Source of the DNA: Anaerolineales bacterium HSG25
GTDB taxonomy: Bacteria; Chloroflexota; Anaerolineae; 4572-78; J111
DNA length: 64,000 nucleotides
Direction of reading: 5' to 3'
Assembly: GCA_030377865.1 (NCBI GenBank)
Contig: JAUCGA010000011.1
Coordinates: 1-64,000, forward strand
The translations under genes were made by a program, and so were the position numbers. The notes beneath the pieces are model-generated. The model saw only the letters and a program-made list of their open reading frames with translations, had not been told where the DNA came from and ran no database searches. Positions 1-64,000 of this stretch are shown here, piece by piece (the first letter of the stretch is position 1; every line of letters starts with the position of its first letter).

Positions 1-60
1 CCAACGATGTGCGTGAAATCAACTTCATGTTCAATCCCGGCTTAAACTTGGTGATTGGCT
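1..60 (-). repeat. 60-base inverted copy of part of the ABC exporter gene
   Basis: Bases 1-60 are an exact reverse complement of 3759-3818, inside the ABC exporter gene at 2434-4236. Identity stops sharply at base 61. This is either a partial inverted duplication, the edge of a second exporter copy lying outside the window, or a chimeric junction in the assembly. Confidence 0.9.
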
Positions 61-124
61 TGTGCCTTCATAGCGGCTCATTTATCATTTATAATTCACC
101 ATTTACCATTTATAATTTGGTTTT

Positions 125-1867
125 ATGAAAATATACCTACAAGAAAAAATCGGCAATGCAGACTTATTCACGGGTCGTAAAAAAGAGATAGCCCATTTTC
201 TAAACTGGATTGAACGGATTAAACCGAAACGCTCCAAGAGTACGGCCATTCTTTCGCGTCGCAAAACAGGAAAATCAGCCCTATTACAACGATTATATAA
301 CCTCACCTTCGCCAAAAATGATGGCATAGTACCATTCTATTTTGAGATATGGGAAACAGACCGCTGGATTGCTGATTTTAGTGTCGATTTTTTTCTGACT
401 TTCATCTATCAATATATGGCCTTTAAGACCAGAAAACCAATCTATATCTCAGGTACACCTCAGTCATTTAATCATGCCATAGAGATTGCTACCGCAGAGG
501 GTTTGGATTATCTACCCCCATTTATTTCAGATGTACAGGTTAAACGAGACGCTGAAGATGTTGATTTATTGTGGTATCTTGCCCGCAATGCTCCGCGTCG
601 CATCGCAGGTATCAACGATGAACGGGTTGTTCAGTTGATTGATGAGTTTCAGTTTATTAATCGTTTCATTTTTCGGGATAAATCTTGCAAAGATCGGATT
701 GATAATTTGGCCGGTAGTTATCTCCATACCGCCGAATATCGGAACGCGCCGCTAATCGTCTCTGGCAGTTGGGTCGGTTGGCTGATGAGTGATTTGATGA
801 GCATGTTACCGGGCCGATTCAAGTACTATTACATGGAAGATATTCCTCAAGATGAGGCGATTGAGATGATATATCGCTACTCTCTGATCGATAATATGCC
901 TGTAACAGAAAAAACAGCCTATCTGATGGCTAACATCACCGAAGGCAGTCCCTTTTATATCAGTGCATTGTTCGATTCGATCTATTCTGACAAAGATTTT
1001 ACGACCGAGGAAGGAGTCTTAAAAACCCTCGAATTTGAGACTTTATATCGAGGCGGAGATATTCGAGCTACATGGTTGGAGTATATCAACTCGGCCTTTC
1101 CGCGCATCAACGAACGATACGCCAAAGATATTGTGCTGTATCTGTCCAAACATCGGGATCGATTTGTGCCTCTCCGAGAGTTAAAAGATGCTTTGGGGCT
1201 TGATATGCCCGACCATCAGTTGAATAAAAAGATGGATGCTCTTTTGTTGAGTGATATTATCGAAGAGGATCATTTCCAATATCGCGGGGTGCAGGACAAT
1301 ATTTTTGATAAGGTGTTCCGAGGTCGGTATGGGCATGATATTGACCAGTTTGTCACGGAAGGGGCGCGCAACGAGTATAAGGCCATGTTTGAGGAATTAA
1401 AAAAGAAGTACGACAGCATCTCAGGGGAGCGTAACCACTACAAGGGGGCGTTTGCTGAGTTCATGGTGATTCAGCATTTGCGTGTGGCTTATAAAAACCA
1501 GAGCTTATATCATTCTATGTTCCAGAATTTGCCGTCTGATTTTGAGTTCGTCCAATATAAGGCAGTGTTACCCTATCATACGCTCCCGTTGCAGGAGCCA
1601 CAGTTTCAGATAGACGTATTCGCCAAAGCCGAACCGGATCAGGTTTCGTTGATTGGGGAGGTGAAACATCGGATCACCATGAAATTTACCTTAAAAGAGG
1701 CTCAATCGTTTCAGGAGAAAGCCACCGAGTTGATGCGGTTGGAGAAGATAAAACATGCCATCCTGTTTGTCTTTTCCTCGGCTGGATTCCATCAGAACAC
1801 ACTCGGTTTTTTGAAAGAAAATGGCATCGCCTGGAGTGATGATGCGCGGTGGTTGGAGAATAAATAA
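125..1867 (+). CDS. AAA-type ATPase with C-terminal PD-(D/E)XK nuclease-like domain (paralogue of 58108-59853)
   Basis: The 580-residue protein starts with a short lead and then a P-loop ATPase domain. Its Walker A is SRRKTGKS near residue 42, with Ser in place of the usual first Gly. Walker B is VVQLIDEF near residue 170, and a conserved SGSWVGWL stretch near 216 could be a sensor region. A helical middle part follows. The last about 90 residues carry IDVFA and, some 15 residues on, GEVKHR, the D-x(n)-E-x-K arrangement of PD-(D/E)XK nucleases. It is collinear over its whole length with the gene at 58108, starting MKIYLQEKIG versus MQIYLKEKIG. No good Shine-Dalgarno is visible. Archaeal-type ATPase/nuclease fusions of this sort are often mobile or linked to conflict systems. 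The function here is unknown and nuclease activity is inferred from motifs only. Confidence 0.75.
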   Translation: MKIYLQEKIGNADLFTGRKKEIAHFLNWIERIKPKRSKSTAILSRRKTGKSALLQRLYNLTFAKNDGIVPFYFEIWETDRWIADFSVDFFLTFIYQYMAFKTRKPIYISGTPQSFNHAIEIATAEGLDYLPPFISDVQVKRDAEDVDLLWYLARNAPRRIAGINDERVVQLIDEFQFINRFIFRDKSCKDRIDNLAGSYLHTAEYRNAPLIVSGSWVGWLMSDLMSMLPGRFKYYYMEDIPQDEAIEMIYRYSLIDNMPVTEKTAYLMANITEGSPFYISALFDSIYSDKDFTTEEGVLKTLEFETLYRGGDIRATWLEYINSAFPRINERYAKDIVLYLSKHRDRFVPLRELKDALGLDMPDHQLNKKMDALLLSDIIEEDHFQYRGVQDNIFDKVFRGRYGHDIDQFVTEGARNEYKAMFEELKKKYDSISGERNHYKGAFAEFMVIQHLRVAYKNQSLYHSMFQNLPSDFEFVQYKAVLPYHTLPLQEPQFQIDVFAKAEPDQVSLIGEVKHRITMKFTLKEAQSFQEKATELMRLEKIKHAILFVFSSAGFHQNTLGFLKENGIAWSDDARWLENK

Positions 1868-1871
1868 TACG

Positions 1872-2306
1872 TTACGACTCAGCCATGTCATCCAGATGTT
1901 CACCAGAGAAATATTTCCACATATTGTGATGACGCTTGAATAAACTCCGCTCAGTGAATGAAGCATCATGATCTCCTTGGGTTAGGATAGCCCGAAATGT
2001 GACCCAAGTCTGCCCCAAATCATCCTCATCAGTCGCCTCTAAAATATCGAGCCTAACAAACTGGGTATGCTGACTAAAGAAGGTTAGCTCTTTGAGCCAG
2101 TCGGCTCTATTGGAGCGATATAGCGGCCCATCAGGATGGGTGGTTTCGATAATATAGTTTATATCGCCGATGGTGTAGGCCGTGTATCGAGAGCGCATGA
2201 GCGCCTCCGCGGTGAGAGCAGTCCGTCCTCGATGTAGGGGGCGACAACATTGTTTATATTTTAAGCCTCGTCCACAAGGACATGGCGCGTTGGGAGATAA
2301 TTTCAT
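1872..2306 (-). CDS. YchJ-like (UPF0225) SEC-C metal-binding protein
   Basis: This 144-residue cytoplasmic protein begins MKLSPNAPCPCGRGLKYKQCC, the zinc-binding SEC-C motif, and continues with LMRSRYTAY, typical of the YchJ family. The E. coli protein has a second SEC-C motif at its C-terminus, which is missing here. The open frame extends upstream to 2450, but that part only translates the palindromic repeat at 2350-2420. The ATG at 2306 is therefore taken as the start. The gene is convergent with the AAA gene, with 4 bp between stops, and lies downstream of the ABC exporter in the same direction. Function is unknown. Confidence 0.75.
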   Translation of the reverse strand: MKLSPNAPCPCGRGLKYKQCCRPLHRGRTALTAEALMRSRYTAYTIGDINYIIETTHPDGPLYRSNRADWLKELTFFSQHTQFVRLDILEATDEDDLGQTWVTFRAILTQGDHDASFTERSLFKRHHNMWKYFSGEHLDDMAES

Positions 2307-2349
2307 AAATATGTGATATGTGAAACGTGATGCATGATGTGTGAAACGA

Positions 2350-2420
2350 AGGTCAACCTTCCCGCAAGTTCTAAACTTGCGGGAAGGTGATGGCTGAAAA
2401 TATTTATCTGAACATCTATA
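2350..2420 (-). repeat. Family A palindromic element, truncated
   Basis: Contains the core palindrome CCTTCCCGCAAGTT / AACTTGCGGGAAGG and the TAGATGTTCAGATAA end. The CAGTCTTTCAGATAA end is missing, so the copy is truncated on its low-coordinate side. Other copies are at 8863, 18260, 28409, 30208, 47557 and 62886. Confidence 0.85.
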
Positions 2421-2433
2421 CGTTCCACGTTTC

Positions 2434-4236
2434 CTACTGATACCGCGCAAAAATATTGCGGTAGGCTTCCGATTCTTCCATTAATGTATCATGGTCGCCA
2501 ATCATGGCGATTTTTCCTTTTCGTAAGACAATAATCAAATCGGCCCAACGGATTTGGGAAAGACGGTGGGTAATCAAAATGGTAGTACGGTCTTGGGCGG
2601 CTCGTTCAATGGCTCGTTGAATCCGGTCTTCGGTGGCACTGTCGATGGCGCTGGTGGCATCATCCAACACGAGGATACGAGGGTTAGTCAAAAAGGCTCG
2701 AGCCAAGGCCAATCGCTGACGCTGTCCGCCCGATAGGGTCACACCTCGCTCACCGACCATAGTATCATAGTTGTCCCGAAAACCCATAATAAAGTCATGC
2801 GCTTGAGCCGCTTTAGCCGCCGAGATAATCGCCTCACGCGTCGCGTCAGGACAACCAAAGGCAATGTTATCAGCGACTGAACGGGAGAAGAGATAGATGT
2901 CCTGCTCGATAATCGAAATCTGTTGCCGGAGCGATTCCAGATTCCATGCTTTGACATTGACCCCGCCAATAACAACTTCCCCTTCATCTATATCGTAGGT
3001 GCGGTTTATAAGTTTGGCGATAGTACTTTTACCAGACCCGGTTTGGCCGGTAATGGCAACCGTCTGACCGGGTTTAATCTCAAAAGAGACATGCTCCAGG
3101 GAACGTTTGCCTTGCTCCTGTCCGGTATTATTGTCGGTATTATGAGAGGAGTTATATCGAAAGGTGACATTATCAAAATGCAGACTCCCGTCCAACTCGC
3201 CGGTGTATCCACCGACATTCTGGTCTAGCTCAGAGGTGGTGGTGATTAAATCAAGCACCCGTTGGGCACTCGATAAGCCAATAGAAACTCGGGAATAGGC
3301 GAACTGAGCGGCAAAGGTCGGAAAGCCGAAAATCATGATCATGCTATTAAAGGAGATCACATCCCCCTCGCTAATGGCTCCTTGTTGATAAAGCAGAAGA
3401 CTATGCAGTAATGCCGCGGCCTGTAGCAAACCCAATAATAGTAGTGGGTAAAATTTTGCTTGGACATCGCCCTGAGCCACAAACGATTGCCGCCAATTAC
3501 TGAGCGCGGTGTTAAAGCGACTAATCTCTTTCACTTCTTGCGCCGCGCCTTTGACGGTTTCGATCCCGTCAATTCCTTCGGCTAAGGTGGCATTTAGTTT
3601 ACCGAACTCGAGCCGCTCTTTTTCTGTTACCGGCTGTAACTCTCGTAGATAGTGCCATAGAGAAATTACGTAAAAAACGATATAAATACCAATAGATAGT
3701 AACAGTTGAGGGTGAATGTAGGGAACCAGAATAATCGGGGCGACAATGAAAAATATTGAGCCAATCACCAAGTTTAAGCCGGGATTGAACATGAAGTTGA
3801 TTTCACGCACATCGTTGGTGGCCCGAGCCATCAACTCTCCGGCGGCATGGCTGTCATGGAACGACATGCTTTTTCCGATGAGGCTGAGATACAGTTCGTC
3901 GCGAGTGTTCAGTTCGACCCGTTGGCCGATGATTTCACTACAGAAGTTGCGCCCCATCATCAACACCCCCCGTATCAATTGCGAAACAATTAACCAGAAA
4001 GCAATGAGACCCAAACCGTAAAAATCAGGGTCATCGGCGGTGTCGATGACGAGTTGAAAGCCCCAACCAATGAACATGGGGAGGATACCCGCGCCGATAC
4101 CGTTACCGAACGCGCCGATAATTACCCCGATAATATAGATTTTGTATTGCATGGCATGGGACATAACCCAACGCCACGGGGTGGAATGGTTGGGTTGCCA
4201 TTGTCGTTGAACAGAAAATTCAGATGTTGTTTGCAT
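2434..4236 (-). CDS. ABC exporter half-transporter (MdlB/MsbA type) with a degenerate catalytic site
   Basis: The 600-residue protein has an N-terminal six-helix exporter membrane domain (about residues 25-330) and a C-terminal nucleotide-binding domain. Visible motifs are Walker A TGQTGSGKST, signature LSGGQRQRLALARAF, Walker B ILVLDDATSAID and H-loop ITHRL. The residue after the Walker B aspartate is Asp, where a homodimeric exporter has the catalytic Glu. In heterodimeric exporters such as BmrCD or TM287/288 this marks the subunit with the degenerate site, so a partner with LDEATS is expected. No partner lies next to it in the window. Substrate is unknown; drugs, lipids or peptides are possible. 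A 60-base piece of this gene is repeated inverted at the window start. Confidence 0.88.
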   Translation of the reverse strand: MQTTSEFSVQRQWQPNHSTPWRWVMSHAMQYKIYIIGVIIGAFGNGIGAGILPMFIGWGFQLVIDTADDPDFYGLGLIAFWLIVSQLIRGVLMMGRNFCSEIIGQRVELNTRDELYLSLIGKSMSFHDSHAAGELMARATNDVREINFMFNPGLNLVIGSIFFIVAPIILVPYIHPQLLLSIGIYIVFYVISLWHYLRELQPVTEKERLEFGKLNATLAEGIDGIETVKGAAQEVKEISRFNTALSNWRQSFVAQGDVQAKFYPLLLLGLLQAAALLHSLLLYQQGAISEGDVISFNSMIMIFGFPTFAAQFAYSRVSIGLSSAQRVLDLITTTSELDQNVGGYTGELDGSLHFDNVTFRYNSSHNTDNNTGQEQGKRSLEHVSFEIKPGQTVAITGQTGSGKSTIAKLINRTYDIDEGEVVIGGVNVKAWNLESLRQQISIIEQDIYLFSRSVADNIAFGCPDATREAIISAAKAAQAHDFIMGFRDNYDTMVGERGVTLSGGQRQRLALARAFLTNPRILVLDDATSAIDSATEDRIQRAIERAAQDRTTILITHRLSQIRWADLIIVLRKGKIAMIGDHDTLMEESEAYRNIFARYQ

Positions 4237-4500
4237 GGGGACTCGTGATACGTGAGGCGTGATGAGTGAACAGTTTTTCTAATTGTATAGGTTCAGGTAT
4301 ATTCAGCAAACTTTCATAGCGTGGCTCAATCCTAGATACGGTTCAGTACAGGGTTAAATAAATTTTGCGCGGTTTAGACCTTCAATACCCATTCGGGCAC
4401 GTAGGAACTTCGTACCTTGAAGGACGCGGAATCTTTCTCCTCCGAGGTGCGAAGCTCCTCGGAGGTGTTTGAAACGAAACCTCACTCTCAGCGACCCACA
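4237..4500. repeat. Intergenic region with a CCTCCGAGG palindrome (family L)
   Basis: The stretch holds GTGAGGCGTGATGAGTGAA short repeats next to the exporter start and, at 4436-4467, a hairpin built from CTCCTCCGAGG and CCTCGGAGG. Its reverse complement, including the flanking CCGCGTCC, recurs at 21525-21575. No gene is seen. Confidence 0.7.
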
Positions 4501-4998
4501 TCATCGAACCGGCACATTCTCGGTTTGGCTGGTTTCGACCACTTGACCTGACAGCCAGACTACCCGCCCATCGTCCAGTTCGATTTGCCACCACGAACTA
4601 TCGGAGTTGCGTCCTACTATCGGCATGGTAACATTAGCCTCAAGCTGACCAACCACCTGATAGTCAACGCCCGGCCCCGCTCGTAGATTGACTCCATTTA
4701 GGGTTGTTGCCTCTGCACCGTTAGCCGGTTGTGGGGTGGGCGTATCGGGTGAGGCCGATTCGGCAGTGCCTTGGATGACCCGTGTGCTGGTCGGCGTGGG
4801 AATCGGCACGACCGGCGTGGCTGTGGGAATGAACAGTTGCGGAGCCGCGGGCGCAGGCGTAAAAGTCGGCTGGGGGGTACGTTGCACCGTCGAACTGCCT
4901 CTAAAATCGTACTCTAAGAGCCACATGGCAATTGTGGCGAATATCAAATAGTTGATTAGTAATAGCACAATACCTAAACTGACGTATCGTATTTTCAT
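4501..4998 (-). CDS. Membrane-anchored protein with bacterial SH3 domain
   Basis: The 165-residue protein has an N-terminal hydrophobic segment (about residues 6-28), a Pro/Thr-rich linker (about 35-95), and a C-terminal SH3b-type domain. That domain starts at GVNLRAGPGVDYQVVG and includes SSWWQIELDDGRVVW. NLRxGPG plus WW..W is the usual SH3_3 signature. Such domains on the outer face of the membrane bind peptidoglycan or peptides, so a cell-wall role is likely. It stands alone between repeats, about 260 bp upstream of the exporter and in the same direction. Confidence 0.75.
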   Translation of the reverse strand: MKIRYVSLGIVLLLINYLIFATIAMWLLEYDFRGSSTVQRTPQPTFTPAPAAPQLFIPTATPVVPIPTPTSTRVIQGTAESASPDTPTPQPANGAEATTLNGVNLRAGPGVDYQVVGQLEANVTMPIVGRNSDSSWWQIELDDGRVVWLSGQVVETSQTENVPVR

Positions 4999-5095
4999 AG
5001 CTTATACCTCCATATTAGACATGTTGCGGAATCGGACACGGATTTTCACTGAAAAATACAGATTTTTTACCTGTTTTTGTTTTTAATCCGTAGAC

Positions 5096-5225
5096 TTGTT
5101 CGGTAATAACTTATTATCGCATAAAAACTCAAATGCGAGGTTTTCGGAGTGCAAAAGCTTCTTGCTTTTGCATATTTGTCTCTGGCAAAAGCAAGAAGCT
5201 TTTGCACTCCTTTATTCCCGAACAA
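5096..5225. repeat. Family C long-hairpin element
   Basis: A 130-bp element with inverted ends TTGTTCGG / CCGAACAA and a long internal stem, GGAGTGCAAAAGCTTCTTGC / GCAAGAAGCTTTTGCACTCC. A full copy of the same length is at 10182-10311 and another is at 41095-41237. Truncated copies are at 30393 and 45321. It fills most of the 350-bp gap between the SH3 protein and the glycosyltransferase. Confidence 0.88.
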
Positions 5226-5350
5226 CTCTCGTGTTAATCCGCGTCTCAATTTTATTTCGCAACAACTCTATTGATTACATTTGCTGGTGCTACCACACCA
5301 GATATTGATAGTATACCACAGATTGACATAATATTTAACTCAAAAACACC

Positions 5351-6337
5351 ATGACCATATCTATTATCTGTACCGTCCTAAATGAAGGGGAAGCCATAAG
5401 GAAACTGCTCGATTCTTTGGTGGCTCAAACCCATCAGCCTGATGAGATTGTCATCGTAGATGGTGGCTCGACCGATAACACGGTGACAGTTATCAAACAG
5501 TATCAGAGCCACCTGCCAATTGAGATCATTATCGCTCCCGGTGCGAACATTAGCCGAGGCCGGAATATTGCCATTGAGGCCGCGCAAGGGTCGATTATTG
5601 CCAGCACCGATGCCGGAGTTCGCCTATCGCCAGAGTGGCTGGCTCGATTAATCGCGCCGTTTCAGGCTGACCATGCTCCGGCAGTAGTAGCCGGTTTTTT
5701 CGTACCCGACCCGCAGTCAACCTTTGAGGTCGCTATGGGAGCGACCGTATTACCGACAGCCAGTGATATAGACCCCGACAGTTTCCTACCCAGTAGCCGC
5801 TCTATCGCCTTCCTAAAATCGGCATGGCAGGAGGCAGGGCAGTATCCCGAATGGCTCGATTTTTGCGAGGATTTAATCTTCGACCTTCGTTTGCATGACC
5901 TGCATGGCCCCTTCCCCTTTGAGCCGCAAGCTGTTGCCTATTTTAGGCCGCGCCGCAATTTGTCGGCCTTTTTTAAGCAATATTACCAGTACAGCCGTGG
6001 CGATGGCAAGGCCGACCTGTGGCGCAAACGGCATGCCATTCGATACGTTACCTATTTGGTCGGTGGGCCGCTCTTGCTTTGGTTGGGAGCGCGTCAATCC
6101 CCTTGGTGGTGGGGCGTGGGCGGTTTGTTAGGCGCAATCGGCATGTTTGTAACTCCCTATCGACGGCTAACCAGCATGTGGGCGGAGTTATCACCTGTCG
6201 AAAAGGTGAAAGCTATGGCGTGGGTGCCGGTCATCCGTATCACCGGCGACATGGCTAAGATGATCGGGTATCCGGTCGGGTGGAAATGGCGGTTAGAGCG
6301 GATTGATGAGCAATCGGAATTGCGTTGGAGAGAGTAA
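5351..6337 (+). CDS. Family 2 glycosyltransferase with C-terminal membrane segments
   Basis: The 328-residue protein opens with the GT-A nucleotide-sugar fold: ISIICTVLNEGEAI, VDGGSTDNT near residue 38, RGRNIAIEAAQG near 73 and ASTDAGVRL near 90. The last motif stands where the metal-binding DxD usually lies. Hydrophobic stretches near residues 230-270 (YLVGGPLLLWLG, GVGGLLGAIGMFV) probably anchor the C-terminus in the membrane. It would transfer a sugar to a lipid-linked or polysaccharide acceptor at the inner face. Donor and acceptor cannot be read from the sequence. It has no glycan-cluster neighbours. Confidence 0.85.
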   Translation: MTISIICTVLNEGEAIRKLLDSLVAQTHQPDEIVIVDGGSTDNTVTVIKQYQSHLPIEIIIAPGANISRGRNIAIEAAQGSIIASTDAGVRLSPEWLARLIAPFQADHAPAVVAGFFVPDPQSTFEVAMGATVLPTASDIDPDSFLPSSRSIAFLKSAWQEAGQYPEWLDFCEDLIFDLRLHDLHGPFPFEPQAVAYFRPRRNLSAFFKQYYQYSRGDGKADLWRKRHAIRYVTYLVGGPLLLWLGARQSPWWWGVGGLLGAIGMFVTPYRRLTSMWAELSPVEKVKAMAWVPVIRITGDMAKMIGYPVGWKWRLERIDEQSELRWRE

Positions 6338-6347
6338 ATAAGTTTTT

Positions 6348-6473
6348 ATGGGGTTATTCGTCGAAATTATGGATCAGTTTGCAGATAACATGGCTAAAGA
6401 TCGTAAGGTTTATCTTCTGTTAAAACATTGTCAGCGGGATGGGTATCGGCAGTTGACGGCGGCGTTAGGGTGA
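6348..6473 (+). CDS. Possible 41-residue protein or gene remnant
   Basis: A short ATG-to-TGA frame begins 10 bp after the glycosyltransferase stop. It encodes a soluble, helix-compatible peptide, including DRKVYLLLKHCQRDGYRQL. There is no clear Shine-Dalgarno. It may be a real small protein in the glycosyltransferase transcript or the remnant of a longer gene; I do not recognise a family. Confidence 0.25.
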   Translation: MGLFVEIMDQFADNMAKDRKVYLLLKHCQRDGYRQLTAALG

Positions 6474-6482
6474 GTATTCTCG

Positions 6483-6550
6483 TTTAGAGCAGAATTTACT
6501 GGATGTGAGAATAAAAATCTCTCCATTAGGGTGGTATATTCTGTTCTAAA
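6483..6550. repeat. Family F remnant hairpin
   Basis: The imperfect palindrome between TTTAGAGCAGAAT and ATTCTGTTCTAAA matches the central arms of the family F elements at 26812 and 47412. The outer arms are missing. Confidence 0.55.
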
Positions 6551-6618
6551 TGGGGTGTTTAGTGGGTTACGTTATAAAATCATCTTAATTCGTAGGTAGA
6601 CCTGCCTAATCGCCACCA

Positions 6619-6647
6619 CCTCCCCAAATTCTGCGGGAGGTTTTTTG
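6619..6647 (+). terminator. Intrinsic terminator after the glycosyltransferase unit
   Basis: Stem CCTCCC / GGGAGG with a 10-nt loop is followed directly by six T. It separates the glycosyltransferase transcript from the histidine kinase. Confidence 0.7.
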
Positions 6648-6663
6648 TTTAGCCCAATAACGC

Positions 6664-6700
6664 TATAATAGAGGTATGATTACGGTAAAACTTTGGAGGA
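6664..6700 (+). promoter_or_regulatory. -10 box and ribosome binding site of the histidine kinase
   Basis: A perfect TATAAT lies at 6664-6669, downstream of the terminator, without a good -35. GGAGGA at 6695-6700 is a strong Shine-Dalgarno 10 nt before the ATG at 6711. Confidence 0.5.
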
Positions 6701-6710
6701 ATATTAACGT

Positions 6711-8867
6711 ATGACTCCCGTCGTAGCATCCTTATTGCTATTTCTGCTAAGCCTATTCTACTTGTTTGTAGCGCTGATGGCCGTGTCGCGGCGCGGTTTT
6801 CGAGAGAACAGCATCCGCCTGCTGACAATTTTTCTGGTCATCGCCTTTGGTTGGGAACTGCTTCATGCGGCTCTGACCCTTTTCAACCCGTCGGGTGAGG
6901 CAGGCTGGCTTCTCTCCGAGATTCCCATCAATGGGGTCGTCCTGCTGGCCTTCCTTTATTTCCTCCTCAGCCGAGTCTTTTTGCGACTTAGCAACAGAGA
7001 CCGCACTTGGCGCATCGGTGGTATCATCGTCATGATGACGGTTCTCCTCCTCCGCACGACCACCTTTCTTCTGCTACCTGCCAATCTGTCCCTCGCCGGA
7101 CTGACCATCAGCCAGAGCCATATTCGCAATAGCATCCTAATTCTGGGTTGGGTTATCTTTATGGGTGGGGTGGTGCTTATCACCTACCAAACCTATCGCC
7201 AAGCCCCCAATCCCCTGCATCGTAACCGCATCAAATATTGGGTTCTTTCGCTGATTTTACTGCTCTGCGGCGACCTGTTCCTGTTTAGCGGGCTAGACCT
7301 TCTCTCTAGCGGTTTTCGTTTGGCCGGAATCATGACAATGGCCTACGCCATCCGCAGTCATCGCCTACGCAACGTCAACCAACTTTTGCATGATCTCATC
7401 AGTTATCTGATTATCACCCTGCTAACGGCCAGTTTTTACCTATTTGGTTTTGTACTGGTACAGTATGTGTCCGAAAATGGGCTTGGCAATAATCTCCTGC
7501 TCACGGTGGTGCTGATTTCGCTTGTTTTGGCTCTGGTATTTAACCCGCTCCAACAAGTGGTGCAAAAACTGGTTGATCGCTGGTGGCTTGGACGAGGCTA
7601 TGATGCTAATCAATTGGTTCGAGATTACAGCGCCAACATCAGCACCATTTTGAGTCTGCATCGCTTGGGCATTGTCTCGCTAGAGATGATTCAGCAGACC
7701 TTTCGACTGGAACATGCAACCATGTTTCTGGTCAAACAAAAGCCCGACCAAGACCGATTGTGTCTGCAACGGGTGCATGGCTTGGGAAGACGACAACTTA
7801 ACGATTTTTACCTGCGTCCCGATAGTCCGGTGGTGGCATATTTTCAGACCGAGCATCGCCCATTGGGTCAGTACGAGCTTGATATGTCGAGCGAGTTCGC
7901 CCACATGCCCAAGTCAGAGCGGGCCATGCTAACCGGTTTTGCGGTCGATGTGTATGTGCCGATTTATGCCAAAAACGAGTGGTTGGGTCTGTTTGCCTTG
8001 GGAGCCAAACGCTCACGTAAAACCTATTTTGACCATGACTTAAGCCTGCTCAGTACCTTGGCTGACCAGACCGCAGTGGCCTTACAAAATGCCTTGTTGG
8101 TCGATAATCTGGTCGCCCTAAACAAAGACCTAAAAACGGCCTACGCCGACCTTGACCATGCCAATCAGCAACTACAGGAGTTAGACAACCTGAAATCGGC
8201 CTTTATTGGAGTGATTACCCATGAGATGCGGAGTCCATTCATCAATATCGACTTCTCGGTGCAATTGCTTGAGCGGTATGGCTTAGAGCATCTCGTCCCT
8301 GAACAGGTCGAACAGTTGGGGCAATTGAAACTTAATATCAAAGAAGCGAAACAGATGGTCGATAATCTGGTCAACTTTGCCACGTTTCTCAGTAACCGCG
8401 CCGATTTGTTTCTGTCATCCGTCAACCTGAGCCAACTGTTAGGGGAGGCAGTTACGCCCCATCGAGATTTTGCCACTAAAAAACAGATTCGCATCTATGA
8501 GCAGTGCGACTCCTCGTTAGATAACGTTTCGGCAGACCAGCAACGTCTGCGGAATGCGGTCTCGCAGTTGGTGCATAATGCGGTCAAATTCACCAATCCG
8601 GGTGGCGAGGTGTGGGTGCGTTGTGTGGCTCAACCCGACACCGTCCGCATCGAAATTCAAGACACCGGAATCGGAGTCGATCCTGAAATACTGCCTCACC
8701 TGTGGGACGATTTCACCCAAACCTCCGACAGCCTTCGGCGTGGTGTGGAGGGGTTGGGGCTGGGCTTAACCCTTGTCAAATATGTTGCTACCGCGCATGG
8801 CGGAACCGTCTTCGCCACCAGCCAAATTGACCAAGGAAGTACCTTTGGCTTTGAAATTCCTCTATAG
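6711..8867 (+). CDS. Orphan membrane sensor histidine kinase (multi-TM, GAF, HisKA, HATPase)
   Basis: The 718-residue protein has about eight hydrophobic segments in residues 1-285, a GAF-like sensory domain (about 300-465), a short coiled coil (465-497) and a HisKA dimerisation domain. The phosphoacceptor is His504 in FIGVITHEMRSP. The ATPase domain shows the N box QLVHNAVKFTNPGG, G1 DTGIGVD and G2 GLGLGLTLVKY. It should autophosphorylate in response to a membrane or small-molecule cue. No response regulator is encoded nearby, so its partner must be elsewhere. The stop codon TAG at 8865-8867 lies within the end of a family A repeat (TATAGATG), so the repeat has replaced whatever followed. 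Confidence 0.9.
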   Translation: MTPVVASLLLFLLSLFYLFVALMAVSRRGFRENSIRLLTIFLVIAFGWELLHAALTLFNPSGEAGWLLSEIPINGVVLLAFLYFLLSRVFLRLSNRDRTWRIGGIIVMMTVLLLRTTTFLLLPANLSLAGLTISQSHIRNSILILGWVIFMGGVVLITYQTYRQAPNPLHRNRIKYWVLSLILLLCGDLFLFSGLDLLSSGFRLAGIMTMAYAIRSHRLRNVNQLLHDLISYLIITLLTASFYLFGFVLVQYVSENGLGNNLLLTVVLISLVLALVFNPLQQVVQKLVDRWWLGRGYDANQLVRDYSANISTILSLHRLGIVSLEMIQQTFRLEHATMFLVKQKPDQDRLCLQRVHGLGRRQLNDFYLRPDSPVVAYFQTEHRPLGQYELDMSSEFAHMPKSERAMLTGFAVDVYVPIYAKNEWLGLFALGAKRSRKTYFDHDLSLLSTLADQTAVALQNALLVDNLVALNKDLKTAYADLDHANQQLQELDNLKSAFIGVITHEMRSPFINIDFSVQLLERYGLEHLVPEQVEQLGQLKLNIKEAKQMVDNLVNFATFLSNRADLFLSSVNLSQLLGEAVTPHRDFATKKQIRIYEQCDSSLDNVSADQQRLRNAVSQLVHNAVKFTNPGGEVWVRCVAQPDTVRIEIQDTGIGVDPEILPHLWDDFTQTSDSLRRGVEGLGLGLTLVKYVATAHGGTVFATSQIDQGSTFGFEIPL

Positions 8868-8964
8868 ATGTTCAGATAAACATTTTCAGCCGTTACCTTC
8901 CCGCAAGTTTAGAACTTGCGGGAAGGTTGGTCTTGAGTTGAAAAGCATTATCTGAAAGACTGTA
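8863..8964 (+). repeat. Family A palindromic element, complete
   Basis: About 102 bp with imperfect inverted ends (TAGATGTTCAGATAA versus CAGTCTTTCAGATAA read inward), both flanked by TA. The core palindrome is CTTCCCGCAAG / CTTGCGGGAAG. The left end supplies the kinase stop codon. Confidence 0.9.
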
Positions 8965-8978
8965 TCGTAGATTCCTCT

Positions 8979-9057
8979 GTAAATATTCAGTGAACTCGTC
9001 AGAAACCCGATTTCTTTGAGAAATCGGGTTTCTAGGGCGGATACACATCTGTTACCA
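8979..9057 (+). repeat. Family B element, degenerate right end
   Basis: The left end GTAAATATTCAGTGAACTCG and the AAACCCGATTTC / GAAATCGGGTTT core match the 92-bp copies at 21427 and 26864. The right end has decayed and no target duplication is left. Confidence 0.75.
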
Positions 9058-9095
9058 TCATGTGGACACCCGACTTTTTAACAAGTTTTCCTGAT

Positions 9096-9144
9096 CGTTG
9101 CGATTATGTAATCGCAACGGGTATTTGGCGGGTATATACCCGCC
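9096..9144. repeat. Two adjacent perfect palindromes upstream of the esterase
   Basis: CGTTGCGATTA-TG-TAATCGCAACG at 9096-9119 is followed 7 bp on by the 18-bp perfect palindrome GGCGGGTATATACCCGCC at 9127-9144. They lie 50-100 bp before the esterase start. They could be operators or a small two-hairpin element. Confidence 0.55.
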
Positions 9145-9193
9145 TATTATGGGTACACTTCTGTTTTTTACAAGTTAGTTCTGAAAACTACTT

Positions 9194-9889
9194 ATGAATC
9201 TTAATAACTCAACGTTAATTACCTCAGATCAATTTAAGCTAGTCCATCGTGTGTCATTACCCGAAAACGCGAATTTTGACGAACCAGTTCCAATAGTGAT
9301 ATTGGTGCATGGTTACGCGGGCAATGAAGACGTGATGTGGATATTCAGGCAAATCATTCCAAACGGAGTTGCCATTATCACCCCACGGGCAATAATTCCA
9401 CTGCCAGAAAATGAGTATTGCTGGTTTGAGCATGACGGGGAACACCGAGTCGTTCCAGACCCGACTTCATTGCAACATGCTATTGAGGTGCTACACCAAT
9501 TCATTATCGACCTGCCGAACCATTATCCGGTTGATTTATCACAATTGGTGATGATGGGGTTTAGCCAAGGGGCGGCTATGTGCAATAGTCTGGCGCTGGT
9601 TTGGCCCGACCTCTTACAGGGGGTAGCTTCAATTGCGGGGATTTTGCCTGATTTGCCGGACATTGCTCCATACCCCGACCTGCTGATTGACCTACCAATT
9701 TTTATTGCCCACGGCCTCAAAGATGAGACTGTTCCGCTTAATATGGCTCACTATACCCGCGATAGTTATCGTCAATTAGGGGCTGAGGTGACATACGGAG
9801 AATATAATGTTGGGCATAAGATTAATACCCAAGCGTTGAAAGATTTACAGGTATGGACGGCACAACGATTTACTCCTCGCTCGGTCTAA
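9194..9889 (+). CDS. Alpha/beta-hydrolase, phospholipase/carboxylesterase family
   Basis: The 231-residue cytoplasmic hydrolase has an oxyanion-hole region ILVHGYAGNE (residues 36-45). The nucleophile elbow GFSQG places the catalytic Ser at 124, HGLKDETVP puts Asp at 177, and YNVGHKI puts His at 208. Spacing and length fit the small carboxylesterase family (PF02230-like), which cleaves short esters or lysophospholipids. The true substrate is not readable. It overlaps the convergent zinc-ribbon gene by 20 bp at its 3' end. Confidence 0.85.
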   Translation: MNLNNSTLITSDQFKLVHRVSLPENANFDEPVPIVILVHGYAGNEDVMWIFRQIIPNGVAIITPRAIIPLPENEYCWFEHDGEHRVVPDPTSLQHAIEVLHQFIIDLPNHYPVDLSQLVMMGFSQGAAMCNSLALVWPDLLQGVASIAGILPDLPDIAPYPDLLIDLPIFIAHGLKDETVPLNMAHYTRDSYRQLGAEVTYGEYNVGHKINTQALKDLQVWTAQRFTPRSV

Positions 9890-10070
9890 ATTTCTCAAGT
9901 TTCTCACGCCATTTTTTCGCCACATCCGACGGGTTTGGCGGAGAAACTTGCTTGATAAGATCATCTTCGCAAGCCTGGCACACCTGCCGAATCTTTCCAT
10001 CTGGCTGAAACCAGATCGTTGATTCGATCGTCTTCTTGTTTTTCTTTTTACATCGTTCGCACTGTTTCAT
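9870..10070 (-). CDS. Small zinc-ribbon protein
   Basis: The 66-residue protein starts MKQCERCKKKN and has a second pair, VCQACEDD, near residue 31. Together these make a C-x2-C / C-x2-C ribbon, followed by a basic amphipathic tail. The two pairs, about 25 residues apart, would bind one zinc ion. It is convergent with the esterase, and their last 20 bp overlap. No function can be assigned; nucleic-acid or protein contact is typical for such ribbons. Confidence 0.55.
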   Translation of the reverse strand: MKQCERCKKKNKKTIESTIWFQPDGKIRQVCQACEDDLIKQVSPPNPSDVAKKWREKLEKFRPSEE

Positions 10071-10138
10071 AGTTTGTTTTTAACCTCCGGTAATTCCAAG
10101 GCTCTAGGAGTTTCCGTGCAAAATTCTATCCGTAGTAA

Positions 10139-10364
10139 AATTCTCGCAGAGCCGCGGAGACGCAGAGAAAAGGCATTAGAGTTGTTCGGGAATAAAGGAG
10201 TGCAAAAGCATCTTGCTTTTGCCAAAGGTAAACATGCAAAAGCAAGATGCTTTTGCACTCCGTATGCCTCGATTTTGAGTTTTTATGAGATTATTAGTTA
10301 TTGCCGAACAGGTCTATTAAAAACTCTGCGTCTCTGCGACCTCTGCGACTCTGCGAGAGATGTC
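10139..10364. repeat. CGCAGAG palindrome (family K) enclosing a family C element
   Basis: The outer arms CTCGCAGAGCCGCGGAGACG (from 10143) and the GCGTCTCTGCGACCTCTGCG region (10327-10363) are reverse complements apart from a few bases. Between them sits a complete 130-bp family C element at 10182-10311. The nested order suggests C landed in or near the loop of K. The 323-bp gap holds no gene. Confidence 0.75.
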
Positions 10365-10393
10365 GGGTACCAAGACCATCAGTCGCAAACCTG

Positions 10394-12136
10394 TTATTGG
10401 CTAAACATCTGCTCAAGGTCATGGATTAAAGTTTGCGCGGCATGGATTTGTGAGGTCGGTACAACCGTCTGACCGGGGGTGAAGCGTCCCACATCAATCT
10501 GTTTGAACAGGGTTTCAATCCGAGTCAGCATGCCGACTTCGATTCCGGCTTGTTCAAGACGAGCTAACTGCTCCGATAAAGTGATGCCGGTTAGTGATTG
10601 ATCGATTCGGGTAGACAGATAGATTAAGACGATTTTATGTAGGACAGAATGTCCCTTATCAGGCCGAGTAATCAACTCCTGCAACGCTTTTTGGGCGGTC
10701 TGGTAGGCCACTCGATTTTGTTTCAAGGCCATGTTGGTCTCTGCTCGATGCTGACGATAACGCTGGAGTTGCCATGCGCCTCCAATCAACAAAAGGGGGA
10801 GCAGACCACACAACCAAAATAGAGGATTACCCATCACCCTAGTTGTGGGGGTGGTTGATAAGGAGACCGGAACAGGTTTGAGAGGTGCAATATCACGTTC
10901 AGTTACGACCGCTGGATATACCTCATATTCGGTCTCGGCTGGCTCTATGACCAATGGAATCGGCGCTGTTTTCAGAGTGACATATTCCTCAAGTTTGGGG
11001 TTATAGTAACTAAACTCAACCGACGGAAAAACAAACTCCCCCGCTTGGGTGGGAAAAATAAGTCGCTCAAAACGGCGAATACCATACACTCCCTCCTCCT
11101 GAATATCAAGCTGACTGAGCGGTTTGCTGTCCAAAATCCGCCATTCTGATAGATCCGGCAAAACAGGTTCGTTCAGCACGTCGATATTACCAAATCCCTC
11201 AATATCTACAGCCAAGGTTAATGGCTCGTTGACCCGCCCCATGTTCTGGTCGATGGTGGCTCTAATGTCAAACTGCCCCACCGCGCCCTTAAAACTGTCC
11301 GGCGCATCTTTGGGAAGCGATAAGATATTCAGCGTAATCGAATTTGTCTCCAGAGTGCGGTCGGCTCGCAACCCGCCCGGAACCGTCAATTTAGCTGGTT
11401 CGATCGTTACTTCACCGAGTGTGGCGGGAAAAATGGCCGTGCGAACCTCAATCACCGAGTAGTTGGTGTTTGAGATCATGCGGGCATAGTGGGGCTGAGA
11501 AAGGATGGTCTGGCTCCAAAAATCGGTAAAAGAGGGGGACTCATAATCCGGTTGACCGGGGAAAATCGTCGAACGATATAGCCGAAAGGTGTAAATGACC
11601 TGTTCGCCAAGGTAGGGGGTTAAGTTGTCAATTTCAGCTTCAACAATAAAGGCAGGCGGTGGGGTAATCAGTTCATCGGGGGGCGTACTTTCTTCTAAAT
11701 TAAGATCATTACTGTTAGCGGGTGTAACCGTAATCTCTATCGGCTCTGTCTGATACAACTGTCCGGCAATCTCAAGCTGGACACTGCCTATAAGCAACTG
11801 ACCCTCTATTTGAGGTTGTAGATAATAGATAAACTGCCGTTCGCTGGTAGTCAGGCCATTTTCAATACTTGTACTGCTAAAACTACGGTAGCCAGTTTGT
11901 ACAAAATCATCCCATTCCGGTATAACAGGCTCTCTATAATCGTCAAAAATACCTTGAATGGTGATAGTCAACGCCAGTTGGTCATCCAGAGACAGGGAAT
12001 CACGATCTACTTCTGCTATAACACTAATCCCGTCCGTCTCTTGCCCGAAACTGGTTTGAGGCAGGATAAAACTGAACCATAAAACGATAAAAATAAGGAT
12101 GGGACGATGTAGACTAATCACGGAATTGTTACCCAT
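10394..12136 (-). CDS. BatD-family protein of the Bat operon
   Basis: The 580-residue protein has a signal peptide (LIFIVLWFSFILPQTSFGQ), then repeated beta-sandwich modules resembling BatD (ISVIAEVDRDSLSLDDQLAL near residue 33). A transmembrane helix lies near 445-465 (FWLCGLLPLLLIGGAW), followed by a cytoplasmic helical tail. The open frame extends to 12493, but those extra 119 residues overlap the TPR gene out of frame and are Lys/Arg-rich. The ATG at 12136 with its signal peptide is preferred. It is the last gene of the moxR-led operon, 7 bp after the TPR gene. BatD proteins are linked to envelope stress and aerotolerance with the VWA proteins; the mechanism is unknown. Confidence 0.8.
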   Translation of the reverse strand: MGNNSVISLHRPILIFIVLWFSFILPQTSFGQETDGISVIAEVDRDSLSLDDQLALTITIQGIFDDYREPVIPEWDDFVQTGYRSFSSTSIENGLTTSERQFIYYLQPQIEGQLLIGSVQLEIAGQLYQTEPIEITVTPANSNDLNLEESTPPDELITPPPAFIVEAEIDNLTPYLGEQVIYTFRLYRSTIFPGQPDYESPSFTDFWSQTILSQPHYARMISNTNYSVIEVRTAIFPATLGEVTIEPAKLTVPGGLRADRTLETNSITLNILSLPKDAPDSFKGAVGQFDIRATIDQNMGRVNEPLTLAVDIEGFGNIDVLNEPVLPDLSEWRILDSKPLSQLDIQEEGVYGIRRFERLIFPTQAGEFVFPSVEFSYYNPKLEEYVTLKTAPIPLVIEPAETEYEVYPAVVTERDIAPLKPVPVSLSTTPTTRVMGNPLFWLCGLLPLLLIGGAWQLQRYRQHRAETNMALKQNRVAYQTAQKALQELITRPDKGHSVLHKIVLIYLSTRIDQSLTGITLSEQLARLEQAGIEVGMLTRIETLFKQIDVGRFTPGQTVVPTSQIHAAQTLIHDLEQMFSQ

Positions 12137-12143
12137 GTCCTTG

Positions 12144-12899
12144 CTACCAATCTTGAGCGGGAAGTTTACGGCTACCTTGACCATCAAACGATTGATTGAG
12201 TCGTTCTTGCAAGGTTTGACTGTTTTGAGACAGGTTATCGAGTAGTTGTTCGGCCTCTTCGGGCGATAACTCCTCTTCGTCGCCACCCGGCCCTCCACCT
12301 TCTTCTTCCTCTTCTTCCTCACCGCCGGGGCCTTCTTCTCCCTCTTCCTCGCCGCCCGGTTCAGGTTGATCACCTTCTTGGTCTTGGGGCTGACCTTCTC
12401 CCTCTCCTTGGTTGTCACCGGGCTGATTCGGTTGCGGTTGTCCGTCGCCGCTTTGTTGGCTTTGCCGTTGCACTTTACGCAAAGCCAACTCAAGATTATG
12501 TTTTGCTTCTTGATCGTTAGGGTCGAGGAGTAACGATTCTTGGTAGGCTTTTATGGCCGCGGGCCAATCTTCAGTCAAAAAATAGGCATTGCCCAGATTG
12601 TAGAATGCTCGTTGAGCCAACTTGTCGTCGGCCAACCGTAGAGCCTGTTGTGTTTGACCCACGGCTGATTTTAGGTCGCCCTTATTATGGAAAGCATTAC
12701 CAGAGTTGTAATAGGGTTCAGCCAGTTCGGCATCGGTCTCTTTGGCCGCCGTATACTCTTCTAAAGCATCATCGTAAGCCGCTTTTTCAAAATCATTGTT
12801 ACCCTGATTATTATATCGAGCCGCAGACGAGTTACAGGCTGATAAAATCATCGTCATCATCATGCCAAGCATTATTATCAAAATGGTTTGTTTTTTCAT
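12144..12899 (-). CDS. TPR lipoprotein of the Bat operon (BatC/BatE-like)
   Basis: The 251-residue protein has a lipoprotein signal peptide ending MILSAC, with the lipidated Cys at 22. Three or four TPR units follow (residues about 28-145; YYNSGNAFHNKGD, AFYNLGNAYFL, AIKAYQESLLLDPND). An extremely acidic, Gly/Pro/Gln-rich tract spans about 150-215, and a short helical tail ends the protein. TPR proteins in this position scaffold the VWA proteins of the Bat complex. The low-complexity tract is unusual and probably disordered, on the outer side of the membrane. Confidence 0.8.
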   Translation of the reverse strand: MKKQTILIIMLGMMMTMILSACNSSAARYNNQGNNDFEKAAYDDALEEYTAAKETDAELAEPYYNSGNAFHNKGDLKSAVGQTQQALRLADDKLAQRAFYNLGNAYFLTEDWPAAIKAYQESLLLDPNDQEAKHNLELALRKVQRQSQQSGDGQPQPNQPGDNQGEGEGQPQDQEGDQPEPGGEEEGEEGPGGEEEEEEEGGGPGGDEEELSPEEAEQLLDNLSQNSQTLQERLNQSFDGQGSRKLPAQDW

Positions 12900-12957
12900 A
12901 ATGACCTCCGTCTTGTGGAATGTATACTGAAAATAGAAAGAGACCGAAACTTTGAGA

Positions 12958-13040
12958 TGTCATTCCCGCATGCTTTTAGCGGGAATCCATTCCTTATAGG
13001 TCGTGTGGATGCCCGATAACCACATTCGGGCATGACATGA
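12958..13040. repeat. TCATTCCCGC palindromic repeat (family J) within the Bat operon
   Basis: Contains TCATTCCCGC and TAGCGGGAATCCA plus a second hairpin around GCCCGATAACCACATTCGGGC. A relative lies at 40851-40922. The rest of the 226-bp gap between the VWA and TPR genes (13095-13160) holds heptamer-like repeats of the TTCACGCCTCACG type. Confidence 0.65.
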
Positions 13041-13125
13041 GAAACGTGTCGGTTTCAAAGTAATTTCAGTGCAAGACGTAGAACCATGAGGAACGAGGCA
13101 AATTCACGTTTCACATATTCACGCC

Positions 13126-14163
13126 TCACGCCTCATGTTTCACATATTCACGCCTCACGTTTTTATGTTTGCGATCGGGGATTGCCTCAACGACTAACAG
13201 AATGATAATCGCTCCGGCTAAAAACCATTGAAACTGTTCGATTTTCCGACTCTCGAAACGGCTTTCCAGTTCGCTAGTTTGAAGTTTTTCGATTTCATCA
13301 GCCACAAACCCAACTTCTCGACCATCAGCCGTCGCTCGGAAATAGCGTCCCCCAGTAATGAGGGCGATGTCCTGCAAGGTTGTTTCGTCCAGATAGGTCA
13401 GTACCCGCTCCCCGTTTTGGTCTTCTTTGTAACCAAGAAGCGTACCATACTCGTCGTATTCTGGAATCGGCTCTCCTTCCGGCGAACCAAACCCGATAGC
13501 ATAAATGATAATCCCTTCTTCAGCGGCATTTGTAGCCGCCCCCAAAGCATCATCCTCATGATTCTCACCGTCAGTCAGAAGTACCAGCACCTTTTGGGTG
13601 GCTCGTTCTTTGTTAAAACCGGTCATGCCGATTTCAATTGCTTCGGCAATGGCGGTGCCGGGGCGAGAGATAACTCCCGGATGGGCACTGTCTAAAAAGG
13701 AGCGAGCGGTGGTAAAATCAGAAGTCAGCGGAAATTGGACAAAGGCCGCACCAGAGAACAGTACCAACCCCATGTCGTTTCCGATTAATGCTTCCATGAG
13801 TTCGCTAATCTCTAGTTTGGCTCGGTCTAAACGATTCGGTTTTAAGTCCTCGGCCAGCATGCTCTTGGAAATATCAAGGGCAACCATAACTTCGACTCCT
13901 TGGCGCTCCACATATTCAGACTGAACGCCCCACCGCGGGCGGGCGAGGGTAACTATCAACATAACCAACGCGGCGAACCAGAGCCAATTTTTCCAACGCC
14001 GCCCCGACCAGTTGACGGTGGCGCTTAACTGCTCAATCAGGTCAGGGCTACCCAACCGTTGCATGAGGGTTTTATGTCGTCTATTTAATAAAAATACCAG
14101 TCCAGCCAAAAAGAACAAGGGCAATATGCAATATATAAAGTAAGTCGGTTCAGCAAAGTCCAT
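13126..14163 (-). CDS. Membrane VWA-domain protein (BatB-like)
   Basis: The 345-residue protein has two N-terminal membrane segments (about 8-26 and 60-76), a von Willebrand A domain, and a C-terminal helix near 312-330 (FLAGAIIILLVVEAIP). The metal site is DISKS from Asp97 (DxSxS) with LLTDGENHE further on. This is the BatA/BatB layout, with the VWA domain outside the membrane. It follows the other VWA gene in the operon after 91 bp. The pair probably forms a heteromeric complex assembled by the MoxR ATPase. Confidence 0.85.
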   Translation of the reverse strand: MDFAEPTYFIYCILPLFFLAGLVFLLNRRHKTLMQRLGSPDLIEQLSATVNWSGRRWKNWLWFAALVMLIVTLARPRWGVQSEYVERQGVEVMVALDISKSMLAEDLKPNRLDRAKLEISELMEALIGNDMGLVLFSGAAFVQFPLTSDFTTARSFLDSAHPGVISRPGTAIAEAIEIGMTGFNKERATQKVLVLLTDGENHEDDALGAATNAAEEGIIIYAIGFGSPEGEPIPEYDEYGTLLGYKEDQNGERVLTYLDETTLQDIALITGGRYFRATADGREVGFVADEIEKLQTSELESRFESRKIEQFQWFLAGAIIILLVVEAIPDRKHKNVRREYVKHEA

Positions 14164-14174
14164 AGTTAGATGTC

Positions 14175-14250
14175 AAAAAATTTTAGCCGACAGTATCGTA
14201 GGATAGGCTTTAGCCTGTCCCGTACACAGCCTAAAGGCCATGCTACATGT
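14175..14250. repeat. Two-hairpin palindromic repeat between the VWA genes
   Basis: Contains ATAGGCTTTAGCCTGT followed by ACAGCCTAAAGGCCATGC, two short stems in tandem. The same design is seen at 24308-24342 inside murJ and at 28488-28529. Confidence 0.5.
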
Positions 14251-14254
14251 CTTG

Positions 14255-15265
14255 TTAAGGAATTTTTCTAAAATAGGTAAGACGTAAAATTAGTTCAAAA
14301 ACAAAAATCAACACCGCGGGAATAACAAACCAAATCAGTAACTCTTGATAGCGAGTAAATGTTTTAACCTCGATTTCGGAGCGTTCTAAATCGTTGATTT
14401 TGTCATAAATCTCTTGCAGACCGCGGGTGTCCTCGGCTCGAAAATAAAGCCCTCCCGTTAAGTCGGCAATATCTTGTAAGGTCTCTTCATCAATTTCCGA
14501 GTCACGATATTCGACTCGGCCATCGGGAAAGGGTAGTGGAGCAGGGCCGGGCCGAGCCGCACCGATGGTGTAAACCTTAATGTCAAGTGCTTTGGCGATT
14601 TTGGCCGCGGTCATGGGATCGATTTGCCCGGAGTTATTAGCCCCATCAGTCAGCAGGACAATGACTCGACTGCTGGCCGTTGAGTCGCGTAACATGTTAG
14701 CCGCGTTGGCAAGACCCAAACCAATGGCCGTACCACTATCCAGCCGAATATCCCATGACACTTGAGTCTCGTCAATAATCTGTTGCAAGACTCGATAATC
14801 GAGTGTTGGCGGTACTTGACTAAACGCCTCGGTAGCAAAAATCACATAGCCGATACGATCATACTGCCGGCTGTCGATAAAGTCATGAATCACATCTTTG
14901 GCCGCCCCGATACGGTTCGGCTCAAAATCCTCAGCGGCCATGCTCCCCGAAATATCAAGCACAATGGCAATATCAACTCCGTTACCGCTGATGACCTCAC
15001 GAGCGCTCCCCGATTGGGGTCGAGCAAGAGCGATAATTAACAACGACAGGCCAATGACCCGAAATAACGGCAAAAGAACACGCCCTCTTTGGCGTAACGA
15101 GGGCGAAACCGTGGCGGCAAGACGTAGGTCTGAATATTGTAGAGTAGCAGGTTGGCGACGGTTTTTCAACCATTGCCATCGACGAGTAATAAGCGGAAGC
15201 AGTATCATAAGGAGCGGGATAATCAAAAACCATAACGCCCACGGAGAGGCAAAACGAATTATCAT
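14255..15265 (-). CDS. Membrane VWA-domain protein (BatA-like)
   Basis: The 336-residue protein has N-terminal membrane segments (about 9-26 and 65-82), a VWA domain with a complete metal site DISGS from Asp104, VLLTDGANNSG, and a C-terminal helix (LLIWFVIPAVLIFVFELIL). It starts within the last 4 bp of the preceding gene, an ATGA overlap that indicates translational coupling. Together with the VWA gene downstream it gives the BatA/BatB pair of the classical aerotolerance operon. Confidence 0.87.
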   Translation of the reverse strand: MIIRFASPWALWFLIIPLLMILLPLITRRWQWLKNRRQPATLQYSDLRLAATVSPSLRQRGRVLLPLFRVIGLSLLIIALARPQSGSAREVISGNGVDIAIVLDISGSMAAEDFEPNRIGAAKDVIHDFIDSRQYDRIGYVIFATEAFSQVPPTLDYRVLQQIIDETQVSWDIRLDSGTAIGLGLANAANMLRDSTASSRVIVLLTDGANNSGQIDPMTAAKIAKALDIKVYTIGAARPGPAPLPFPDGRVEYRDSEIDEETLQDIADLTGGLYFRAEDTRGLQEIYDKINDLERSEIEVKTFTRYQELLIWFVIPAVLIFVFELILRLTYFRKIP

Positions 15266-16311
15266 AATGGTTTCTCCAAATTTGGTGGCGTATCTGGTTG
15301 TTTTACGGTTTCTTTGGGAGTAGTCATCGCCACCACAGACCTCGCTCTGGTAACTAAGTTGTTTGCCTCATCTTCTTGCGGATGATGTTTAGCAAATTTA
15401 ACCAAGTCACTCACCCGTAATAGGCTCATAAAATCAGCCACATGCTCTGTGGAAACAGATTTTTTTCGTATGGTTTGATTAAACTCGTAGGTAGTTTGCT
15501 CCAAAGCAGGGAATTCATACCGATTTTCGGCATATTCTCGCATGCAGTCTGACACAAGGGAGTAATGCTCCTTGATTCTTTCTTGCTCTGGTAAGCTAAG
15601 TTGAGCAATCCGGTCGAGTTCGGCATAGGCGATTACTTCCGGTGGACGGGGATCAACGACAACCTCAGGAACAAGTTCAGGTATTTCGATCGGTTTGCGT
15701 CGTCGTAAATAGAACCACCAAGTAGCCCAAAGTGCCACCATAACAAGCAATATACCCAGTAGAATTGTGCCCAGTACCCACGGCCAAATCAGCGGAATCG
15801 GCAAATTAGCTTGCCCTTTTAACTCTTTTAGTTCGGCCTCATCTTCATCTGTAATTACAGAGGTGACGCGCAACTGAATCACAGGCGAGGCATAATCTTC
15901 AATTACTCCATCGGGGCGACGGTGGGTGATGACCAGATCAGGCGTTTTGTAAAAGCCGGGTTCAAACAGGGTGACGATAATATCCTTACCTGTTTTTGCC
16001 GAACCATCGCCATTGTCAACCGTTTCGGGCGCGCTTTGTTCGATAACATGAAATCGCCCCCACTCGCGACCTACTTGAGGCAAAGAAACCCGTGACTGGT
16101 CAGGGTGTACAACCTCTAAGCGCAGGGTAAGCTGATCGCCCACCGTGCGTGACTGGTCGAGATTTTGAGTTTGCGATTCGATGTAAAATTCAACCTCTAC
16201 CTCTGGTGGGGTTTGAGCCGAAACAGTCAGGAGATTGAGCGTGAGCGCCAGCGCCATGCTGACTAAAAAAAGATTGTGTTTGAAATAATGCTTAATTGTT
16301 GATGAATTCAT
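15262..16311 (-). CDS. Membrane protein with BatD-like beta domain, Bat operon
   Basis: The 349-residue protein has a signal peptide (residues about 13-32), an extracytoplasmic beta-rich domain, one transmembrane helix near 175-198 (PWVLGTILLGILLVMVALWA) and a cytoplasmic helical domain of about 140 residues. The outer domain contains VGDQLTLRLEVVHPD, which resembles BatD-type modules. The helical tail, with TTYEFNQTIRKK, resembles the DUF4381/BatD tail. It couples to the VWA gene by a 4-bp overlap. It may bring an outer sensor domain to the VWA proteins. Confidence 0.65.
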   Translation of the reverse strand: MNSSTIKHYFKHNLFLVSMALALTLNLLTVSAQTPPEVEVEFYIESQTQNLDQSRTVGDQLTLRLEVVHPDQSRVSLPQVGREWGRFHVIEQSAPETVDNGDGSAKTGKDIIVTLFEPGFYKTPDLVITHRRPDGVIEDYASPVIQLRVTSVITDEDEAELKELKGQANLPIPLIWPWVLGTILLGILLVMVALWATWWFYLRRRKPIEIPELVPEVVVDPRPPEVIAYAELDRIAQLSLPEQERIKEHYSLVSDCMREYAENRYEFPALEQTTYEFNQTIRKKSVSTEHVADFMSLLRVSDLVKFAKHHPQEDEANNLVTRARSVVAMTTPKETVKQPDTPPNLEKPL

Positions 16312-16335
16312 CTATATGGCGTTAGGCAATTTCCT

Positions 16336-17241
16336 TTATCGTCGTAACCGTTTGGCTCGTTTCTCAAAAAATTTGGTTAAGGGTGTGACATAATCGTCAG
16401 CAGTGGTGACATCAATGCGGTCAACTTTAGCTCGTCGGAAACCTTGTTCACGCTCGGTGATTAAGGCTCTGACCTGTTCGGTAAAGGCTCGTCGTACAGC
16501 TCGACTGCCGGTGTCTACCATGCGTACCTCACCCGTTTCAGCATCTTGCAAGGCTAACAATCCTACCTTGGGCAATTTATACTCTTTGGGGTCGCTCAGG
16601 GTGACGGCAATCACATCATGCCGTCGATTACAAACCTGTAGCATAGCTTGATAGCTTTTACCTACTGCTAAAAAGTCAGAAATGAGGAAGACGATGGCCT
16701 TCCGTTTCAAAATCAGGTTGATGTTGTCAAGAGCCAGTTTGATGTTTGTGCCTCGACCATCTGGCTCAAAGGCTAACAACTCGCGAATCAGTCTGAGTAC
16801 ATGGCGGCGACCTTTGCGAGGTGGAATATACAACTCAATCTTATCGGTAAAGAGGAGCAGACCCACCTTGTCGTTATTGCTAATTGCCGAAAAGGCCAAC
16901 ACCGCGGCCAACTCAGCCGCAATGACTCGTTTGAAACGCTCGACGGTGCCAAATTGACCAGACGCGCTTAAATCAACCACAAGCATGACAGTCAACTCTC
17001 GCTCCTCGATATACCGCTTGACAAACAGTTCGCCGGTACGAGCAGTCACTTTCCAGTCAATTGAGCGCACCTCATCACCGCTTTGGTAACGCCGGACTTC
17101 GTCAAACTCCATGCCTTTTCCCTTAAAGACAGCATGGTACTCACCGGCAAAACTATCGTTCACCAATCGGCGAGTGTATATTTCGATTTGGCGAATCTTT
17201 TTTATGATTTCTGGGGTTAGCTGTTTTGGATTATCCTTCAT
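16336..17241 (-). CDS. DUF58 family protein
   Basis: The 301-residue cytoplasmic protein has the family hallmark GKGMEFDEVRRYQSGDEVR then SIDWKVTAR near residues 42-70. A VWA-like fold follows, with VVDLSASGQFG carrying a degenerate metal site. DUF58 proteins are constant partners of MoxR ATPases and VWA proteins. It lies 12 bp downstream of moxR and 24 bp upstream of the next gene, so it is clearly co-transcribed. Confidence 0.88.
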   Translation of the reverse strand: MKDNPKQLTPEIIKKIRQIEIYTRRLVNDSFAGEYHAVFKGKGMEFDEVRRYQSGDEVRSIDWKVTARTGELFVKRYIEERELTVMLVVDLSASGQFGTVERFKRVIAAELAAVLAFSAISNNDKVGLLLFTDKIELYIPPRKGRRHVLRLIRELLAFEPDGRGTNIKLALDNINLILKRKAIVFLISDFLAVGKSYQAMLQVCNRRHDVIAVTLSDPKEYKLPKVGLLALQDAETGEVRMVDTGSRAVRRAFTEQVRALITEREQGFRRAKVDRIDVTTADDYVTPLTKFFEKRAKRLRR

Positions 17242-17253
17242 AAAGGGTCACGG

Positions 17254-18246
17254 TTAGGGGACTTCGATTCGCTCTAGTATGCGACGTACAACCTCTTCAC
17301 TGCTAATCTCTTCGGCTTCGGCTTCGTAGCTAATCACTACCCGATGCCGTAAAATATCAAGGGCGATACTTTTTATATCTTCGGGGCTGACATAACCTCG
17401 ACCTTGTAAAAAGGCATGGGCACGGGCGGCCATAATCATGTAGATAGTGGCTCGGGGAGAGGCTCCAAAGTCGATTAAGTGGGCTAAATCGGTCAGCCCA
17501 TTTTCGACAGGGTTACGGGTGGCAAAGATAATGTCGAGGACATAGTTCTTAATCTTCTCATCCACATAGATTTTGCGAACGACCTCACGTGCCCGCATAA
17601 GTTGTTCTGGAGTGGTAACCGCGGCGATAGTGGGCAGAGCCAAGCCGGTCATACGATCCATAATCAGCCGCTCTTCGTCGCGGGTCGGATAGGTGACAAC
17701 CACTTTGAGCATGAAGCGGTCAACCTGAGCTTCCGGCAAGGGATAGGTTCCTTCTTGCTCAATTGGGTTTTGGGTGGCTAAAACCAAAAACGGCTTTTCG
17801 AGTTTATAGGTTTCGTTACCGATGGTCACTTGCCGCTCTTGCATGGCTTCGAGCAAGGCGCTTTGCACCTTGGCCGGGGCACGGTTAATCTCGTCGGCTA
17901 AAATAAAGTTGGCGAAAATTGGCCCTTGGTGCGAGGTAAACTCGTTCGTGCGAGGATTATAAACTTCAGTCCCAATCACATCGGCGGGGAGTAGGTCAGG
18001 CGTGAACTGGATCCGCTGAAATTTAGCTTGTACGGCCTGAGACAAGGTACTAACAGCCAAAGTTTTTGCCAAACCGGGTACCCCTTCTAATAAAACATGG
18101 CCGTCTGCCAATAGGCCGATAAGGAGGCGTTCGATAAGTTTTTCTTGCCCAACAATAACCTTGTTGACCTCGGCCAGTAAATCTTGTAAGAAAACCGCTT
18201 CTTGGGCTACGGTTTCATTAAGTTGATGTATATCTATTGTTTCCAT
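17254..18246 (-). CDS. moxR: MoxR-family AAA+ ATPase
   Basis: The 330-residue AAA+ protein has Walker A GVPGLAKT (residues 55-62), Walker B ILADEINRAP near 115 and sensor region ATQNPIEQEGTYPLPEAQ DRF, all typical of MoxR. It acts as a chaperone-like ATPase for the VWA proteins encoded behind it, possibly inserting metal or cofactor or remodelling the complex. It is the first gene of the seven-gene Bat operon running down to 10394. A complete family A repeat lies right in front of its start. Confidence 0.92.
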   Translation of the reverse strand: METIDIHQLNETVAQEAVFLQDLLAEVNKVIVGQEKLIERLLIGLLADGHVLLEGVPGLAKTLAVSTLSQAVQAKFQRIQFTPDLLPADVIGTEVYNPRTNEFTSHQGPIFANFILADEINRAPAKVQSALLEAMQERQVTIGNETYKLEKPFLVLATQNPIEQEGTYPLPEAQVDRFMLKVVVTYPTRDEERLIMDRMTGLALPTIAAVTTPEQLMRAREVVRKIYVDEKIKNYVLDIIFATRNPVENGLTDLAHLIDFGASPRATIYMIMAARAHAFLQGRGYVSPEDIKSIALDILRHRVVISYEAEAEEISSEEVVRRILERIEVP

Positions 18247-18259
18247 AAAGTTGAGTAGC

Positions 18260-18362
18260 TATAGATGTTCAGATAAATATTTTCAGCCATCACCTTCCCG
18301 CAAGTTTAGAACTTGCGGGAAGGTTGGCCTTGAATTGAAAACCATTAGTCTGAAAGACTGTA
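18260..18362 (+). repeat. Family A palindromic element, complete
   Basis: 103 bp, flanked by TA on both sides, with the CTTCCCGCAAG / CTTGCGGGAAG core. It lies 13 bp upstream of the moxR start codon, where the operon promoter would be expected. The rest of the gap to 18653 is AT-rich and shows no gene; TTGACA occurs at 18569-18574 without a convincing -10. Confidence 0.88.
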
Positions 18363-18653
18363 TATGCTCCGTAGAATTCGGCTCAATAAAAAAGAGTTAG
18401 CCGCCAAACACGACCAACCTTCTTAAGGCCAACCTGTATTTTAACTAAAGTGTAGATATTTATCAAGAACTCTACGCTGTTTTAATCAAACGCTAATTTT
18501 CAAGCAACCAACGATAGCCTTAAAAAATTGCCAACTTAGGAAAAAACGTGTAAACTAATTATTAGCTCTTGACATTGTGTTGATGTTTATATTTGTCTAT
18601 TTGACATAAATTTGGTTTATAACTTACCCTACATCAACAAGGAGATATAATAA

Positions 18654-18944
18654 ATGGCTAGGTATCAAATTTTATATTGGGAATACATCCCATTAGGCGT
18701 AAAAGCCACTGATGTTAATGGCACTGTTCGGGAAAATCTCCCCGCCCGATTTCAAGAAGCAGTTGAGAATGCCTCCTCACAAGGTGGGCATAGTAGTGCC
18801 GCGGCTTACACTTCCATGTTTAAATGGGGAAAAGAAGAAGAGCGGGAGGGTGCGGCTCGGGAAGTTGCGACCGCAATTGTGCAGGAACTTGACGCAATAT
18901 GGAACGAAGAAGAAGCCCGTAAAAAGTACCAAGAAGCGGCGTGA
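18654..18944 (+). CDS. Small conserved protein resembling the Virulence_fact (PF13769) family
   Basis: The 96-residue soluble protein starts MARYQILYWEYIPLGVKA and includes LPARFQEAVENA and a WGKEEEREG stretch followed by an acidic helix. This matches my recollection of the small so-called virulence factor family of Chloroflexi and other bacteria; that name is historical and says little about function. A strong AAGGAG lies 9 nt before the ATG. It stands alone. Confidence 0.55.
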   Translation: MARYQILYWEYIPLGVKATDVNGTVRENLPARFQEAVENASSQGGHSSAAAYTSMFKWGKEEEREGAAREVATAIVQELDAIWNEEEARKKYQEAA

Positions 18945-18978
18945 CAATCACCAAGTTAGTCTGGTGCTAGACCAATAC

Positions 18979-20223
18979 TTAATCTGGCAACCAAGCTAAT
19001 ACCCGAAATCCTGTTTCCGTCTCAATCACATGCTCAACTGGTTGCAATCGAGGGTTAACCACCTTAAGACGATATTCTGATACACCTTGTCCCTGATTAT
19101 CAACAAAAGCAACCGCTTCCCTATTAGGCGAAAAAACAGGCATAGAACGAATTTTACCTCGCAGTGATTTATCCCAAATCACTGCTTCTTGGTTTATAGC
19201 GTCATAATAAACCAAATTTCCCTCTTGAAAAAATACAAATCCACTGTTTGATTGATCCCAAGTCGGGATAAAAGTCAGCCCCTCGCCATCTGTATTGGCA
19301 AGATGAACGCTGTAAACTAAAGCACGTTCATTTAGTTCGTCTCCCCACTGTTTTAACCACACCCCAACATATAAACAATCTGCATCTTCTGTGGCATCAC
19401 ATCCCTGTATCGTAAACGGCTCGTAATAAACAAGTTGACTAGCATCAGGTGCTATATTGGCGACAGTCGCGTTTGCCGGAAGATCATACGCCGGAGCCTG
19501 ATTGTCAATTCTCTGAAAATAACGTCCGTTTTCGCTATAAAGTAACGTATCATCCGGTGACCAGCGTAACTCTGTGACCGATTCTGGAGGCATGGCCCAT
19601 TCTTGGGTATTCTTGGTCGTTATATTCAGGCTGACCAAAGTTGCCGCCTCGTTTGACTGAGTAACGACAGTTTTGTAGGCCAACAAACAATCAGCCACCC
19701 CATCGCCACACCCCATGCTCCACGCCACCGAAACAAGAGGATCAACATCAAGCGCGATAGTCGTTGCCGTTTGATTGACCGCGTCGTATAAACGTAATTC
19801 AAGCTGATTGCTGATTTGACTCGCCACTGTATACGCCACCTGCTGACCATCGGGCGACCAACTGACCGTTGAATCAGGCCACTGTTCGCTGGACAAGGTC
19901 AGGGAAACCATGCTCGAATTTTGATTTGGCGTGACCCGATAAAGTCGGTTCTCGACCGCAACCCAACATGGAGTTTTTGTTTGATGCAAACAACCCGGAG
20001 CAACGCTGATGGTTTCGTTACGGCTGGCCGGGGCAATTGGCTCAATTGTTAGGGTATCAATATCCATACGATAGAGCTTGCTGTTCATCCAAATTAACAG
20101 AGAACCTGTTTTGGCCGCGGCCGGTTGATAAAATATCGTCACCAAAACCAACCCCACGATAACGATGAGCCATAAGATAACCGATTGCCATTGTTTACTA
20201 AATCCAAAAGTTTGTCGATTCAT
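18979..20223 (-). CDS. TolB-like beta-propeller protein, membrane anchored
   Basis: The 414-residue protein has an N-terminal hydrophobic segment (about residues 14-32, VILWLIVIVGLVLVTIFY). It is followed by PD40-type repeats such as WSPDGQQVAYTV, RWSPDDTLLYSE and FSPNREAVAFVDNQG, giving an extracytoplasmic beta-propeller. Cysteines cluster in short loops, such as GCDATEDADC, and may form disulfides. Such propellers bind peptides or proteins; the partner is unknown. It is a single gene between repeats. Confidence 0.7.
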   Translation of the reverse strand: MNRQTFGFSKQWQSVILWLIVIVGLVLVTIFYQPAAAKTGSLLIWMNSKLYRMDIDTLTIEPIAPASRNETISVAPGCLHQTKTPCWVAVENRLYRVTPNQNSSMVSLTLSSEQWPDSTVSWSPDGQQVAYTVASQISNQLELRLYDAVNQTATTIALDVDPLVSVAWSMGCGDGVADCLLAYKTVVTQSNEAATLVSLNITTKNTQEWAMPPESVTELRWSPDDTLLYSENGRYFQRIDNQAPAYDLPANATVANIAPDASQLVYYEPFTIQGCDATEDADCLYVGVWLKQWGDELNERALVYSVHLANTDGEGLTFIPTWDQSNSGFVFFQEGNLVYYDAINQEAVIWDKSLRGKIRSMPVFSPNREAVAFVDNQGQGVSEYRLKVVNPRLQPVEHVIETETGFRVLAWLPD

Positions 20224-20259
20224 TCATGACCTGACATGTTGACAAAATCAAAGGTATTT

Positions 20260-20320
20260 TTTGACAGGATTAACAGGATTACAAGTGAAAAAATCCTGTT
20301 AATCTTGTTAATCCTGTCAG
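20260..20320. repeat. Family I inverted repeat (AACAGGATTAACAGGATT type)
   Basis: TTGACAGGATTAACAGGATT and the complementary AATCCTGTTAATC... TTAATCCTGTC arms form a long imperfect stem. Similar copies are at 30291-30345, 39906-39966 and 54060-54131. Confidence 0.75.
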
Positions 20321-20382
20321 ATATTGTTTTAATTATGTTGAAACGATAAACTTCTGTAAATCGAGTCATAAATCAAGTCGTT

Positions 20383-21297
20383 TCATACTTCAACTTCCTC
20401 AAAAATATGGAAGAACTCTTCTACAATATCGGGAAAATGAACATCATCGAACTCATATTTTTGCCGAAGTTGGGCCTGATTTTGGATCAGCCATAAATAT
20501 AGATCACCCTCTGAGCGGTTAGGGAAATGTTGCATCATGTTACTTTTTTTAAATTTTTGTATGGTCGGCAGATAGACGTTATCGTACCAATGTTGAGCCA
20601 CACAGACAAAACTCTCTTCTGGTAAGACATCGGAACATGGATCATCCTCATGCTGTCGCATCAGGTAACGATGTAGTTTAATATGCCATAAAAGTTGCTG
20701 ATATCCCCCCGGTATGGTCAAGTCGATATGCGCTTTAGAATCGGGTCGGATGCGGTCAAGTCGAGTTTGCTCTAGGAAAAAGGCGAAACCCTCTTTTATC
20801 AGCAACTCATCCGGCTCAATGTCTGGGGTGAGGGTAATAGGGGATGGCAGTTCGGTAACATTGGCTTGAATCGTCTTCCAACCTAAATCTCTCGCCACAG
20901 AGACGCGGTGGTTGCCATCCTTAACAAAATAAACTTGATCGATTTTATAAACATCAATCGGTGGAAACCCCTTGCCCGTAACCGCGAGCGTGTAAATACT
21001 ACGCCAACGTTCCTTGTTACGCTGATCTCCGGTCATTGGGAAAAAATGGCGGGTGAACTCTTCGTATCGCCCTGTGCTCCCGACGATACTATCTACCGGA
21101 ATATCATGCAATCCTTGAAAAATACTCTCGTGTAAACGGAGCTTATCGACCACCTCATCAAATGAAAGCAAGTGCATATTATGCCCAGTGATGAACCCCA
21201 TCACTCGTTCCAAAAATCCTCGTAGTCGAACATGTTTAAATTCAGATTCACTGTCGATATAGGCTTTAACTTGTGGGTCTAAAATTGGTGACGACAT
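20383..21297 (-). CDS. ParB/sulfiredoxin-like domain protein
   Basis: The 304-residue protein carries a ParB-N-like motif, VYFVKDGNHRVSVARDLG near residue 145, preceded by IPVDSIVGSTGR. The GNHRVSVA segment corresponds to the GxxR nucleotide-binding region of the ParB/Srx fold. The C-terminal half is helical and unfamiliar. The reading frame extends to 21426, but the ATG at 21297 has GGAGGTG 6-7 nt upstream and is chosen. Full-length ParB helix-turn-helix parts are not evident, so this is probably not the chromosome partition protein. Function is unknown. Confidence 0.6.
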   Translation of the reverse strand: MSSPILDPQVKAYIDSESEFKHVRLRGFLERVMGFITGHNMHLLSFDEVVDKLRLHESIFQGLHDIPVDSIVGSTGRYEEFTRHFFPMTGDQRNKERWRSIYTLAVTGKGFPPIDVYKIDQVYFVKDGNHRVSVARDLGWKTIQANVTELPSPITLTPDIEPDELLIKEGFAFFLEQTRLDRIRPDSKAHIDLTIPGGYQQLLWHIKLHRYLMRQHEDDPCSDVLPEESFVCVAQHWYDNVYLPTIQKFKKSNMMQHFPNRSEGDLYLWLIQNQAQLRQKYEFDDVHFPDIVEEFFHIFEEVEV

Positions 21298-21426
21298 TGT
21301 CACACCTCCAGATGGCGAATTTATGAGTAACGCACATTGTACCAGATTCCGCGTCTGCCGGAAAACTGATAATTTCACGATTGTGGTGGTCAAGATAACT
21401 CTCAAAAACTCTGCGGAACATCTCAA

Positions 21427-21518
21427 GTAAATATTCAGTGAACTCGCCAGAAAGAGTGTCAGAAACCCGATTTCTTAAAGAAATCGGGTTTCTAGGGCTA
21501 CTTTACTGAACTTTTACC
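21427..21518 (+). mobile_element. Family B element (92 bp) with 7-bp target duplication
   Basis: Inverted ends GTAAATATTCAGTGAACTCG and (reverse) GGTAAAAGTTCAGTAAAGTAG surround the AAACCCGATTTC / GAAATCGGGTTT hairpin. ATCTCAA at 21420-21426 is repeated exactly at 21519-21525. There is no coding capacity, so it is a non-autonomous (MITE-like) element. It sits upstream of the ParB-like gene. Confidence 0.9.
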
Positions 21519-21524
21519 ATCTCA

Positions 21525-21578
21525 ACACCTCCGAGGAAAACTACATACCTCGGAGGAGAACGGCTCCGCGTCCTCTAA
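21525..21578. repeat. Family L CCTCCGAGG palindrome
   Basis: CACCTCCGAGG ... CCTCGGAGGAG followed by GGCTCCGCGTCC. It is the reverse complement, with small changes, of 4411-4468. The family B insertion abuts it. Confidence 0.65.
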
Positions 21579-21593
21579 CATTGCACTTGATTA

Positions 21594-23363
21594 TCACTCC
21601 CCCGGCAAACGGGTAACCCGCCAATCCGCCGCGTTCCATGTGACGGTATCATAAATATGGGGTGCGACTCCTTGCAGACTGCGGTTGATACCGTACAGGT
21701 CGGGTAAGACCAACAGGGGGATATGGGGCAAATCTTGATGCAAAATGGTCGCCAACTCGCACAGTAAAGTCCGGCGGCGGTTATTCGGTAACGGACTGTA
21801 TAGGGCATCAAAAATGTCGATGAGCTTGGGGTTGTAGTAGCGCCCCACGTTCAATCCGGCGATGGGGTTATCGCGGGTCGGAATCGAGCGCGGATCGAAA
21901 TAGTCCCCCATGCGGATGGTCGGGTCAACCCCGTAATAGCCATCATCCCACAGATTTAGGTCAAAGTTGCCCCGTAGTTCGATGCCGTTGTCGTTCCAGG
22001 TGCCCCACAGTTTACCCCCTTCAACCACCTCGCGATCTAGTTTGATATAAACCCGCGCCAACATCTCCTCAATCAATTGATGCGCCTCATGCAGAGGTTC
22101 ACCAAACTCATCGTAGGTATAACTTTTTAGGATGAGTTGTGTTCCATCCTCTGCCGTACCACAGCCTTGACAACGCCGTACGTCCTCGCCGGGAGTTAGC
22201 ACCCAACCCGCTTGGCTGAGCAGGGCTTGAGCGATGCCCGGATCATAGTAGTAAGGAGTCAGAAAACAGCCAATCTGATTCAACTCGGTTTGCATGGGCC
22301 GTCCCTTGCCGTCGAAGGCGCGTCGGTTGAGGCGTTCCACGTCAATCGACTGCAAAATCGCCTGGCGCACCCGTTGGTCGCCCAGAATCGGATGTGGTTT
22401 ATCGGGGTTGCCCGGCTCGGTCAGATTTGGCACTAAGCGCAACAGATAGCGGGCCGGATCGGTAGCATAAAGGTAGACATTGCCACTTCTACTGCGCTCC
22501 ATGCGCCGGATAATCTGCTTATCGTAGGGCCACAAGTCGAGTTGGGCATCACCCCGTTCTAACATGCGCTGTCGCAGTTTTGGGTTGGAGACAATCTCCA
22601 ATACCAACTGACTCGCCAATGGGCGGTCTGGCACAAAATAGTGGGGGTTCGGCAGAAAGGTCAGCCGTTCACCCGGAACCCATTCGCCCAATATAAACGG
22701 GCCAGTGCTAATCGGGTTAAAGTTACAATCCTCCCACAACAGCATGGTTTCATGATCATCCTCACAGTAATGTTTGGGGAAAATTCCCGTTCCTAACCCA
22801 CCAAATTGGATTAAATAGTTCGGGTAAAACTGCTTATAGGTGATGATGACGGTGTAATCGTCGGGTGCAACCATCTCCTCAATCAGGTCGATACCCGGTG
22901 TCCAGATGCCACTTTGATTGAGAATATCTCTGGTAAACAGCACGTCGGCAGAGGTAAAGGGCGTGCCATCGCTCCATTTAACATCTTGGCGTAACTGCCA
23001 AACTACCGTCTTCCCATCGGGGCTGAGACCACCGTTGCTCAAAGTCGGTAACGCTTCGGCCAGTTCAGGGTAATATTTGCCGTCATGTCCCATCTCCGCG
23101 AGTGCGCTGAAAACCAGTTCCCCGACGAGGGCTTCGTAGCCACTGTCGTTCAGATAGGCGTTAAAACTGGGTGGCTCAATGGCCAGTAGGACTTTGATGG
23201 CACTCTCCTGCACATCCACCGCCCGCGCTAATGGGGGCAGAGTCGGGGTTGGCTCCGGCGTGGGGGTTGGCTCTGGTGGCGCGGGGAGACAGCCCATCAG
23301 CAGAAAACAGAGGGTTAGGAGGAGATAGGTTTTTAATGGTGGTAGGTTGTGGTACTTTTGCAA
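21594..23363 (-). CDS. Family 5 extracellular solute-binding lipoprotein (oligopeptide type), orphan
   Basis: The 589-residue protein has a lipoprotein signal LCFLLMGC followed by a Pro/Thr/Glu-rich linker (about 26-45) and a periplasmic-binding fold. It includes TLSNGGLSPDGKTVVWQLRQD then VKWSDGTPFTSADV, the SBP_bac_5 signature. It would deliver peptides or similar solutes to a DppB/DppC permease. No permease or ATPase genes are adjacent, so it either feeds a distant system or the dpp-like operon at 55-64 kb. Confidence 0.88.
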   Translation of the reverse strand: MQKYHNLPPLKTYLLLTLCFLLMGCLPAPPEPTPTPEPTPTLPPLARAVDVQESAIKVLLAIEPPSFNAYLNDSGYEALVGELVFSALAEMGHDGKYYPELAEALPTLSNGGLSPDGKTVVWQLRQDVKWSDGTPFTSADVLFTRDILNQSGIWTPGIDLIEEMVAPDDYTVIITYKQFYPNYLIQFGGLGTGIFPKHYCEDDHETMLLWEDCNFNPISTGPFILGEWVPGERLTFLPNPHYFVPDRPLASQLVLEIVSNPKLRQRMLERGDAQLDLWPYDKQIIRRMERSRSGNVYLYATDPARYLLRLVPNLTEPGNPDKPHPILGDQRVRQAILQSIDVERLNRRAFDGKGRPMQTELNQIGCFLTPYYYDPGIAQALLSQAGWVLTPGEDVRRCQGCGTAEDGTQLILKSYTYDEFGEPLHEAHQLIEEMLARVYIKLDREVVEGGKLWGTWNDNGIELRGNFDLNLWDDGYYGVDPTIRMGDYFDPRSIPTRDNPIAGLNVGRYYNPKLIDIFDALYSPLPNNRRRTLLCELATILHQDLPHIPLLVLPDLYGINRSLQGVAPHIYDTVTWNAADWRVTRLPGE

Positions 23364-23412
23364 AGTTTAATATCCTTATGGTGGCACCAGAGTGGGACGA
23401 GGGATTACATGT

Positions 23413-25017
23413 TCACGCATCCCGTTTCAGTAACCGAGGCAATTGCCGAATTTCGTCGATACCGATTATCAGGCCAATCAGACCATACACCAATACCCCT
23501 AACAATCCACTTAGGCTGATGCTCCATATCGGTGATAGCTGATTCAACTGAGTAAAACAGCCGTAAACGACCATGCCCATCACGCTTGCGGCGAGTAGGG
23601 TTTGCCCCAACACCTTGATTAAGGGTGTCAGGTTGATAGAGTCTAACTGTCGGCGAGCGATATAGAGCAGAAATAGAATCTCCAGCGATACGGCTAGACC
23701 GTTGGAGAGAGCCAATCCACCTACGCCCAATGGAACATACAACAAATAGGCCAAGGTCAAATTCAAGAGCATGCTCAATACCGAACTAATAAGCGGGGTC
23801 GTGGTATCTTTTTGGGCGTAAAAAAAGCGATTGACCACCTCCATGAGACAATGCGCGACCAAGGCAATCGCCCAAAATTGCAGAGCATAGTAGACCAGCG
23901 CGGTTGAATCGGCGGTAAACTCACCCCGCTCAAACATCAGCTTGATGATGGGTCGCCCCAAAGCAATCAACCCGACCATGGCCGGAATCGACAAGGTCAG
24001 CATGACCCGCATAGCTTGGGCGGTGGTCTGCCATAAACCGATTCTATCCTGACGAGCGGCTAGGGTTGACATGGTAGGAAACAGTACAATCCCAATCGCG
24101 GTTCCGATGATGGTCTGGGGCATCTGCATCAAGTCCCATCCATAATCAAGCGCCGAGACACTACCCTCGTTAAGACGGGAGGCCAAATTAAACATGATAA
24201 TGAAGTTCAGTTGGATGACAAAAATGGTGACGATACGCGGCCCCATCAAACGCACCACTTCGAATAAATTTGGGTCATGCCAGCCGAGGGTAAAGGTGTA
24301 TGGGCGAGCAGGCTTCCAGCCTGCCGCAGACAAGATGTCTGCGCTCCTAGTGTGTACTGTACTCCGCCGAACAAAATATATGAGACCCGGTAGCTGAATC
24401 AACAGATGACCGAGCGCCCCAGCGATGGTGCCCCATATCAAACCATACACGCCGAACGGCTCGACTAAAAAGAGTGCCCCGCCGATGATACCAAGGTTGT
24501 AGATGATGGGCGCGAGAGCAGGCAAAACAAAATGTTGACGAGTGTTTAAGACCGCGCCCACGAGACCACTAACACTGAAAATGGTGGTCGAGATTAGCAC
24601 TAGTCGCATCATGGAGGCGGTTAGTTGTTGGGTGGCGGGGTCAAAACCGGGGGCGACAATGTAGATGACAATCGAGTCGGCAAAAAGCATGACCAGTAGC
24701 GACACGGTCAGGGCGACCAGCAACATGTTGTTGACCACTGCGCTGACCAGCCGCCAGCCATGCGGGTCATCGTCAGGCGACATGGTCAACCGTTCGCTTA
24801 ATACCGGAATAAAAGCCGTTGCCAACGCCCCCCCCGAAATCATCATGTAAAGGATGTCGGGTAGGCGAAAAGCGGCCACGTAGGCATCAAACTCGCCACC
24901 TGTGCCAAAGGCCGGGGCAATGATAATTTGGCGACCTACGGCTAACAGCTTATTAATGAAGAAAGCCACCATCAAGATACTGGTCGAGCGGATGAGGTGG
25001 GTCATGGGGTCGGCCAA
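23413..25017 (-). CDS. murJ: Lipid II flippase MurJ with an in-frame palindromic insert
   Basis: The 534-residue membrane protein has about 14 hydrophobic segments and MurJ/MviN motifs. These include SGGALATAFIPV near residue 61, VLNTRQHFVLPALAPIIYN near 156 and NRFFYAQKDTTTPL near 400. It flips the peptidoglycan precursor lipid II across the membrane. Residues about 218-240, in the loop before the helix starting VVRLMGPR, are encoded by a two-hairpin repeat (24298-24365) without breaking the frame. The C-terminus overlaps the deaminase start by 16 bp, so the two are probably co-transcribed. Confidence 0.92.
   Translation of the reverse strand: MADPMTHLIRSTSILMVAFFINKLLAVGRQIIIAPAFGTGGEFDAYVAAFRLPDILYMMISGGALATAFIPVLSERLTMSPDDDPHGWRLVSAVVNNMLLVALTVSLLVMLFADSIVIYIVAPGFDPATQQLTASMMRLVLISTTIFSVSGLVGAVLNTRQHFVLPALAPIIYNLGIIGGALFLVEPFGVYGLIWGTIAGALGHLLIQLPGLIYFVRRSTVHTRSADILSAAGWKPARPYTFTLGWHDPNLFEVVRLMGPRIVTIFVIQLNFIIMFNLASRLNEGSVSALDYGWDLMQMPQTIIGTAIGIVLFPTMSTLAARQDRIGLWQTTAQAMRVMLTLSIPAMVGLIALGRPIIKLMFERGEFTADSTALVYYALQFWAIALVAHCLMEVVNRFFYAQKDTTTPLISSVLSMLLNLTLAYLLYVPLGVGGLALSNGLAVSLEILFLLYIARRQLDSINLTPLIKVLGQTLLAASVMGMVVYGCFTQLNQLSPIWSISLSGLLGVLVYGLIGLIIGIDEIRQLPRLLKRDA
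24298..24365 (-). repeat. Two-hairpin palindromic repeat inside murJ
   Basis: Two tandem stems, GCAGGC-TTCCA-GCCTGC (24308-24324) and GCAGACA-AGA-TGTCTGC (24326-24342), followed by GCTCC. On the coding strand it translates to about 22 residues including RSADILSAAGWKPA. Related two-hairpin repeats end in CTGCGCTCC at 28488-28529 in non-coding DNA. Confidence 0.75.
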
Positions 25018-25460
25018 TAATGCTGATGGATGGCGATGGCTTCGGCCTCTAAAATGGGGCCAATCGTGGGCAGGGATTTAGTACCACGGGCAAAAATCTC
25101 GATGCAGGCCGGAATAATGGTCTGACTGCCAAAAATCTCGTCGAGCTTATAGGCCGGACAGCCATAAACCACCCCCTTTATATTGGCCCAGTGAATAGCT
25201 CCACTGCACATGGCGCACGGCTCGGTGCTGGTGTAGAGCCAACATTGAGCCACAACCCCGGCTCCAAGTTGTTGGCTGGCTCGGCTAATGAGATTCAGTT
25301 CAGCATGACGGGTGCAGTCGTTGTCGGTGTTGACACTGTTTTCGGCCTGAAATAAAATCTGGTCATCCTTGACTAATACTGCCCCAAACGGCTCATTGCC
25401 AAGCTGAATGGCGTTTTCGGCCAGTTCAAAACAAACTCGCATGTGTTTTTCATGGGTCAT
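25002..25460 (-). CDS. Zinc-dependent nucleoside/base deaminase (GuaD/TadA-like fold)
   Basis: The 152-residue enzyme has the two zinc motifs of the cytidine-deaminase fold: RHAELNLI (His52, catalytic Glu54) and TEPCAMCSGAIHW (Cys82, Cys85). The overall sequence is closer to guanine or cytosine deaminase-type proteins than to tRNA-editing TadA, because a basic RNA-binding surface is not evident. The precise substrate is uncertain. Its end overlaps the murJ start region by 16 bp. Confidence 0.82.
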   Translation of the reverse strand: MTHEKHMRVCFELAENAIQLGNEPFGAVLVKDDQILFQAENSVNTDNDCTRHAELNLISRASQQLGAGVVAQCWLYTSTEPCAMCSGAIHWANIKGVVYGCPAYKLDEIFGSQTIIPACIEIFARGTKSLPTIGPILEAEAIAIHQHYWPTP

Positions 25461-25488
25461 TGGGTAACTCCTGTTGCGTGTTGTTTAC

Positions 25489-25614
25489 ATAATTCATAAT
25501 TCGTAATTCGTAATTCGTAATTCATAATTCGTAATTCGTAATTCGTAATTCATAATTCATAATTCGTAATTCATAATTCATAATTCATAATTCGTAATTC
25601 ATAATTCGTAATTC
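25489..25614. repeat. Heptanucleotide tandem repeat, 18 units of RTAATTC
   Basis: Eighteen consecutive 7-bp units, ATAATTC or GTAATTC, run without interruption for 126 bp between the CNNM gene stop and the deaminase start. A second heptamer array with AATTCAN-type units is at 63026-63074 and a third with GTGAGGC/GTGAAAC units is at 62746-62822. Such arrays (STRRs) are known from filamentous cyanobacteria. Confidence 0.92.
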
Positions 25615-25623
25615 GTACTATTT

Positions 25624-26685
25624 TTAGCCACTCGTAAACTGTATCTCGTCACTTTTGGTGAACTTACGGGCTTTACGACGAGCAGAGGCTTGTAGGTCAA
25701 CGATAAGGTCAGTTTCGTCGACGATGTCGCCGGTTAGCACTTCGACCACATCTTCTAAGGTAACGACTCCGGCAATGCCACCAAACTCATCGACCACGAC
25801 GGCTAAATGCTGACGACGCTGTTGGAAGATGGGCAGAAGTTTGTCGGCGGGGAGAGTTTCGGGCACAAAACGAACTTCGCTGACCAACTCGGCAATTCGT
25901 TGTTTGTCCCGCCCTTCAATCATTTCGGTCAGCAAGACCCCTTTTAAAACTATACCTAGCACATCATCAATCGTGTCACCAATGACGATAATTCGACTAT
26001 GGGGCGAGGCTAGAATTTCGTCTTTAGCCTCAGCGAGGGTCATGCGCCCTTGCAGATGGGTCAGCGTAACACGGGGAGTCATCAGGTTTGAGGCGGTGAT
26101 GTCGTTCAGCTTAAACACTTGCTGAATCATCTGTGACTCATCCGATTCAATAATTCCCTCTTGCTGACCAATTTTAGCCAGCAATTTAATCTCGGCTTCG
26201 TCGGTGGTCGGCCTGCTGGCTCCTTCGGTGATGGGTGAGGTGATTTTTTCAACTGCCCAAACAAGCGGTGTGAATGTCCAAACTAAAAACCGTATCGGAC
26301 GGGCTGAAAAGAGAGCAATCGGTTCAGAGAAACGTTCTCCGGCAACTTTGGGAGTTATTTCGGCCAAAATAATCACCAAAAAGGTAAATATAGTCGAAAA
26401 TAGCCCCAGCCATTGACTGCCTAACACCGTTCCAGCAATTGCTCCGAGGGTAATACTGCCTACTATATTTGATATATTGTTGACGATGACGATGGTGGCG
26501 ATAGGCCGGTTCATGTTCTCACGAATGGTGAGTAAGGCCAAGGCCGCGGGCTGTTTAGTTTCGGCCAGTTGACGAACTTTGGTTAAGGGAACTGAGAATA
26601 GCGCGGCTTCTACTAGTGAACATGTCGCCGAAGCCACTAACACGGCCATAACACCAAGCAATAGTTGAAACAAGGTAACCTCCAA
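25624..26685 (-). CDS. CNNM/CorC-type membrane protein with CBS pair
   Basis: The 353-residue protein has a DUF21 membrane domain with three or four helices (residues about 1-145; SNIVGSITLGAIAG, AEITPKVAGERFSEP). Two CBS domains follow (about 205-335; MTPRVTLTHLQG, VVVDEFGGIAGVVTLEDVVE). This is the HlyC/CorC or CNNM layout linked to Mg2+ or Co2+ transport. The C-terminal CorC_HlyC domain found in many relatives is missing: the protein ends about 20 residues after the CBS pair, as in CNNM-like short forms. It is a single gene. Confidence 0.85.
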   Translation of the reverse strand: MEVTLFQLLLGVMAVLVASATCSLVEAALFSVPLTKVRQLAETKQPAALALLTIRENMNRPIATIVIVNNISNIVGSITLGAIAGTVLGSQWLGLFSTIFTFLVIILAEITPKVAGERFSEPIALFSARPIRFLVWTFTPLVWAVEKITSPITEGASRPTTDEAEIKLLAKIGQQEGIIESDESQMIQQVFKLNDITASNLMTPRVTLTHLQGRMTLAEAKDEILASPHSRIIVIGDTIDDVLGIVLKGVLLTEMIEGRDKQRIAELVSEVRFVPETLPADKLLPIFQQRRQHLAVVVDEFGGIAGVVTLEDVVEVLTGDIVDETDLIVDLQASARRKARKFTKSDEIQFTSG

Positions 26686-26734
26686 GGGTTAATACAGTTT
26701 AGTGGCTTGGATTCTATAACTCAGCGGGTGGATA

Positions 26735-26773
26735 GACAAATTAAAAGACCCGTTGTGAATTACAACGAGTCTT
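26735..26773 (-). terminator. Probable intrinsic terminator of the K+ channel transcript
   Basis: Stem AAGACTCGTTGT / ACAACGGGTCTT, read on the minus strand, with one mismatch and a 5-nt loop, is followed by TTAATTT. It lies between the channel gene and the CNNM gene. Confidence 0.5.
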
Positions 26774-26811
26774 GGGCGGGTGGCATGGTAGTTTTGATAG
26801 ATTCTTGTGTT

Positions 26812-27053
26812 GCTGATAACTACGCAGAACTCATCCAATGACTATTAATAGAGCAGAGTTTACGTAAATATTCAGTGAACTCGCCAGAAGGAACGTCAGA
26901 AACCCGATTTCTTTGAGAAATCGGGTTTCTAGGGCGGTTTTACTGAATTTTTACGAGTTTACAGGATAGGAGAATAAAAATTCTCTTATTCTGTAAATTT
27001 TACTCTAAACAGCGTAAATACTGTGGACTATTTGAGTTGTGCGGAGTCTTCAA
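26812..27053. mobile_element. Family F element interrupted by a family B element
   Basis: The family F sequence (ACTACGCAGAACTCATCCAA to TTGTGCGGAGTCTTCAA) is the same as at 47412-47552. It is split after AGAGCAG by the 92-bp family B element at 26864-26955. The uninterrupted copy at 47412 acts as the empty site. Confidence 0.88.
26864..26955 (+). mobile_element. Family B element (92 bp) with 7-bp target duplication, nested in family F
   Basis: Exactly 92 bp, starting GTAAATATTCAGTGAACTCG and ending ACTGAATTTTTACG. AGTTTAC is present on both sides (26857-26863 and 26956-26962). The related empty site in the other F copy reads AATTTAC once. This is direct evidence for transposition rather than recombination. 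Confidence 0.93.
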
Positions 27054-27062
27054 TATCAAGGA

Positions 27063-27914
27063 TCAATCATGCGCGTCGTCATGAATAGGGGGCGGTACCC
27101 GCAAGATGAGTCCATCAACAGATTTGCCACAATGTGGGCAATAACGAGGATCAACCTGCGCTTTTTTTTGCATCTCTTCCACAAAACCCGAGCCGAGGAT
27201 GCCGGTGGGCATGGCAAACAGTCCAACCCCAACCAAAGCCACAATCGCCCCAAAAAACTGACCAAGGGGTGTTATGGGATGGACATCGCCATACCCTACG
27301 GTGGTTAAGGTCGAGACTCCCCACCACATAGAGGCGGGGATACTGGAGAATTGGTCGGGTTGTGTGTCATGCTCGACAAAATACATCAAACTGGATGATA
27401 TGACTAGCATAATTAGCATCATCATCCAAGCGGTGATTAACTCCTCTTTTTTGTTGCTTAAAACATTGCCAAAGGTTTTAAGCGATTCGGAGTAACGGCC
27501 TAATTTGAACAAACGACCTAAACGGACGAGGCGTAACCCGCGGATGATGCGGGTGTCGACGCTGGTGGGGAGGGGAATAAAAAAGGGGAGGATGGTGATT
27601 AAATCAATAATGGCAAACGGGGTGGCGGCGAAATGTATACGCCCCTTTAACGAATGTTGATACTTTGGGTCGGCGGTGCAGGCCCATAAACGAGCCACAT
27701 ATTCGATGGTAAAAACAAAAACGGAAAAAAGTTCGAAAGTATGAAATAAACCAGCGTAGGTGGTGGCTAAATATTGTACGGTTTCTAAAATAACGGCGAT
27801 AACATTCAGCACAATCAGAGACATAATAAAACCATGTAGCATCTGGCTATATATTCCCTCAGAGTTACTATCTTCTAGCAGGTAGTATATACGGTGTTTT
27901 AAAGTTCGGTTCAT
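27063..27914 (-). CDS. Voltage-gated-type K+ channel with C-terminal zinc-ribbon half
   Basis: The 283-residue six-TM ion channel has an Arg-rich S4 segment (RIIRGLRLVRLGRLFKLGR, residues 122-140) and the K+ selectivity filter TVGYGD at 205-210 preceded by a pore helix. S6 ends in GLFAMPTGILGSGF. The C-terminus carries CPHCGKS (259-265), a small cysteine motif common in bacterial KvAP-like channels. It conducts K+ across the cytoplasmic membrane. It is a single gene with a probable terminator downstream. Confidence 0.9.
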   Translation of the reverse strand: MNRTLKHRIYYLLEDSNSEGIYSQMLHGFIMSLIVLNVIAVILETVQYLATTYAGLFHTFELFSVFVFTIEYVARLWACTADPKYQHSLKGRIHFAATPFAIIDLITILPFFIPLPTSVDTRIIRGLRLVRLGRLFKLGRYSESLKTFGNVLSNKKEELITAWMMMLIMLVISSSLMYFVEHDTQPDQFSSIPASMWWGVSTLTTVGYGDVHPITPLGQFFGAIVALVGVGLFAMPTGILGSGFVEEMQKKAQVDPRYCPHCGKSVDGLILRVPPPIHDDAHD

Positions 27915-28408
27915 GGATTTTTGACCTCATTGAGGCAGTATCTGGCCTACCAGTATCGTTACAAGTGCGCGAGCAGAAGCCTTTCAACAGAGTTCAAAGA
28001 TTTTGAAACTCCTTTAGACCCTACTCTAGGCACTCCACAAAGCTTTTATTTGGGTACTTATCGGCCAAGCGATGGAGTATTTGATAACAGTATGTAGTTA
28101 TATTGACGACGGGTAACTGTTAATAACACCTGTTTTGCCCGCTTGTTAACAGTGTATCATTTTTGTTAAAGAGCAACAATAGGTAAAGTGTAACACAGAA
28201 GCCAGATAATCAACCCACTTGAAAGACAACTATGGGGAAAGTATCACACACAAAAGCTAGGTAGGTTAACCAAAATCAGCCTCACCTATCAAACGGGTGA
28301 GGCTAATTGATTACATGGTTATAAAAATAGTTCGCAAAAAAAGAGCAGAAGGGTCTTTTTACCTCAAGTACACAGGTAGAAGATTGACAAAAAATGGCTC
28401 AACGAAAC

Positions 28409-28481
28409 TACAGTCTTTCAGATAATGATTTTCAATTCAAAACCAACCTTCCCGCAAGTTCAAAACTTGCGGGAAGGTGAC
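28409..28481 (-). repeat. Family A palindromic element, truncated
   Basis: Has the TACAGTCTTTCAGATAATG end and the CTTCCCGCAAG / CTTGCGGGAAG core. The TAGATGTTC end is missing. It is directly followed by the two-hairpin repeat. Confidence 0.8.
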
Positions 28482-28487
28482 AACAAA

Positions 28488-28529
28488 ACGTCCGCACTAC
28501 GTGCGATGCAGGCAAAATGCCTGCGCTCC
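28488..28529. repeat. Two-hairpin repeat related to the murJ insert
   Basis: Stems GCAC-TAC-GTGC and GCAGGCA-AAA-TGCCTGC in tandem, then GCTCC. Design and end match the element within murJ. Confidence 0.6.
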
Positions 28530-28559
28530 AGCTACCGGAGGTATTTACGCCATCAAGTA

Positions 28560-30125
28560 CTAGAGCGTCCAATCCAACCATTTGGTTGAAAACTTCTTAG
28601 CCGTTGGGGTTAGGCGAGAGGCGTTGTACATGTCAGCCACCTTCTTAATCCCTTCCCCTTGAGTTGGATAGGGGTGAATGGTTTTGGCGATGGTTCCTAA
28701 GCCAAGTTTACCCATAATCGCCAACGTGAACTCGTTAATCATGTCGCCGGCGGTGCGAGCGACAATGGTCGCTCCCAGAATTTTGTCTGAACCTTTTTTG
28801 ACATGCACTTTCACAAAACCGTTTTGGTCGCCGTCGGCAATGGCTCGATCATTGTGGTCAAAATGAGCGGTAAAGGTATCGACCTCAATTCCTTGCGCCT
28901 TGGCTGTGGCCTCGTACATGCCCACATGGGCAATCTCTGGGTCGGTATAGATACACCACGGAATCACCATGTCGGTATGTTTCATCGAGCCTGCAAACAG
29001 GGCGTTACGCAACACAATCCGTGAGGCGGCATCGGCGGTGTGGGTAAATTTATGAGCCAAAGTCACATCACCTGTGGCGTAAATGACCGGATTGCTGGTC
29101 TGTAGGTATTTGTTGACGATGACACCACGGCGCTCGGTGTAGTCAACTCCGGCAATCTCCAACCCTAGCCCTTGTACATTGGGTAACCGTCCGGTGGCGA
29201 CCAGAATCTCATCCACGGTGATTGTTTGAGTTCCGTCAGAATTCTCCACATGGAGCGTTTTGCCCGTTTCGTCGACGGTGATATGGGTGGTTTTGGCGTT
29301 AAACACCAGACCAATCCCCTCTTTAATGAATGTCTCCTGCACAATCTCCGCCGCGTCAGCATCCTCACGATTCAAAATATGGGGCGAGTCTTGAATAATT
29401 GTCACCTTGGTACCAAAACGGCTAAAGGTTTGAGCCAACTCACAGCCAATCGGCCCCGCCCCAATAATAGCCATGCTTTTCGGCTGTTCAGTGAGGTTAA
29501 AGACCGTTTCGTTGGTTAGGTATCCAGCCTCGCTCAATCCTTCAATGGGTGGGTGATAAGCCCGCGAACCGGTGGCGATGACTGCTTTTTTGAAATAGAT
29601 TGTTTTACCATCAACTTCAAAACTGTTGCGGCCCGTAAATTTACCACTGCCTAAAAAAACATCGACTCCCAAATCGGTAAATCGTTTGACCGAATCAACA
29701 TGGCTGATGTCGGCTCTTACCTGTCGAACGCGGCGCATGGCTTTCTCAAAATCAAGGGTCACACCCTCTGGGACGTTGACTCCAAACTCATGCGCCGTAG
29801 CCACATCATACATGGCTCTGGCCGAGCGGATAATCGCTTTGGAGGGAACACAGCCGGTGTTGAGACAGTCTCCGCCCATAATGTTCTTCTCGACCAAGGC
29901 CACTTTAGCTCCCATCATGGAAGCTCCAGCGGTGGCAAGTAGCCCACCACTGCCTCCGCCAATCACCAGCAGGTTGTATTTTTCAGCCGGAGTGGGATTC
30001 TGCCAATCCAACGGTCTGACGTTGTTGATGAATTTGATGAACAATTCGTCACGCGGTAAGGTCTGCAAAAAATGGTCATCGGCGAGTAAAACAGTTTCGC
30101 TGGTCAGGACTTCTTTTGTAGTCAT
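28560..30125 (-). CDS. FAD-dependent pyridine nucleotide-disulfide oxidoreductase (MerA/dihydrolipoyl dehydrogenase type)
   Basis: The 521-residue enzyme has an N-terminal extension of about 45 residues. The FAD motif VIGGGSGGL follows, then the redox-active disulfide GGDCLNTGCVPSK, NAD(P) motif AIIGAGPIGCELAQ, second FAD motif VIYATGDV and dimer-interface HPYPTQGE. The HPYPT motif and CVPSK spacing are shared by mercuric reductase-like and lipoamide dehydrogenase-like members. The extra Cys pair and MerA heavy-metal domain are absent, so mercury reduction is not supported. The frame extends to 30173, but the ATG at 30125 has AGGAG 8 nt upstream. It is a single gene. Confidence 0.85.
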   Translation of the reverse strand: MTTKEVLTSETVLLADDHFLQTLPRDELFIKFINNVRPLDWQNPTPAEKYNLLVIGGGSGGLLATAGASMMGAKVALVEKNIMGGDCLNTGCVPSKAIIRSARAMYDVATAHEFGVNVPEGVTLDFEKAMRRVRQVRADISHVDSVKRFTDLGVDVFLGSGKFTGRNSFEVDGKTIYFKKAVIATGSRAYHPPIEGLSEAGYLTNETVFNLTEQPKSMAIIGAGPIGCELAQTFSRFGTKVTIIQDSPHILNREDADAAEIVQETFIKEGIGLVFNAKTTHITVDETGKTLHVENSDGTQTITVDEILVATGRLPNVQGLGLEIAGVDYTERRGVIVNKYLQTSNPVIYATGDVTLAHKFTHTADAASRIVLRNALFAGSMKHTDMVIPWCIYTDPEIAHVGMYEATAKAQGIEVDTFTAHFDHNDRAIADGDQNGFVKVHVKKGSDKILGATIVARTAGDMINEFTLAIMGKLGLGTIAKTIHPYPTQGEGIKKVADMYNASRLTPTAKKFSTKWLDWTL

Positions 30126-30207
30126 ACGATTGTCTCCTAAATTTGGTTCTCTGGTAGATTCCGTGTAACTCAAAACTGCATCCTAAATTAGATACCTTGA
30201 TGGAGCA

Positions 30208-30240
30208 ATCTTCCCGCAAGTTTTAAACTTGCGGGAAGAT
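30208..30240. repeat. Family A core palindrome only
   Basis: ATCTTCCCGCAAGTT / AACTTGCGGGAAGAT without the element ends. It keeps perfect pairing despite a base change at both arm ends (C-G to A-T), which suggests the hairpin itself is under selection or was copied in this form. Confidence 0.7.
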
Positions 30241-30290
30241 GATGACACAATCATGACGTTTGCACGGAAAGCCCCAAAAAGCCAAACATT

Positions 30291-30440
30291 TTTCAACAGG
30301 ATTAATCGGATTAACAAGACTTTTTTGCCTTTAATCCTGTCAGATAAGTAGTTTTGACTGAAAATTTTTATCAGGTAACAAGTTCTATATTAGAGTTATT
30401 CGGGAATAACGGAGTGCAAAAGCTTCTTGCTTTTGCCAAA
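30291..30440. repeat. Family I repeat and truncated family C repeat
   Basis: 30291-30345 carries CAACAGGATTAATCGGATTA and TTTAATCCTGTCAGAT arms. 30393-30440 is the start of a family C element (TTATTCGGGAATAA, GGAGTGCAAAAGCTTCTTGC) that stops before its second arm, next to the phosphatase gene end. Confidence 0.65.
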
Positions 30441-30461
30441 AACAAGCGTGTCATTCCTATC

Positions 30462-31283
30462 TTAACTTTGTAATGTTTCCAAGGCTAACGCATGCAGTTC
30501 AGGCGTGGTGGCGGCCAATAAACTAAAACACTCCGTGAGGGTATTTATAGCCGAAATCGGCTCACCACTCATGGTCAAAATGACACCCCCTACTTCATTG
30601 ATAAGGAGCGCGGGAGCTAAAAAATTCTCAGGCGTAAGGTTGTCACGACTGTCAAGGTGAACGGCACAGCTTCCGGTGGCAACCATGGTTAGGGCTATCG
30701 TCGCCGCGCCCAAACTCCGCACCCCGCGAAACTGAGTCATAAATCGATTAACATGATCAGGAATCAGATATCGATTTGTATCGCAACTCAAAAAAACATT
30801 TTCTAGTTCTGACGAAACCATAGGTCTTAGCGGCGTGTCATTAAAAAATGCACCCTCTCCTTTGGCGGCCCAATAACTATCACCCGTAAAAAGGTTGCCA
30901 ATAAAAGCATGCTGTACTGTTTCAACAGAAACCGGCTCAGAAGCGGGAAATAAAGCAAAGGCTGTTCCAGCAGGTGCAAGGCCACGAGCAAAATTTTCTG
31001 ATCCATCTACGGGATCAAGTACCATGGTAAATTCTGGCTTCCCCCGACCAAATTGTCTCGGTTCATCACCTTCTTCCGACCATAGATTGACTGCATATGG
31101 AAATTTTTGATCCAAATAGGTACAGACCACCTCGTCTGCGGCCAAATCAAACCATTTTACTTGATCCCCTTTGGCGTTTGTCTGCCCTGTATGCCAATCT
31201 TCTGGAGTCGATTTATTAGTAGCTCGGCGAATGATCTGAAACATATTATCCAAATGGTTAATAATCTCTTTTGTTTGATACAT
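30462..31283 (-). CDS. Inositol-monophosphatase-family phosphatase
   Basis: The protein of about 273 residues has the metal-site motifs of the IMPase/FBPase superfamily: LWSEEGDEP near residue 68, LDPVDGSENFARG near 92 (DPxDGS/T) and a C-terminal LTPENFLAPALLINEVGG where WDxxA usually stands. The third motif is thus altered. The family hydrolyses small phosphate esters with Mg2+, such as inositol-1-P, PAP or fructose-1,6-bisP; the substrate cannot be chosen here. GGAGGG lies just before two tandem ATGs (31286 and 31283); the second has better spacing. Confidence 0.8.
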   Translation of the reverse strand: MYQTKEIINHLDNMFQIIRRATNKSTPEDWHTGQTNAKGDQVKWFDLAADEVVCTYLDQKFPYAVNLWSEEGDEPRQFGRGKPEFTMVLDPVDGSENFARGLAPAGTAFALFPASEPVSVETVQHAFIGNLFTGDSYWAAKGEGAFFNDTPLRPMVSSELENVFLSCDTNRYLIPDHVNRFMTQFRGVRSLGAATIALTMVATGSCAVHLDSRDNLTPENFLAPALLINEVGGVILTMSGEPISAINTLTECFSLLAATTPELHALALETLQS

Positions 31284-31457
31284 CATCTTCCCTCCATAAA
31301 AATTTGAACACCCATTGTATGTCAAAGCGCATAGTGTGTCAATGCTTTTTAGTTTACACTTTTGAATTGGACAAATAGACTGAAATAGTGTACTATCTGC
31401 TTAATTCTACTGCCCAACAAAAACCAAACAATTTCCAATGATTAAAATCAAATTACT

Positions 31458-31475
31458 TTGAGAAATTCTTCACAA
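31458..31475. promoter_or_regulatory. Candidate Rex operator of the ATP synthase operon
   Basis: TTGAGAA-ATTC-TTCACAA matches the known Rex consensus TTGTGAA-N4-TTCACAA at 13 of 14 defined positions. It ends 5 bp upstream of the -35 box at 31481. Rex is encoded at 40019-40639. Rex represses when NADH is low, so this would link ATP synthase transcription to redox state. Confidence 0.6.
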
Positions 31476-31480
31476 ACAAA

Positions 31481-31509
31481 TTGCGTGATACAAAATAAGG
31501 TGGTATAAT
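31481..31509 (+). promoter_or_regulatory. Sigma-70-type promoter of the ATP synthase operon
   Basis: -35 TTGCGT at 31481-31486, a 17-bp spacer, and a perfect -10 TATAAT at 31504-31509. It leaves a short leader of about 20 nt before the GTG start of the first gene. Confidence 0.75.
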
Positions 31510-31536
31510 TGCGCTCGTTTGTGAGAAAAACACGAA

Positions 31537-31758
31537 GTGAAGAAACCCTCTGAACCATTCAAACACTTTTATTTAGCCATGCAGATAAGCGGGACGCTTC
31601 AATGTCCTGTAATTGCCCTTGGACTGGGAATATGGTTAGATGGCAAATATGAAACCACTCCGTGGTTGATGTTTAGCCTCATGTTTGCAGGATTGTGTTT
31701 CGCAATTTTTTCAATATATCGCGCTGTGCGCGAACAAACACAGAAAAATCGCAACTAA
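31537..31758 (+). CDS. AtpZ/AtpI-type F0F1 assembly protein
   Basis: The 73-residue protein has two transmembrane helices around the motif LGLGIWLDGKYETTPW, which is typical of the ATPase_gene1 (AtpZ) family. It sits at the head of the ATP synthase operon, 13 bp before atpB. Such proteins help c-ring assembly or form a Mg2+/Ca2+ path. It starts with GTG and has a weak Shine-Dalgarno, so it is probably made at a low level. Confidence 0.8.
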   Translation: MKKPSEPFKHFYLAMQISGTLQCPVIALGLGIWLDGKYETTPWLMFSLMFAGLCFAIFSIYRAVREQTQKNRN

Positions 31759-31771
31759 TTAAGGAAGAAAG

Positions 31772-32740
31772 ATGGATAAACTAAAATCAGCATTACCGTA
31801 TCTTGCTGGGGCCATACTCCTTATGGCCTTAAGCGTCCTCTTCTTAAGAGATGAACAGCCCGTTATTTCTGTATCAGCAGAGCATTTGTTTTGGGTTGGG
31901 CCACTTAACGTAACCAACTCTCTCTTCACCTCTTGGGTAGTAATAGTTATCATCCTAGTTTTTGTTGGGGTTGGATTACGCAACATGAGTGAACAGCCTT
32001 CGGGATTACAAAATGCTTTAGAGTTTTTGTATGAAGGGTTATATAACCTGACCGAAAACGTGGCTGGTCCAGAGCATGTCAAGCGGTTTTTCGCCATCCC
32101 CGCAACAATATTCATCTATGTACTAGTCTCAAACTGGTTTGCCCTTTTCCCCGGCTTTCCTCTGCTAGGGGTAGGTCTGTGTACAGAGGCTCATCATGCT
32201 GAAGAAACAGCTCACGCCGAAGATAGTCATGCTGATGAAGGCCATGCCGAAGAAGCTTCGGGTAGCATGTGGACCACCTGTGCTCCCGGCGAACATGTCG
32301 TTCCCCTCTTTCGGTCTCCTAGTGCCGACTTGAATAATACACTATCCTTAGCCCTTGTTACTCAGGTTATGTCTTGGACATTTGGGATTATGGTTTTAGG
32401 GTTTGCCGGATATTTCAGCAAGTTTTTTGTGACGAAGAAAATGATCTCTGGGGCAACGATTGGGGAACGTTTTTTAGGAGTGATCGACTTCTTAGTCGGG
32501 TTACTAGAACTTTTGAGTGAATTTGTTAAAATTGTCGCCTATACCTTCCGGCTTTTTGGAAATATCTTTGCCGGTGAGGTAACGGTCATGATTTTGACTT
32601 TCTTTGTTCCTTTGATTTTAACCCTGCCTATGTTAGGGTTTGAGATTTTCGTAGGATTTATCCAGGCTTTCGTGTTCTTCATCCTATCGGTTGCATTTTA
32701 CACGTTGGCTGTCGCTTCTCACGGTGATGAGGCACACTAA
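31772..32740 (+). CDS. atpB: ATP synthase subunit a
   Basis: The 322-residue membrane subunit has the essential Arg in AYTFRLFGNIFAGEV (near residue 256), which faces the c-ring carboxylate. An insert of about 35 residues rich in His, Glu and Asp (around 143-180, including AEDSHADEGHAEEA) lies in a loop between the early helices. It may bind metal or protons. An 11-nt spaced AGGAAGAAAG precedes the ATG. Neighbours are atpZ and atpE. Confidence 0.95.
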   Translation: MDKLKSALPYLAGAILLMALSVLFLRDEQPVISVSAEHLFWVGPLNVTNSLFTSWVVIVIILVFVGVGLRNMSEQPSGLQNALEFLYEGLYNLTENVAGPEHVKRFFAIPATIFIYVLVSNWFALFPGFPLLGVGLCTEAHHAEETAHAEDSHADEGHAEEASGSMWTTCAPGEHVVPLFRSPSADLNNTLSLALVTQVMSWTFGIMVLGFAGYFSKFFVTKKMISGATIGERFLGVIDFLVGLLELLSEFVKIVAYTFRLFGNIFAGEVTVMILTFFVPLILTLPMLGFEIFVGFIQAFVFFILSVAFYTLAVASHGDEAH

Positions 32741-32775
32741 AAAAATCATCCTACAAAATTAGTGAGATGATTTTT
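32741..32775 (+). promoter_or_regulatory. Hairpin between atpB and atpE
   Basis: AAAAATCATC and GATGATTTTT are perfect complements 15 nt apart, with the T-run in the right arm. It may process or partly terminate the message, which would help set the higher amount of subunit c. Confidence 0.45.
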
Positions 32776-32830
32776 CCAAACGCCTTTTATATAAATTTTG
32801 ATTAGTCAATTTAGGAGGATTTAGTTCATT

Positions 32831-33061
32831 ATGGAACCAGAAGCAGCAAAACTCATTGGGGCTGGTTTAGCCGTCGGTTTAGGTGCTATTGGGCCGGGAG
32901 TCGGGATTGGAATTGCCACTAGTGGCGCACTTCAATCAATGGCTCGTAACCCGGACAAGTCAAATGATGTTATTACCTATATGTTCGTGGGTATCGCGTT
33001 CGCAGAAGCTTTGGCTATTTTTGGTCTAGTTATCTGTTTGATCCTTTTGTATACCTTCTAA
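32831..33061 (+). CDS. atpE: ATP synthase subunit c
   Basis: The 76-residue double-helix proteolipid has a Gly-rich first helix (AVGLGAIGPGVGIGIATSGA), the polar loop ARNPDKSND and the ion-binding carboxylate Glu59 in GIAFAEALAIFG. Glu is followed by Ala rather than Ser/Thr, and the first helix lacks the Gln of sodium-type rings. It is therefore expected to be proton driven. A good AGGAGG-like site (TTAGGAGGATTTAG) precedes the ATG. Confidence 0.95.
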   Translation: MEPEAAKLIGAGLAVGLGAIGPGVGIGIATSGALQSMARNPDKSNDVITYMFVGIAFAEALAIFGLVICLILLYTF

Positions 33062-33140
33062 TATACATGGGGTAGATTATGATACCTTATGATATATACA
33101 GGCGAGGGCAAATCCATGAAAAATAAAGGAGGGTCATGAT

Positions 33141-33632
33141 TTGGAAGCGTTAGGATTTAATTTTTTAACGATATTAGTTTACACGATTCAATTTGTCATT
33201 CTGTTTTTCTTGTTAAAGATGCTGGCTTACGGCCCAATATCTAATATGCTTGAAACCCGTAAGCAAACAATAGCTGAAGGGTTGGCCGCGGCTGAAAAAG
33301 CACAACAAGAAGCGGCTCAACAACGAGCACAGTTTGATAAGGAGTTAGGCAAAGCTCGTGAAGCATCTCTTGCCGATGCCCAAAAAGAGGCTGAAGCAAC
33401 GCGCAAAATGAGAGATGAGATTATCGATGCGGCTAAAAAAGAAGCTGAGGATATTAAAGTTCGAGCCAAAGAAGAGGCCGAACAAGAACGTCAACAGCTT
33501 GCCGCTGACTTACAACGACAAACTGCTGAATTAGCCATGCAGATTACACGTAAGGTTGTCGGTGAGGCGATTGATGAACAAGCCCAGCGCAAGTTAACCG
33601 ATCAGTTTTTGGCTAGCTTAGGAGATGCCTAG
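33141..33632 (+). CDS. atpF: ATP synthase subunit b
   Basis: The 163-residue protein has one N-terminal membrane helix (ILVYTIQFVILFFLLKMLA, residues 11-29) and a long Ala/Glu/Lys/Gln coiled coil forming the peripheral stalk. TTG is chosen as start at 33141, because GGAGGG lies 7 nt upstream and the nearby ATG at 33136 is in a frame that stops at once. It overlaps atpH by 1 bp. Confidence 0.93.
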   Translation: MEALGFNFLTILVYTIQFVILFFLLKMLAYGPISNMLETRKQTIAEGLAAAEKAQQEAAQQRAQFDKELGKAREASLADAQKEAEATRKMRDEIIDAAKKEAEDIKVRAKEEAEQERQQLAADLQRQTAELAMQITRKVVGEAIDEQAQRKLTDQFLASLGDA

Positions 33633-34159
33633 TGAATGTACAAGAACTGTCACGTAAATATGCCTACGCCGTCTTTAGTCATGCCTTAGAAGACTGGCTA
33701 ACGGTGTTAGGTGCTGTTCAAAGCAGTTTAAGTAGTAATTCTGGATTGTCAGAAAAACTACAAAATGCAAGTTTAACCTTTAGCGAAAAACAAGCCGCGA
33801 TTGATGAGGTAATCCCCCAAGATTGCTCTCAACCTACCCGTAATTTCTTATACATGTTAGTACGGGAAGGTGATGTTGGCTTGTTAAACGAGATTACATC
33901 TGATTTAGATAGAATGTCAACGGGTGGAACACAGGTTCAAGTAGCTTATGTAACCACTGCAGTCGAACTATCCGATAATGATAAAGATAAATTCCGCCAA
34001 AAATTAAGTAGTCAATATGGTGATAATTTAGATTTTGTCTTTAGAATAGATACTACAATCCTTGGTGGCGCGATTATTCAAATTGGTGATAAACTGATTG
34101 ATGGTAGCGTTGCAACCCGACTGAACACCATGAGCAACGCATTAGGTGTTAAAGCATAA
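33632..34159 (+). CDS. atpH: ATP synthase subunit delta
   Basis: The 175-residue stalk protein has the helical OSCP N-terminus (ELSRKYAYAVFSHALE) and C-terminal DTTILGGAIIQIGDKLIDGSV, the family hallmark. It links F1 to subunit b. The GTG start overlaps the last base of the atpF stop codon. Confidence 0.92.
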   Translation: MNVQELSRKYAYAVFSHALEDWLTVLGAVQSSLSSNSGLSEKLQNASLTFSEKQAAIDEVIPQDCSQPTRNFLYMLVREGDVGLLNEITSDLDRMSTGGTQVQVAYVTTAVELSDNDKDKFRQKLSSQYGDNLDFVFRIDTTILGGAIIQIGDKLIDGSVATRLNTMSNALGVKA

Positions 34160-34231
34160 TAAGGTGTGGTAAGAATACAGAAACAACTAGGTCATACCAA
34201 ATGGCTCTGTTTTTCTTAACTGAGAGGTATA

Positions 34232-35752
34232 ATGGTTCTTAAGTTAAATGATATTACTGCCCAAATACGGCAACAAATAGATAATTTTGAAGCACCGGTT
34301 GAAGAGGCAGATATTGGTACCGTCATCAGCGTCGGTGATGGGATTGCGCGGGTTAGTGGCTTGACCAATGTTATGGCTACTGAACTGTTGGAGTTCCCCG
34401 GTGGTGTGTTAGGCATTGCCCTTAACCTTGAGAAAGATCAGGTTGGGACTGTGATTATGGGTGACTACGAACATATCGAAGAAGGCGATACGGTCAAAAG
34501 TACCAAACGTATTGCATCCGTCCCTGTTGGGGAAGGCTTAATCGGTCGAGTTGTCAATGCCATTGGTGAGCCAGTCGATGGGAAAGGCCCCATCCAAAAT
34601 GATGGTTTCTATCCGATTGAAAAAATTGCCCCCGGTGTGATTGAACGGGACAATGTTAATACCCCTGTTCAAACAGGTATCAAAGCAGTTGATGGCATGA
34701 TTCCCGTAGGTCGTGGTCAGCGGGAATTGATTATTGGTGACCGTCAAACAGGTAAAACAGCAATTGCCTTAGATGCCATCATCAACCAAAAAGGCAAAGA
34801 TTTAATTTGTATCTATGTCGCCATTGGTCAACGACAGGGGCAGGTGGCTCAAGTTGTTGGCACATTGGAAAAATATGGGGCTATGGATCACACGATTGTG
34901 GTGATTGCTGGCGCATCTGACCCCGCTCCCCTACAGTATATCGCCCCGTATGCCGGTTGTGCTATGGGTGAGTACTTCATGGATCAGGGAAAAGAAGCAC
35001 TCATTGTTTATGATGATTTAAGTAAACATGCTTGGGCGTATCGCCAAATCTCCCTGTTGCTTCGTCGCCCTCCCGGACGTGAAGCATACCCCGGTGACTT
35101 GTTCTATCTTCACTCGCGATTATTAGAACGAGCGGCGAAACTATCAAAAGATAATGGTGGTGGTTCTCTTACTGCCTTACCTGTTATTGAAACGTTAGCA
35201 GGTGATGTGAGTGCTTATGTGCCCACGAACGTCATCTCCATTACGGATGGACAGATATTCCTAGAAACTGATCTATTCAATGCTGGTCAACGTCCGGCCT
35301 TGAACGTAGGAATCTCCGTCTCTCGTGTAGGTGGTGATGCCCAAACCAAAGCCATGAAAAAGGTAGCGGGTCAGTTACGGCTTGATTTGGCGCAGTACCG
35401 TGCCTTAGCCGCCTTTGCTCAATTTGGTTCTGACCTAGATGCGGCTACCCGTGAACAGCTTGACCGAGGGGCGCGTGTTACAGAGTTGTTGAAACAACCT
35501 CAGTACCAACCTAACCCTCTTGATGAGCAAGTTATATCTATCTACGCCATCACAAAAGGATATGGTCAAAGTGTTCCGATTGAAAAAATCACTGAATATG
35601 TCGCTGGATTACTTCAGTTTATGAAAAGCAATTATTCAGGGGTTAGTCAAGGACTTATGGATCAAAAAGTCTTGACTGATGACATTGAGGCATCTCTAAA
35701 AGCTGGTCTTGCCGCCTATAATCAATCACAGGGGTATAAAATTCCTGAGTAG
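34232..35752 (+). CDS. atpA: ATP synthase subunit alpha
   Basis: The 506-residue subunit has its P-loop GDRQTGKT at 169-176, the alpha-type [17 protein letters not shown] segment and the arginine-finger region [11 protein letters not shown]. It binds non-catalytic nucleotide and lends the Arg finger to the beta site. Full length and all motifs are intact. It lies 72 bp after atpH, with a TGAGAGG-like site before the ATG. Confidence 0.96.
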
Positions 35753-35826
35753 TAATGGGTAATGGGTAATATGGTCATGTTATGAAAAAGACTATATTAT
35801 GCACTGCACAGTACCTCATATATTGA

Positions 35827-36744
35827 ATGGCTTCTCTTCAAGATATAAAACGACGTATTAAAAGTATTACAAATATTGGTAAAGTAACCAGAGCAATGCA
35901 GATGGTTGCCGCATCTAAAATGCGTCGCGCCCAAGAACAGGCTATTGCCTCTCGTCCTTACGCCGCCAAATCTTGGGAGATTCTGACTCACTTGGTTGAG
36001 CAAGCTGGTGACGTTTCACAGTTACATCCATTGCTGATGCAACCAGAAAAAGTAGAAAAAGTAGCTATTTTGTTAATTACCTCTGATAAAGGGTTGGCGG
36101 GCGGTTATAATGGCAATACTATCCGTAAAACAACTGCTTTTATGCAAGATAGCAATCATCAAGAAGCTAGTTTGATCACGGTTGGACGCAAAGGACGTGA
36201 TTTTATGGTGCGTTATGGTCGTAATGTAGTAGCCGAATTTTCAGAGATTCCTGCTCGCCCATCAACCTTAGATATAGCACCCATCTCTCATATTGTAATT
36301 GACGGTTTTTTGTCTGGGGAATATGATGAAGTATATATAGCCTATACTGATTTTGTTAATACCCTTGTTCAAGAACCAACGTTGCGATTGTTGCTCCCAA
36401 TTCAGCCCGGTCAGGTTGATAGTAAGGTTATGGAAAAGTATCTAGCTAAGGATGAGAAACCCTTATCCTCAGGCTCAGTATACACTTATGAACCGGATGA
36501 TCCGACCAAACTTTTAGATACCATCTTACCTCGTCTCACTGAGTTACAGATATACCAAGCATACTTGGAATCACGAGCAAGTGAAGAATCGGCTCGCATG
36601 ATCGCTATGCGAAACGCAACGGAAAGTGCCAACGAACTGGTTGGTGATTTAACCTTGACCTATAACCGAGTTCGTCAAGAATCGATTACCAGTGAAATGT
36701 TGGATATCGCAGGTGGTGCAGAAGCTTTAGCACAAGCTTCTTAA
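35827..36744 (+). CDS. atpG: ATP synthase subunit gamma
   Basis: The 305-residue central shaft has long N- and C-terminal coiled-coil helices (SLQDIKRRIKSITNIGKVT; NATESANELVGDLTLTYNR) and the family motif SDKGLAGGYNGN near residue 94. The length is usual. It sits between the alpha and beta genes as in canonical operons. A TTGA just before the ATG is the only weak ribosome-site feature. Confidence 0.95.
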   Translation: MASLQDIKRRIKSITNIGKVTRAMQMVAASKMRRAQEQAIASRPYAAKSWEILTHLVEQAGDVSQLHPLLMQPEKVEKVAILLITSDKGLAGGYNGNTIRKTTAFMQDSNHQEASLITVGRKGRDFMVRYGRNVVAEFSEIPARPSTLDIAPISHIVIDGFLSGEYDEVYIAYTDFVNTLVQEPTLRLLLPIQPGQVDSKVMEKYLAKDEKPLSSGSVYTYEPDDPTKLLDTILPRLTELQIYQAYLESRASEESARMIAMRNATESANELVGDLTLTYNRVRQESITSEMLDIAGGAEALAQAS

Positions 36745-36812
36745 TCTGATAACTATTGAGTTAGCGTTTACTAATTTGAAAATTGATTGAATATTTGTTC
36801 TAGGAGAGTTAA

Positions 36813-38210
<1,398 letters not shown>

Positions 38211-38223
38211 CTTATTATGAAAT

Positions 38224-38266
38224 CGTGACGCAAAATGTATAATCTTGACTTATATTTTGCGTCACG
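38224..38266 (+). promoter_or_regulatory. Strong hairpin between atpD and atpC
   Basis: CGTGACGCAAAAT pairs perfectly with ATTTTGCGTCACG across a loop that is itself partly paired. It has no T-run, so it is more likely an RNA-processing or stability element than a terminator. Its position argues for atpC starting after it. Confidence 0.6.
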
Positions 38267-38286
38267 TATCAATACTTTACACTTTA

Positions 38287-38712
38287 ATGGTCTCAAAAAT
38301 CCGTCTAGAAATATTAACAATAGAAGGTAAGCTCTTCGATGAAGAAATAGACATGGTTGTAGCACCCGGAATAGAAGGTGTATTTGGTGTCCTACCTAAC
38401 CATGCTCCTCTATTGACGACCTTGAACTACGGTGAACTTCAGGTCAAACGATCTGGGCAACCGGATGAGTTCTTTGCTATCGGTGGTGGTTTTATTGAAG
38501 TTCGTCCTGACCATGTGGTTGTTATGGCTGATTCTGCTGAAAGAGCAGACGAAATTGATGTTTCACGAGCCGAAGAATCGCGTCTCCGCGCTCAAAGTTC
38601 GTTAGAAAAACGAGGCGAAACAATTGAGTTTGAAAAAGCGCAAGATTCTCTAAAACGTTCAGCATTACGAGTTAAAATAGCCAAACGGCGCGGTCGTCGT
38701 AGTCGTGGTTAA
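38287..38712 (+). CDS. atpC: ATP synthase subunit epsilon
   Basis: The 141-residue subunit has an N-terminal beta sandwich (LEILTIEGKLFDEEIDMVVAP, PGIEGVFGVLPNHAPLLTTL) and a C-terminal helical pair (VSRAEESRLRAQSSLEKRG) that can inhibit ATP hydrolysis. The frame is open back to a TTG at 38245, but that lies within the intergenic hairpin. The ATG at 38287 gives the usual length. It is the last gene of the operon and a strong terminator follows. Confidence 0.9.
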   Translation: MVSKIRLEILTIEGKLFDEEIDMVVAPGIEGVFGVLPNHAPLLTTLNYGELQVKRSGQPDEFFAIGGGFIEVRPDHVVVMADSAERADEIDVSRAEESRLRAQSSLEKRGETIEFEKAQDSLKRSALRVKIAKRRGRRSRG

Positions 38713-38768
38713 CATTAGCGATTATCTATGACGAACAACCTCAAAAAACAAGACGTGTCTATAACTAG

Positions 38769-38804
38769 GGTCAGACATTGAGTATGTCAATGTCTGACCT
38801 TTTT
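38769..38804 (+). terminator. Intrinsic terminator of the ATP synthase operon
   Basis: A perfect 12-bp stem, GGTCAGACATTG / CAATGTCTGACC, with a 7-nt loop, followed by TTTTT. Confidence 0.92.
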
Positions 38805-38827
38805 CTAGTCTATAGCTAAGAATATAT

Positions 38828-39835
38828 ATGTTTGAAAAAAAGATAGGTATCGACTTAGGAACTTCAACCACTCTAATTTATATGAAAGGCCGAGGTATTG
38901 TATTACAAGAACCTTCGGTTGTAGCTATAACTAGTAATGATAAAATTGTCGAGGCTGGGTATAAGGCTCAATCTATGTTAGGACGAGTACCTGAATCAAT
39001 CGAAGTTATTCATCCTCTACGAGATGGTGTTATCGCTAATTATCGATTAACTGAATATATGCTTATCGAGTTTATCAGCCGTTTAGTCCGTAATGTACGG
39101 TTGTTTTCACCAGATGTTATGATCAGTACACCAGTTGGTATTACGAGTGTAGAGCGTAGAGCCGTAGAAGACGCGGCCCGTAAAGCCGCTCGGAAACAGG
39201 CTTACACTATTCCAGAACCGTTAGCCGCCGCAATTGGGGCTGGTCTTCCAGTAAATACTCCAACGGGAAACATGGTCATCGACATTGGTGGCGGAACCAG
39301 TGAAGCGGCTGTCATTTCTATGAACGGTATTGTTACTTGGAAATCTGTTCGAGTGGCGGGGATGAAGTTAAATGATGCGATTACTAGTTATGTTAGGCGT
39401 AACAATAATCTAATTATTGGCGAGCAAACGGCTGAAGAAATCAAGATAACAATTGGTAGTGCCACTCAGCTTGAAAAACTATTGGTTATGGAAGTGAAGG
39501 GAAGAGATCAAGTTACGGGGTTACCCAAAACCATAAAAATCACATCAGATGAGATAACTGAAGCATTAAACGAACGTTTATTAGAAATTAGTTCTGTTGC
39601 TAAAGGTGTCTTAGAGATAACTCCACCTGAATTAGCCTCCGATATTATTGACCGTGGCGTAATTATTACTGGCGGGAGTGCTCAATTACGAAATATCGAT
39701 ATGCTACTGACTCAACAGACAGGAGTACCTTGTTATGTTGCTGACAACCCTACAGCCTGTGTTGCATTAGGTGCAGGCCGTGGTTTAGATATGCGAAAAG
39801 CCCTAGATAGAGCATCGACAGCTGACCTTATTTAA
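38828..39835 (+). CDS. mreB: Actin-like rod-shape protein MreB
   Basis: The 335-residue actin fold has phosphate-1 motif [34 protein letters not shown], phosphate-2 [15 protein letters not shown] and adenosine motif [13 protein letters not shown]. It polymerises under the membrane and guides peptidoglycan synthesis. MreC/MreD are not next to it, as is common for the Mbl/MreBH-like extra copies. It follows the atp terminator and has its own terminator. Confidence 0.93.
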
Positions 39836-39850
39836 AGTTAATCCAACAAA

Positions 39851-39880
39851 AAAACTCCTAAATTTAGGAGTTTTTGTTTT
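39851..39880 (+). terminator. Terminator between convergent mreB and rex
   Basis: Palindrome AAAACTCCTAAA / TTTAGGAGTTTT with T-runs on both strands, suited to stop transcription from either side. Confidence 0.8.
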
Positions 39881-39905
39881 CAATGCAAGATATTTACTTA
39901 CTACC

Positions 39906-39966
39906 CGATAAACAGAATTAACAAGATTAAAAGCAAAAAATCCTGTCAATTCTGTTAATCCTGTCG
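39906..39966. repeat. Family I inverted repeat
   Basis: AACAGAATTAACAAGATTAA and TCAATTCTGTTAATCCTGTC arms around an AT-rich centre; related to copies at 20260, 30291 and 54060. Confidence 0.65.
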
Positions 39967-40018
39967 AAAAAATATTTTCTCTAATCAAAATATCGGGTAC
40001 AAGGATATTTAAATTTTT

Positions 40019-40639
40019 TTAGGTCAAATAAAAGGACATTTGTTGCAAGTGAGCAATTGGATCAATATACTCTACCCGAACACCTTCATCAACAAACAGT
40101 TTTACAGGTGCATAATTTAGAATTGCTCTGACCCCAGCCTCAACAAGTTTTTCAGCCACATCTTGAGCCGCAAATCCCGGTACAGCAATTATCGCAAGTT
40201 TAATGCCTTGGCTCGACACTATTTTAGCCAACTCCTCAAAGTCATAAATAGTTACTTCATGGTATTTTTTACCAATTTTTTGTGGGTCTTGATCAAAAAC
40301 AACATCAATATGAAACCCTTTTCTAGCAAAACCGCTATAACGGCTAAGTGCTTGCCCCAAATCACCAAAACCAACTAATGCCACTGACCAATCTTGGTCT
40401 ACATTTAATATTTTAGCAATCTGTTCCTGAAGGTATTTCACTTCATAACCGGTTCCCTGCTTACCAAACTCACCAAAGTGAGCCAAGTCTTTACGGATTT
40501 GGGCAGAGCTAATCCCTATACGTTTACCGAGTTCCTGAGATGAGGTAAATGTATACCCAGTATCTTCTAATTGATGTAAGGTACGTAAATATATAGGTAA
40601 TCGACCAACGACTATATCAGGTACGCGAGAACGTGACAT
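40019..40639 (-). CDS. rex: Redox-sensing transcriptional repressor Rex
   Basis: The 206-residue repressor has an N-terminal winged helix (IVVGRLPIYLRTLHQLE, GISSAQIRKDLAHFGEFGKQG) and a Rossmann domain with VALVGFGDLGQAL that senses NADH/NAD+. The C-terminal swapped helix ends DPIAHLQQMSFYL. The frame reaches 40741, but the ATG at 40639 has AGGAG 9 nt upstream and matches Rex N-termini. High NADH releases it from DNA. Candidate targets here are the atp operon (31458) and itself (40711). Confidence 0.95.
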   Translation of the reverse strand: MSRSRVPDIVVGRLPIYLRTLHQLEDTGYTFTSSQELGKRIGISSAQIRKDLAHFGEFGKQGTGYEVKYLQEQIAKILNVDQDWSVALVGFGDLGQALSRYSGFARKGFHIDVVFDQDPQKIGKKYHEVTIYDFEELAKIVSSQGIKLAIIAVPGFAAQDVAEKLVEAGVRAILNYAPVKLFVDEGVRVEYIDPIAHLQQMSFYLT

Positions 40640-40710
40640 GTAACAATCTCCTGCAAATATCCAAATAAGAGGATACAACTCATTGCAAATATTGCAAACC
40701 ATTAACTTAT

Positions 40711-40728
40711 TTGTGAAGTTTATCACTA
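40711..40728. promoter_or_regulatory. Candidate Rex operator upstream of rex
   Basis: TTGTGAA-GTTT-ATCACTA: the left half is perfect and the right half differs at two positions from TTCACAA. It lies about 70 bp before the rex start codon, as expected for autoregulation. Confidence 0.5.
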
Positions 40729-40810
40729 GGTATCTTACCACAAACTACCCTGATGAGCAACAGTAACGTTGCCGTCACTTATTAAACAAGTGTTAGCGAG
40801 AATAACAATA

Positions 40811-40968
40811 GTTTAATTAAGTAGTTTTCAGAACTAACTTGTAAATTGTCATTCCCGCACGTTTTTAGCGGGAATCCACTGACAACATATAGATTCCCGC
40901 TCAAAGCATGCGGGAATGACATGCTGATAAAAGTGACAACTTAGAAATGAAAGTTACTTAAATAAACT
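40811..40968. mobile_element. Inverted-repeat element containing a family J palindrome
   Basis: The ends GTTTAATTAAGTAGTTTTCA and (reverse) GTTTATTTAAGTAACTTTCA are imperfect inverted repeats of about 30 bp. Inside is the TCATTCCCGC / GCGGGAATGACA palindrome. One end (AGTAGTTTTCAGAACTAACT) recurs inverted at 9163-9189, upstream of the esterase. No target duplication is seen. Confidence 0.65.
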
Positions 40969-41094
40969 AATTGGTATCATTTCACCAAAGCTAAAAGCAT
41001 GGTATAATCTGCTCACTCTCATATAAGTAGGCAAGCATAAATTCTGCTAGTTTAATTTTTAGCTAAATACTTAATGGTTGGCCAAGATTGCGAC

Positions 41095-41237
41095 CTGTTC
41101 GGCAATAACTTATCATCTCCTAAAAACTCAAAATCGAGGTCTGTGGAGTGCAAAAGCTTCTTGCTTTTGCCAAAGGTAAACATGCAAAAGCAAGAAGCTT
41201 TTGCACTCCTTTATTCCACTCCTTTATTCCCGAACAA
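41095..41237. repeat. Family C long-hairpin element
   Basis: Ends CTGTTCGG and CCGAACAA with the GTGCAAAAGCTTCTTGC stem. It is 13 bp longer than the other full copies because CACTCCTTTATTC is duplicated in tandem. Confidence 0.85.
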
Positions 41238-41360
41238 CTCTATTGTATAGTTAGCACTTTATTAAAGTATCTCGCATCTTTAGAGATGCAAGGTACTTTA
41301 ATTTTGAAAAATTACACCACACAACTTCTGCTTGAATACAAAAAAAACGGAGGGAATGTT

Positions 41361-42908
41361 ATGACATTAAGTCCAGAAATAGAAAAACTACGAACATTGA
41401 AGGAAAAATCGATCCAAGGTGGCGGTCCAGCACGGATTGAAAGACAACGCAAAAAAGGCCGTCTCCTTGCTCGTGAACGGATTGAAATTTTGCTAGATGA
41501 AGGATCATTCCGTGAGATGGATGCATTTGTATTTGACCGAATCAGTGATAATCCTGATGAAGAGAAATATCTTAGCGACAGCGTCGTGATTGGCTATGGT
41601 ACGGTTGATGGACGTTTGATATATGTATACTCACAAGATTTTACTGTACTTGGAGGGAGTTTAGGGCGAGTACATGCCAATAAAATTATAAAATTGCAGG
41701 ACTTAGCTTTAAAAAATGGTGCTCCTTTAGTTGGTCTTAACGACTCAGGCGGAGCGCGTATTCAAGAAGGTGTCGTTAGTTTAGGTGGATACGCCGACAT
41801 ATTCCTACGAAACACCTTAAGTAGTGGCGTTATCCCGCAAATATCCTGCATTTTAGGCCCATGTGCAGGCGGAGCAGTTTATTCCCCTGCGCTAACCGAT
41901 TTCATAATCATGACAAAAGAAACTAGTCACATGTTTGTTACCGGGCCAGATGTAGTTAAATCTGTCACCCATGAAGAGGTCACCTTTGAGGAACTTGGTG
42001 GGGCAATGACTCACAACGAAACGAGTGGTGTCGCTCACTTTGCCGCAGAAAGTGAAGAACATGCGCTATATGTTCTCCGAAATTTACTGAACTATCTGCC
42101 GCGTAACAACATGGAAGACCCGCCAGTATTTGCGAGCCAAGACGATCCACTACGGACAGATAGTGATTTAGATACCCTAATCCCAAACAATCCTAATAAA
42201 CCGTATGACATGCATGAAGTGATCAACAGAGTCGTCGATGACGGTAAATTTCTTGAAGTTCATGAACATTATGCTAAAAACATCATTGTAGGGTTTGCTC
42301 GACTGAATGGTCGAAGTATTGGAATTGTCGCCAATCAACCAAATATTCTGGCTGGTGTATTGGACATCAATGCTTCGGTTAAAGCGGCTCGTTTTGTTCG
42401 ATTCTGTGATTGTTTTAATATTCCGCTAATTACCTTTGAAGATGTTCCCGGCTTTTTACCAGGCTTGGAACAAGAACACGGCGGAATAATCCGACATGGA
42501 GCCAAACTTCTATATGCGTTTGCCGAAGCAACTGTTCCTAAAATTACAGTCATCACCCGTAAAGCTTACGGTGGGGCGTATGACGTAATGAGTAGTAAGC
42601 ATTTACGTTGTGATGTCAATCTCGCATGGCCCAAAGCAGAAATAGCGGTTATGGGGCCAGAGGGAGCTATCAATATATTATATCGACGTGAATTATCTGA
42701 GGCCGATGATCCAGATGCACTACGCACCCAGCTAGTTCAAGAATACCGTGACAGATTTGCTAATCCCTATGTAGCGGCAAGTTGGGGTTATCTGGATGAT
42801 GTAATCGAGCCAAGCCAAACTCGTCCACGGTTAATCAATGCACTTGAAATGTTACAGAACAAACGGGATGAAAACCCACCTAAAAAACATGGGAATATTC
42901 CACTGTAA
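41361..42908 (+). CDS. Acyl-CoA carboxylase carboxyltransferase subunit (PccB-like)
   Basis: The 515-residue crotonase-fold protein has two carboxyltransferase halves: [11 protein letters not shown] and [12 protein letters not shown] in the first, and [26 protein letters not shown] and [15 protein letters not shown] in the second. It transfers carboxyl from biotin to an acyl-CoA. The GGAYDVM stretch is the propionyl-CoA type in characterised PccB proteins, so methylmalonyl-CoA formation is the best guess; acetyl-CoA cannot be excluded. The open frame runs back into the family C repeat, but ATG at 41361 has GGAGGG just upstream. Biotin carboxylase and carrier genes follow. Confidence 0.9.
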
Positions 42909-42958
42909 CAACACCTACTCTAAAAAACCCTAACCATATTTTTATAAGGGATACTAAT

Positions 42959-44476
42959 ATGTTCAAAAAACTTAATAAAATCCTCGTTGCCAATCGAGGT
43001 GAAATCGCGGTTCGGGTTATCCGAGCTTGTCAGGAACTTGGTCATAAATCGGTGGCCGTATATTCAGAGGCAGATCGTTTAGCTCCTCATGTACGTATGG
43101 CCGACGAAGCTTATTTGCTTGGGCCTCCAGCGGCAACAGAAAGCTACCTTCTCGGTAGTAAAATTATCGAAATTGCTAAAATGTCAGGGGCTGATGGAAT
43201 TCATCCCGGTTATGGATTTCTAGCTGAAAATGCCGCCTTTGCCCAAGAAGTCATTGATGCCGGAATTACTTGGATTGGGCCATCACCAAGAGCCATTACC
43301 CTAATGGGTGATAAGGTGACAGCCCGTGAAACCATGGCCAATGCAAACGTTCCTTTAGTACCCGGTATGGGTAAAGGGGACAAAGAAGAGCTAACGGATG
43401 ACGGTTTAATTGCCGCCAGTAAGGGTATAGGCTTCCCGTTACTAGTCAAAGCCGCCGCGGGTGGTGGCGGTAAAGGGATGAGGAGTGTATTTTCGTTTGA
43501 AGAGTTACCAGAGGCAATCCGAAGTGCCCGCCGAGAAGCACAGTCCGCGTTTGGTGATGACCGAGTTTATATCGAAAAACTTATCGAGAATGCTCGTCAT
43601 ATTGAAGTACAAATCTTAGGTGATTCGCATGGAAACATCATCCATCTTGGTGAACGAGAATGTTCAATCCAACGACGACACCAAAAATTAGTTGAAGAAG
43701 CACCATCACCAGTTGTTAATGCTGAACTTCGACAAAAAATCGGTGATATTGCAATTTTAGCGGGCAAAGCAGTTGATTATTATTCGGCTGGCACCGTTGA
43801 GTTTGTGATGGATAAAGATAAAAATGTTTATTTCTTGGAAATGAATACTCGTTTACAAGTAGAACATCCGGTTACAGAACGGGTTACAGGCATAGATATC
43901 GTCAAAGAAATGCTCCGTATTGCCTCAGGCCGACGGATGCGTTACAAACAGTCGGATATTCAGGTCAAAGGACACTCGATTGAATGTCGTATATTGGCCG
44001 AAGATCCAAGTAATAACTTTATGCCCTCAATTGGACAAGTTAGCGGCATGACCAAACCGTCTGGGCCGGGGGTGCGGATTGATGACGGTATTGACTATGG
44101 GTTAGCAATTACACCCTACTATGACTCGATGATCGCTAAAGTTGTGGTACTTGGTGATACAAGGGGCGAGGCGATTCTACGAATGCGCCGTGCCCTCGAA
44201 GAGTTCCGTATCTCAGGTATAAAAACTACAATCCCACTCCATATTCAGTTAATGGCCTCACCACGATTTCATACTGCTCAATTCGACACCACTTACTTGG
44301 AGAAAATCTTTAAATTTAATCAAGTAGCCGACCCTGAACACCAAAAAGTAGCCGCTATCGCCGCGACACTACTAGCCCACCAACGTAACAAACGAGCAAT
44401 TTTGCTACACCAAGGCGGGCCAAGCCCGTGGCGACTATACGGTCGCCGAGAAGTACTTGACAGGAGAATTCGGTAA
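42959..44476 (+). CDS. Biotin carboxylase subunit of the acyl-CoA carboxylase
   Basis: The 505-residue ATP-grasp enzyme begins KILVANRGEIAVRVIRACQE. It has the nucleotide lid AAAGGGGKGMR near residue 165, HIEVQILGD, GERECSIQRRHQKLVEEAPS and the catalytic FLEMNTRLQVEHPVTE. It carboxylates the biotin of the carrier encoded 78 bp downstream. It lacks a fused BCCP domain, so the three activities are on three genes. A short inverted repeat (AGTGGCAAGTGGCAA / TTGCCAACTGT) lies in the gap after it. Confidence 0.93.
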   Translation: MFKKLNKILVANRGEIAVRVIRACQELGHKSVAVYSEADRLAPHVRMADEAYLLGPPAATESYLLGSKIIEIAKMSGADGIHPGYGFLAENAAFAQEVIDAGITWIGPSPRAITLMGDKVTARETMANANVPLVPGMGKGDKEELTDDGLIAASKGIGFPLLVKAAAGGGGKGMRSVFSFEELPEAIRSARREAQSAFGDDRVYIEKLIENARHIEVQILGDSHGNIIHLGERECSIQRRHQKLVEEAPSPVVNAELRQKIGDIAILAGKAVDYYSAGTVEFVMDKDKNVYFLEMNTRLQVEHPVTERVTGIDIVKEMLRIASGRRMRYKQSDIQVKGHSIECRILAEDPSNNFMPSIGQVSGMTKPSGPGVRIDDGIDYGLAITPYYDSMIAKVVVLGDTRGEAILRMRRALEEFRISGIKTTIPLHIQLMASPRFHTAQFDTTYLEKIFKFNQVADPEHQKVAAIAATLLAHQRNKRAILLHQGGPSPWRLYGRREVLDRRIR

Positions 44477-44554
44477 CCAATAACAAGTGGCAAGTGGCAA
44501 ATCAGTTTTAAGCAATACAATTTGTTACTTGCCAACTGTCACAAGGTGTAAATT

Positions 44555-45049
44555 ATGAAATATATTACAACAGTTGACGATAAACAGTTTACCATTGATA
44601 TCAACCGTGATGGACAAGTAACTGTCGATGGTCAGGTAATTGATATAGAAATAGAGCAGATGCTTGACAGCACAATGTACTCTATCATCATCGGCGGGGA
44701 ATCTCATGACATACGCATGACTGTCGAAGAGGATGAGTATGAAGTGTTATTGAGCGGTGAAATATTCGATGTGACGGTTGAAGACGAGCGTACGAGACGA
44801 TTAGCTGGCCTAAAAGGTAGTAGTGGCGTTACAGGTGAAGTTACCATTAAAGCCCCCATGCCCGGTGTGGTTGTTGAGATACTGGTCGAAGTAGGACAAG
44901 AGGTGGCAAAAGGTGATGTGGTGCTCATTTTGGAATCAATGAAAATGCAGAACGAGTTTAAATCACCTCGAGATGGCACAGTAAAAAATATCCGTGTAAA
45001 CGCAGGTGATACTGTTGACCAAAATGCAGTTTTGTTGATGATTGTCTAA
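44555..45049 (+). CDS. Biotin carboxyl carrier protein
   Basis: The 164-residue protein has an N-terminal beta-rich stretch of about 90 residues and a C-terminal biotinyl domain with APMPGVVVEILVEVGQ and the biotin site LESMKMQNEF, biotinylated at Lys130. It swings between the carboxylase and transferase encoded upstream. The N-terminal part resembles that of Chloroflexi and archaeal PCC carriers rather than AccB. A terminator follows after a family B element. Confidence 0.92.
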   Translation: MKYITTVDDKQFTIDINRDGQVTVDGQVIDIEIEQMLDSTMYSIIIGGESHDIRMTVEEDEYEVLLSGEIFDVTVEDERTRRLAGLKGSSGVTGEVTIKAPMPGVVVEILVEVGQEVAKGDVVLILESMKMQNEFKSPRDGTVKNIRVNAGDTVDQNAVLLMIV

Positions 45050-45107
45050 TCGAGACCGCTCACGGAACATATTTTAATCATTGAGTTCGATTGACACTTT
45101 CGGTGAT

Positions 45108-45199
45108 GGTAAAAGTTCAGTAAAATCGCCCTAAAAACCCGATTTCTTTGAGAAATCGGGTTTCTGACGCTCCTTCTGGCGAGTCCACTGAATATTTAC
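45108..45199 (-). mobile_element. Family B element (92 bp), no target duplication left
   Basis: Exactly 92 bp, inverted relative to the 21427 copy: it starts GGTAAAAGTTCAGTAAAATCG, has the AAACCCGATTTC / GAAATCGGGTTT hairpin, and ends CCACTGAATATTTAC. Flanks CGGTGAT and GTTTCAG do not match. It lies between the carrier gene and its terminator. Confidence 0.85.
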
Positions 45200-45217
45200 G
45201 TTTCAGTCGTTTTTAGA

Positions 45218-45269
45218 AGTCGGATAGGGGGAAAGAGGTAACGCCTTCTCCTCTATCCGGCTTTTTTTG
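45218..45269 (+). terminator. Intrinsic terminator of the acyl-CoA carboxylase operon
   Basis: AGTCGGATAG ... CTATCCGGCT stem with an internal partly paired GAAAGAGG / CCTTCTC region, followed by seven T. Confidence 0.75.
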
Positions 45270-45320
45270 TAGTGGTCAAGATGATGTTGAAAATGGCGCG
45301 TTGGCTAAAAGCCGACGCGC

Positions 45321-45713
45321 CGGAGTGCAAAAGGTTCTTGCTTTTGCATGTTTGCATGGTTGCCTCTGACGCAGGGCTATCTCCTCAATTTTGCTGATGC
45401 GTTCGTTATCCTTAAAATCGAGCGAGACGTTATAGTCGTAATTCTCTAGCAGTTTCTCATCAAAAGAGGGCACCGCTCTTAATCAAGTCAAAAACAGGTA
45501 TAAGAACACATGTTTGGTTGACAGTTATCAAGAACATGATGCGTGGAATGACACTGATTTTGGCTTGATTTAATCATCGTTAATGAGTGCGTTTTTAACT
45601 GCATCATGAATAATATCTTTTGCCATGTCAAAAATATATCCAGTTGTTTGGCTGTTGTCAATCAGACCACGGTCAAACTGTATCACTACCGGAGTCGCTT
45701 CTACGATTATCAA
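45321..45713 (-). other. Possible gene remnants broken up by repeats
   Basis: Two protein-like minus-strand frames lie here. 45570-45713 encodes 47 residues (including EATPVVIQFDRGLIDNSQ and DMAKDIIHDAVKNALI) to a stop. 45366-45473 encodes about 36 residues (PSFDEKLLENYDYNVSLDF) before running into a truncated family C element at 45321-45358. Composition looks like real protein, but I recognise no family. They may be pieces of one or two decayed genes. Confidence 0.3.
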
Positions 45714-45751
45714 AACAAAAAAGAGGCGCATGGATTTCCATGCGCCTCTTT
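45712..45751 (-). terminator. Intrinsic terminator of the FKBP gene
   Basis: Perfect 14-bp stem AAAGAGGCGCATGG / CCATGCGCCTCTTT with a 4-nt loop. On the minus strand it is followed by TTTGTTTTG. Confidence 0.85.
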
Positions 45752-45773
45752 GATTTATAGAGAGTGTTGGTTG

Positions 45774-47204
45774 TTATTGCAATTCGATCAACTCAACCTC
45801 AAAAATAAGGGTCGCGTCGGGCGGAATCACTCCACCCGCACCATCTTCACCATAAGCAAGGTCGGAGGGGATAACCAGTTGACGTTTACCGCCAACCTTC
45901 ATGCTGGCTACGCCTTCATCCCACCCCGGAATTACTCGCCCGTCCCCTACAGGGAAGACAAACGGGTCGCCCCGCAATAACGAGCTATCAAAGCGAGTGC
46001 CGTCTTCGAGCCAGCCGGTGTAATGCACGGCTACAGGTTGTCCAGAAGTAGGACTGTCACCCTCGCCAACTTCAAAATCATAATATTTGAGGCCGCTTTC
46101 AGTTGTGGTGTAATCGGCTTCATCCACTTCTTGCGGTGCTTCGGGTGGTGGTGGTGGACCGTCTTCGGTCGCCAGTAGTTCCACCTCAAAAATGAGCGTG
46201 GCTTTAGGAGGAATGACCCCACCTGCACCGGTTTCACCATACGCCAACTCAGATGGAATAACCAGTTGTCGCTGAGACCCAACCGCCATGCCTGCCACAC
46301 CCTCATCCCAACCCGGAATCACCTGTTGAGAGCCTAGCACAAACGAGATGGGTTGACCTCGCTCTAACGAGGTGTCGAACATGGTACCGTCTTCGAGCCA
46401 GCCAGTGTAATGAACCGTTACTTTTTGACCTGCTTCGGTTACTTCACCATCGCCAACTTCGTAATCGTAATATTTAAGACCGCTATCGGCGGTGGTGTAG
46501 TCGGCTTCATCAAATTCTTGCGGTAACCGAGGCTTTATGATATCAATCAATTCCACCTCAAAAATTAAGATTGCATTCGGCGGAATCGAGCCGCTACCAC
46601 CGGCTCCATACCCTAACTCTGATGGAATGACCAATTTGGCTTTGCCGCCTTTGTTCAGCATAGCAATTCCCTCATCCCAACCAGCAATCACCTGTCCACG
46701 GCCTAACGTAAAACCAAATGGTTGATCGCGATCAACCGAACTGTCGAACTTACTTCCATCGGCAAGGGTTCCGGTATAATGGACAAGTACTTCATCACCC
46801 GGCTCTGGTTTTTCACCATCGCCAGCCTCAATCTCAATAACTTGTAACCCCGAATCTGTGGTAACACCTTCATCACTGTCGGGGAGCGCACTTTGATCAA
46901 TCGTCATGTCTTCTGTCGTTTCCTCTGTATTGGTATTCTCCGAACTCTCTTCGGTTTCACTATCTGCTACATCTGCTTCAGTTTCGGATTCGGACTCTGC
47001 TTCGGAAGCTGATTCTTCTGATTCTTCCGCTTCTTCATCGACTGCATCTTCGTCGACTGCATCTTCAACAACGGTTTCCTGCTCAGGTTCTGGGGCTTCG
47101 GTAGGGGAGGCTGGCTGTTCGGCTCCACCGCCACAAGCGGTCATCAACATCATCATAACGAGCATGATGATGGGTAAAACACGGGTTAAGCGTTGATTGG
47201 TCAT
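45774..47204 (-). CDS. Lipoprotein with three tandem FKBP-type prolyl isomerase domains
   Basis: The 476-residue protein has a lipoprotein signal LMTACGG (Cys24), a very acidic Glu/Asp/Ser linker (residues 40-100) and three FKBP domains at about 113-222, 237-343 and 365-476. Each has the VHYTG(T/W)L motif, a G-W-D-E-G core (VIAGWDEGIA, VIPGWDEGVA) and a closing IPP.A.LIFEVEL. The Asp, Phe and Trp positions of the FK506 pocket are conserved in all three. It should speed prolyl isomerisation of exported proteins on the outer face of the membrane. Most bacterial FKBPs have a single domain; three in one lipoprotein is unusual. Confidence 0.92.
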   Translation of the reverse strand: MTNQRLTRVLPIIMLVMMMLMTACGGGAEQPASPTEAPEPEQETVVEDAVDEDAVDEEAEESEESASEAESESETEADVADSETEESSENTNTEETTEDMTIDQSALPDSDEGVTTDSGLQVIEIEAGDGEKPEPGDEVLVHYTGTLADGSKFDSSVDRDQPFGFTLGRGQVIAGWDEGIAMLNKGGKAKLVIPSELGYGAGGSGSIPPNAILIFEVELIDIIKPRLPQEFDEADYTTADSGLKYYDYEVGDGEVTEAGQKVTVHYTGWLEDGTMFDTSLERGQPISFVLGSQQVIPGWDEGVAGMAVGSQRQLVIPSELAYGETGAGGVIPPKATLIFEVELLATEDGPPPPPEAPQEVDEADYTTTESGLKYYDFEVGEGDSPTSGQPVAVHYTGWLEDGTRFDSSLLRGDPFVFPVGDGRVIPGWDEGVASMKVGGKRQLVIPSDLAYGEDGAGGVIPPDATLIFEVELIELQ

Positions 47205-47236
47205 TCGTTGATCCTTTTTTTAGTTAGTTAATAAAA

Positions 47237-47387
47237 TTATGGAACTTCAATCCCCATTGAGGCTTGCCAAATCATAAACCACTGCTGACTAGAAAGGTTT
47301 AGTTTTTCGGTCTCAAGGGCAGTTTTAACATGTTCGATTTTGTCGGCTCCTAAAACGGGTACAATGTTAGCCGGATGGTGTAGTCGT
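47237..47387 (-). pseudogene. C-terminal fragment of an aldo/keto reductase (YdhF-like)
   Basis: The minus-strand frame ending in a TAA at 47237-47239 reads HPANIVPVLGADKIE, then LSSQQWFMIWQASMG and IEVP. It matches the extreme C-terminus of YdhF-type aldo/keto reductases (HPA..P..G..KIE ... QW..IW.A..G...P). The remaining 270 or so residues are missing. Upstream of the fragment lies a family F element at 47412, so the gene was cut by rearrangement around the repeats. Confidence 0.7.
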
Positions 47388-47411
47388 TAATCCTTTTGTT
47401 AAAGAACTATA

Positions 47412-47552
47412 CTAATAACTACGCAGAACTCATCCAATGACTATTATAGAGCAGAATTTACAGGATAGGAGAATAAAAGTTCTCTTATCCTGTAAATTCT
47501 GCTCTAAACAGCGTAAATACTGTGGACTATTTGAGTTGTGCGGAGTCTTCAA
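47412..47552. mobile_element. Family F element, uninterrupted, with 8-bp flanking direct repeat
   Basis: Imperfect inverted ends (CTAATAACTACGCAGAACTC versus TTGAAGACTCCGCACAACTC) enclose a perfect inner hairpin around AGCAGAATTTACAGGATA. GAACTATA occurs at 47404-47411 and 47553-47560. It is the empty-site reference for the interrupted copy at 26812. Confidence 0.85.
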
Positions 47553-47556
47553 GAAC

Positions 47557-47802
47557 TATAGATGTTCAGATAGGCAGTTCCAGAAAAATAAATCTCCCAA
47601 AATAGGGTGAGAATAAATCCTCACCCTAAAAGCTTAAGACCGCTAAAGCGGCCTAAATAGCTGGCTTCAGCCTGCTTTAGCTATTAGTATTGGGATTTAT
47701 TCCGATGCGTTTTTGGGAGATTTTAAAAGTTGGAACAGCCATAAACCTTTTCAGTTGTCACCTTCCCGCAAGTTTTGAACTTGCGGGAAGGTTGGTCTTG
47801 AA
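47557..47802. mobile_element. Family A element split by a family E element
   Basis: The left end TATAGATGTTCAGATA (47557-47572) and the remainder (ATAAACCTTTTCAG onward, 47741-47802) belong to one family A copy. The 168 bp between them is a family E element. The right end of the A copy has been lost after GGTCTTGAA. Confidence 0.85.
47573..47740. mobile_element. Family E element with G core, 3-bp target duplication
   Basis: Ends GGCAGTTCCAG and (reverse) GGCTGTTCCAA, each followed by AAATCTCCCAAAA. ATA is duplicated (47570-47572, 47741-47743). Its interior (GAATAAATCCTCACCCTAAA to GGGATTTATTCCGATG) is about the same sequence as 50950-51050, which has different outer arms. Confidence 0.88.
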
Positions 47803-47868
47803 TTTCGGGGGTTTTCAACAGGACACCCATTTGTTATGGTGAGAGGCGATACATGAGGGTTCAGGGAC

Positions 47869-48003
47869 AAGGGCTGTTCAGTTCTCCATCTTGTCACGCT
47901 ACAAGCGTGACCTACTACACAGTTTCATCTCCAGCAAAATTACTGTAGGTGACGCTTGTAGCGTCACGATTATGCCCACATGGATTAGAATTGAACAACC
48001 CTT
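47869..48003. mobile_element. Family D element with 9-bp target duplication
   Basis: 135 bp with ends AAGGGCTGTTCAGTTCT and (reverse) AAGGGTTGTTCAATTCT, and an internal stem GTGACGC... around GCTACAAGCGTGACC / GGTGACGCTTGTAGC. TTCAGGGAC occurs at 47860-47868 and 48004-48012. Confidence 0.88.
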
Positions 48004-48043
48004 TTCAGGGACAACCACGCCTCACGTTTCACGTTTCGATTAT

Positions 48044-49894
48044 TTACTTGTCCATCATCACTTTCGTCTGTTTACCGGCTCTGGCCCGCCGATTTTTGTC
48101 CAAAATTCGCTTACGAATCCGCAAGTTGGTCGGAGTTACTTCTAACAGTTCATCATCGACCAGATATTCGATACACTCATCCAAACTCATCTCTCGAGGT
48201 GAGGTCAGGCGAACATCAATATCTCGTACCGATTTCCGCATGTTGGTCAAATGTTTTTTCTTGCAGATATTCACATCAAGGTCACCGGGGCGCTGATGTT
48301 CGCCGACGACCATACCTTGATACACCGGAATACCGGGAGCCAGAAATAACGTGCCCCGTTCTTCGGCATTTTTCAGGCCAAAGGTGTTGGTCGCTCCATT
48401 TTCCCAAGCCACTAACGACCCTTTACTACGGGAGCTAATGGTACCAACAAGTGGGCCGTAATTATGGAAAATCGAGTTGATGATACCCATGCCTCTGGTA
48501 GCGGTTAGGAACTGATAGCGAAACCCTAACAAACCACGGGTGGGAACAACATAGGTTAGCAGAGTACTACCGGTACTGGTATTTTCCATAGTAACCATTT
48601 CACCTTTTCGTTTACCCAACATCTCGACCACCGCGCCGACGGTATCGGGACTGGTTTCGATAAAGACCTCTTCATACGGCTCTAAGGTTTCTCCGGCGGG
48701 GCTTTCCTTAAAAATAACCTCCGGTCGAGAGACTTGGAACTCATATCCCTCGCGACGCATAGTTTCAATGAGAATCGCTAAGTGAAGTTCCCCTCGGCCA
48801 GAGACAATGAAAGTGTCAGCGCTATCGGTATCTTCAACCCGTAGCGAGATATTGTGTTTTAGCTCCTCATACAGACGGTCGCGCAATTTACGCGAAGTGG
48901 CCCATTTACCTTCTCGTCCCGAAAAGGGAGAGGTGTTGATGCCAAAACTCATGCTTACGGTTGGTTCGTCTACAGTGATGGCAGGTAGAGCCACTGGATT
49001 CTCTTTGTCGCACAGAGTATCGCCGATGGCAATCGCCTCTAAACCTGCAATGGCGACCACGTCACCCGCGGCGGCCTTTTCCACCTCGACCCGTTGCAAC
49101 CCTTCATGTAGATATAGGTAGCGCACTTTTTCGGGCAAATTGTCTCCAGAGGGAGTCAATCGAGCGACTGCTAGACCTTGGGTAATCGTTCCGGCAAAAA
49201 CTCGTCCAATGGCGGTTACACCTCGGTAGGGGTCGTAATCAAGTGTGGTGACAAGCATCTGCAAAGGTGCATCCACATCCACATCGGGACATGGGACCTC
49301 TTTCAAAATCGTCTCAAACATGGGTTGCAGATTTTCAGTCAGGTCGGGGGTTAAACCTGCTTTACCACCGGTAGCCACACTGTAAACAACTGGAAAATCA
49401 GCCTGTTCATCGGTTGCCCCCAACTCAATAAACAAGTCGAAGGTTTCATTTAATACTCGGCCGGGGTCGGCATCGCGACGGTCAACCTTGTTGATGACCA
49501 CAATGGCTCGATGTCCCAACTCAAGCGCCTTTTTAAGTACAAATCGGGTCTGAGGCATTGGCCCCTCTGCGGCATCAACCAGCAGTAACACCCCATCAAC
49601 CAGATTTAAGACCCGTTCAACCTCACCGCCAAAATCGGCGTGACCGGGTGTATCAATCACATTAATTTTCACATCCTGCTCCGTTGCAGAATCATATATT
49701 GTAATGGCCGTATTTTTTGAGAGGATGGTAATTCCTCGTTCTCGTTCCAAATCGTTGGAATCCATCACCCGTTCTTCGATATGTTGATTATCACGAAAAA
49801 CCTTGGCCTGTCGCAATAGACCATCAACTAAGGTGGTTTTACCGTGGTCAACATGGGCGATAATTGCAATATTTCGTAACTCTGTTCGTTTCAT
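48044..49894 (-). CDS. typA: Ribosome-associated GTPase TypA/BipA
   Basis: The 616-residue translational GTPase has G1 [10 protein letters not shown], switch I with ERERGITI, G3 DTPGHADF and G4 NKVDR. EF-G-like domains II, III and V follow, with the BipA-specific C-terminal part ([34 protein letters not shown]). It binds the 70S ribosome and helps 50S assembly and stress adaptation, especially in the cold. It is a single gene; repeats lie downstream. Confidence 0.95.
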
Positions 49895-49926
49895 CTTATC
49901 TTCCTGATATAACTAATTGACATACA

Positions 49927-49957
49927 AAAACCCCGACCTATAGATGGGTCGAGGCTT
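49927..49957 (-). terminator. Intrinsic terminator of the DUF4058 gene
   Basis: On the minus strand, CCTCGACC / GGTCGGGG with an 8-nt loop is followed by TTTTTG. Confidence 0.75.
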
Positions 49958-50034
49958 CATAATCGACATTATTAAGCAATCACCTATCTTAGCAGAGGGA
50001 AGGCGTTTGGGCAAAGATAGGTTGGTCATTTGAC

Positions 50035-50820
50035 TCAGCCACGTTCAGTCAATTTTGTCGCCCAAACCTGATTCTCGTCAGATAGTTTGGGGCTGACCGG
50101 TTTATCGTAATTGATAATCAGATCATACCGCCGCTCGATGTACATGGCATGCAAAATCTGGTTGAGTGGTAGTGGTATGCTCTCATCCGGCTCTCGTAAC
50201 GGAATGGCGATGTCGGGGATAATATCGGGCAAGTTAAACGGGTAGATGTCGGCTTGGGGACGCTTGTGGGCTTGGCTAACCAAAATCCGATAATCGCTTG
50301 CTTCTTCTGTGGTGACAAGCAAACGCTCACCAACTCGCAATAAATCAATCTCTACAAAATGGGTCAAACTATTGAGGATTTGCAAACATTTATCCTCGTA
50401 CAGTTTGCGTTTAATGAGGCCAATTTTATTAGCGGGAGAAACAATTTCAATCACTGTGATCAGCTCTTGGGTTTCAATATGGCGAACGATTAAATAGCGA
50501 TGTTGACGTTCGACTATTGGCTGAGGAATTTCAACCTGCTTTGGCTTAATCATTATGCCAGTAGAGCTGGTTTTTACCTTTGTCGCAACCGCAGTACCGT
50601 TTGGATCATTGGCGATAAATATATCAGGACGGCCAATTGGAGCGTTATGAGGTGGCATAATCGACAGATAGGTGGTTTGTTCCACGCCCACATAGTAATG
50701 CGGAGCTAGTTTTTGTAGGAGATAACTCCTGATTTGTCCCATTAAATCATAATGAACTTGTCCCCATAAACTCGATTGTTCTAAATAGGGATCCATGCCC
50801 GGAAAGGGTGATGTCATCAT
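50035..50820 (-). CDS. DUF4058 family protein
   Basis: The 261-residue protein begins MMTSPFPGMDPYLEQ, the DUF4058 hallmark. It has GRPDIFIAND near residue 68 and ELITVIEIVSPANKIG near 125. The D...E-x-(x)-S-P-A-N-K arrangement is like that of Uma2 and other restriction-fold proteins, so a PD-(D/E)XK-like fold is possible but not proven. The family is common in multicellular Chloroflexi and cyanobacteria. ATG 50820 has GAGGG 7 nt upstream; the frame upstream of it holds only a hairpin (GAGTGGTTCAATC / GATTGAGCCACTC). Confidence 0.82.
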   Translation of the reverse strand: MMTSPFPGMDPYLEQSSLWGQVHYDLMGQIRSYLLQKLAPHYYVGVEQTTYLSIMPPHNAPIGRPDIFIANDPNGTAVATKVKTSSTGIMIKPKQVEIPQPIVERQHRYLIVRHIETQELITVIEIVSPANKIGLIKRKLYEDKCLQILNSLTHFVEIDLLRVGERLLVTTEEASDYRILVSQAHKRPQADIYPFNLPDIIPDIAIPLREPDESIPLPLNQILHAMYIERRYDLIINYDKPVSPKLSDENQVWATKLTERG

Positions 50821-50928
50821 TGTTTTCCCTCGTTTTATTTGGTCACCAGAGTGGTTCAATCTTGGAGATTGAGCCACTCTGGAACATGCAACTTATTTGA
50901 TTCTATGGTGGTCAACATGGCTATAAAC

Positions 50929-51065
50929 ATAAGGCGAAACAGATAACGTGGGAATAAATCCCCACGCTAAAAGCTGAAGACCGCTAAAAGCGGCCTATTT
51001 AGCTGGCTTTAGCCTGCTTTGGCTATCAGCATCGGGATTTATTCCGATGTATTTTGTCGCACCTT
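50929..51065. repeat. Element with G core and different outer arms
   Basis: TAAGGCGAAACAG and (reverse) TAAGGTGCGACAAAA arms enclose GAATAAATCCCCACGCTAAA to GGGATTTATTCCGATG. This is the same core as inside the family E element at 47573, so the core has been exchanged between arm types. Confidence 0.75.
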
Positions 51066-51153
51066 AAATTGGTAGCCGTCAACATCATCTTGACTACTAA
51101 ACATTATACTGCTCTTGAAAAGAAAACCAAAAACTGTCGGTTAGGAGATTGCC

Positions 51154-52101
51154 TTATACAAGAAAATTTTTTGTATAACTCTCAATCACCGCGTAATCAA
51201 CCTCACTTAAGTCAAACCATTTGATATTAGGATCGGTCAGCCGAAACCAGTTATATTGCTGGCGGACAAAACGGCGGGTCTCTTTTTTGATGAGAGCCAC
51301 CGCCTCCTCCAGAGTAGCCTCCTCACGCAGGTATAAACCTATCTGCCGATAGCCAATACCCGACATGGCCGGGAGTTGCCAGTCGTATCCGGCCTCGACC
51401 AATGCTTCAACTTCGGTCACCAGCCCGTCTGTCATCATCTGACCGATGCGTTGGTCGATGCGTTGATACAGTTCCTCACGCGGGCGAGTCAGGCCGATTT
51501 GGATGATTTGATATGGGGGCGGATTTTTTCGCTGATGCACTGAAATCGGGATGCCAGTTTTGTGATATACCTCTAAGGCTCGAATCACCCGCCGGACGTT
51601 GCGATAGTCCAGCTTTTGAGCCGCGCCAGGATCAATCTGCGCCAACTCAGCATGGAAGGCCAGCGCGCCGATTGATTCGGCTCGCGCCTCTAACTCAGCC
51701 CGTAAGGCCATATCAGGCGAGACTCTGGGGATGCCCCACCCCTCAACCACAGATTTTACCCACTGACCTGAGCCACCCACCAACATGGGCAGATTGCCTC
51801 GTTGTAACACCGAGTCAATCTGTTGATAAGCCCGCTCTTGGAACTCAGCCAGCGTCAACACTTCATCGGGCGCGACCACATCAATCATAAAATGGGATAC
51901 GGTGGCCTGTTCGGCGGGGGTTGCTTTGGCCGTACCAATGTCTAATCCACGGTAGATTTGGCGTGAATCAGCCGAAATAATCTCACCCTGAAACTGTTGC
52001 GCCAATTTTATCGACAGGCCAGTTTTGCCGACCGCGGTCGGGCCGACAATCACCAAGAGGCGATTATCAACCTGACCTGCGGCGTTCTTTAAATGAGTCA
52101 C
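51154..52101 (-). CDS. miaA: tRNA dimethylallyltransferase
   Basis: The 315-residue enzyme has P-loop GPTAVGKTGLS, SADSRQIYRGLDIGTAKAT, DVVAPDEVLTLAEFQ, GGSGQWVKSVVEGW and RRVIRALEVYHKTGIPIS. It adds a dimethylallyl group to A37 of tRNAs reading UNN codons. Its ATG lies within the stop of the carboxypeptidase gene (4-bp overlap), so the two are translated together. Confidence 0.94.
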   Translation of the reverse strand: MTHLKNAAGQVDNRLLVIVGPTAVGKTGLSIKLAQQFQGEIISADSRQIYRGLDIGTAKATPAEQATVSHFMIDVVAPDEVLTLAEFQERAYQQIDSVLQRGNLPMLVGGSGQWVKSVVEGWGIPRVSPDMALRAELEARAESIGALAFHAELAQIDPGAAQKLDYRNVRRVIRALEVYHKTGIPISVHQRKNPPPYQIIQIGLTRPREELYQRIDQRIGQMMTDGLVTEVEALVEAGYDWQLPAMSGIGYRQIGLYLREEATLEEAVALIKKETRRFVRQQYNWFRLTDPNIKWFDLSEVDYAVIESYTKNFLV

Positions 52102-53600
52102 AGGTTGTAAATCTCACCAAATTTCTGTTGAATATAGCCTAAATAAGGTTTGGCATCTATTGTATCAGAGCCGGCGACCCGTTTAAGCAGTTCGTTAGCC
52201 GTATATTTGCGACCATGCTGATGAATGTTTTCGGTGAACCAACTCAACAATGCCCCAAACTCGCCTCTGGCAAACTGCTGGGGTAGGTCTGGAATCTCTT
52301 TGAGAGTCTGATTATAGAACTGTACCGACATAATGTTGCCCAAGGTATAGGTCGGGAAGTAGCCCATCATACCGCCTGACCAGTGAACATCCTGCAAAAC
52401 ACCCAAGGCATCGTCGGGTGGAGTGAGGCCCAGATACTCTTCCATTTTAGCGTTCCATGCCGCGGGCAGGTCGGCAATTTTCAGGCGTTGTTCTAACAGT
52501 TCCTGCTCCAGTTCAAAGCGTAAAAAGACATGCAGATTATAGGTCACTTCGTCTGCTTCGACTCGAATTAGAGATGGTTCGACTTTGTTGATGGCGCGGT
52601 AAAACTGGTTCATGTCAGCTTGACCAAGTTGGTCGGGGAAAGCGTTTTGTAGTTGGGGGTAGTAGAACTGCCAAAAGGGTTGGCTTCGTCCGAGAATATT
52701 TTCCCACATGCGAGACTGTGATTCATGCACCCCCAGCGAGGTTCCCCCAGCCAACGGCGTGCCGTCTAAGCTCTGGCCGATGTTCTGCTCGTACATACCA
52801 TGCCCGCCCTCGTGCAACGTGCTAAATAATGATGAAGGGAAGGTGTCTTCGCTGATACGGGTGGTGACACGGGAATCGTTAACCGAGAAACTAATGGAGA
52901 AAGGGTGCGTCGATTTATCCTGTCGCCCTCGCTTTAGGTCAAAGCCAATCGCTTCTAAGGCGACCATGCTAAAATCCCACTGGGCTTGGTTGGGGTAGTT
53001 TTGCTGTAAAAGCGAGTTATCAACGGCATCGACCCGTTCTGAAATTTGGGCAACTAGGGGTACGAGCGTCGCTTTTAGCTCATCAAACACGGTGCGGACT
53101 TCGCTTGTTTTCATGTTCGGCTCAAAATCGTCGAGCAAAGCGTCATACAGACACTCATCGTAGCCGTAAGCCTCGGCGGCCTGAATGTTCAGATCAACTA
53201 CCTTGGCGAGGGTATCTTGAAACTCAGCAAAGTTCTTGTTTTGACGGGCTTTGGCCCACACATGTTGACCCAAGGCAAAAGTGCGACTCATCTCCTCGAC
53301 CAGTTCGGTGGAGAGTTTGCGGGTTTTGTCATAGTCGCGGCGTGTCACTCGAATTAAGGCCGCGTCATCCGAATCGTAGTCGAAATCGACCTGTGCCAAA
53401 TCCCCAAGGAGAACGCCGATCTCATCGCTAACGAACATTTCATGGCTCAGTTTTTGCAGGGTTGCTAACTGCTCTGCCCGTGCCTCTGCGCCACCGGGAG
53501 GCATGTTGACCTCTTGATCCCAGATTAATACGGCGGCCGCTTTCTGTAAGTTGGTAATATCTTTAAGTTTGCTTTTTAAGGTGTTTAATTTTTCTTGCAA
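52098..53600 (-). CDS. M32-family metallocarboxypeptidase (carboxypeptidase Taq type)
   Basis: The 500-residue enzyme has the zinc motif HEGGH in SLFSTLHEGGHGMYEQ (near residue 265). Other family blocks are GTSLGVHESQSRMWENILGRS and YTLGNIMSVQFYNQ. It is cytoplasmic and trims C-terminal residues from peptides. Fittingly, an oligopeptide transport operon lies downstream on the other strand, but they are separated by a 1.4-kb repeat region and no link is shown. Confidence 0.93.
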   Translation of the reverse strand: MQEKLNTLKSKLKDITNLQKAAAVLIWDQEVNMPPGGAEARAEQLATLQKLSHEMFVSDEIGVLLGDLAQVDFDYDSDDAALIRVTRRDYDKTRKLSTELVEEMSRTFALGQHVWAKARQNKNFAEFQDTLAKVVDLNIQAAEAYGYDECLYDALLDDFEPNMKTSEVRTVFDELKATLVPLVAQISERVDAVDNSLLQQNYPNQAQWDFSMVALEAIGFDLKRGRQDKSTHPFSISFSVNDSRVTTRISEDTFPSSLFSTLHEGGHGMYEQNIGQSLDGTPLAGGTSLGVHESQSRMWENILGRSQPFWQFYYPQLQNAFPDQLGQADMNQFYRAINKVEPSLIRVEADEVTYNLHVFLRFELEQELLEQRLKIADLPAAWNAKMEEYLGLTPPDDALGVLQDVHWSGGMMGYFPTYTLGNIMSVQFYNQTLKEIPDLPQQFARGEFGALLSWFTENIHQHGRKYTANELLKRVAGSDTIDAKPYLGYIQQKFGEIYNL

Positions 53601-53655
53601 GATTATGTTTCCTCTGTAAATGAGGAATATAACACTTTAACCTTTGCCGCAATAA

Positions 53656-53962
53656 GGCAGTTCCAGAATTTAAAACCTCCCAAAACCATTGTAACACTCT
53701 ACCCTCGACGCGTAGCTAGTCCCCCTGCTAGGGGGAGGGAGCCGCTTCCCCCAAGGGCTGTTCAGTTCTCCATCTTGTCATGCTGCAAGTGTGACCTACA
53801 CGGTTTTATCTCCAGCAAAATTACTGTAGGTGACGTTTTTAGCGTCACGATTATGCCCACATGGATTAGAATTGAACCGCCCTTCGCTTCCCCCCTAGCA
53901 GGGGGGACTGAGGGGGGTAGAGACTCTGCTCAATTTGGGAGATTTATTTTCTTGGAATTGCC
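53656..53962. mobile_element. Family E element with 3-bp target duplication, carrying a family D element
   Basis: Ends GGCAGTTCCAGAATTTAAAA and (reverse) GGCAATTCCAAGAAAATAAA. TAA is duplicated (53653-53655, 53963-53965). The interior has CCCCCTGCTAGGGGG-type palindromes and the nested family D copy. Confidence 0.88.
53753..53884. mobile_element. Family D element nested in family E, 10-bp target duplication
   Basis: 132 bp, ends AAGGGCTGTTCAGTTCT and (reverse) AAGGGCGGTTCAATTCT. CGCTTCCCCC occurs at 53743-53752 and 53885-53894. Confidence 0.85.
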
Positions 53963-54279
53963 TAACTGGCTGGCAATAGTTGAAGCTATTACACTCCTCT
54001 TTTGTTCGGTAAGGTTGTTGAATTTATCTTAGTACCCGACATGTTGATTAACAAAAACATTTTTCGACAGGATCAACATGATTGACAGAATTTTTTGCCT
54101 TTAATCTTATCAATTATGTTAATCTGTCCGATATTAGCTTTGGCTAAATTTTTTTGTCGGGCAGTAAGACAAGTTTAAAAAACTTGTCAACTCTTTCAAT
54201 CTTAATCACAACCTCAGAAACAGCAAAATCTGTTCAACTATGATTCAAAATAAAAATGAACCATTGCAGTTACAATGAT

Positions 54280-54308
54280 TTGGCAACTCTGTCGAAGCAT
54301 GGTATTAT
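54280..54308 (+). promoter_or_regulatory. Promoter-like sequence upstream of the oligopeptide operon
   Basis: TTGGCA at 54280-54285, a 17-bp spacer and TATTAT at 54303-54308. If used, it gives a leader of about 735 nt that passes through the family E and B elements. Confidence 0.45.
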
Positions 54309-54477
54309 AGCCCACAGAAAGGTAGAAATTATTGTTTTGCAAGTCACTTTTCAACCTTTTATCAATAATACACAGTGATTACAGTTGATATAATTACTGT
54401 TGACGCAATTTCCACGTAAGTAATCCCCAGCATTAAACAATAACATAGTTATAAATCATCAATTGCTCAAAACATCA

Positions 54478-54570
54478 TCAATGGTTTAGTTTTTTTTGGT
54501 TGATACCGTATTCAACCAAAGCCTCAACGACGATGGCAGACCATATTTTGGGACTGGCGTGGTTGCGTGG
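54478..54570 (-). other. Possible C-terminal remnant of a gene
   Basis: The minus-strand frame PRNHASPKIWSAIVVEALV, then EYGINQKKLNH, ends in TGA. It looks like a helical protein end but has no start and no recognisable family. Confidence 0.2.
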
Positions 54571-54755
54571 CTAAAAATGAGCCATTCTAATTTTGTAACC
54601 TATTTTTTAGGTAGGTTTTTGAATTAGTATAGTGTGTGATTTACACTATCTGAATAAGCAGATGTTTTTGTCATTCCAAGATTTATAACTCTGGCCCAGT
54701 TCGACAGGTTTATCAAACCTGTCAACTCTAACATTTGGTCAGAATTTATCTCTAT

Positions 54756-54884
54756 GGAAGTTCCAGAATTTAAAACCTCCCAAAACCATTGTGACACTCT
54801 ACCCCCTCCCCGACGCGTAGCTAGTCCCCCTGCTAGGGGTAGAGACTCTGCTCAATTTGGGAGATTTATTTTCTTGGAATTGCC
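54756..54884. mobile_element. Short family E element with 3-bp target duplication
   Basis: 129 bp, ends GGAAGTTCCAGAATTTAAAA and (reverse) GGCAATTCCAAGAAAATAAA. TAT is duplicated (54753-54755, 54885-54887). It has the same arms as the 53656 copy without the nested insert. Confidence 0.88.
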
Positions 54885-54901
54885 TATATCAGCGATAACA
54901 C

Positions 54902-54991
54902 TGTAAAAGCTCAGTAAAGCCGCACTAGAAACCTGATTTTTTATGAAATCAGGTTTCTAGTGCCCTTTTAGTGAATTTGCTGAATGTTTAT
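54902..54991 (-). repeat. Family B element, diverged (90 bp)
   Basis: GTAAAAGCTCAGTAAAGCCG start, AAACCTGATTT / AAATCAGGTTT hairpin with compensating changes relative to the other copies, and GCTGAATGTTTAT end. No target duplication. It lies 56 bp before the binding-protein gene. Confidence 0.75.
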
Positions 54992-55047
54992 AGTGCTTTT
55001 TTGTCGAGTAACAAGATAATACATTACTAGTAAGTAAAGAGGAGATT

Positions 55048-56739
55048 ATGAAAAAACGAAAAAATGGATTACATCCTGCAATTTGGGACATGCAAAGTAG
55101 TTTAAGAAAAGGCAATATGAATCGCCGTGACTTTATGCGATTTGCTACCTTACTCGGTGCGTCTGCCGCAACGGCCACAATAATGTCAGCCTGTGGTGGT
55201 GATACAGCCGCTCCTAGTGGAAGCGAAGGAGCAAGTTCTACTGGAAGCGAAGCTACCGAATCGGGCGCGACAGGCAGTATCAAACGGGGTGGCAGTTGGA
55301 CCTCAGCCATGGAACTACAAGCGATAGACCATCCGGCTCGTCTGTCATGGACACAAGGAGCCAATATTGTCCGCCAAGTCAGTGAATATCTAACTGAAAC
55401 TGGGGCCGACAACATCACCCGTCCATATCTATTAGAGCGTTGGGAAGCTAATGACGATGTAACCGAATGGACATTGTATCTTAAAAAAGGTATCAACTTC
55501 AATAATGGTCAAGAGCTACAGGCTGACGATGTGATGTTTACCATTGGCGAATGGCTCAATGAAGATGTTGGTTCGTCGATGTTGGGACTTCTCTCGTACC
55601 TAGATGGTATGCAGAGTGTCGAAAAAGTGGATGATTATACTATTAAATTCCATTTATCAGCCGGCAATATCGGTGTTCCTGAGCATCTGTTCCACTATCC
55701 GGGTATTATTTTGCCGCGTGACTTTGGAGGCGACTTCATCAAACAGCCAGTGGGAACAGGGCCATTTACCTTAGAAGAGTATGCCGAAGGTGAGAGAGCC
55801 AGATTCAAGCGACGCGAAGATTATTGGCGAAATGGTGCTGACGGTAAATCCCTGCCCTATTTGGATGAGCTAACCTATATCTCGATTGATCGTGATGCGT
55901 CGGTTGCCGCCATTCAAGGAGGACAGGTTGACTCTCTTTTCCAACCTCGCCCTAGCGACTGGCAAGCCTTGAAAGATGTACCGGGCTTGACGGTTCGTCC
56001 GGTCAGTACTGCCCAATGTTATGTTACCCGTATGCGAGTTGATCTTGAACCGTGGACTGATGTGCGGGTTCGTAATGCTCTAAAAATGTGTCATGACCGT
56101 GAAAAAATCTTGCAACTGGCCTACTTTGGCGAAGGAGATTTGTCGATTGATGCTCATGTCGCTCCAGTTCATCCGGCATATTGTGAGCAACCCATCCCCA
56201 AATATGACCCCGAAGGAGCCAAAGCATTATTGGCCGAGGCTGGTTATCCTGATGGTTTAACCGTCACCCTTGTCACCAAAAATGATGAAGCTGAACCCGC
56301 CATCGCTCAAGCCCTTAAAGAGATGGCCGCTCCTGCCGGATTCGATCTTCAGCTTGATATTACCGAGCCGGGTGGTTATTGGGAACGGTGGGCTGATGTT
56401 GATTTAGGTGTCACCGCTTGGTCACATCGTCCGCTCGGCACAATGGTTCTAGCCTTGGGTTACATCGCCGATGAAGAAGGTGTGCCGGTTCCTTGGAACG
56501 AAACTCGCTGGGTTGATGAAGAGTTCTCCACCAAATTACGCGAGGCCGAAGCAACACTTGATGTGGAGGCTCGACGTAAAATTTTCTGCGAACTTGAGAC
56601 TATTATGCAGGAGCGTGGCCCAATTGGAAATGCTTTCTGGAAAAAGATGTGGAATATCACCCGCTCTAACTTTGAGGGAGTTCAATCACACCCGACTAGT
56701 TACGACTTGATGACCGAAGTTTGGCGTAACGATCTTTAA
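55048..56739 (+). CDS. Family 5 oligopeptide-binding lipoprotein, Tat exported
   Basis: The 563-residue binding protein has a twin-arginine signal (NRRDFMRFATLLGAS, residues 25-39) ending in a lipobox, IMSACGG. A Ser/Gly/Thr linker and the SBP_bac_5 fold follow (LYLKKGINFNNGQELQADDV). It should be lipid-anchored outside and deliver peptides to the DppB/DppC permease encoded next. AGAGGAG precedes the ATG. It is the first gene of the operon that runs to the window end. Confidence 0.9.
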   Translation: MKKRKNGLHPAIWDMQSSLRKGNMNRRDFMRFATLLGASAATATIMSACGGDTAAPSGSEGASSTGSEATESGATGSIKRGGSWTSAMELQAIDHPARLSWTQGANIVRQVSEYLTETGADNITRPYLLERWEANDDVTEWTLYLKKGINFNNGQELQADDVMFTIGEWLNEDVGSSMLGLLSYLDGMQSVEKVDDYTIKFHLSAGNIGVPEHLFHYPGIILPRDFGGDFIKQPVGTGPFTLEEYAEGERARFKRREDYWRNGADGKSLPYLDELTYISIDRDASVAAIQGGQVDSLFQPRPSDWQALKDVPGLTVRPVSTAQCYVTRMRVDLEPWTDVRVRNALKMCHDREKILQLAYFGEGDLSIDAHVAPVHPAYCEQPIPKYDPEGAKALLAEAGYPDGLTVTLVTKNDEAEPAIAQALKEMAAPAGFDLQLDITEPGGYWERWADVDLGVTAWSHRPLGTMVLALGYIADEEGVPVPWNETRWVDEEFSTKLREAEATLDVEARRKIFCELETIMQERGPIGNAFWKKMWNITRSNFEGVQSHPTSYDLMTEVWRNDL

Positions 56740-56753
56740 ATCACGATAGATAT

Positions 56754-56786
56754 AGACCTGACAGGTTTTTAAGACCTGTCAGGTCT
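56754..56786 (+). repeat. Hairpin directly before the dppB ribosome binding site
   Basis: AGACCTGACAGGT / ACCTGTCAGGTCT, a perfect 13-bp stem with a 7-nt loop, followed immediately by TAGGAGG. The same palindrome with a 15-bp stem lies at 59882-59914. It may shield the message 3' of the binding-protein gene. Confidence 0.8.
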
Positions 56787-56797
56787 TAGGAGGCCAC

Positions 56798-58087
56798 ATG
56801 GTTCGTTTCCTTATCCGAAGTTTTGCTTCAACCGTTGTTACCATGCTATTGGTCTCAATGGTATTGTTTTTCCTAGTAGATGTTGGGGGTGGTGATGTAA
56901 CCGTCAAAATATTGGGGATTCAGGCCACCCCCGAACAACGAGAATCACTCCACAAGCAGTTAGGACTCGACCAATCGACCATCACTCGTTATGCTACCTG
57001 GTTGATCGGTAATGACTGGTGGGTTCCCGTTGAATACCCGATTATCTCTGTAACCAATGCCAAAACTGGCGAAAATGAATACTGGGCCGACGTAAACGGA
57101 CAGCCAACTCGCTGGGCGATGGAAGATGGCGAACTGTTTGCTTTCCAACATCAGGCTGACGACTCTACAGTTAAAGAACTGGCTGGTGATGTCTGGCAAA
57201 AAGACGGCGAGCAAGAGATTTTTTGGGGTTTGAACAACGCCAACAGTGCCGTCAAATGGGTACGGGGCAGTGGAGTATCGGTTTTTATCAGAACCGCGGC
57301 CGGAATTCGAGAAGTGAAGGATGGGCCGACCCAATACATTCCTCTCAGCAAAGGCATGTTACGGGGTGACTTGGGGCGCTCAATGCAGACCCGTCGTCCA
57401 GTGGCCGTGACCTTATGGCCGCGGGTACGTAACACTGCTATTTTAGCCTTTGCCGCCTTTCTTTTGATTATGCCACTGGCGCTGTTTTTGGGCATTATTG
57501 CCGGGATCAGCGAAGGTAGGCCGATTGACCGGTTTATCTCTGTGACCAGTTTGGCCGCTACCGCCACCCCAGAGTTCGTGAGCGGTATATTCTTGATTTT
57601 GGTGTTAGGAATATGGCTAAAACTCGTTCCACCTGTAGCCGTTTTTCTAACCGATGACGCGATATTCCAAAATCCAGAGATGCTGATATTGCCCTTGTTG
57701 ACTTTAACTTTGATTGAGGTCGGTTATATAGCTCGAATGACCAGAGCCAGCATGGTCGAGGTGATGGGCACGGCCTACATTCGTACCGCCGTCATCAAGG
57801 GCATGCCCTTTAGTCGTGTAGTAATCCGGCATGCCATCCGTAACGCGCTCATGGCTCCGATTACGGTCATTATGTTGCATGTCAACTGGTTGGTTGGTGG
57901 GTTAGTCGTGGTCGAGGCGATTTTTGGTTATCCCGGTTTGGGAAACTATATCTACGATGCCGCCATTTTTGGCGACTTTAGTGCCGTGCTGGCCGCGGCC
58001 ATGATCACGGTCATCATCGCCGTTGTCACCCGTCTGTTGGGTGACTTGGCCTATACCTTCTTGAATCCTAGAATACGATATTCGTAA
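56798..58087 (+). CDS. Oligopeptide ABC transporter permease, DppB type, with large external insert
   Basis: The 429-residue permease has the N-terminal helix LIRSFASTVVTMLLVSMVLF and TPEQRESLHKQLGLDQS, typical of DppB. The BPD_transp_1 helices occupy about residues 200-425, with the EAA-like loop YIRTAVIKGMPFSRVVIRHAIRNAL. DppB proteins are usually 305-340 residues. Here about 110 extra residues (about 68-180), rich in Trp and Asp/Glu, lie in the first external loop and may touch the binding protein. AGGAGG precedes the ATG. Confidence 0.92.
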   Translation: MVRFLIRSFASTVVTMLLVSMVLFFLVDVGGGDVTVKILGIQATPEQRESLHKQLGLDQSTITRYATWLIGNDWWVPVEYPIISVTNAKTGENEYWADVNGQPTRWAMEDGELFAFQHQADDSTVKELAGDVWQKDGEQEIFWGLNNANSAVKWVRGSGVSVFIRTAAGIREVKDGPTQYIPLSKGMLRGDLGRSMQTRRPVAVTLWPRVRNTAILAFAAFLLIMPLALFLGIIAGISEGRPIDRFISVTSLAATATPEFVSGIFLILVLGIWLKLVPPVAVFLTDDAIFQNPEMLILPLLTLTLIEVGYIARMTRASMVEVMGTAYIRTAVIKGMPFSRVVIRHAIRNALMAPITVIMLHVNWLVGGLVVVEAIFGYPGLGNYIYDAAIFGDFSAVLAAAMITVIIAVVTRLLGDLAYTFLNPRIRYS

Positions 58088-58107
58088 TCTCAGTGTGGAG
58101 GTCAACC

Positions 58108-59853
58108 TTGCAGATTTATCTTAAAGAAAAAATTGGTCTACCAGAACTTTTTACTGGACGTGAAAAGGAGATGGCTTATTTTGAGCGTTGGATCAACCGG
58201 ATAGAATCGGAACTCTCCATGAGCCAAGCGTTGCTATCGCGGCGTAAAACCGGTAAATCGGCTATTTTGCAACGGCTTTACAATAAGACTTTTGACAAAA
58301 ATGGCATGGTCGTACCGTTCTATTTTGAGATTCAAGAAAGTCCGATGTGGTTACTCGATTTCAGCCAAGAATTTTTGCTGGCTTTTGTGTCTCAATATTT
58401 GGCATTTAAAACCCGTCAAACCGATTATGTAGATAATCCGTTCACTAATTTCGATGAGGCTCGTCGGGCAATTGAACAGACTGACTTTACCGCACTATTA
58501 GGAACAATAGATTCAGCGGTTAAGGCCAAGGTAGAAAAAAGTCCGACAATGTGGGATATTGCACGTGATACTCCTCGACGTATCGCCGCGTTAAATAACG
58601 AGCGTGTTGTGCAGTTCGTTGACGAGTTTCAGCATCTCAGTCGATATATCTATCGAGATAGAGATTGCACGATCCGTTTATCCGAACTGCCGGGAACTTA
58701 TCTACACACCGCCGAATACAAACATGCCCCGTTACTGGTCTCTGGGAGTTGGGTGGGCTGGCTGATGGACGATTTGATAAGATTGTTACCGGGGCGATTT
58801 CAGTTTGTCCCATTACAAGATATGCCAGAGGATGAGTCGGTGGAAATGATCTTCAAATATGCTCACACGGAGGAGTTACCCATCACCGATGAAGTCGCAT
58901 ACATCATGGCCGACTTGACCGAGGGCAACCCCTTTTATATCAGTACCTTGTTTCGTTCCATCTATTTTGAGAAGGATTTTACCACACTAGAAGGATTGAA
59001 TGAAACCCTAGAGTTTGAGACGACCAACCGACAAGGCATGATTCGAGGGACATGGATGGAGTACGTTGCTTCGGCCTTACATCGAATCAATGACCAGAAC
59101 GCCAAAAATATCGTGCTGTATCTGTGCCAACATCGTGACCGAGAGGTGGGACGCAAGGAGTTGTTGGAGAAACTGACATTAGAGATGACTGATGCCGAGT
59201 TGAACAAACGACTATTGGCCTTGGCTTATAGCGACATCATCGAATATGGTCGTAGTAATTTTTACTATCGGGGCGTACAGGACAATATTTTCGACAAGGT
59301 GTTCCGCAGTCAATATGCGGATGATATTCAGGAGTTCGACCCCGCAGAGATCGGGCGGGATTACCGAGCATTGCTCAAGGCGGCGCAGAAGAAATATCGA
59401 CAACTGTCGGGTGAGTACGGCCATTTTAAGGGTAAGTTTGCTGAATATGTGGTGATTAATAAGCTCCAATATCAGGTTTGGAAACATCAGACCCGTTATT
59501 TGGGAATGATGGAGAATCTACCGGACAGATTTCAGTTCAGCCAATATAAATCAGTCTGGTCATACAGTGCCTCGCCCGTTCAGCAACGGAGTATCCAGGT
59601 CGATGTACTGGCTCGCACCAAATCGGATGAGCCATGTCTGATTGGCGAGGTCAAGAATCGAGCCACTACCAAGTTTACCCTAGAAGAGGCCACTCACTTC
59701 CATGAAAAAAGCGACAAGGTGATGGAACTAGAGCAGATTAAATCAGCAGTGCTGTTCGTAATATGTACAGCTGGTTTTCCACCCGAAACGTTGAATTTTT
59801 TCCGTCAGTATGACATTGCCTGGAGTACAGATGCACGATGGTTTGAGCAATAA
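58108..59853 (+). CDS. AAA-type ATPase with PD-(D/E)XK nuclease-like domain, between dppB and dppC
   Basis: The 581-residue protein is a full-length paralogue of the gene at 125-1867. It has Walker A SRRKTGKS, Walker B VVQFVDEF, SGSWVGWL and C-terminal IQVDVLAR...GEVKNR (D, E-x-K). TTG at 58108 is preferred: GGAGG lies 6 nt upstream and it gives MQIYLKEKIG, matching the paralogue start. A GTG at 58093 in the same frame is the alternative. It begins 20 bp after the dppB stop, so it is read from the transport message. Domain function is inferred from motifs. Why it sits inside a transporter operon is unknown. Confidence 0.8.
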   Translation: MQIYLKEKIGLPELFTGREKEMAYFERWINRIESELSMSQALLSRRKTGKSAILQRLYNKTFDKNGMVVPFYFEIQESPMWLLDFSQEFLLAFVSQYLAFKTRQTDYVDNPFTNFDEARRAIEQTDFTALLGTIDSAVKAKVEKSPTMWDIARDTPRRIAALNNERVVQFVDEFQHLSRYIYRDRDCTIRLSELPGTYLHTAEYKHAPLLVSGSWVGWLMDDLIRLLPGRFQFVPLQDMPEDESVEMIFKYAHTEELPITDEVAYIMADLTEGNPFYISTLFRSIYFEKDFTTLEGLNETLEFETTNRQGMIRGTWMEYVASALHRINDQNAKNIVLYLCQHRDREVGRKELLEKLTLEMTDAELNKRLLALAYSDIIEYGRSNFYYRGVQDNIFDKVFRSQYADDIQEFDPAEIGRDYRALLKAAQKKYRQLSGEYGHFKGKFAEYVVINKLQYQVWKHQTRYLGMMENLPDRFQFSQYKSVWSYSASPVQQRSIQVDVLARTKSDEPCLIGEVKNRATTKFTLEEATHFHEKSDKVMELEQIKSAVLFVICTAGFPPETLNFFRQYDIAWSTDARWFEQ

Positions 59854-59881
59854 TAGGACAACTACCATAGTCGTTAACTTA

Positions 59882-59914
59882 AGACCTGACAGGTTTCGAA
59901 AACCTGTCAGGTCT
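59882..59914 (+). repeat. Hairpin after the AAA gene (same family as 56754)
   Basis: AGACCTGACAGGTTT / AAACCTGTCAGGTCT, a perfect 15-bp stem with a 3-nt loop, 45 bp before dppC. Both copies lie inside the oligopeptide operon. Confidence 0.8.
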
Positions 59915-59958
59915 GGACTTTCATTCTTCTTAAGTTTACACTTACGGAACAACCAATT

Positions 59959-60915
59959 ATGACAGTTATTCAACCAACCATAGGCAGTACCCTCCCCAAA
60001 CGCCCCTCAGTATTTCAGCGGGCTTGGGAAAGTTTTTCCATTGTATTCGATTCTACCGTTGGTACGGTGGGCGTGGTCATGGTCGCGTTTTGGCTATTGA
60101 CAGCCATGCTCTCACTGGTCTGGACACCCTATCCAGCCAACGCCACCGACTTCATCCAGAACGAGTCGCCGACCTTGGCTCATCCGCTCGGCACCGACCA
60201 TTTGGGGCGTGACACCTTGTCGCGGCTCATGGTTGGCACGCAGGTGATTTTGGTCAAAACCCGTTTACCCGATGAACTGTTCGGCTATTCGTTGCCCTTT
60301 GGCGATTGGCCCATGCCCATCGGCGTGGCAATTTGGGGCGTACTCGGTTCACTGACCCTTGGCTCGGTGTTGGGGCTGATGGCCGGGTATCGTGGCGGCT
60401 GGAACGATACCATCATCATGCAGATTTTGGACGCGCTGATTGCCTTCCCGCGGATTGTGCTATACCTAGTGGTCATCTCGGCTATGGGGCAAGGGGACTT
60501 GGTGGTGATTCTGGCGATTACGATTACCGGCGCGCCCGGCGTGGCTCGGCTGGTACGCAGTTTAGCTATGGACATCAAAACCCGTGATTATATCCGTGCC
60601 GCAGAGACACGGGGCGAAAGTGTATGGTATATCATGTTTTGGGAGATTCTGCCCAACGCCCGCGGCCCCTTGCTGGTTGATGGCATGTTGCGGGTCGGTT
60701 ATGCCATCTTCGCTATCGGTACGCTCGGCTTTTTGGGCATCGGCTTGCCCCCGCCCGACCCTGATTGGGGCAACATGGTCAACGAGGCCCGCCCCTTCAT
60801 CTTTGTGACTCCGTGGCCGGTTATCTGGCCTTCCATCGCCATCGCCTCGCTAGTGATTGGCCTGAATCTCTTTGCCGACGGCTATCGGGAAGAGTTAACG
60901 CGATATCAGAAGTAA
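59959..60915 (+). CDS. Oligopeptide ABC transporter permease, DppC type
   Basis: The 318-residue permease has an N-terminal cytoplasmic lead, first helix VGVVMVAFWLLTAMLSLVW, and HPLGTDHLGRDTLSRLMVG, the DppC hallmark. Five further helices carry the EAA-type loop YIRAAETRGESVWYIMFWEILPNA. It pairs with the DppB-type protein. A short insert around residues 95-115 (KTRLPDELFGYSLPFGDW) lies between hallmark and second helix. The Shine-Dalgarno is weak. Confidence 0.92.
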   Translation: MTVIQPTIGSTLPKRPSVFQRAWESFSIVFDSTVGTVGVVMVAFWLLTAMLSLVWTPYPANATDFIQNESPTLAHPLGTDHLGRDTLSRLMVGTQVILVKTRLPDELFGYSLPFGDWPMPIGVAIWGVLGSLTLGSVLGLMAGYRGGWNDTIIMQILDALIAFPRIVLYLVVISAMGQGDLVVILAITITGAPGVARLVRSLAMDIKTRDYIRAAETRGESVWYIMFWEILPNARGPLLVDGMLRVGYAIFAIGTLGFLGIGLPPPDPDWGNMVNEARPFIFVTPWPVIWPSIAIASLVIGLNLFADGYREELTRYQK

Positions 60916-60919
60916 AACG

Positions 60920-60962
60920 TGATGGTCTCCTCCAAGGTGTGTATTTCTCCTTGGAGGTGTTA
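60920..60962. repeat. CTCCAAGG palindrome between dppC and the second AAA gene
   Basis: CTCCTCCAAGG ... CCTTGGAGGTG forms a 9-bp stem with a 12-nt loop. It is a distant relative of the CCTCCGAGG palindromes at 4436 and 21525. Confidence 0.5.
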
Positions 60963-61068
60963 CTTAATCGGTCTTCCTCTTATCTCGTTCCAACACTCTG
61001 CGTCGTTTCAAACAGTTATTTAGCGTGGATTAAGACAGTCAACTTGTCGAACATAGTAAATGTAAACC

Positions 61069-62751
61069 ATGAGCAAAAACAAACCGTTACTCATCGGACA
61101 ATCCGATTTTAAACAATTCAGGAAAAATGACGGCTATTACATTGATAAGAGCCTATTCATTCAAGAGATCATCGAAACAGGCTATCTCGTTCAATTGTTA
61201 CCTCGTCCTCGGCGATTTGGTAAGACGCTCAATCTGAGCATGTTGCGTTACTTTTTCGAGAAAAACGAAACCAGTCAGGCAGACCTATTTACGGGACTAG
61301 CCATCAAAGATACCCCCCTCTTTGAAACACATCAAGGCCGTTATCCGGTCATTTTTTTGACCTTCAAAGACCAAAAAGCTGACACCTGGCCAGCCTTATT
61401 GGATATGTTGAGTAGCTTGATCCGTGATGAGTTTGAACGGCACGAATATCTTTTAGAAGGTGATGTATTGGATGTGTCACAAAAAGCCTACTTTCAAAAT
61501 ATTTTGGCTAGTAAAGGTAATATCGCAGATTATAGTCAGGCTCTTTGTTCTTTGAGCGCATTTTTAGCCCGTTTTTATGATGAAGATGTGGTGATTCTGA
61601 TTGATGAGTATGACACGCCCATCCAAGCTGGTTATTTGAGGGGGTATTACCAACAAGTATTGGACTTTATGTGGAACTTGTTGAGCGGTGGTCTCAAAGA
61701 TAACGAGTATCTGTACAAAGGAGTCATGACAGGTATTCTCAGAGTCGCCAAAGAGTCGATCTTTTCTAGTTTGAACAATATCGGTGTCTTTACGGTGTTG
61801 AATAGGAAATATTCTGATAAATTTGGCTTTACCGAGACGGAAGTTAGAACGTTGCTTGATGATTACGGGATGAGCGATAGTTATGAAGAGGTGGCGCAAT
61901 GGTATGATGGCTATCTATTTGGCGGGCAGGTGATTTATAATCCGTGGTCGGTGCTGAACTATGTCATCAATCAGGAAGGCCCCCAACCATATTGGCTAAA
62001 CACCGGTAGTACCGAACTGATTGACCGTCTGGTGACTCGTGGCGGAGCCGAGCTACGTTACGAATTAGAGGAACTGCTAACTGGACGAACCATCACCCAA
62101 CCCATTTATGATAGCATCGTCATGCGAGATTTAGACCGACGCGATAATCTGTTATGGAGCTTTTTGCTGTATAGCGGTTATCTGAAAGCTGTTGAAAAGG
62201 TCTATTACGATAAGTACAAGCTCCAGATTCCGAACAAAGAAGTCATTCAAATTTACCAAAATCTGGTTACAATATGGTTTGAAGAGAAGGTAAAACTGCC
62301 CCATCTGGAAACGATGTTGACCGCTTTAGAACAGGCAGACATCCATCTGTTTGAGCGGATGTTACGCCTTGTGGTGTTGGAGGTTATGAGTTACCACGAT
62401 TTGAGCGGTGAGCCGGAAAGGGTGTATCAGGCCTTGGTGTTGGGCATGTTGGTTTGGCTGTCACCGAAATATGAGATTCGCACCAATCGAGAGGCTGGTT
62501 ATGGTCGTTATGACATGATGTTCAAACCCAGAGCTACGCCACAAGATGATGGGACGAGAGAAAGGCAAGGAATCATCATCGAGTTTAAGCGAGTATATGA
62601 CGATCAAAAACCAGAGACAGTAATAGAAAATGCCTTACAACAGATTGAAAACAAAGGGTACGCCACCGAACTACTCGCGGCGGGTGTGACCGATATTCTA
62701 AAGTTAGCCATCGCTTTTCAAGGGAAGGAGTTATGGCTGAAACAGGGATGA
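61069..62751 (+). CDS. AAA-ATPase_like/PDDEXK_9 protein, between dppC and dppD
   Basis: The 560-residue protein starts with the PF09820-type block IGQSDFKQFRKNDGYYIDKS. Its P-loop PRPRRFGKTLNLSML is near residue 45 and Walker B DVVILIDEYDTPIQAG near 168. The C-terminal PD-(D/E)XK_9 domain has GYGRYDMMF, IIIEFKRV (E-x-K) and ALQQIENKGY. It is a different family from the 58108 gene but has the same ATPase-plus-nuclease layout. Members occur in many near-identical copies in Bacteroidetes and other genomes and are suspected selfish or conflict-related genes; function is not established. It lies in the operon, with weak ribosome-site features. Confidence 0.88.
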   Translation: MSKNKPLLIGQSDFKQFRKNDGYYIDKSLFIQEIIETGYLVQLLPRPRRFGKTLNLSMLRYFFEKNETSQADLFTGLAIKDTPLFETHQGRYPVIFLTFKDQKADTWPALLDMLSSLIRDEFERHEYLLEGDVLDVSQKAYFQNILASKGNIADYSQALCSLSAFLARFYDEDVVILIDEYDTPIQAGYLRGYYQQVLDFMWNLLSGGLKDNEYLYKGVMTGILRVAKESIFSSLNNIGVFTVLNRKYSDKFGFTETEVRTLLDDYGMSDSYEEVAQWYDGYLFGGQVIYNPWSVLNYVINQEGPQPYWLNTGSTELIDRLVTRGGAELRYELEELLTGRTITQPIYDSIVMRDLDRRDNLLWSFLLYSGYLKAVEKVYYDKYKLQIPNKEVIQIYQNLVTIWFEEKVKLPHLETMLTALEQADIHLFERMLRLVVLEVMSYHDLSGEPERVYQALVLGMLVWLSPKYEIRTNREAGYGRYDMMFKPRATPQDDGTRERQGIIIEFKRVYDDQKPETVIENALQQIENKGYATELLAAGVTDILKLAIAFQGKELWLKQG

Positions 62752-62822
62752 AACGTGAGGCGTGAAAACGTGAGGCGTGAAACGTGAGGCGTGAAAACGT
62801 GAGGCGTGAGGCGTGAGGCGTG
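62746..62822. repeat. Heptamer tandem repeat of GTGAGGC/GTGAAAC units
   Basis: About ten units of GTGAGGC alternating with GTGAAAC or GTGAAAAC follow the second AAA gene. The same heptamers in reverse occur at 13095-13160 and near 2310-2345. Confidence 0.8.
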
Positions 62823-62885
62823 AAATTCGGCCTTGGTTTTCGTTTCGGTCACTTACACATGTCATTCTGAGCGCCGACGCGTAGC

Positions 62886-62986
62886 TATAGATGTTCAGAT
62901 AAATATTTTCAGCCATCACCTTCCCGCAAGTTTAGAACTTGCGGGAAGGTTGGCCTTGAATTGAAAACCATTATCTGAAAGACTGT
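62886..62986 (+). repeat. Family A palindromic element, nearly complete
   Basis: 101 bp from TATAGATGTTCAG to GAAAGACTGT. The left TA flank is present and the right TA is lost. It is almost identical to the 18260 copy. Confidence 0.88.
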
Positions 62987-63025
62987 GCGAAGAATCCGCT
63001 CTGAATGATCATCATGGGGACTCTT

Positions 63026-63074
63026 AATTCACAATTCACAATTCATAATTCATAATTCAAAATTCAAAATTCTC
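63026..63074. repeat. Heptamer tandem repeat of AATTCAN units
   Basis: Seven 7-bp units (AATTCAC, AATTCAT, AATTCAA types) end 10 bp before the dppD start codon, where a ribosome binding site would be. Confidence 0.85.
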
Positions 63075-63084
63075 AACTAATTCT

Positions 63085-64000
63085 ATGAGTTCAAAACCAG
63101 TTTTAAGTGTAAAAAATGTAGCCGTCGCCTATAAAATTCGAGGCGGCGAAATCGAAGCGGTGCAGGATGTCTCGTTTGATATTCCGCGCGGTGGGAGTCA
63201 AGGTATTGTCGGCGAGTCAGGTTGTGGGAAAAGCACCATCTCGTGGGCCATTGTCAACTTTTTGGGAAGCAATGGGTACGTCAAACGGGGCAGTATCAAG
63301 TTCCAGGGGCAGGAGATGATCGGCAAGGACGGTGAGGAGTTACGCCGTTTGCGGGGCGACCAGATTGCGATGGTCTTTCAAGACCCCATGCAGGCCCTCA
63401 ACCCCTCCATGACCCTCGGCGGCCAGATGAAAGAGGTGCTGACCGTCCATCGAAATTTGAGTGATAAAGAGGCCGAAACTCGCTGTATCGAAATGTTAGA
63501 GCGAGTTTACATGCCCGACGCGGTCAACGTCATGAAACGATATCCGCATCAAATATCGGGTGGGCAACAGCAGAGGGTGGTCATCGCCACTGCCCTGCTG
63601 ACTAATCCGGCTTTGCTGATTATGGATGAACCGACCACCGCGCTTGACGTGACCGTCGAGGCTACGGTACTCGACTTAATTGCCGACCTGCGGCGCGAGT
63701 TCGACACCGCCATCATGTATATCAGCCATAATTTGGGCGTGGTGGCGCGGGTGTGCGACCATGTCGGAGTTATGTATGCGGGCGAGATGGTCGAGCGGGG
63801 CACCGTGGCTGAGATTTACAAAAACCCGACCCATCCTTATACTCAAGGGTTGATTCGCTGTGTGCCTAAACTCGGCGCAGATAAGGCCAGCAGTGTCCTG
63901 TACCCGATTCGGGGTCGAGTGCCACCGCCCAACAATCGTCCGGTGGGCTGTATCTTTGGCCCGCGCTGTGACTATCGACAGACCAAATGTGAGCAGGAAC
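63085..64000 (+). CDS. Oligopeptide ABC transporter ATP-binding protein, DppD type (partial)
   Basis: The frame starts ATG at 63085 and is still open at the window end after 305 residues. It has Walker A GESGCGKSTIS near residue 43, Q-loop VFQDPMQALNPSM, signature ISGGQQQRVVIATALL, Walker B LLIMDEPTTALDVT and H-loop YISHNLGVV. The C-terminal oligopeptide-type extension YPIRGRVPPP...GCIFGPRC carries part of the Fe-S-type cysteine motif. It powers the DppB/DppC permease. DppF is expected next, outside the window. Confidence 0.93.
   Translation, partial: MSSKPVLSVKNVAVAYKIRGGEIEAVQDVSFDIPRGGSQGIVGESGCGKSTISWAIVNFLGSNGYVKRGSIKFQGQEMIGKDGEELRRLRGDQIAMVFQDPMQALNPSMTLGGQMKEVLTVHRNLSDKEAETRCIEMLERVYMPDAVNVMKRYPHQISGGQQQRVVIATALLTNPALLIMDEPTTALDVTVEATVLDLIADLRREFDTAIMYISHNLGVVARVCDHVGVMYAGEMVERGTVAEIYKNPTHPYTQGLIRCVPKLGADKASSVLYPIRGRVPPPNNRPVGCIFGPRCDYRQTKCEQE

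Follow-up and report, generated by a model that had tools for sequence, protein, structure and literature searches.

Family B, a high-copy Chloroflexota MITE with 8-bp target-site duplications and a likely IS66-type parent

Among IS66 elements, ISDge4 of the ISBst12 group has been observed to transpose; its ends are GTGACTACTCAGCA and GTAACTGCTCAGCA, it is flanked by an 8-bp direct repeat, and IS66 transposition itself is described as insufficiently characterised (PMC12898284). GTAA ends are also found on Pseudomonas IS66 elements, and Paracoccus IS66 elements are listed with an 8-bp duplication. Parents have been named for two MITEs: ISPsy2 for MITEPsy1, with a 4-bp duplication (PMC3189936), and ISCca4, of the IS982 family, for MITECca01 (PMC9769881). 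A cyanobacterial MITE, Nezha, is also on record (Zhou et al. 2008, cited in PMC10969869). Here we describe family B, a short repeat of a 64-kb stretch of Chloroflexota DNA (the window, meaning the whole of the stretch analysed), as a high-copy MITE whose empty sites are directly visible, whose footprint is corrected and whose likely parent family can be named as IS66.

Family B is 91 bp long and runs from GTAAA to TTTAC. One full-length copy (26864–26954, plus strand; ends GTAAATATTCAGT / ACTGAATTTTTAC) sits inside another repeat, family F. Its first bases are GTAAATATTCAGTGAA and its last TTACTGAATTTTTAC, it is 95.6% identical to the consensus of 94 copies, and it is bordered on the left (26856–26863) and on the right (26955–26962) by GAGTTTAC. 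A second full-length copy of 91 bp (21427–21517, plus strand) lies between two copies of CATCTCAA (21419–21426 and 21518–21525). The original prediction had recognised repeats on both sides of each insertion, and in this it was right, but it had drawn the boundaries one base off, giving a 92-bp element with 7-bp borders, AGTTTAC for the copy within F and ATCTCAA for the one at 21420–21525. In each case the base just beyond the 7-mer matches too, which lengthens the duplication to 8 bp and shortens the element by one base. Three further copies in the window had gone unlisted: a third of 91 bp, with no remaining duplication (45109–45199, minus strand); an old, diverged copy of 89 bp, likewise without duplication (54903–54991, minus strand); and a truncated copy that keeps the left end and the internal hairpin and has no right end (8979–9043, plus strand). 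In the consensus both ends begin GTAA. The ends are inverted (GTAAAWRTTCAGTRAA) and asymmetric over ∼22 bp each (GTAAATATTCAGTGAACYCGCC on the left and GTAAAAGTTCAGTAAAACCGCC on the right), and the element is non-coding and too small for a transposase.

Copies were collected from 41 stretches totalling ∼0.81 Mb (810 kb), about 16% of the genome and selected partly around matches; this sample held 94 dispersed copies of exactly 91 bp. Their flanks form a perfect 8-bp duplication in 42 of the 94, match at seven of the eight bases in 16, and match at fewer than seven in 36. Shifted-flank controls gave 8/8 in 0 of 5797 comparisons and 7/8 in 0.017%. Flank agreement was 54–58 of 58–61 copies at all eight offsets and fell to background immediately outside them (14/58 and 6/58), which sets the length of the duplication at 8. 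Tabulating the flanks thus yielded duplications of fixed length, as had been anticipated, but the anticipated length of 7 bp gives way to 8 bp across the exact-length copies. Genome-wide, a 13-base end pattern allowing at most one mismatch found 455 + 442 matches, versus 15 + 27 for the reversed pattern; scaling from the sample together with this whole-genome count, we estimate ∼370 full-length copies. Mean identity among the 94 exact-length copies is 94% to the consensus and 92% pairwise, from which the family B burst looks moderately old.

Empty sites are available for comparison. The occupied family F repeat (26812–27053, plus strand) is ∼94–95% identical, on both sides of family B, to an uninterrupted copy (47412–47552, plus strand) that represents a related empty site. 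This pairing had been pointed out before and holds, with four empty F copies rather than one: when the element and one duplication are removed from the 26864 copy, the joined flanks match the uninterrupted copies at window position 47412 and in L040, L045 and L070 at 86–96%, with a single 1-base gap. Within the window the target sequence is GAATTTAC where F is uninterrupted and GAGTTTAC where it is occupied, a difference of one base, and the gap fits a one-base difference within F close to the junction. At several loci, empty sites without gaps also exist for family B copies inserted in other repeats, as at L075:17599 compared with L055 (over 135 bp) and L064:17253 compared with L075 (over 149 bp). 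These empty sites, with the 42 perfect duplications in 94 copies set against none in 5797 controls, bear out the original claim that family B transposes.

Other small repeats occur in and around these loci. Family F is a long imperfect hairpin in its own right (window 47400–47565), and GAACTATA is a possible 8-bp duplication around its copy at 47412, other F copies being ambiguous in this respect. Family B copies are themselves broken by other small elements in L049, L051, L064, L068 and L070. At L070:5511–5703 the interruption is an inverted-repeat element with an apparent 10-bp duplication, GTAAATATTC, with one mismatch. At L049:17790–17979 and L064:9058–9248 the interrupting element consists of CCTTCCCGCAAGTT palindromes between the ends TACAGTCTTTCAGATAA / TATAGATGTTCAGATAA and may have TA duplications. 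In the window, a 7-bp unit (AATTCGT / AATTCAT) is repeated in arrays at 25460–25641 and 63009–63099.

Within the Chloroflexota the ends have a narrow distribution. They were present in 3 of 61 relatives' genomes: the window's own (G000), a congener (G001, 26 end matches) and a member of one other, sister genus of the same family (G004, the MAG Chloroflexi bacterium Dive96_bin10.46, 12 end matches). The rest of the order contributed no further genomes with family B ends, and among 400 genomes sampled across the phylum the ends were found in the window's own genome only. The G004 elements are 134–135 bp long and have the same two distinct ends as family B around a different palindrome, built of TAATTGG-like units; nearly all have perfect 8-bp duplications. 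Nezha, a MITE of cyanobacteria and thus of a different phylum, is reportedly about 134 bp long with 8-bp duplications, a similar size and footprint when the two are compared by description only.

When genome contigs were scanned and the matches followed up by further searches, the same end pair was recovered in the Bacillota, namely in Desulfofundulus thermosubterraneus, a Desulfovirgula MAG and their relatives, with tens of copies each in several genomes. Sizes vary, with elements of 38, 58, 68, 368 and 391 bp among those with 7/8 or 8/8 duplications; in the 38-bp element (L218) the two ends stand back to back, with the 8-bp duplication GAAGCTGG on both sides. Single right-end-like 20-mers were also seen at Desulfofundulus L213:4356 and L213:4972, each of them overlapping the stop codon of one of two neighbouring genes, with GTAA giving the TAA stop; judged from sequence only, one of the two ORFs resembles a Xaa-Pro peptidase and the other EF-P.

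Among the relatives of Desulfofundulus, those with few end matches have the ends on either side of IS66-family elements. One of these (L277, in genome G150) is a complete element of 3,272 bp with ends GTAAGTATTCAGTGAACCCGCT / GTAAGTATTCACTAAACCAGCA and the duplication AAAAATTC. It encodes a TnpC of 534 aa, with scores of 273 bits for NF033517, whose cut-off is 180, and 192 bits for PF03050, as well as a DruA-domain protein (PF14236) of 325 aa and a 180-aa ORF that has no Pfam match. Another (L281; 1,983 bp, duplication CGAAGGCA) holds pieces of an IS66 TnpC and a DruA gene. The left end of family B agrees with that of L277 at 19 of 22 bases, where shuffled ends reach a maximum of 16 anywhere in the locus; the right end agrees weakly, at only 15 of 22, and the comparison is with complete elements of another phylum that were themselves retrieved by searching with the MITE ends. 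The DruA name derives from the Druantia anti-phage system. Its gene adjoins or overlaps tnpC within the IS66-family elements of L277 (1584–2561, minus strand), L280 and L281, and the DruA-domain protein of these elements matched none of the PADLOC models.

Searching for a transposase bounded by the family B inverted repeats, as proposed with the original prediction, thus led to IS66 elements in other genomes but to no matching transposase in this one. Neither PF03050 (IS66 transposase) nor PF14236 (DruA) found a match in G000, G001 or G004. With a fragmented G000 assembly that is ∼80% complete, the source element may be unassembled, or gone; that is, the mobilising enzyme may have been lost from its own genome or may simply be missing from the assembly. 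The lack of a partner with matching ends in G000 weakens the parent assignment, not the status of family B as a MITE. Several other candidates were set aside. DDE_Tnp_1 transposases gave four matches in G000, G001 and G004, none flanked by family B ends. The IS66 element of Desulfofundulus itself (L219) has GTAAGCG ends, unlike those of the MITE, and at the Desulforudis locus L164, as at some other single end matches, the ORFs tested contained no Pfam transposase. IS66 elements of three members of the same family (G003, G005 and G007), one of them with a perfect 8-bp duplication, have different ends (GTATTTGTTTACC, GTTACTACCCAGG and GTATCTACTCACC). No Chloroflexota IS66 with exactly the family B ends was found, viral, phage and plasmid collections gave no meaningful match, and a literature search for the end sequences gave no match.

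The repeats might owe their existence to something other than transposition. At the centre of family B is a strong hairpin (AGAAACCCGATTTCTT / AAGAAATCGGGTTTCT), the element folds at −42.1 kcal/mol (z −8), and 93 of the 94 copies lie outside ORFs of ≥200 aa, within which 71% of random 91-mers fall. Such features would suit a REP-like hairpin kept for a role in transcription or in mRNA, its flanking repeats having arisen by chance or by replication slippage. We regard this as very improbable, as it leaves unexplained both the excess of perfect duplications over controls and the empty sites. Placement outside ORFs is equally expected where insertions into genes are selected against, and the few changes in the stem (2 double, 8 single and 9 broken of 1410) carry little compensatory signal; Rfam holds no family matching the window. 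A role may nonetheless have been acquired after insertion. Still less credible is a spread in which repeats recombined or underwent gene conversion with one another. It could draw on the 36 full-length copies that lack a duplication of at least 7/8, and on those copies of family B that lie within or beside other repeats, but conversion would bring the flanks along. Each duplication-bearing copy has instead its own 8-mer and unrelated flanks, which already contradicts conversion wherever the duplication is perfect.

Granted transposition, the mover could belong to a family outside IS66 that also makes 8-bp duplications (e.g. IS1595, IS256, ISL3 or ISAs1). Room for such a mover is left by the lack of an IS66 gene in all three carrier genomes and by the search for other families in G000, which covered DDE_Tnp_1 only and gave one match, not flanked by family B ends. 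We nevertheless consider it unlikely, because every complete element found to combine these ends with an 8-bp duplication encodes IS66 TnpC, and because a GTAA start together with an 8-bp duplication agrees with described IS66 members. Family B is a MITE and, with good probability, owes its mobility to an IS66-type transposase acting in trans. The IS66 type is the most likely one, and family B adds a new example to a known class of element.

Under IS66 mobilisation, family B would be built from the two termini of an IS66-family IS, left and right, set around the strong hairpin, and would have no coding sequence. An IS66-type DDE transposase (TnpC), encoded elsewhere, would bind both ends, cut or copy the element and join it to a new target through 8-bp staggered cuts, the repair of which would leave the 8-bp duplications. 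That TnpC is the actual enzyme is most likely, judging from the shared ends and footprint. More tentatively, and rather less likely to be true than not, the asymmetric IS66 end pair may be a minimal mobile module kept in both Chloroflexota and Bacillota, its filler replaced in each genome by unrelated palindromes, down to the 38 bp of L218. In any case one set of ends links short elements of two phyla, and with these shared ends it becomes directly testable how short a substrate an IS66 transposase can use, perhaps one of only 38 bp.

Compared with the systems described above, family B stands closest in its ends to the ISBst12 group of IS66 as represented by ISDge4 (PMC12898284): it has the GT(A/G)A start, CAG at positions 10–12, unequal ends and the 8-bp duplication. 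Unlike members of that group it has no gene. In addition to an IS66 TnpC, as in the ISBst12 group, the complete relatives with matching ends encode a DruA-domain protein and one more small ORF; ISBst12 elements are usually described as having a single ORF, and these relatives depart from that description. We conclude from sequence comparison that an IS66 TnpC probably mobilises family B. MITEPsy1 and MITECca01 share their genome with the parent IS, whereas for family B no parent was found in this assembly, and the IS families differ. Like both of these MITEs, family B is short and gene-free, and its ends are close to those of an IS.
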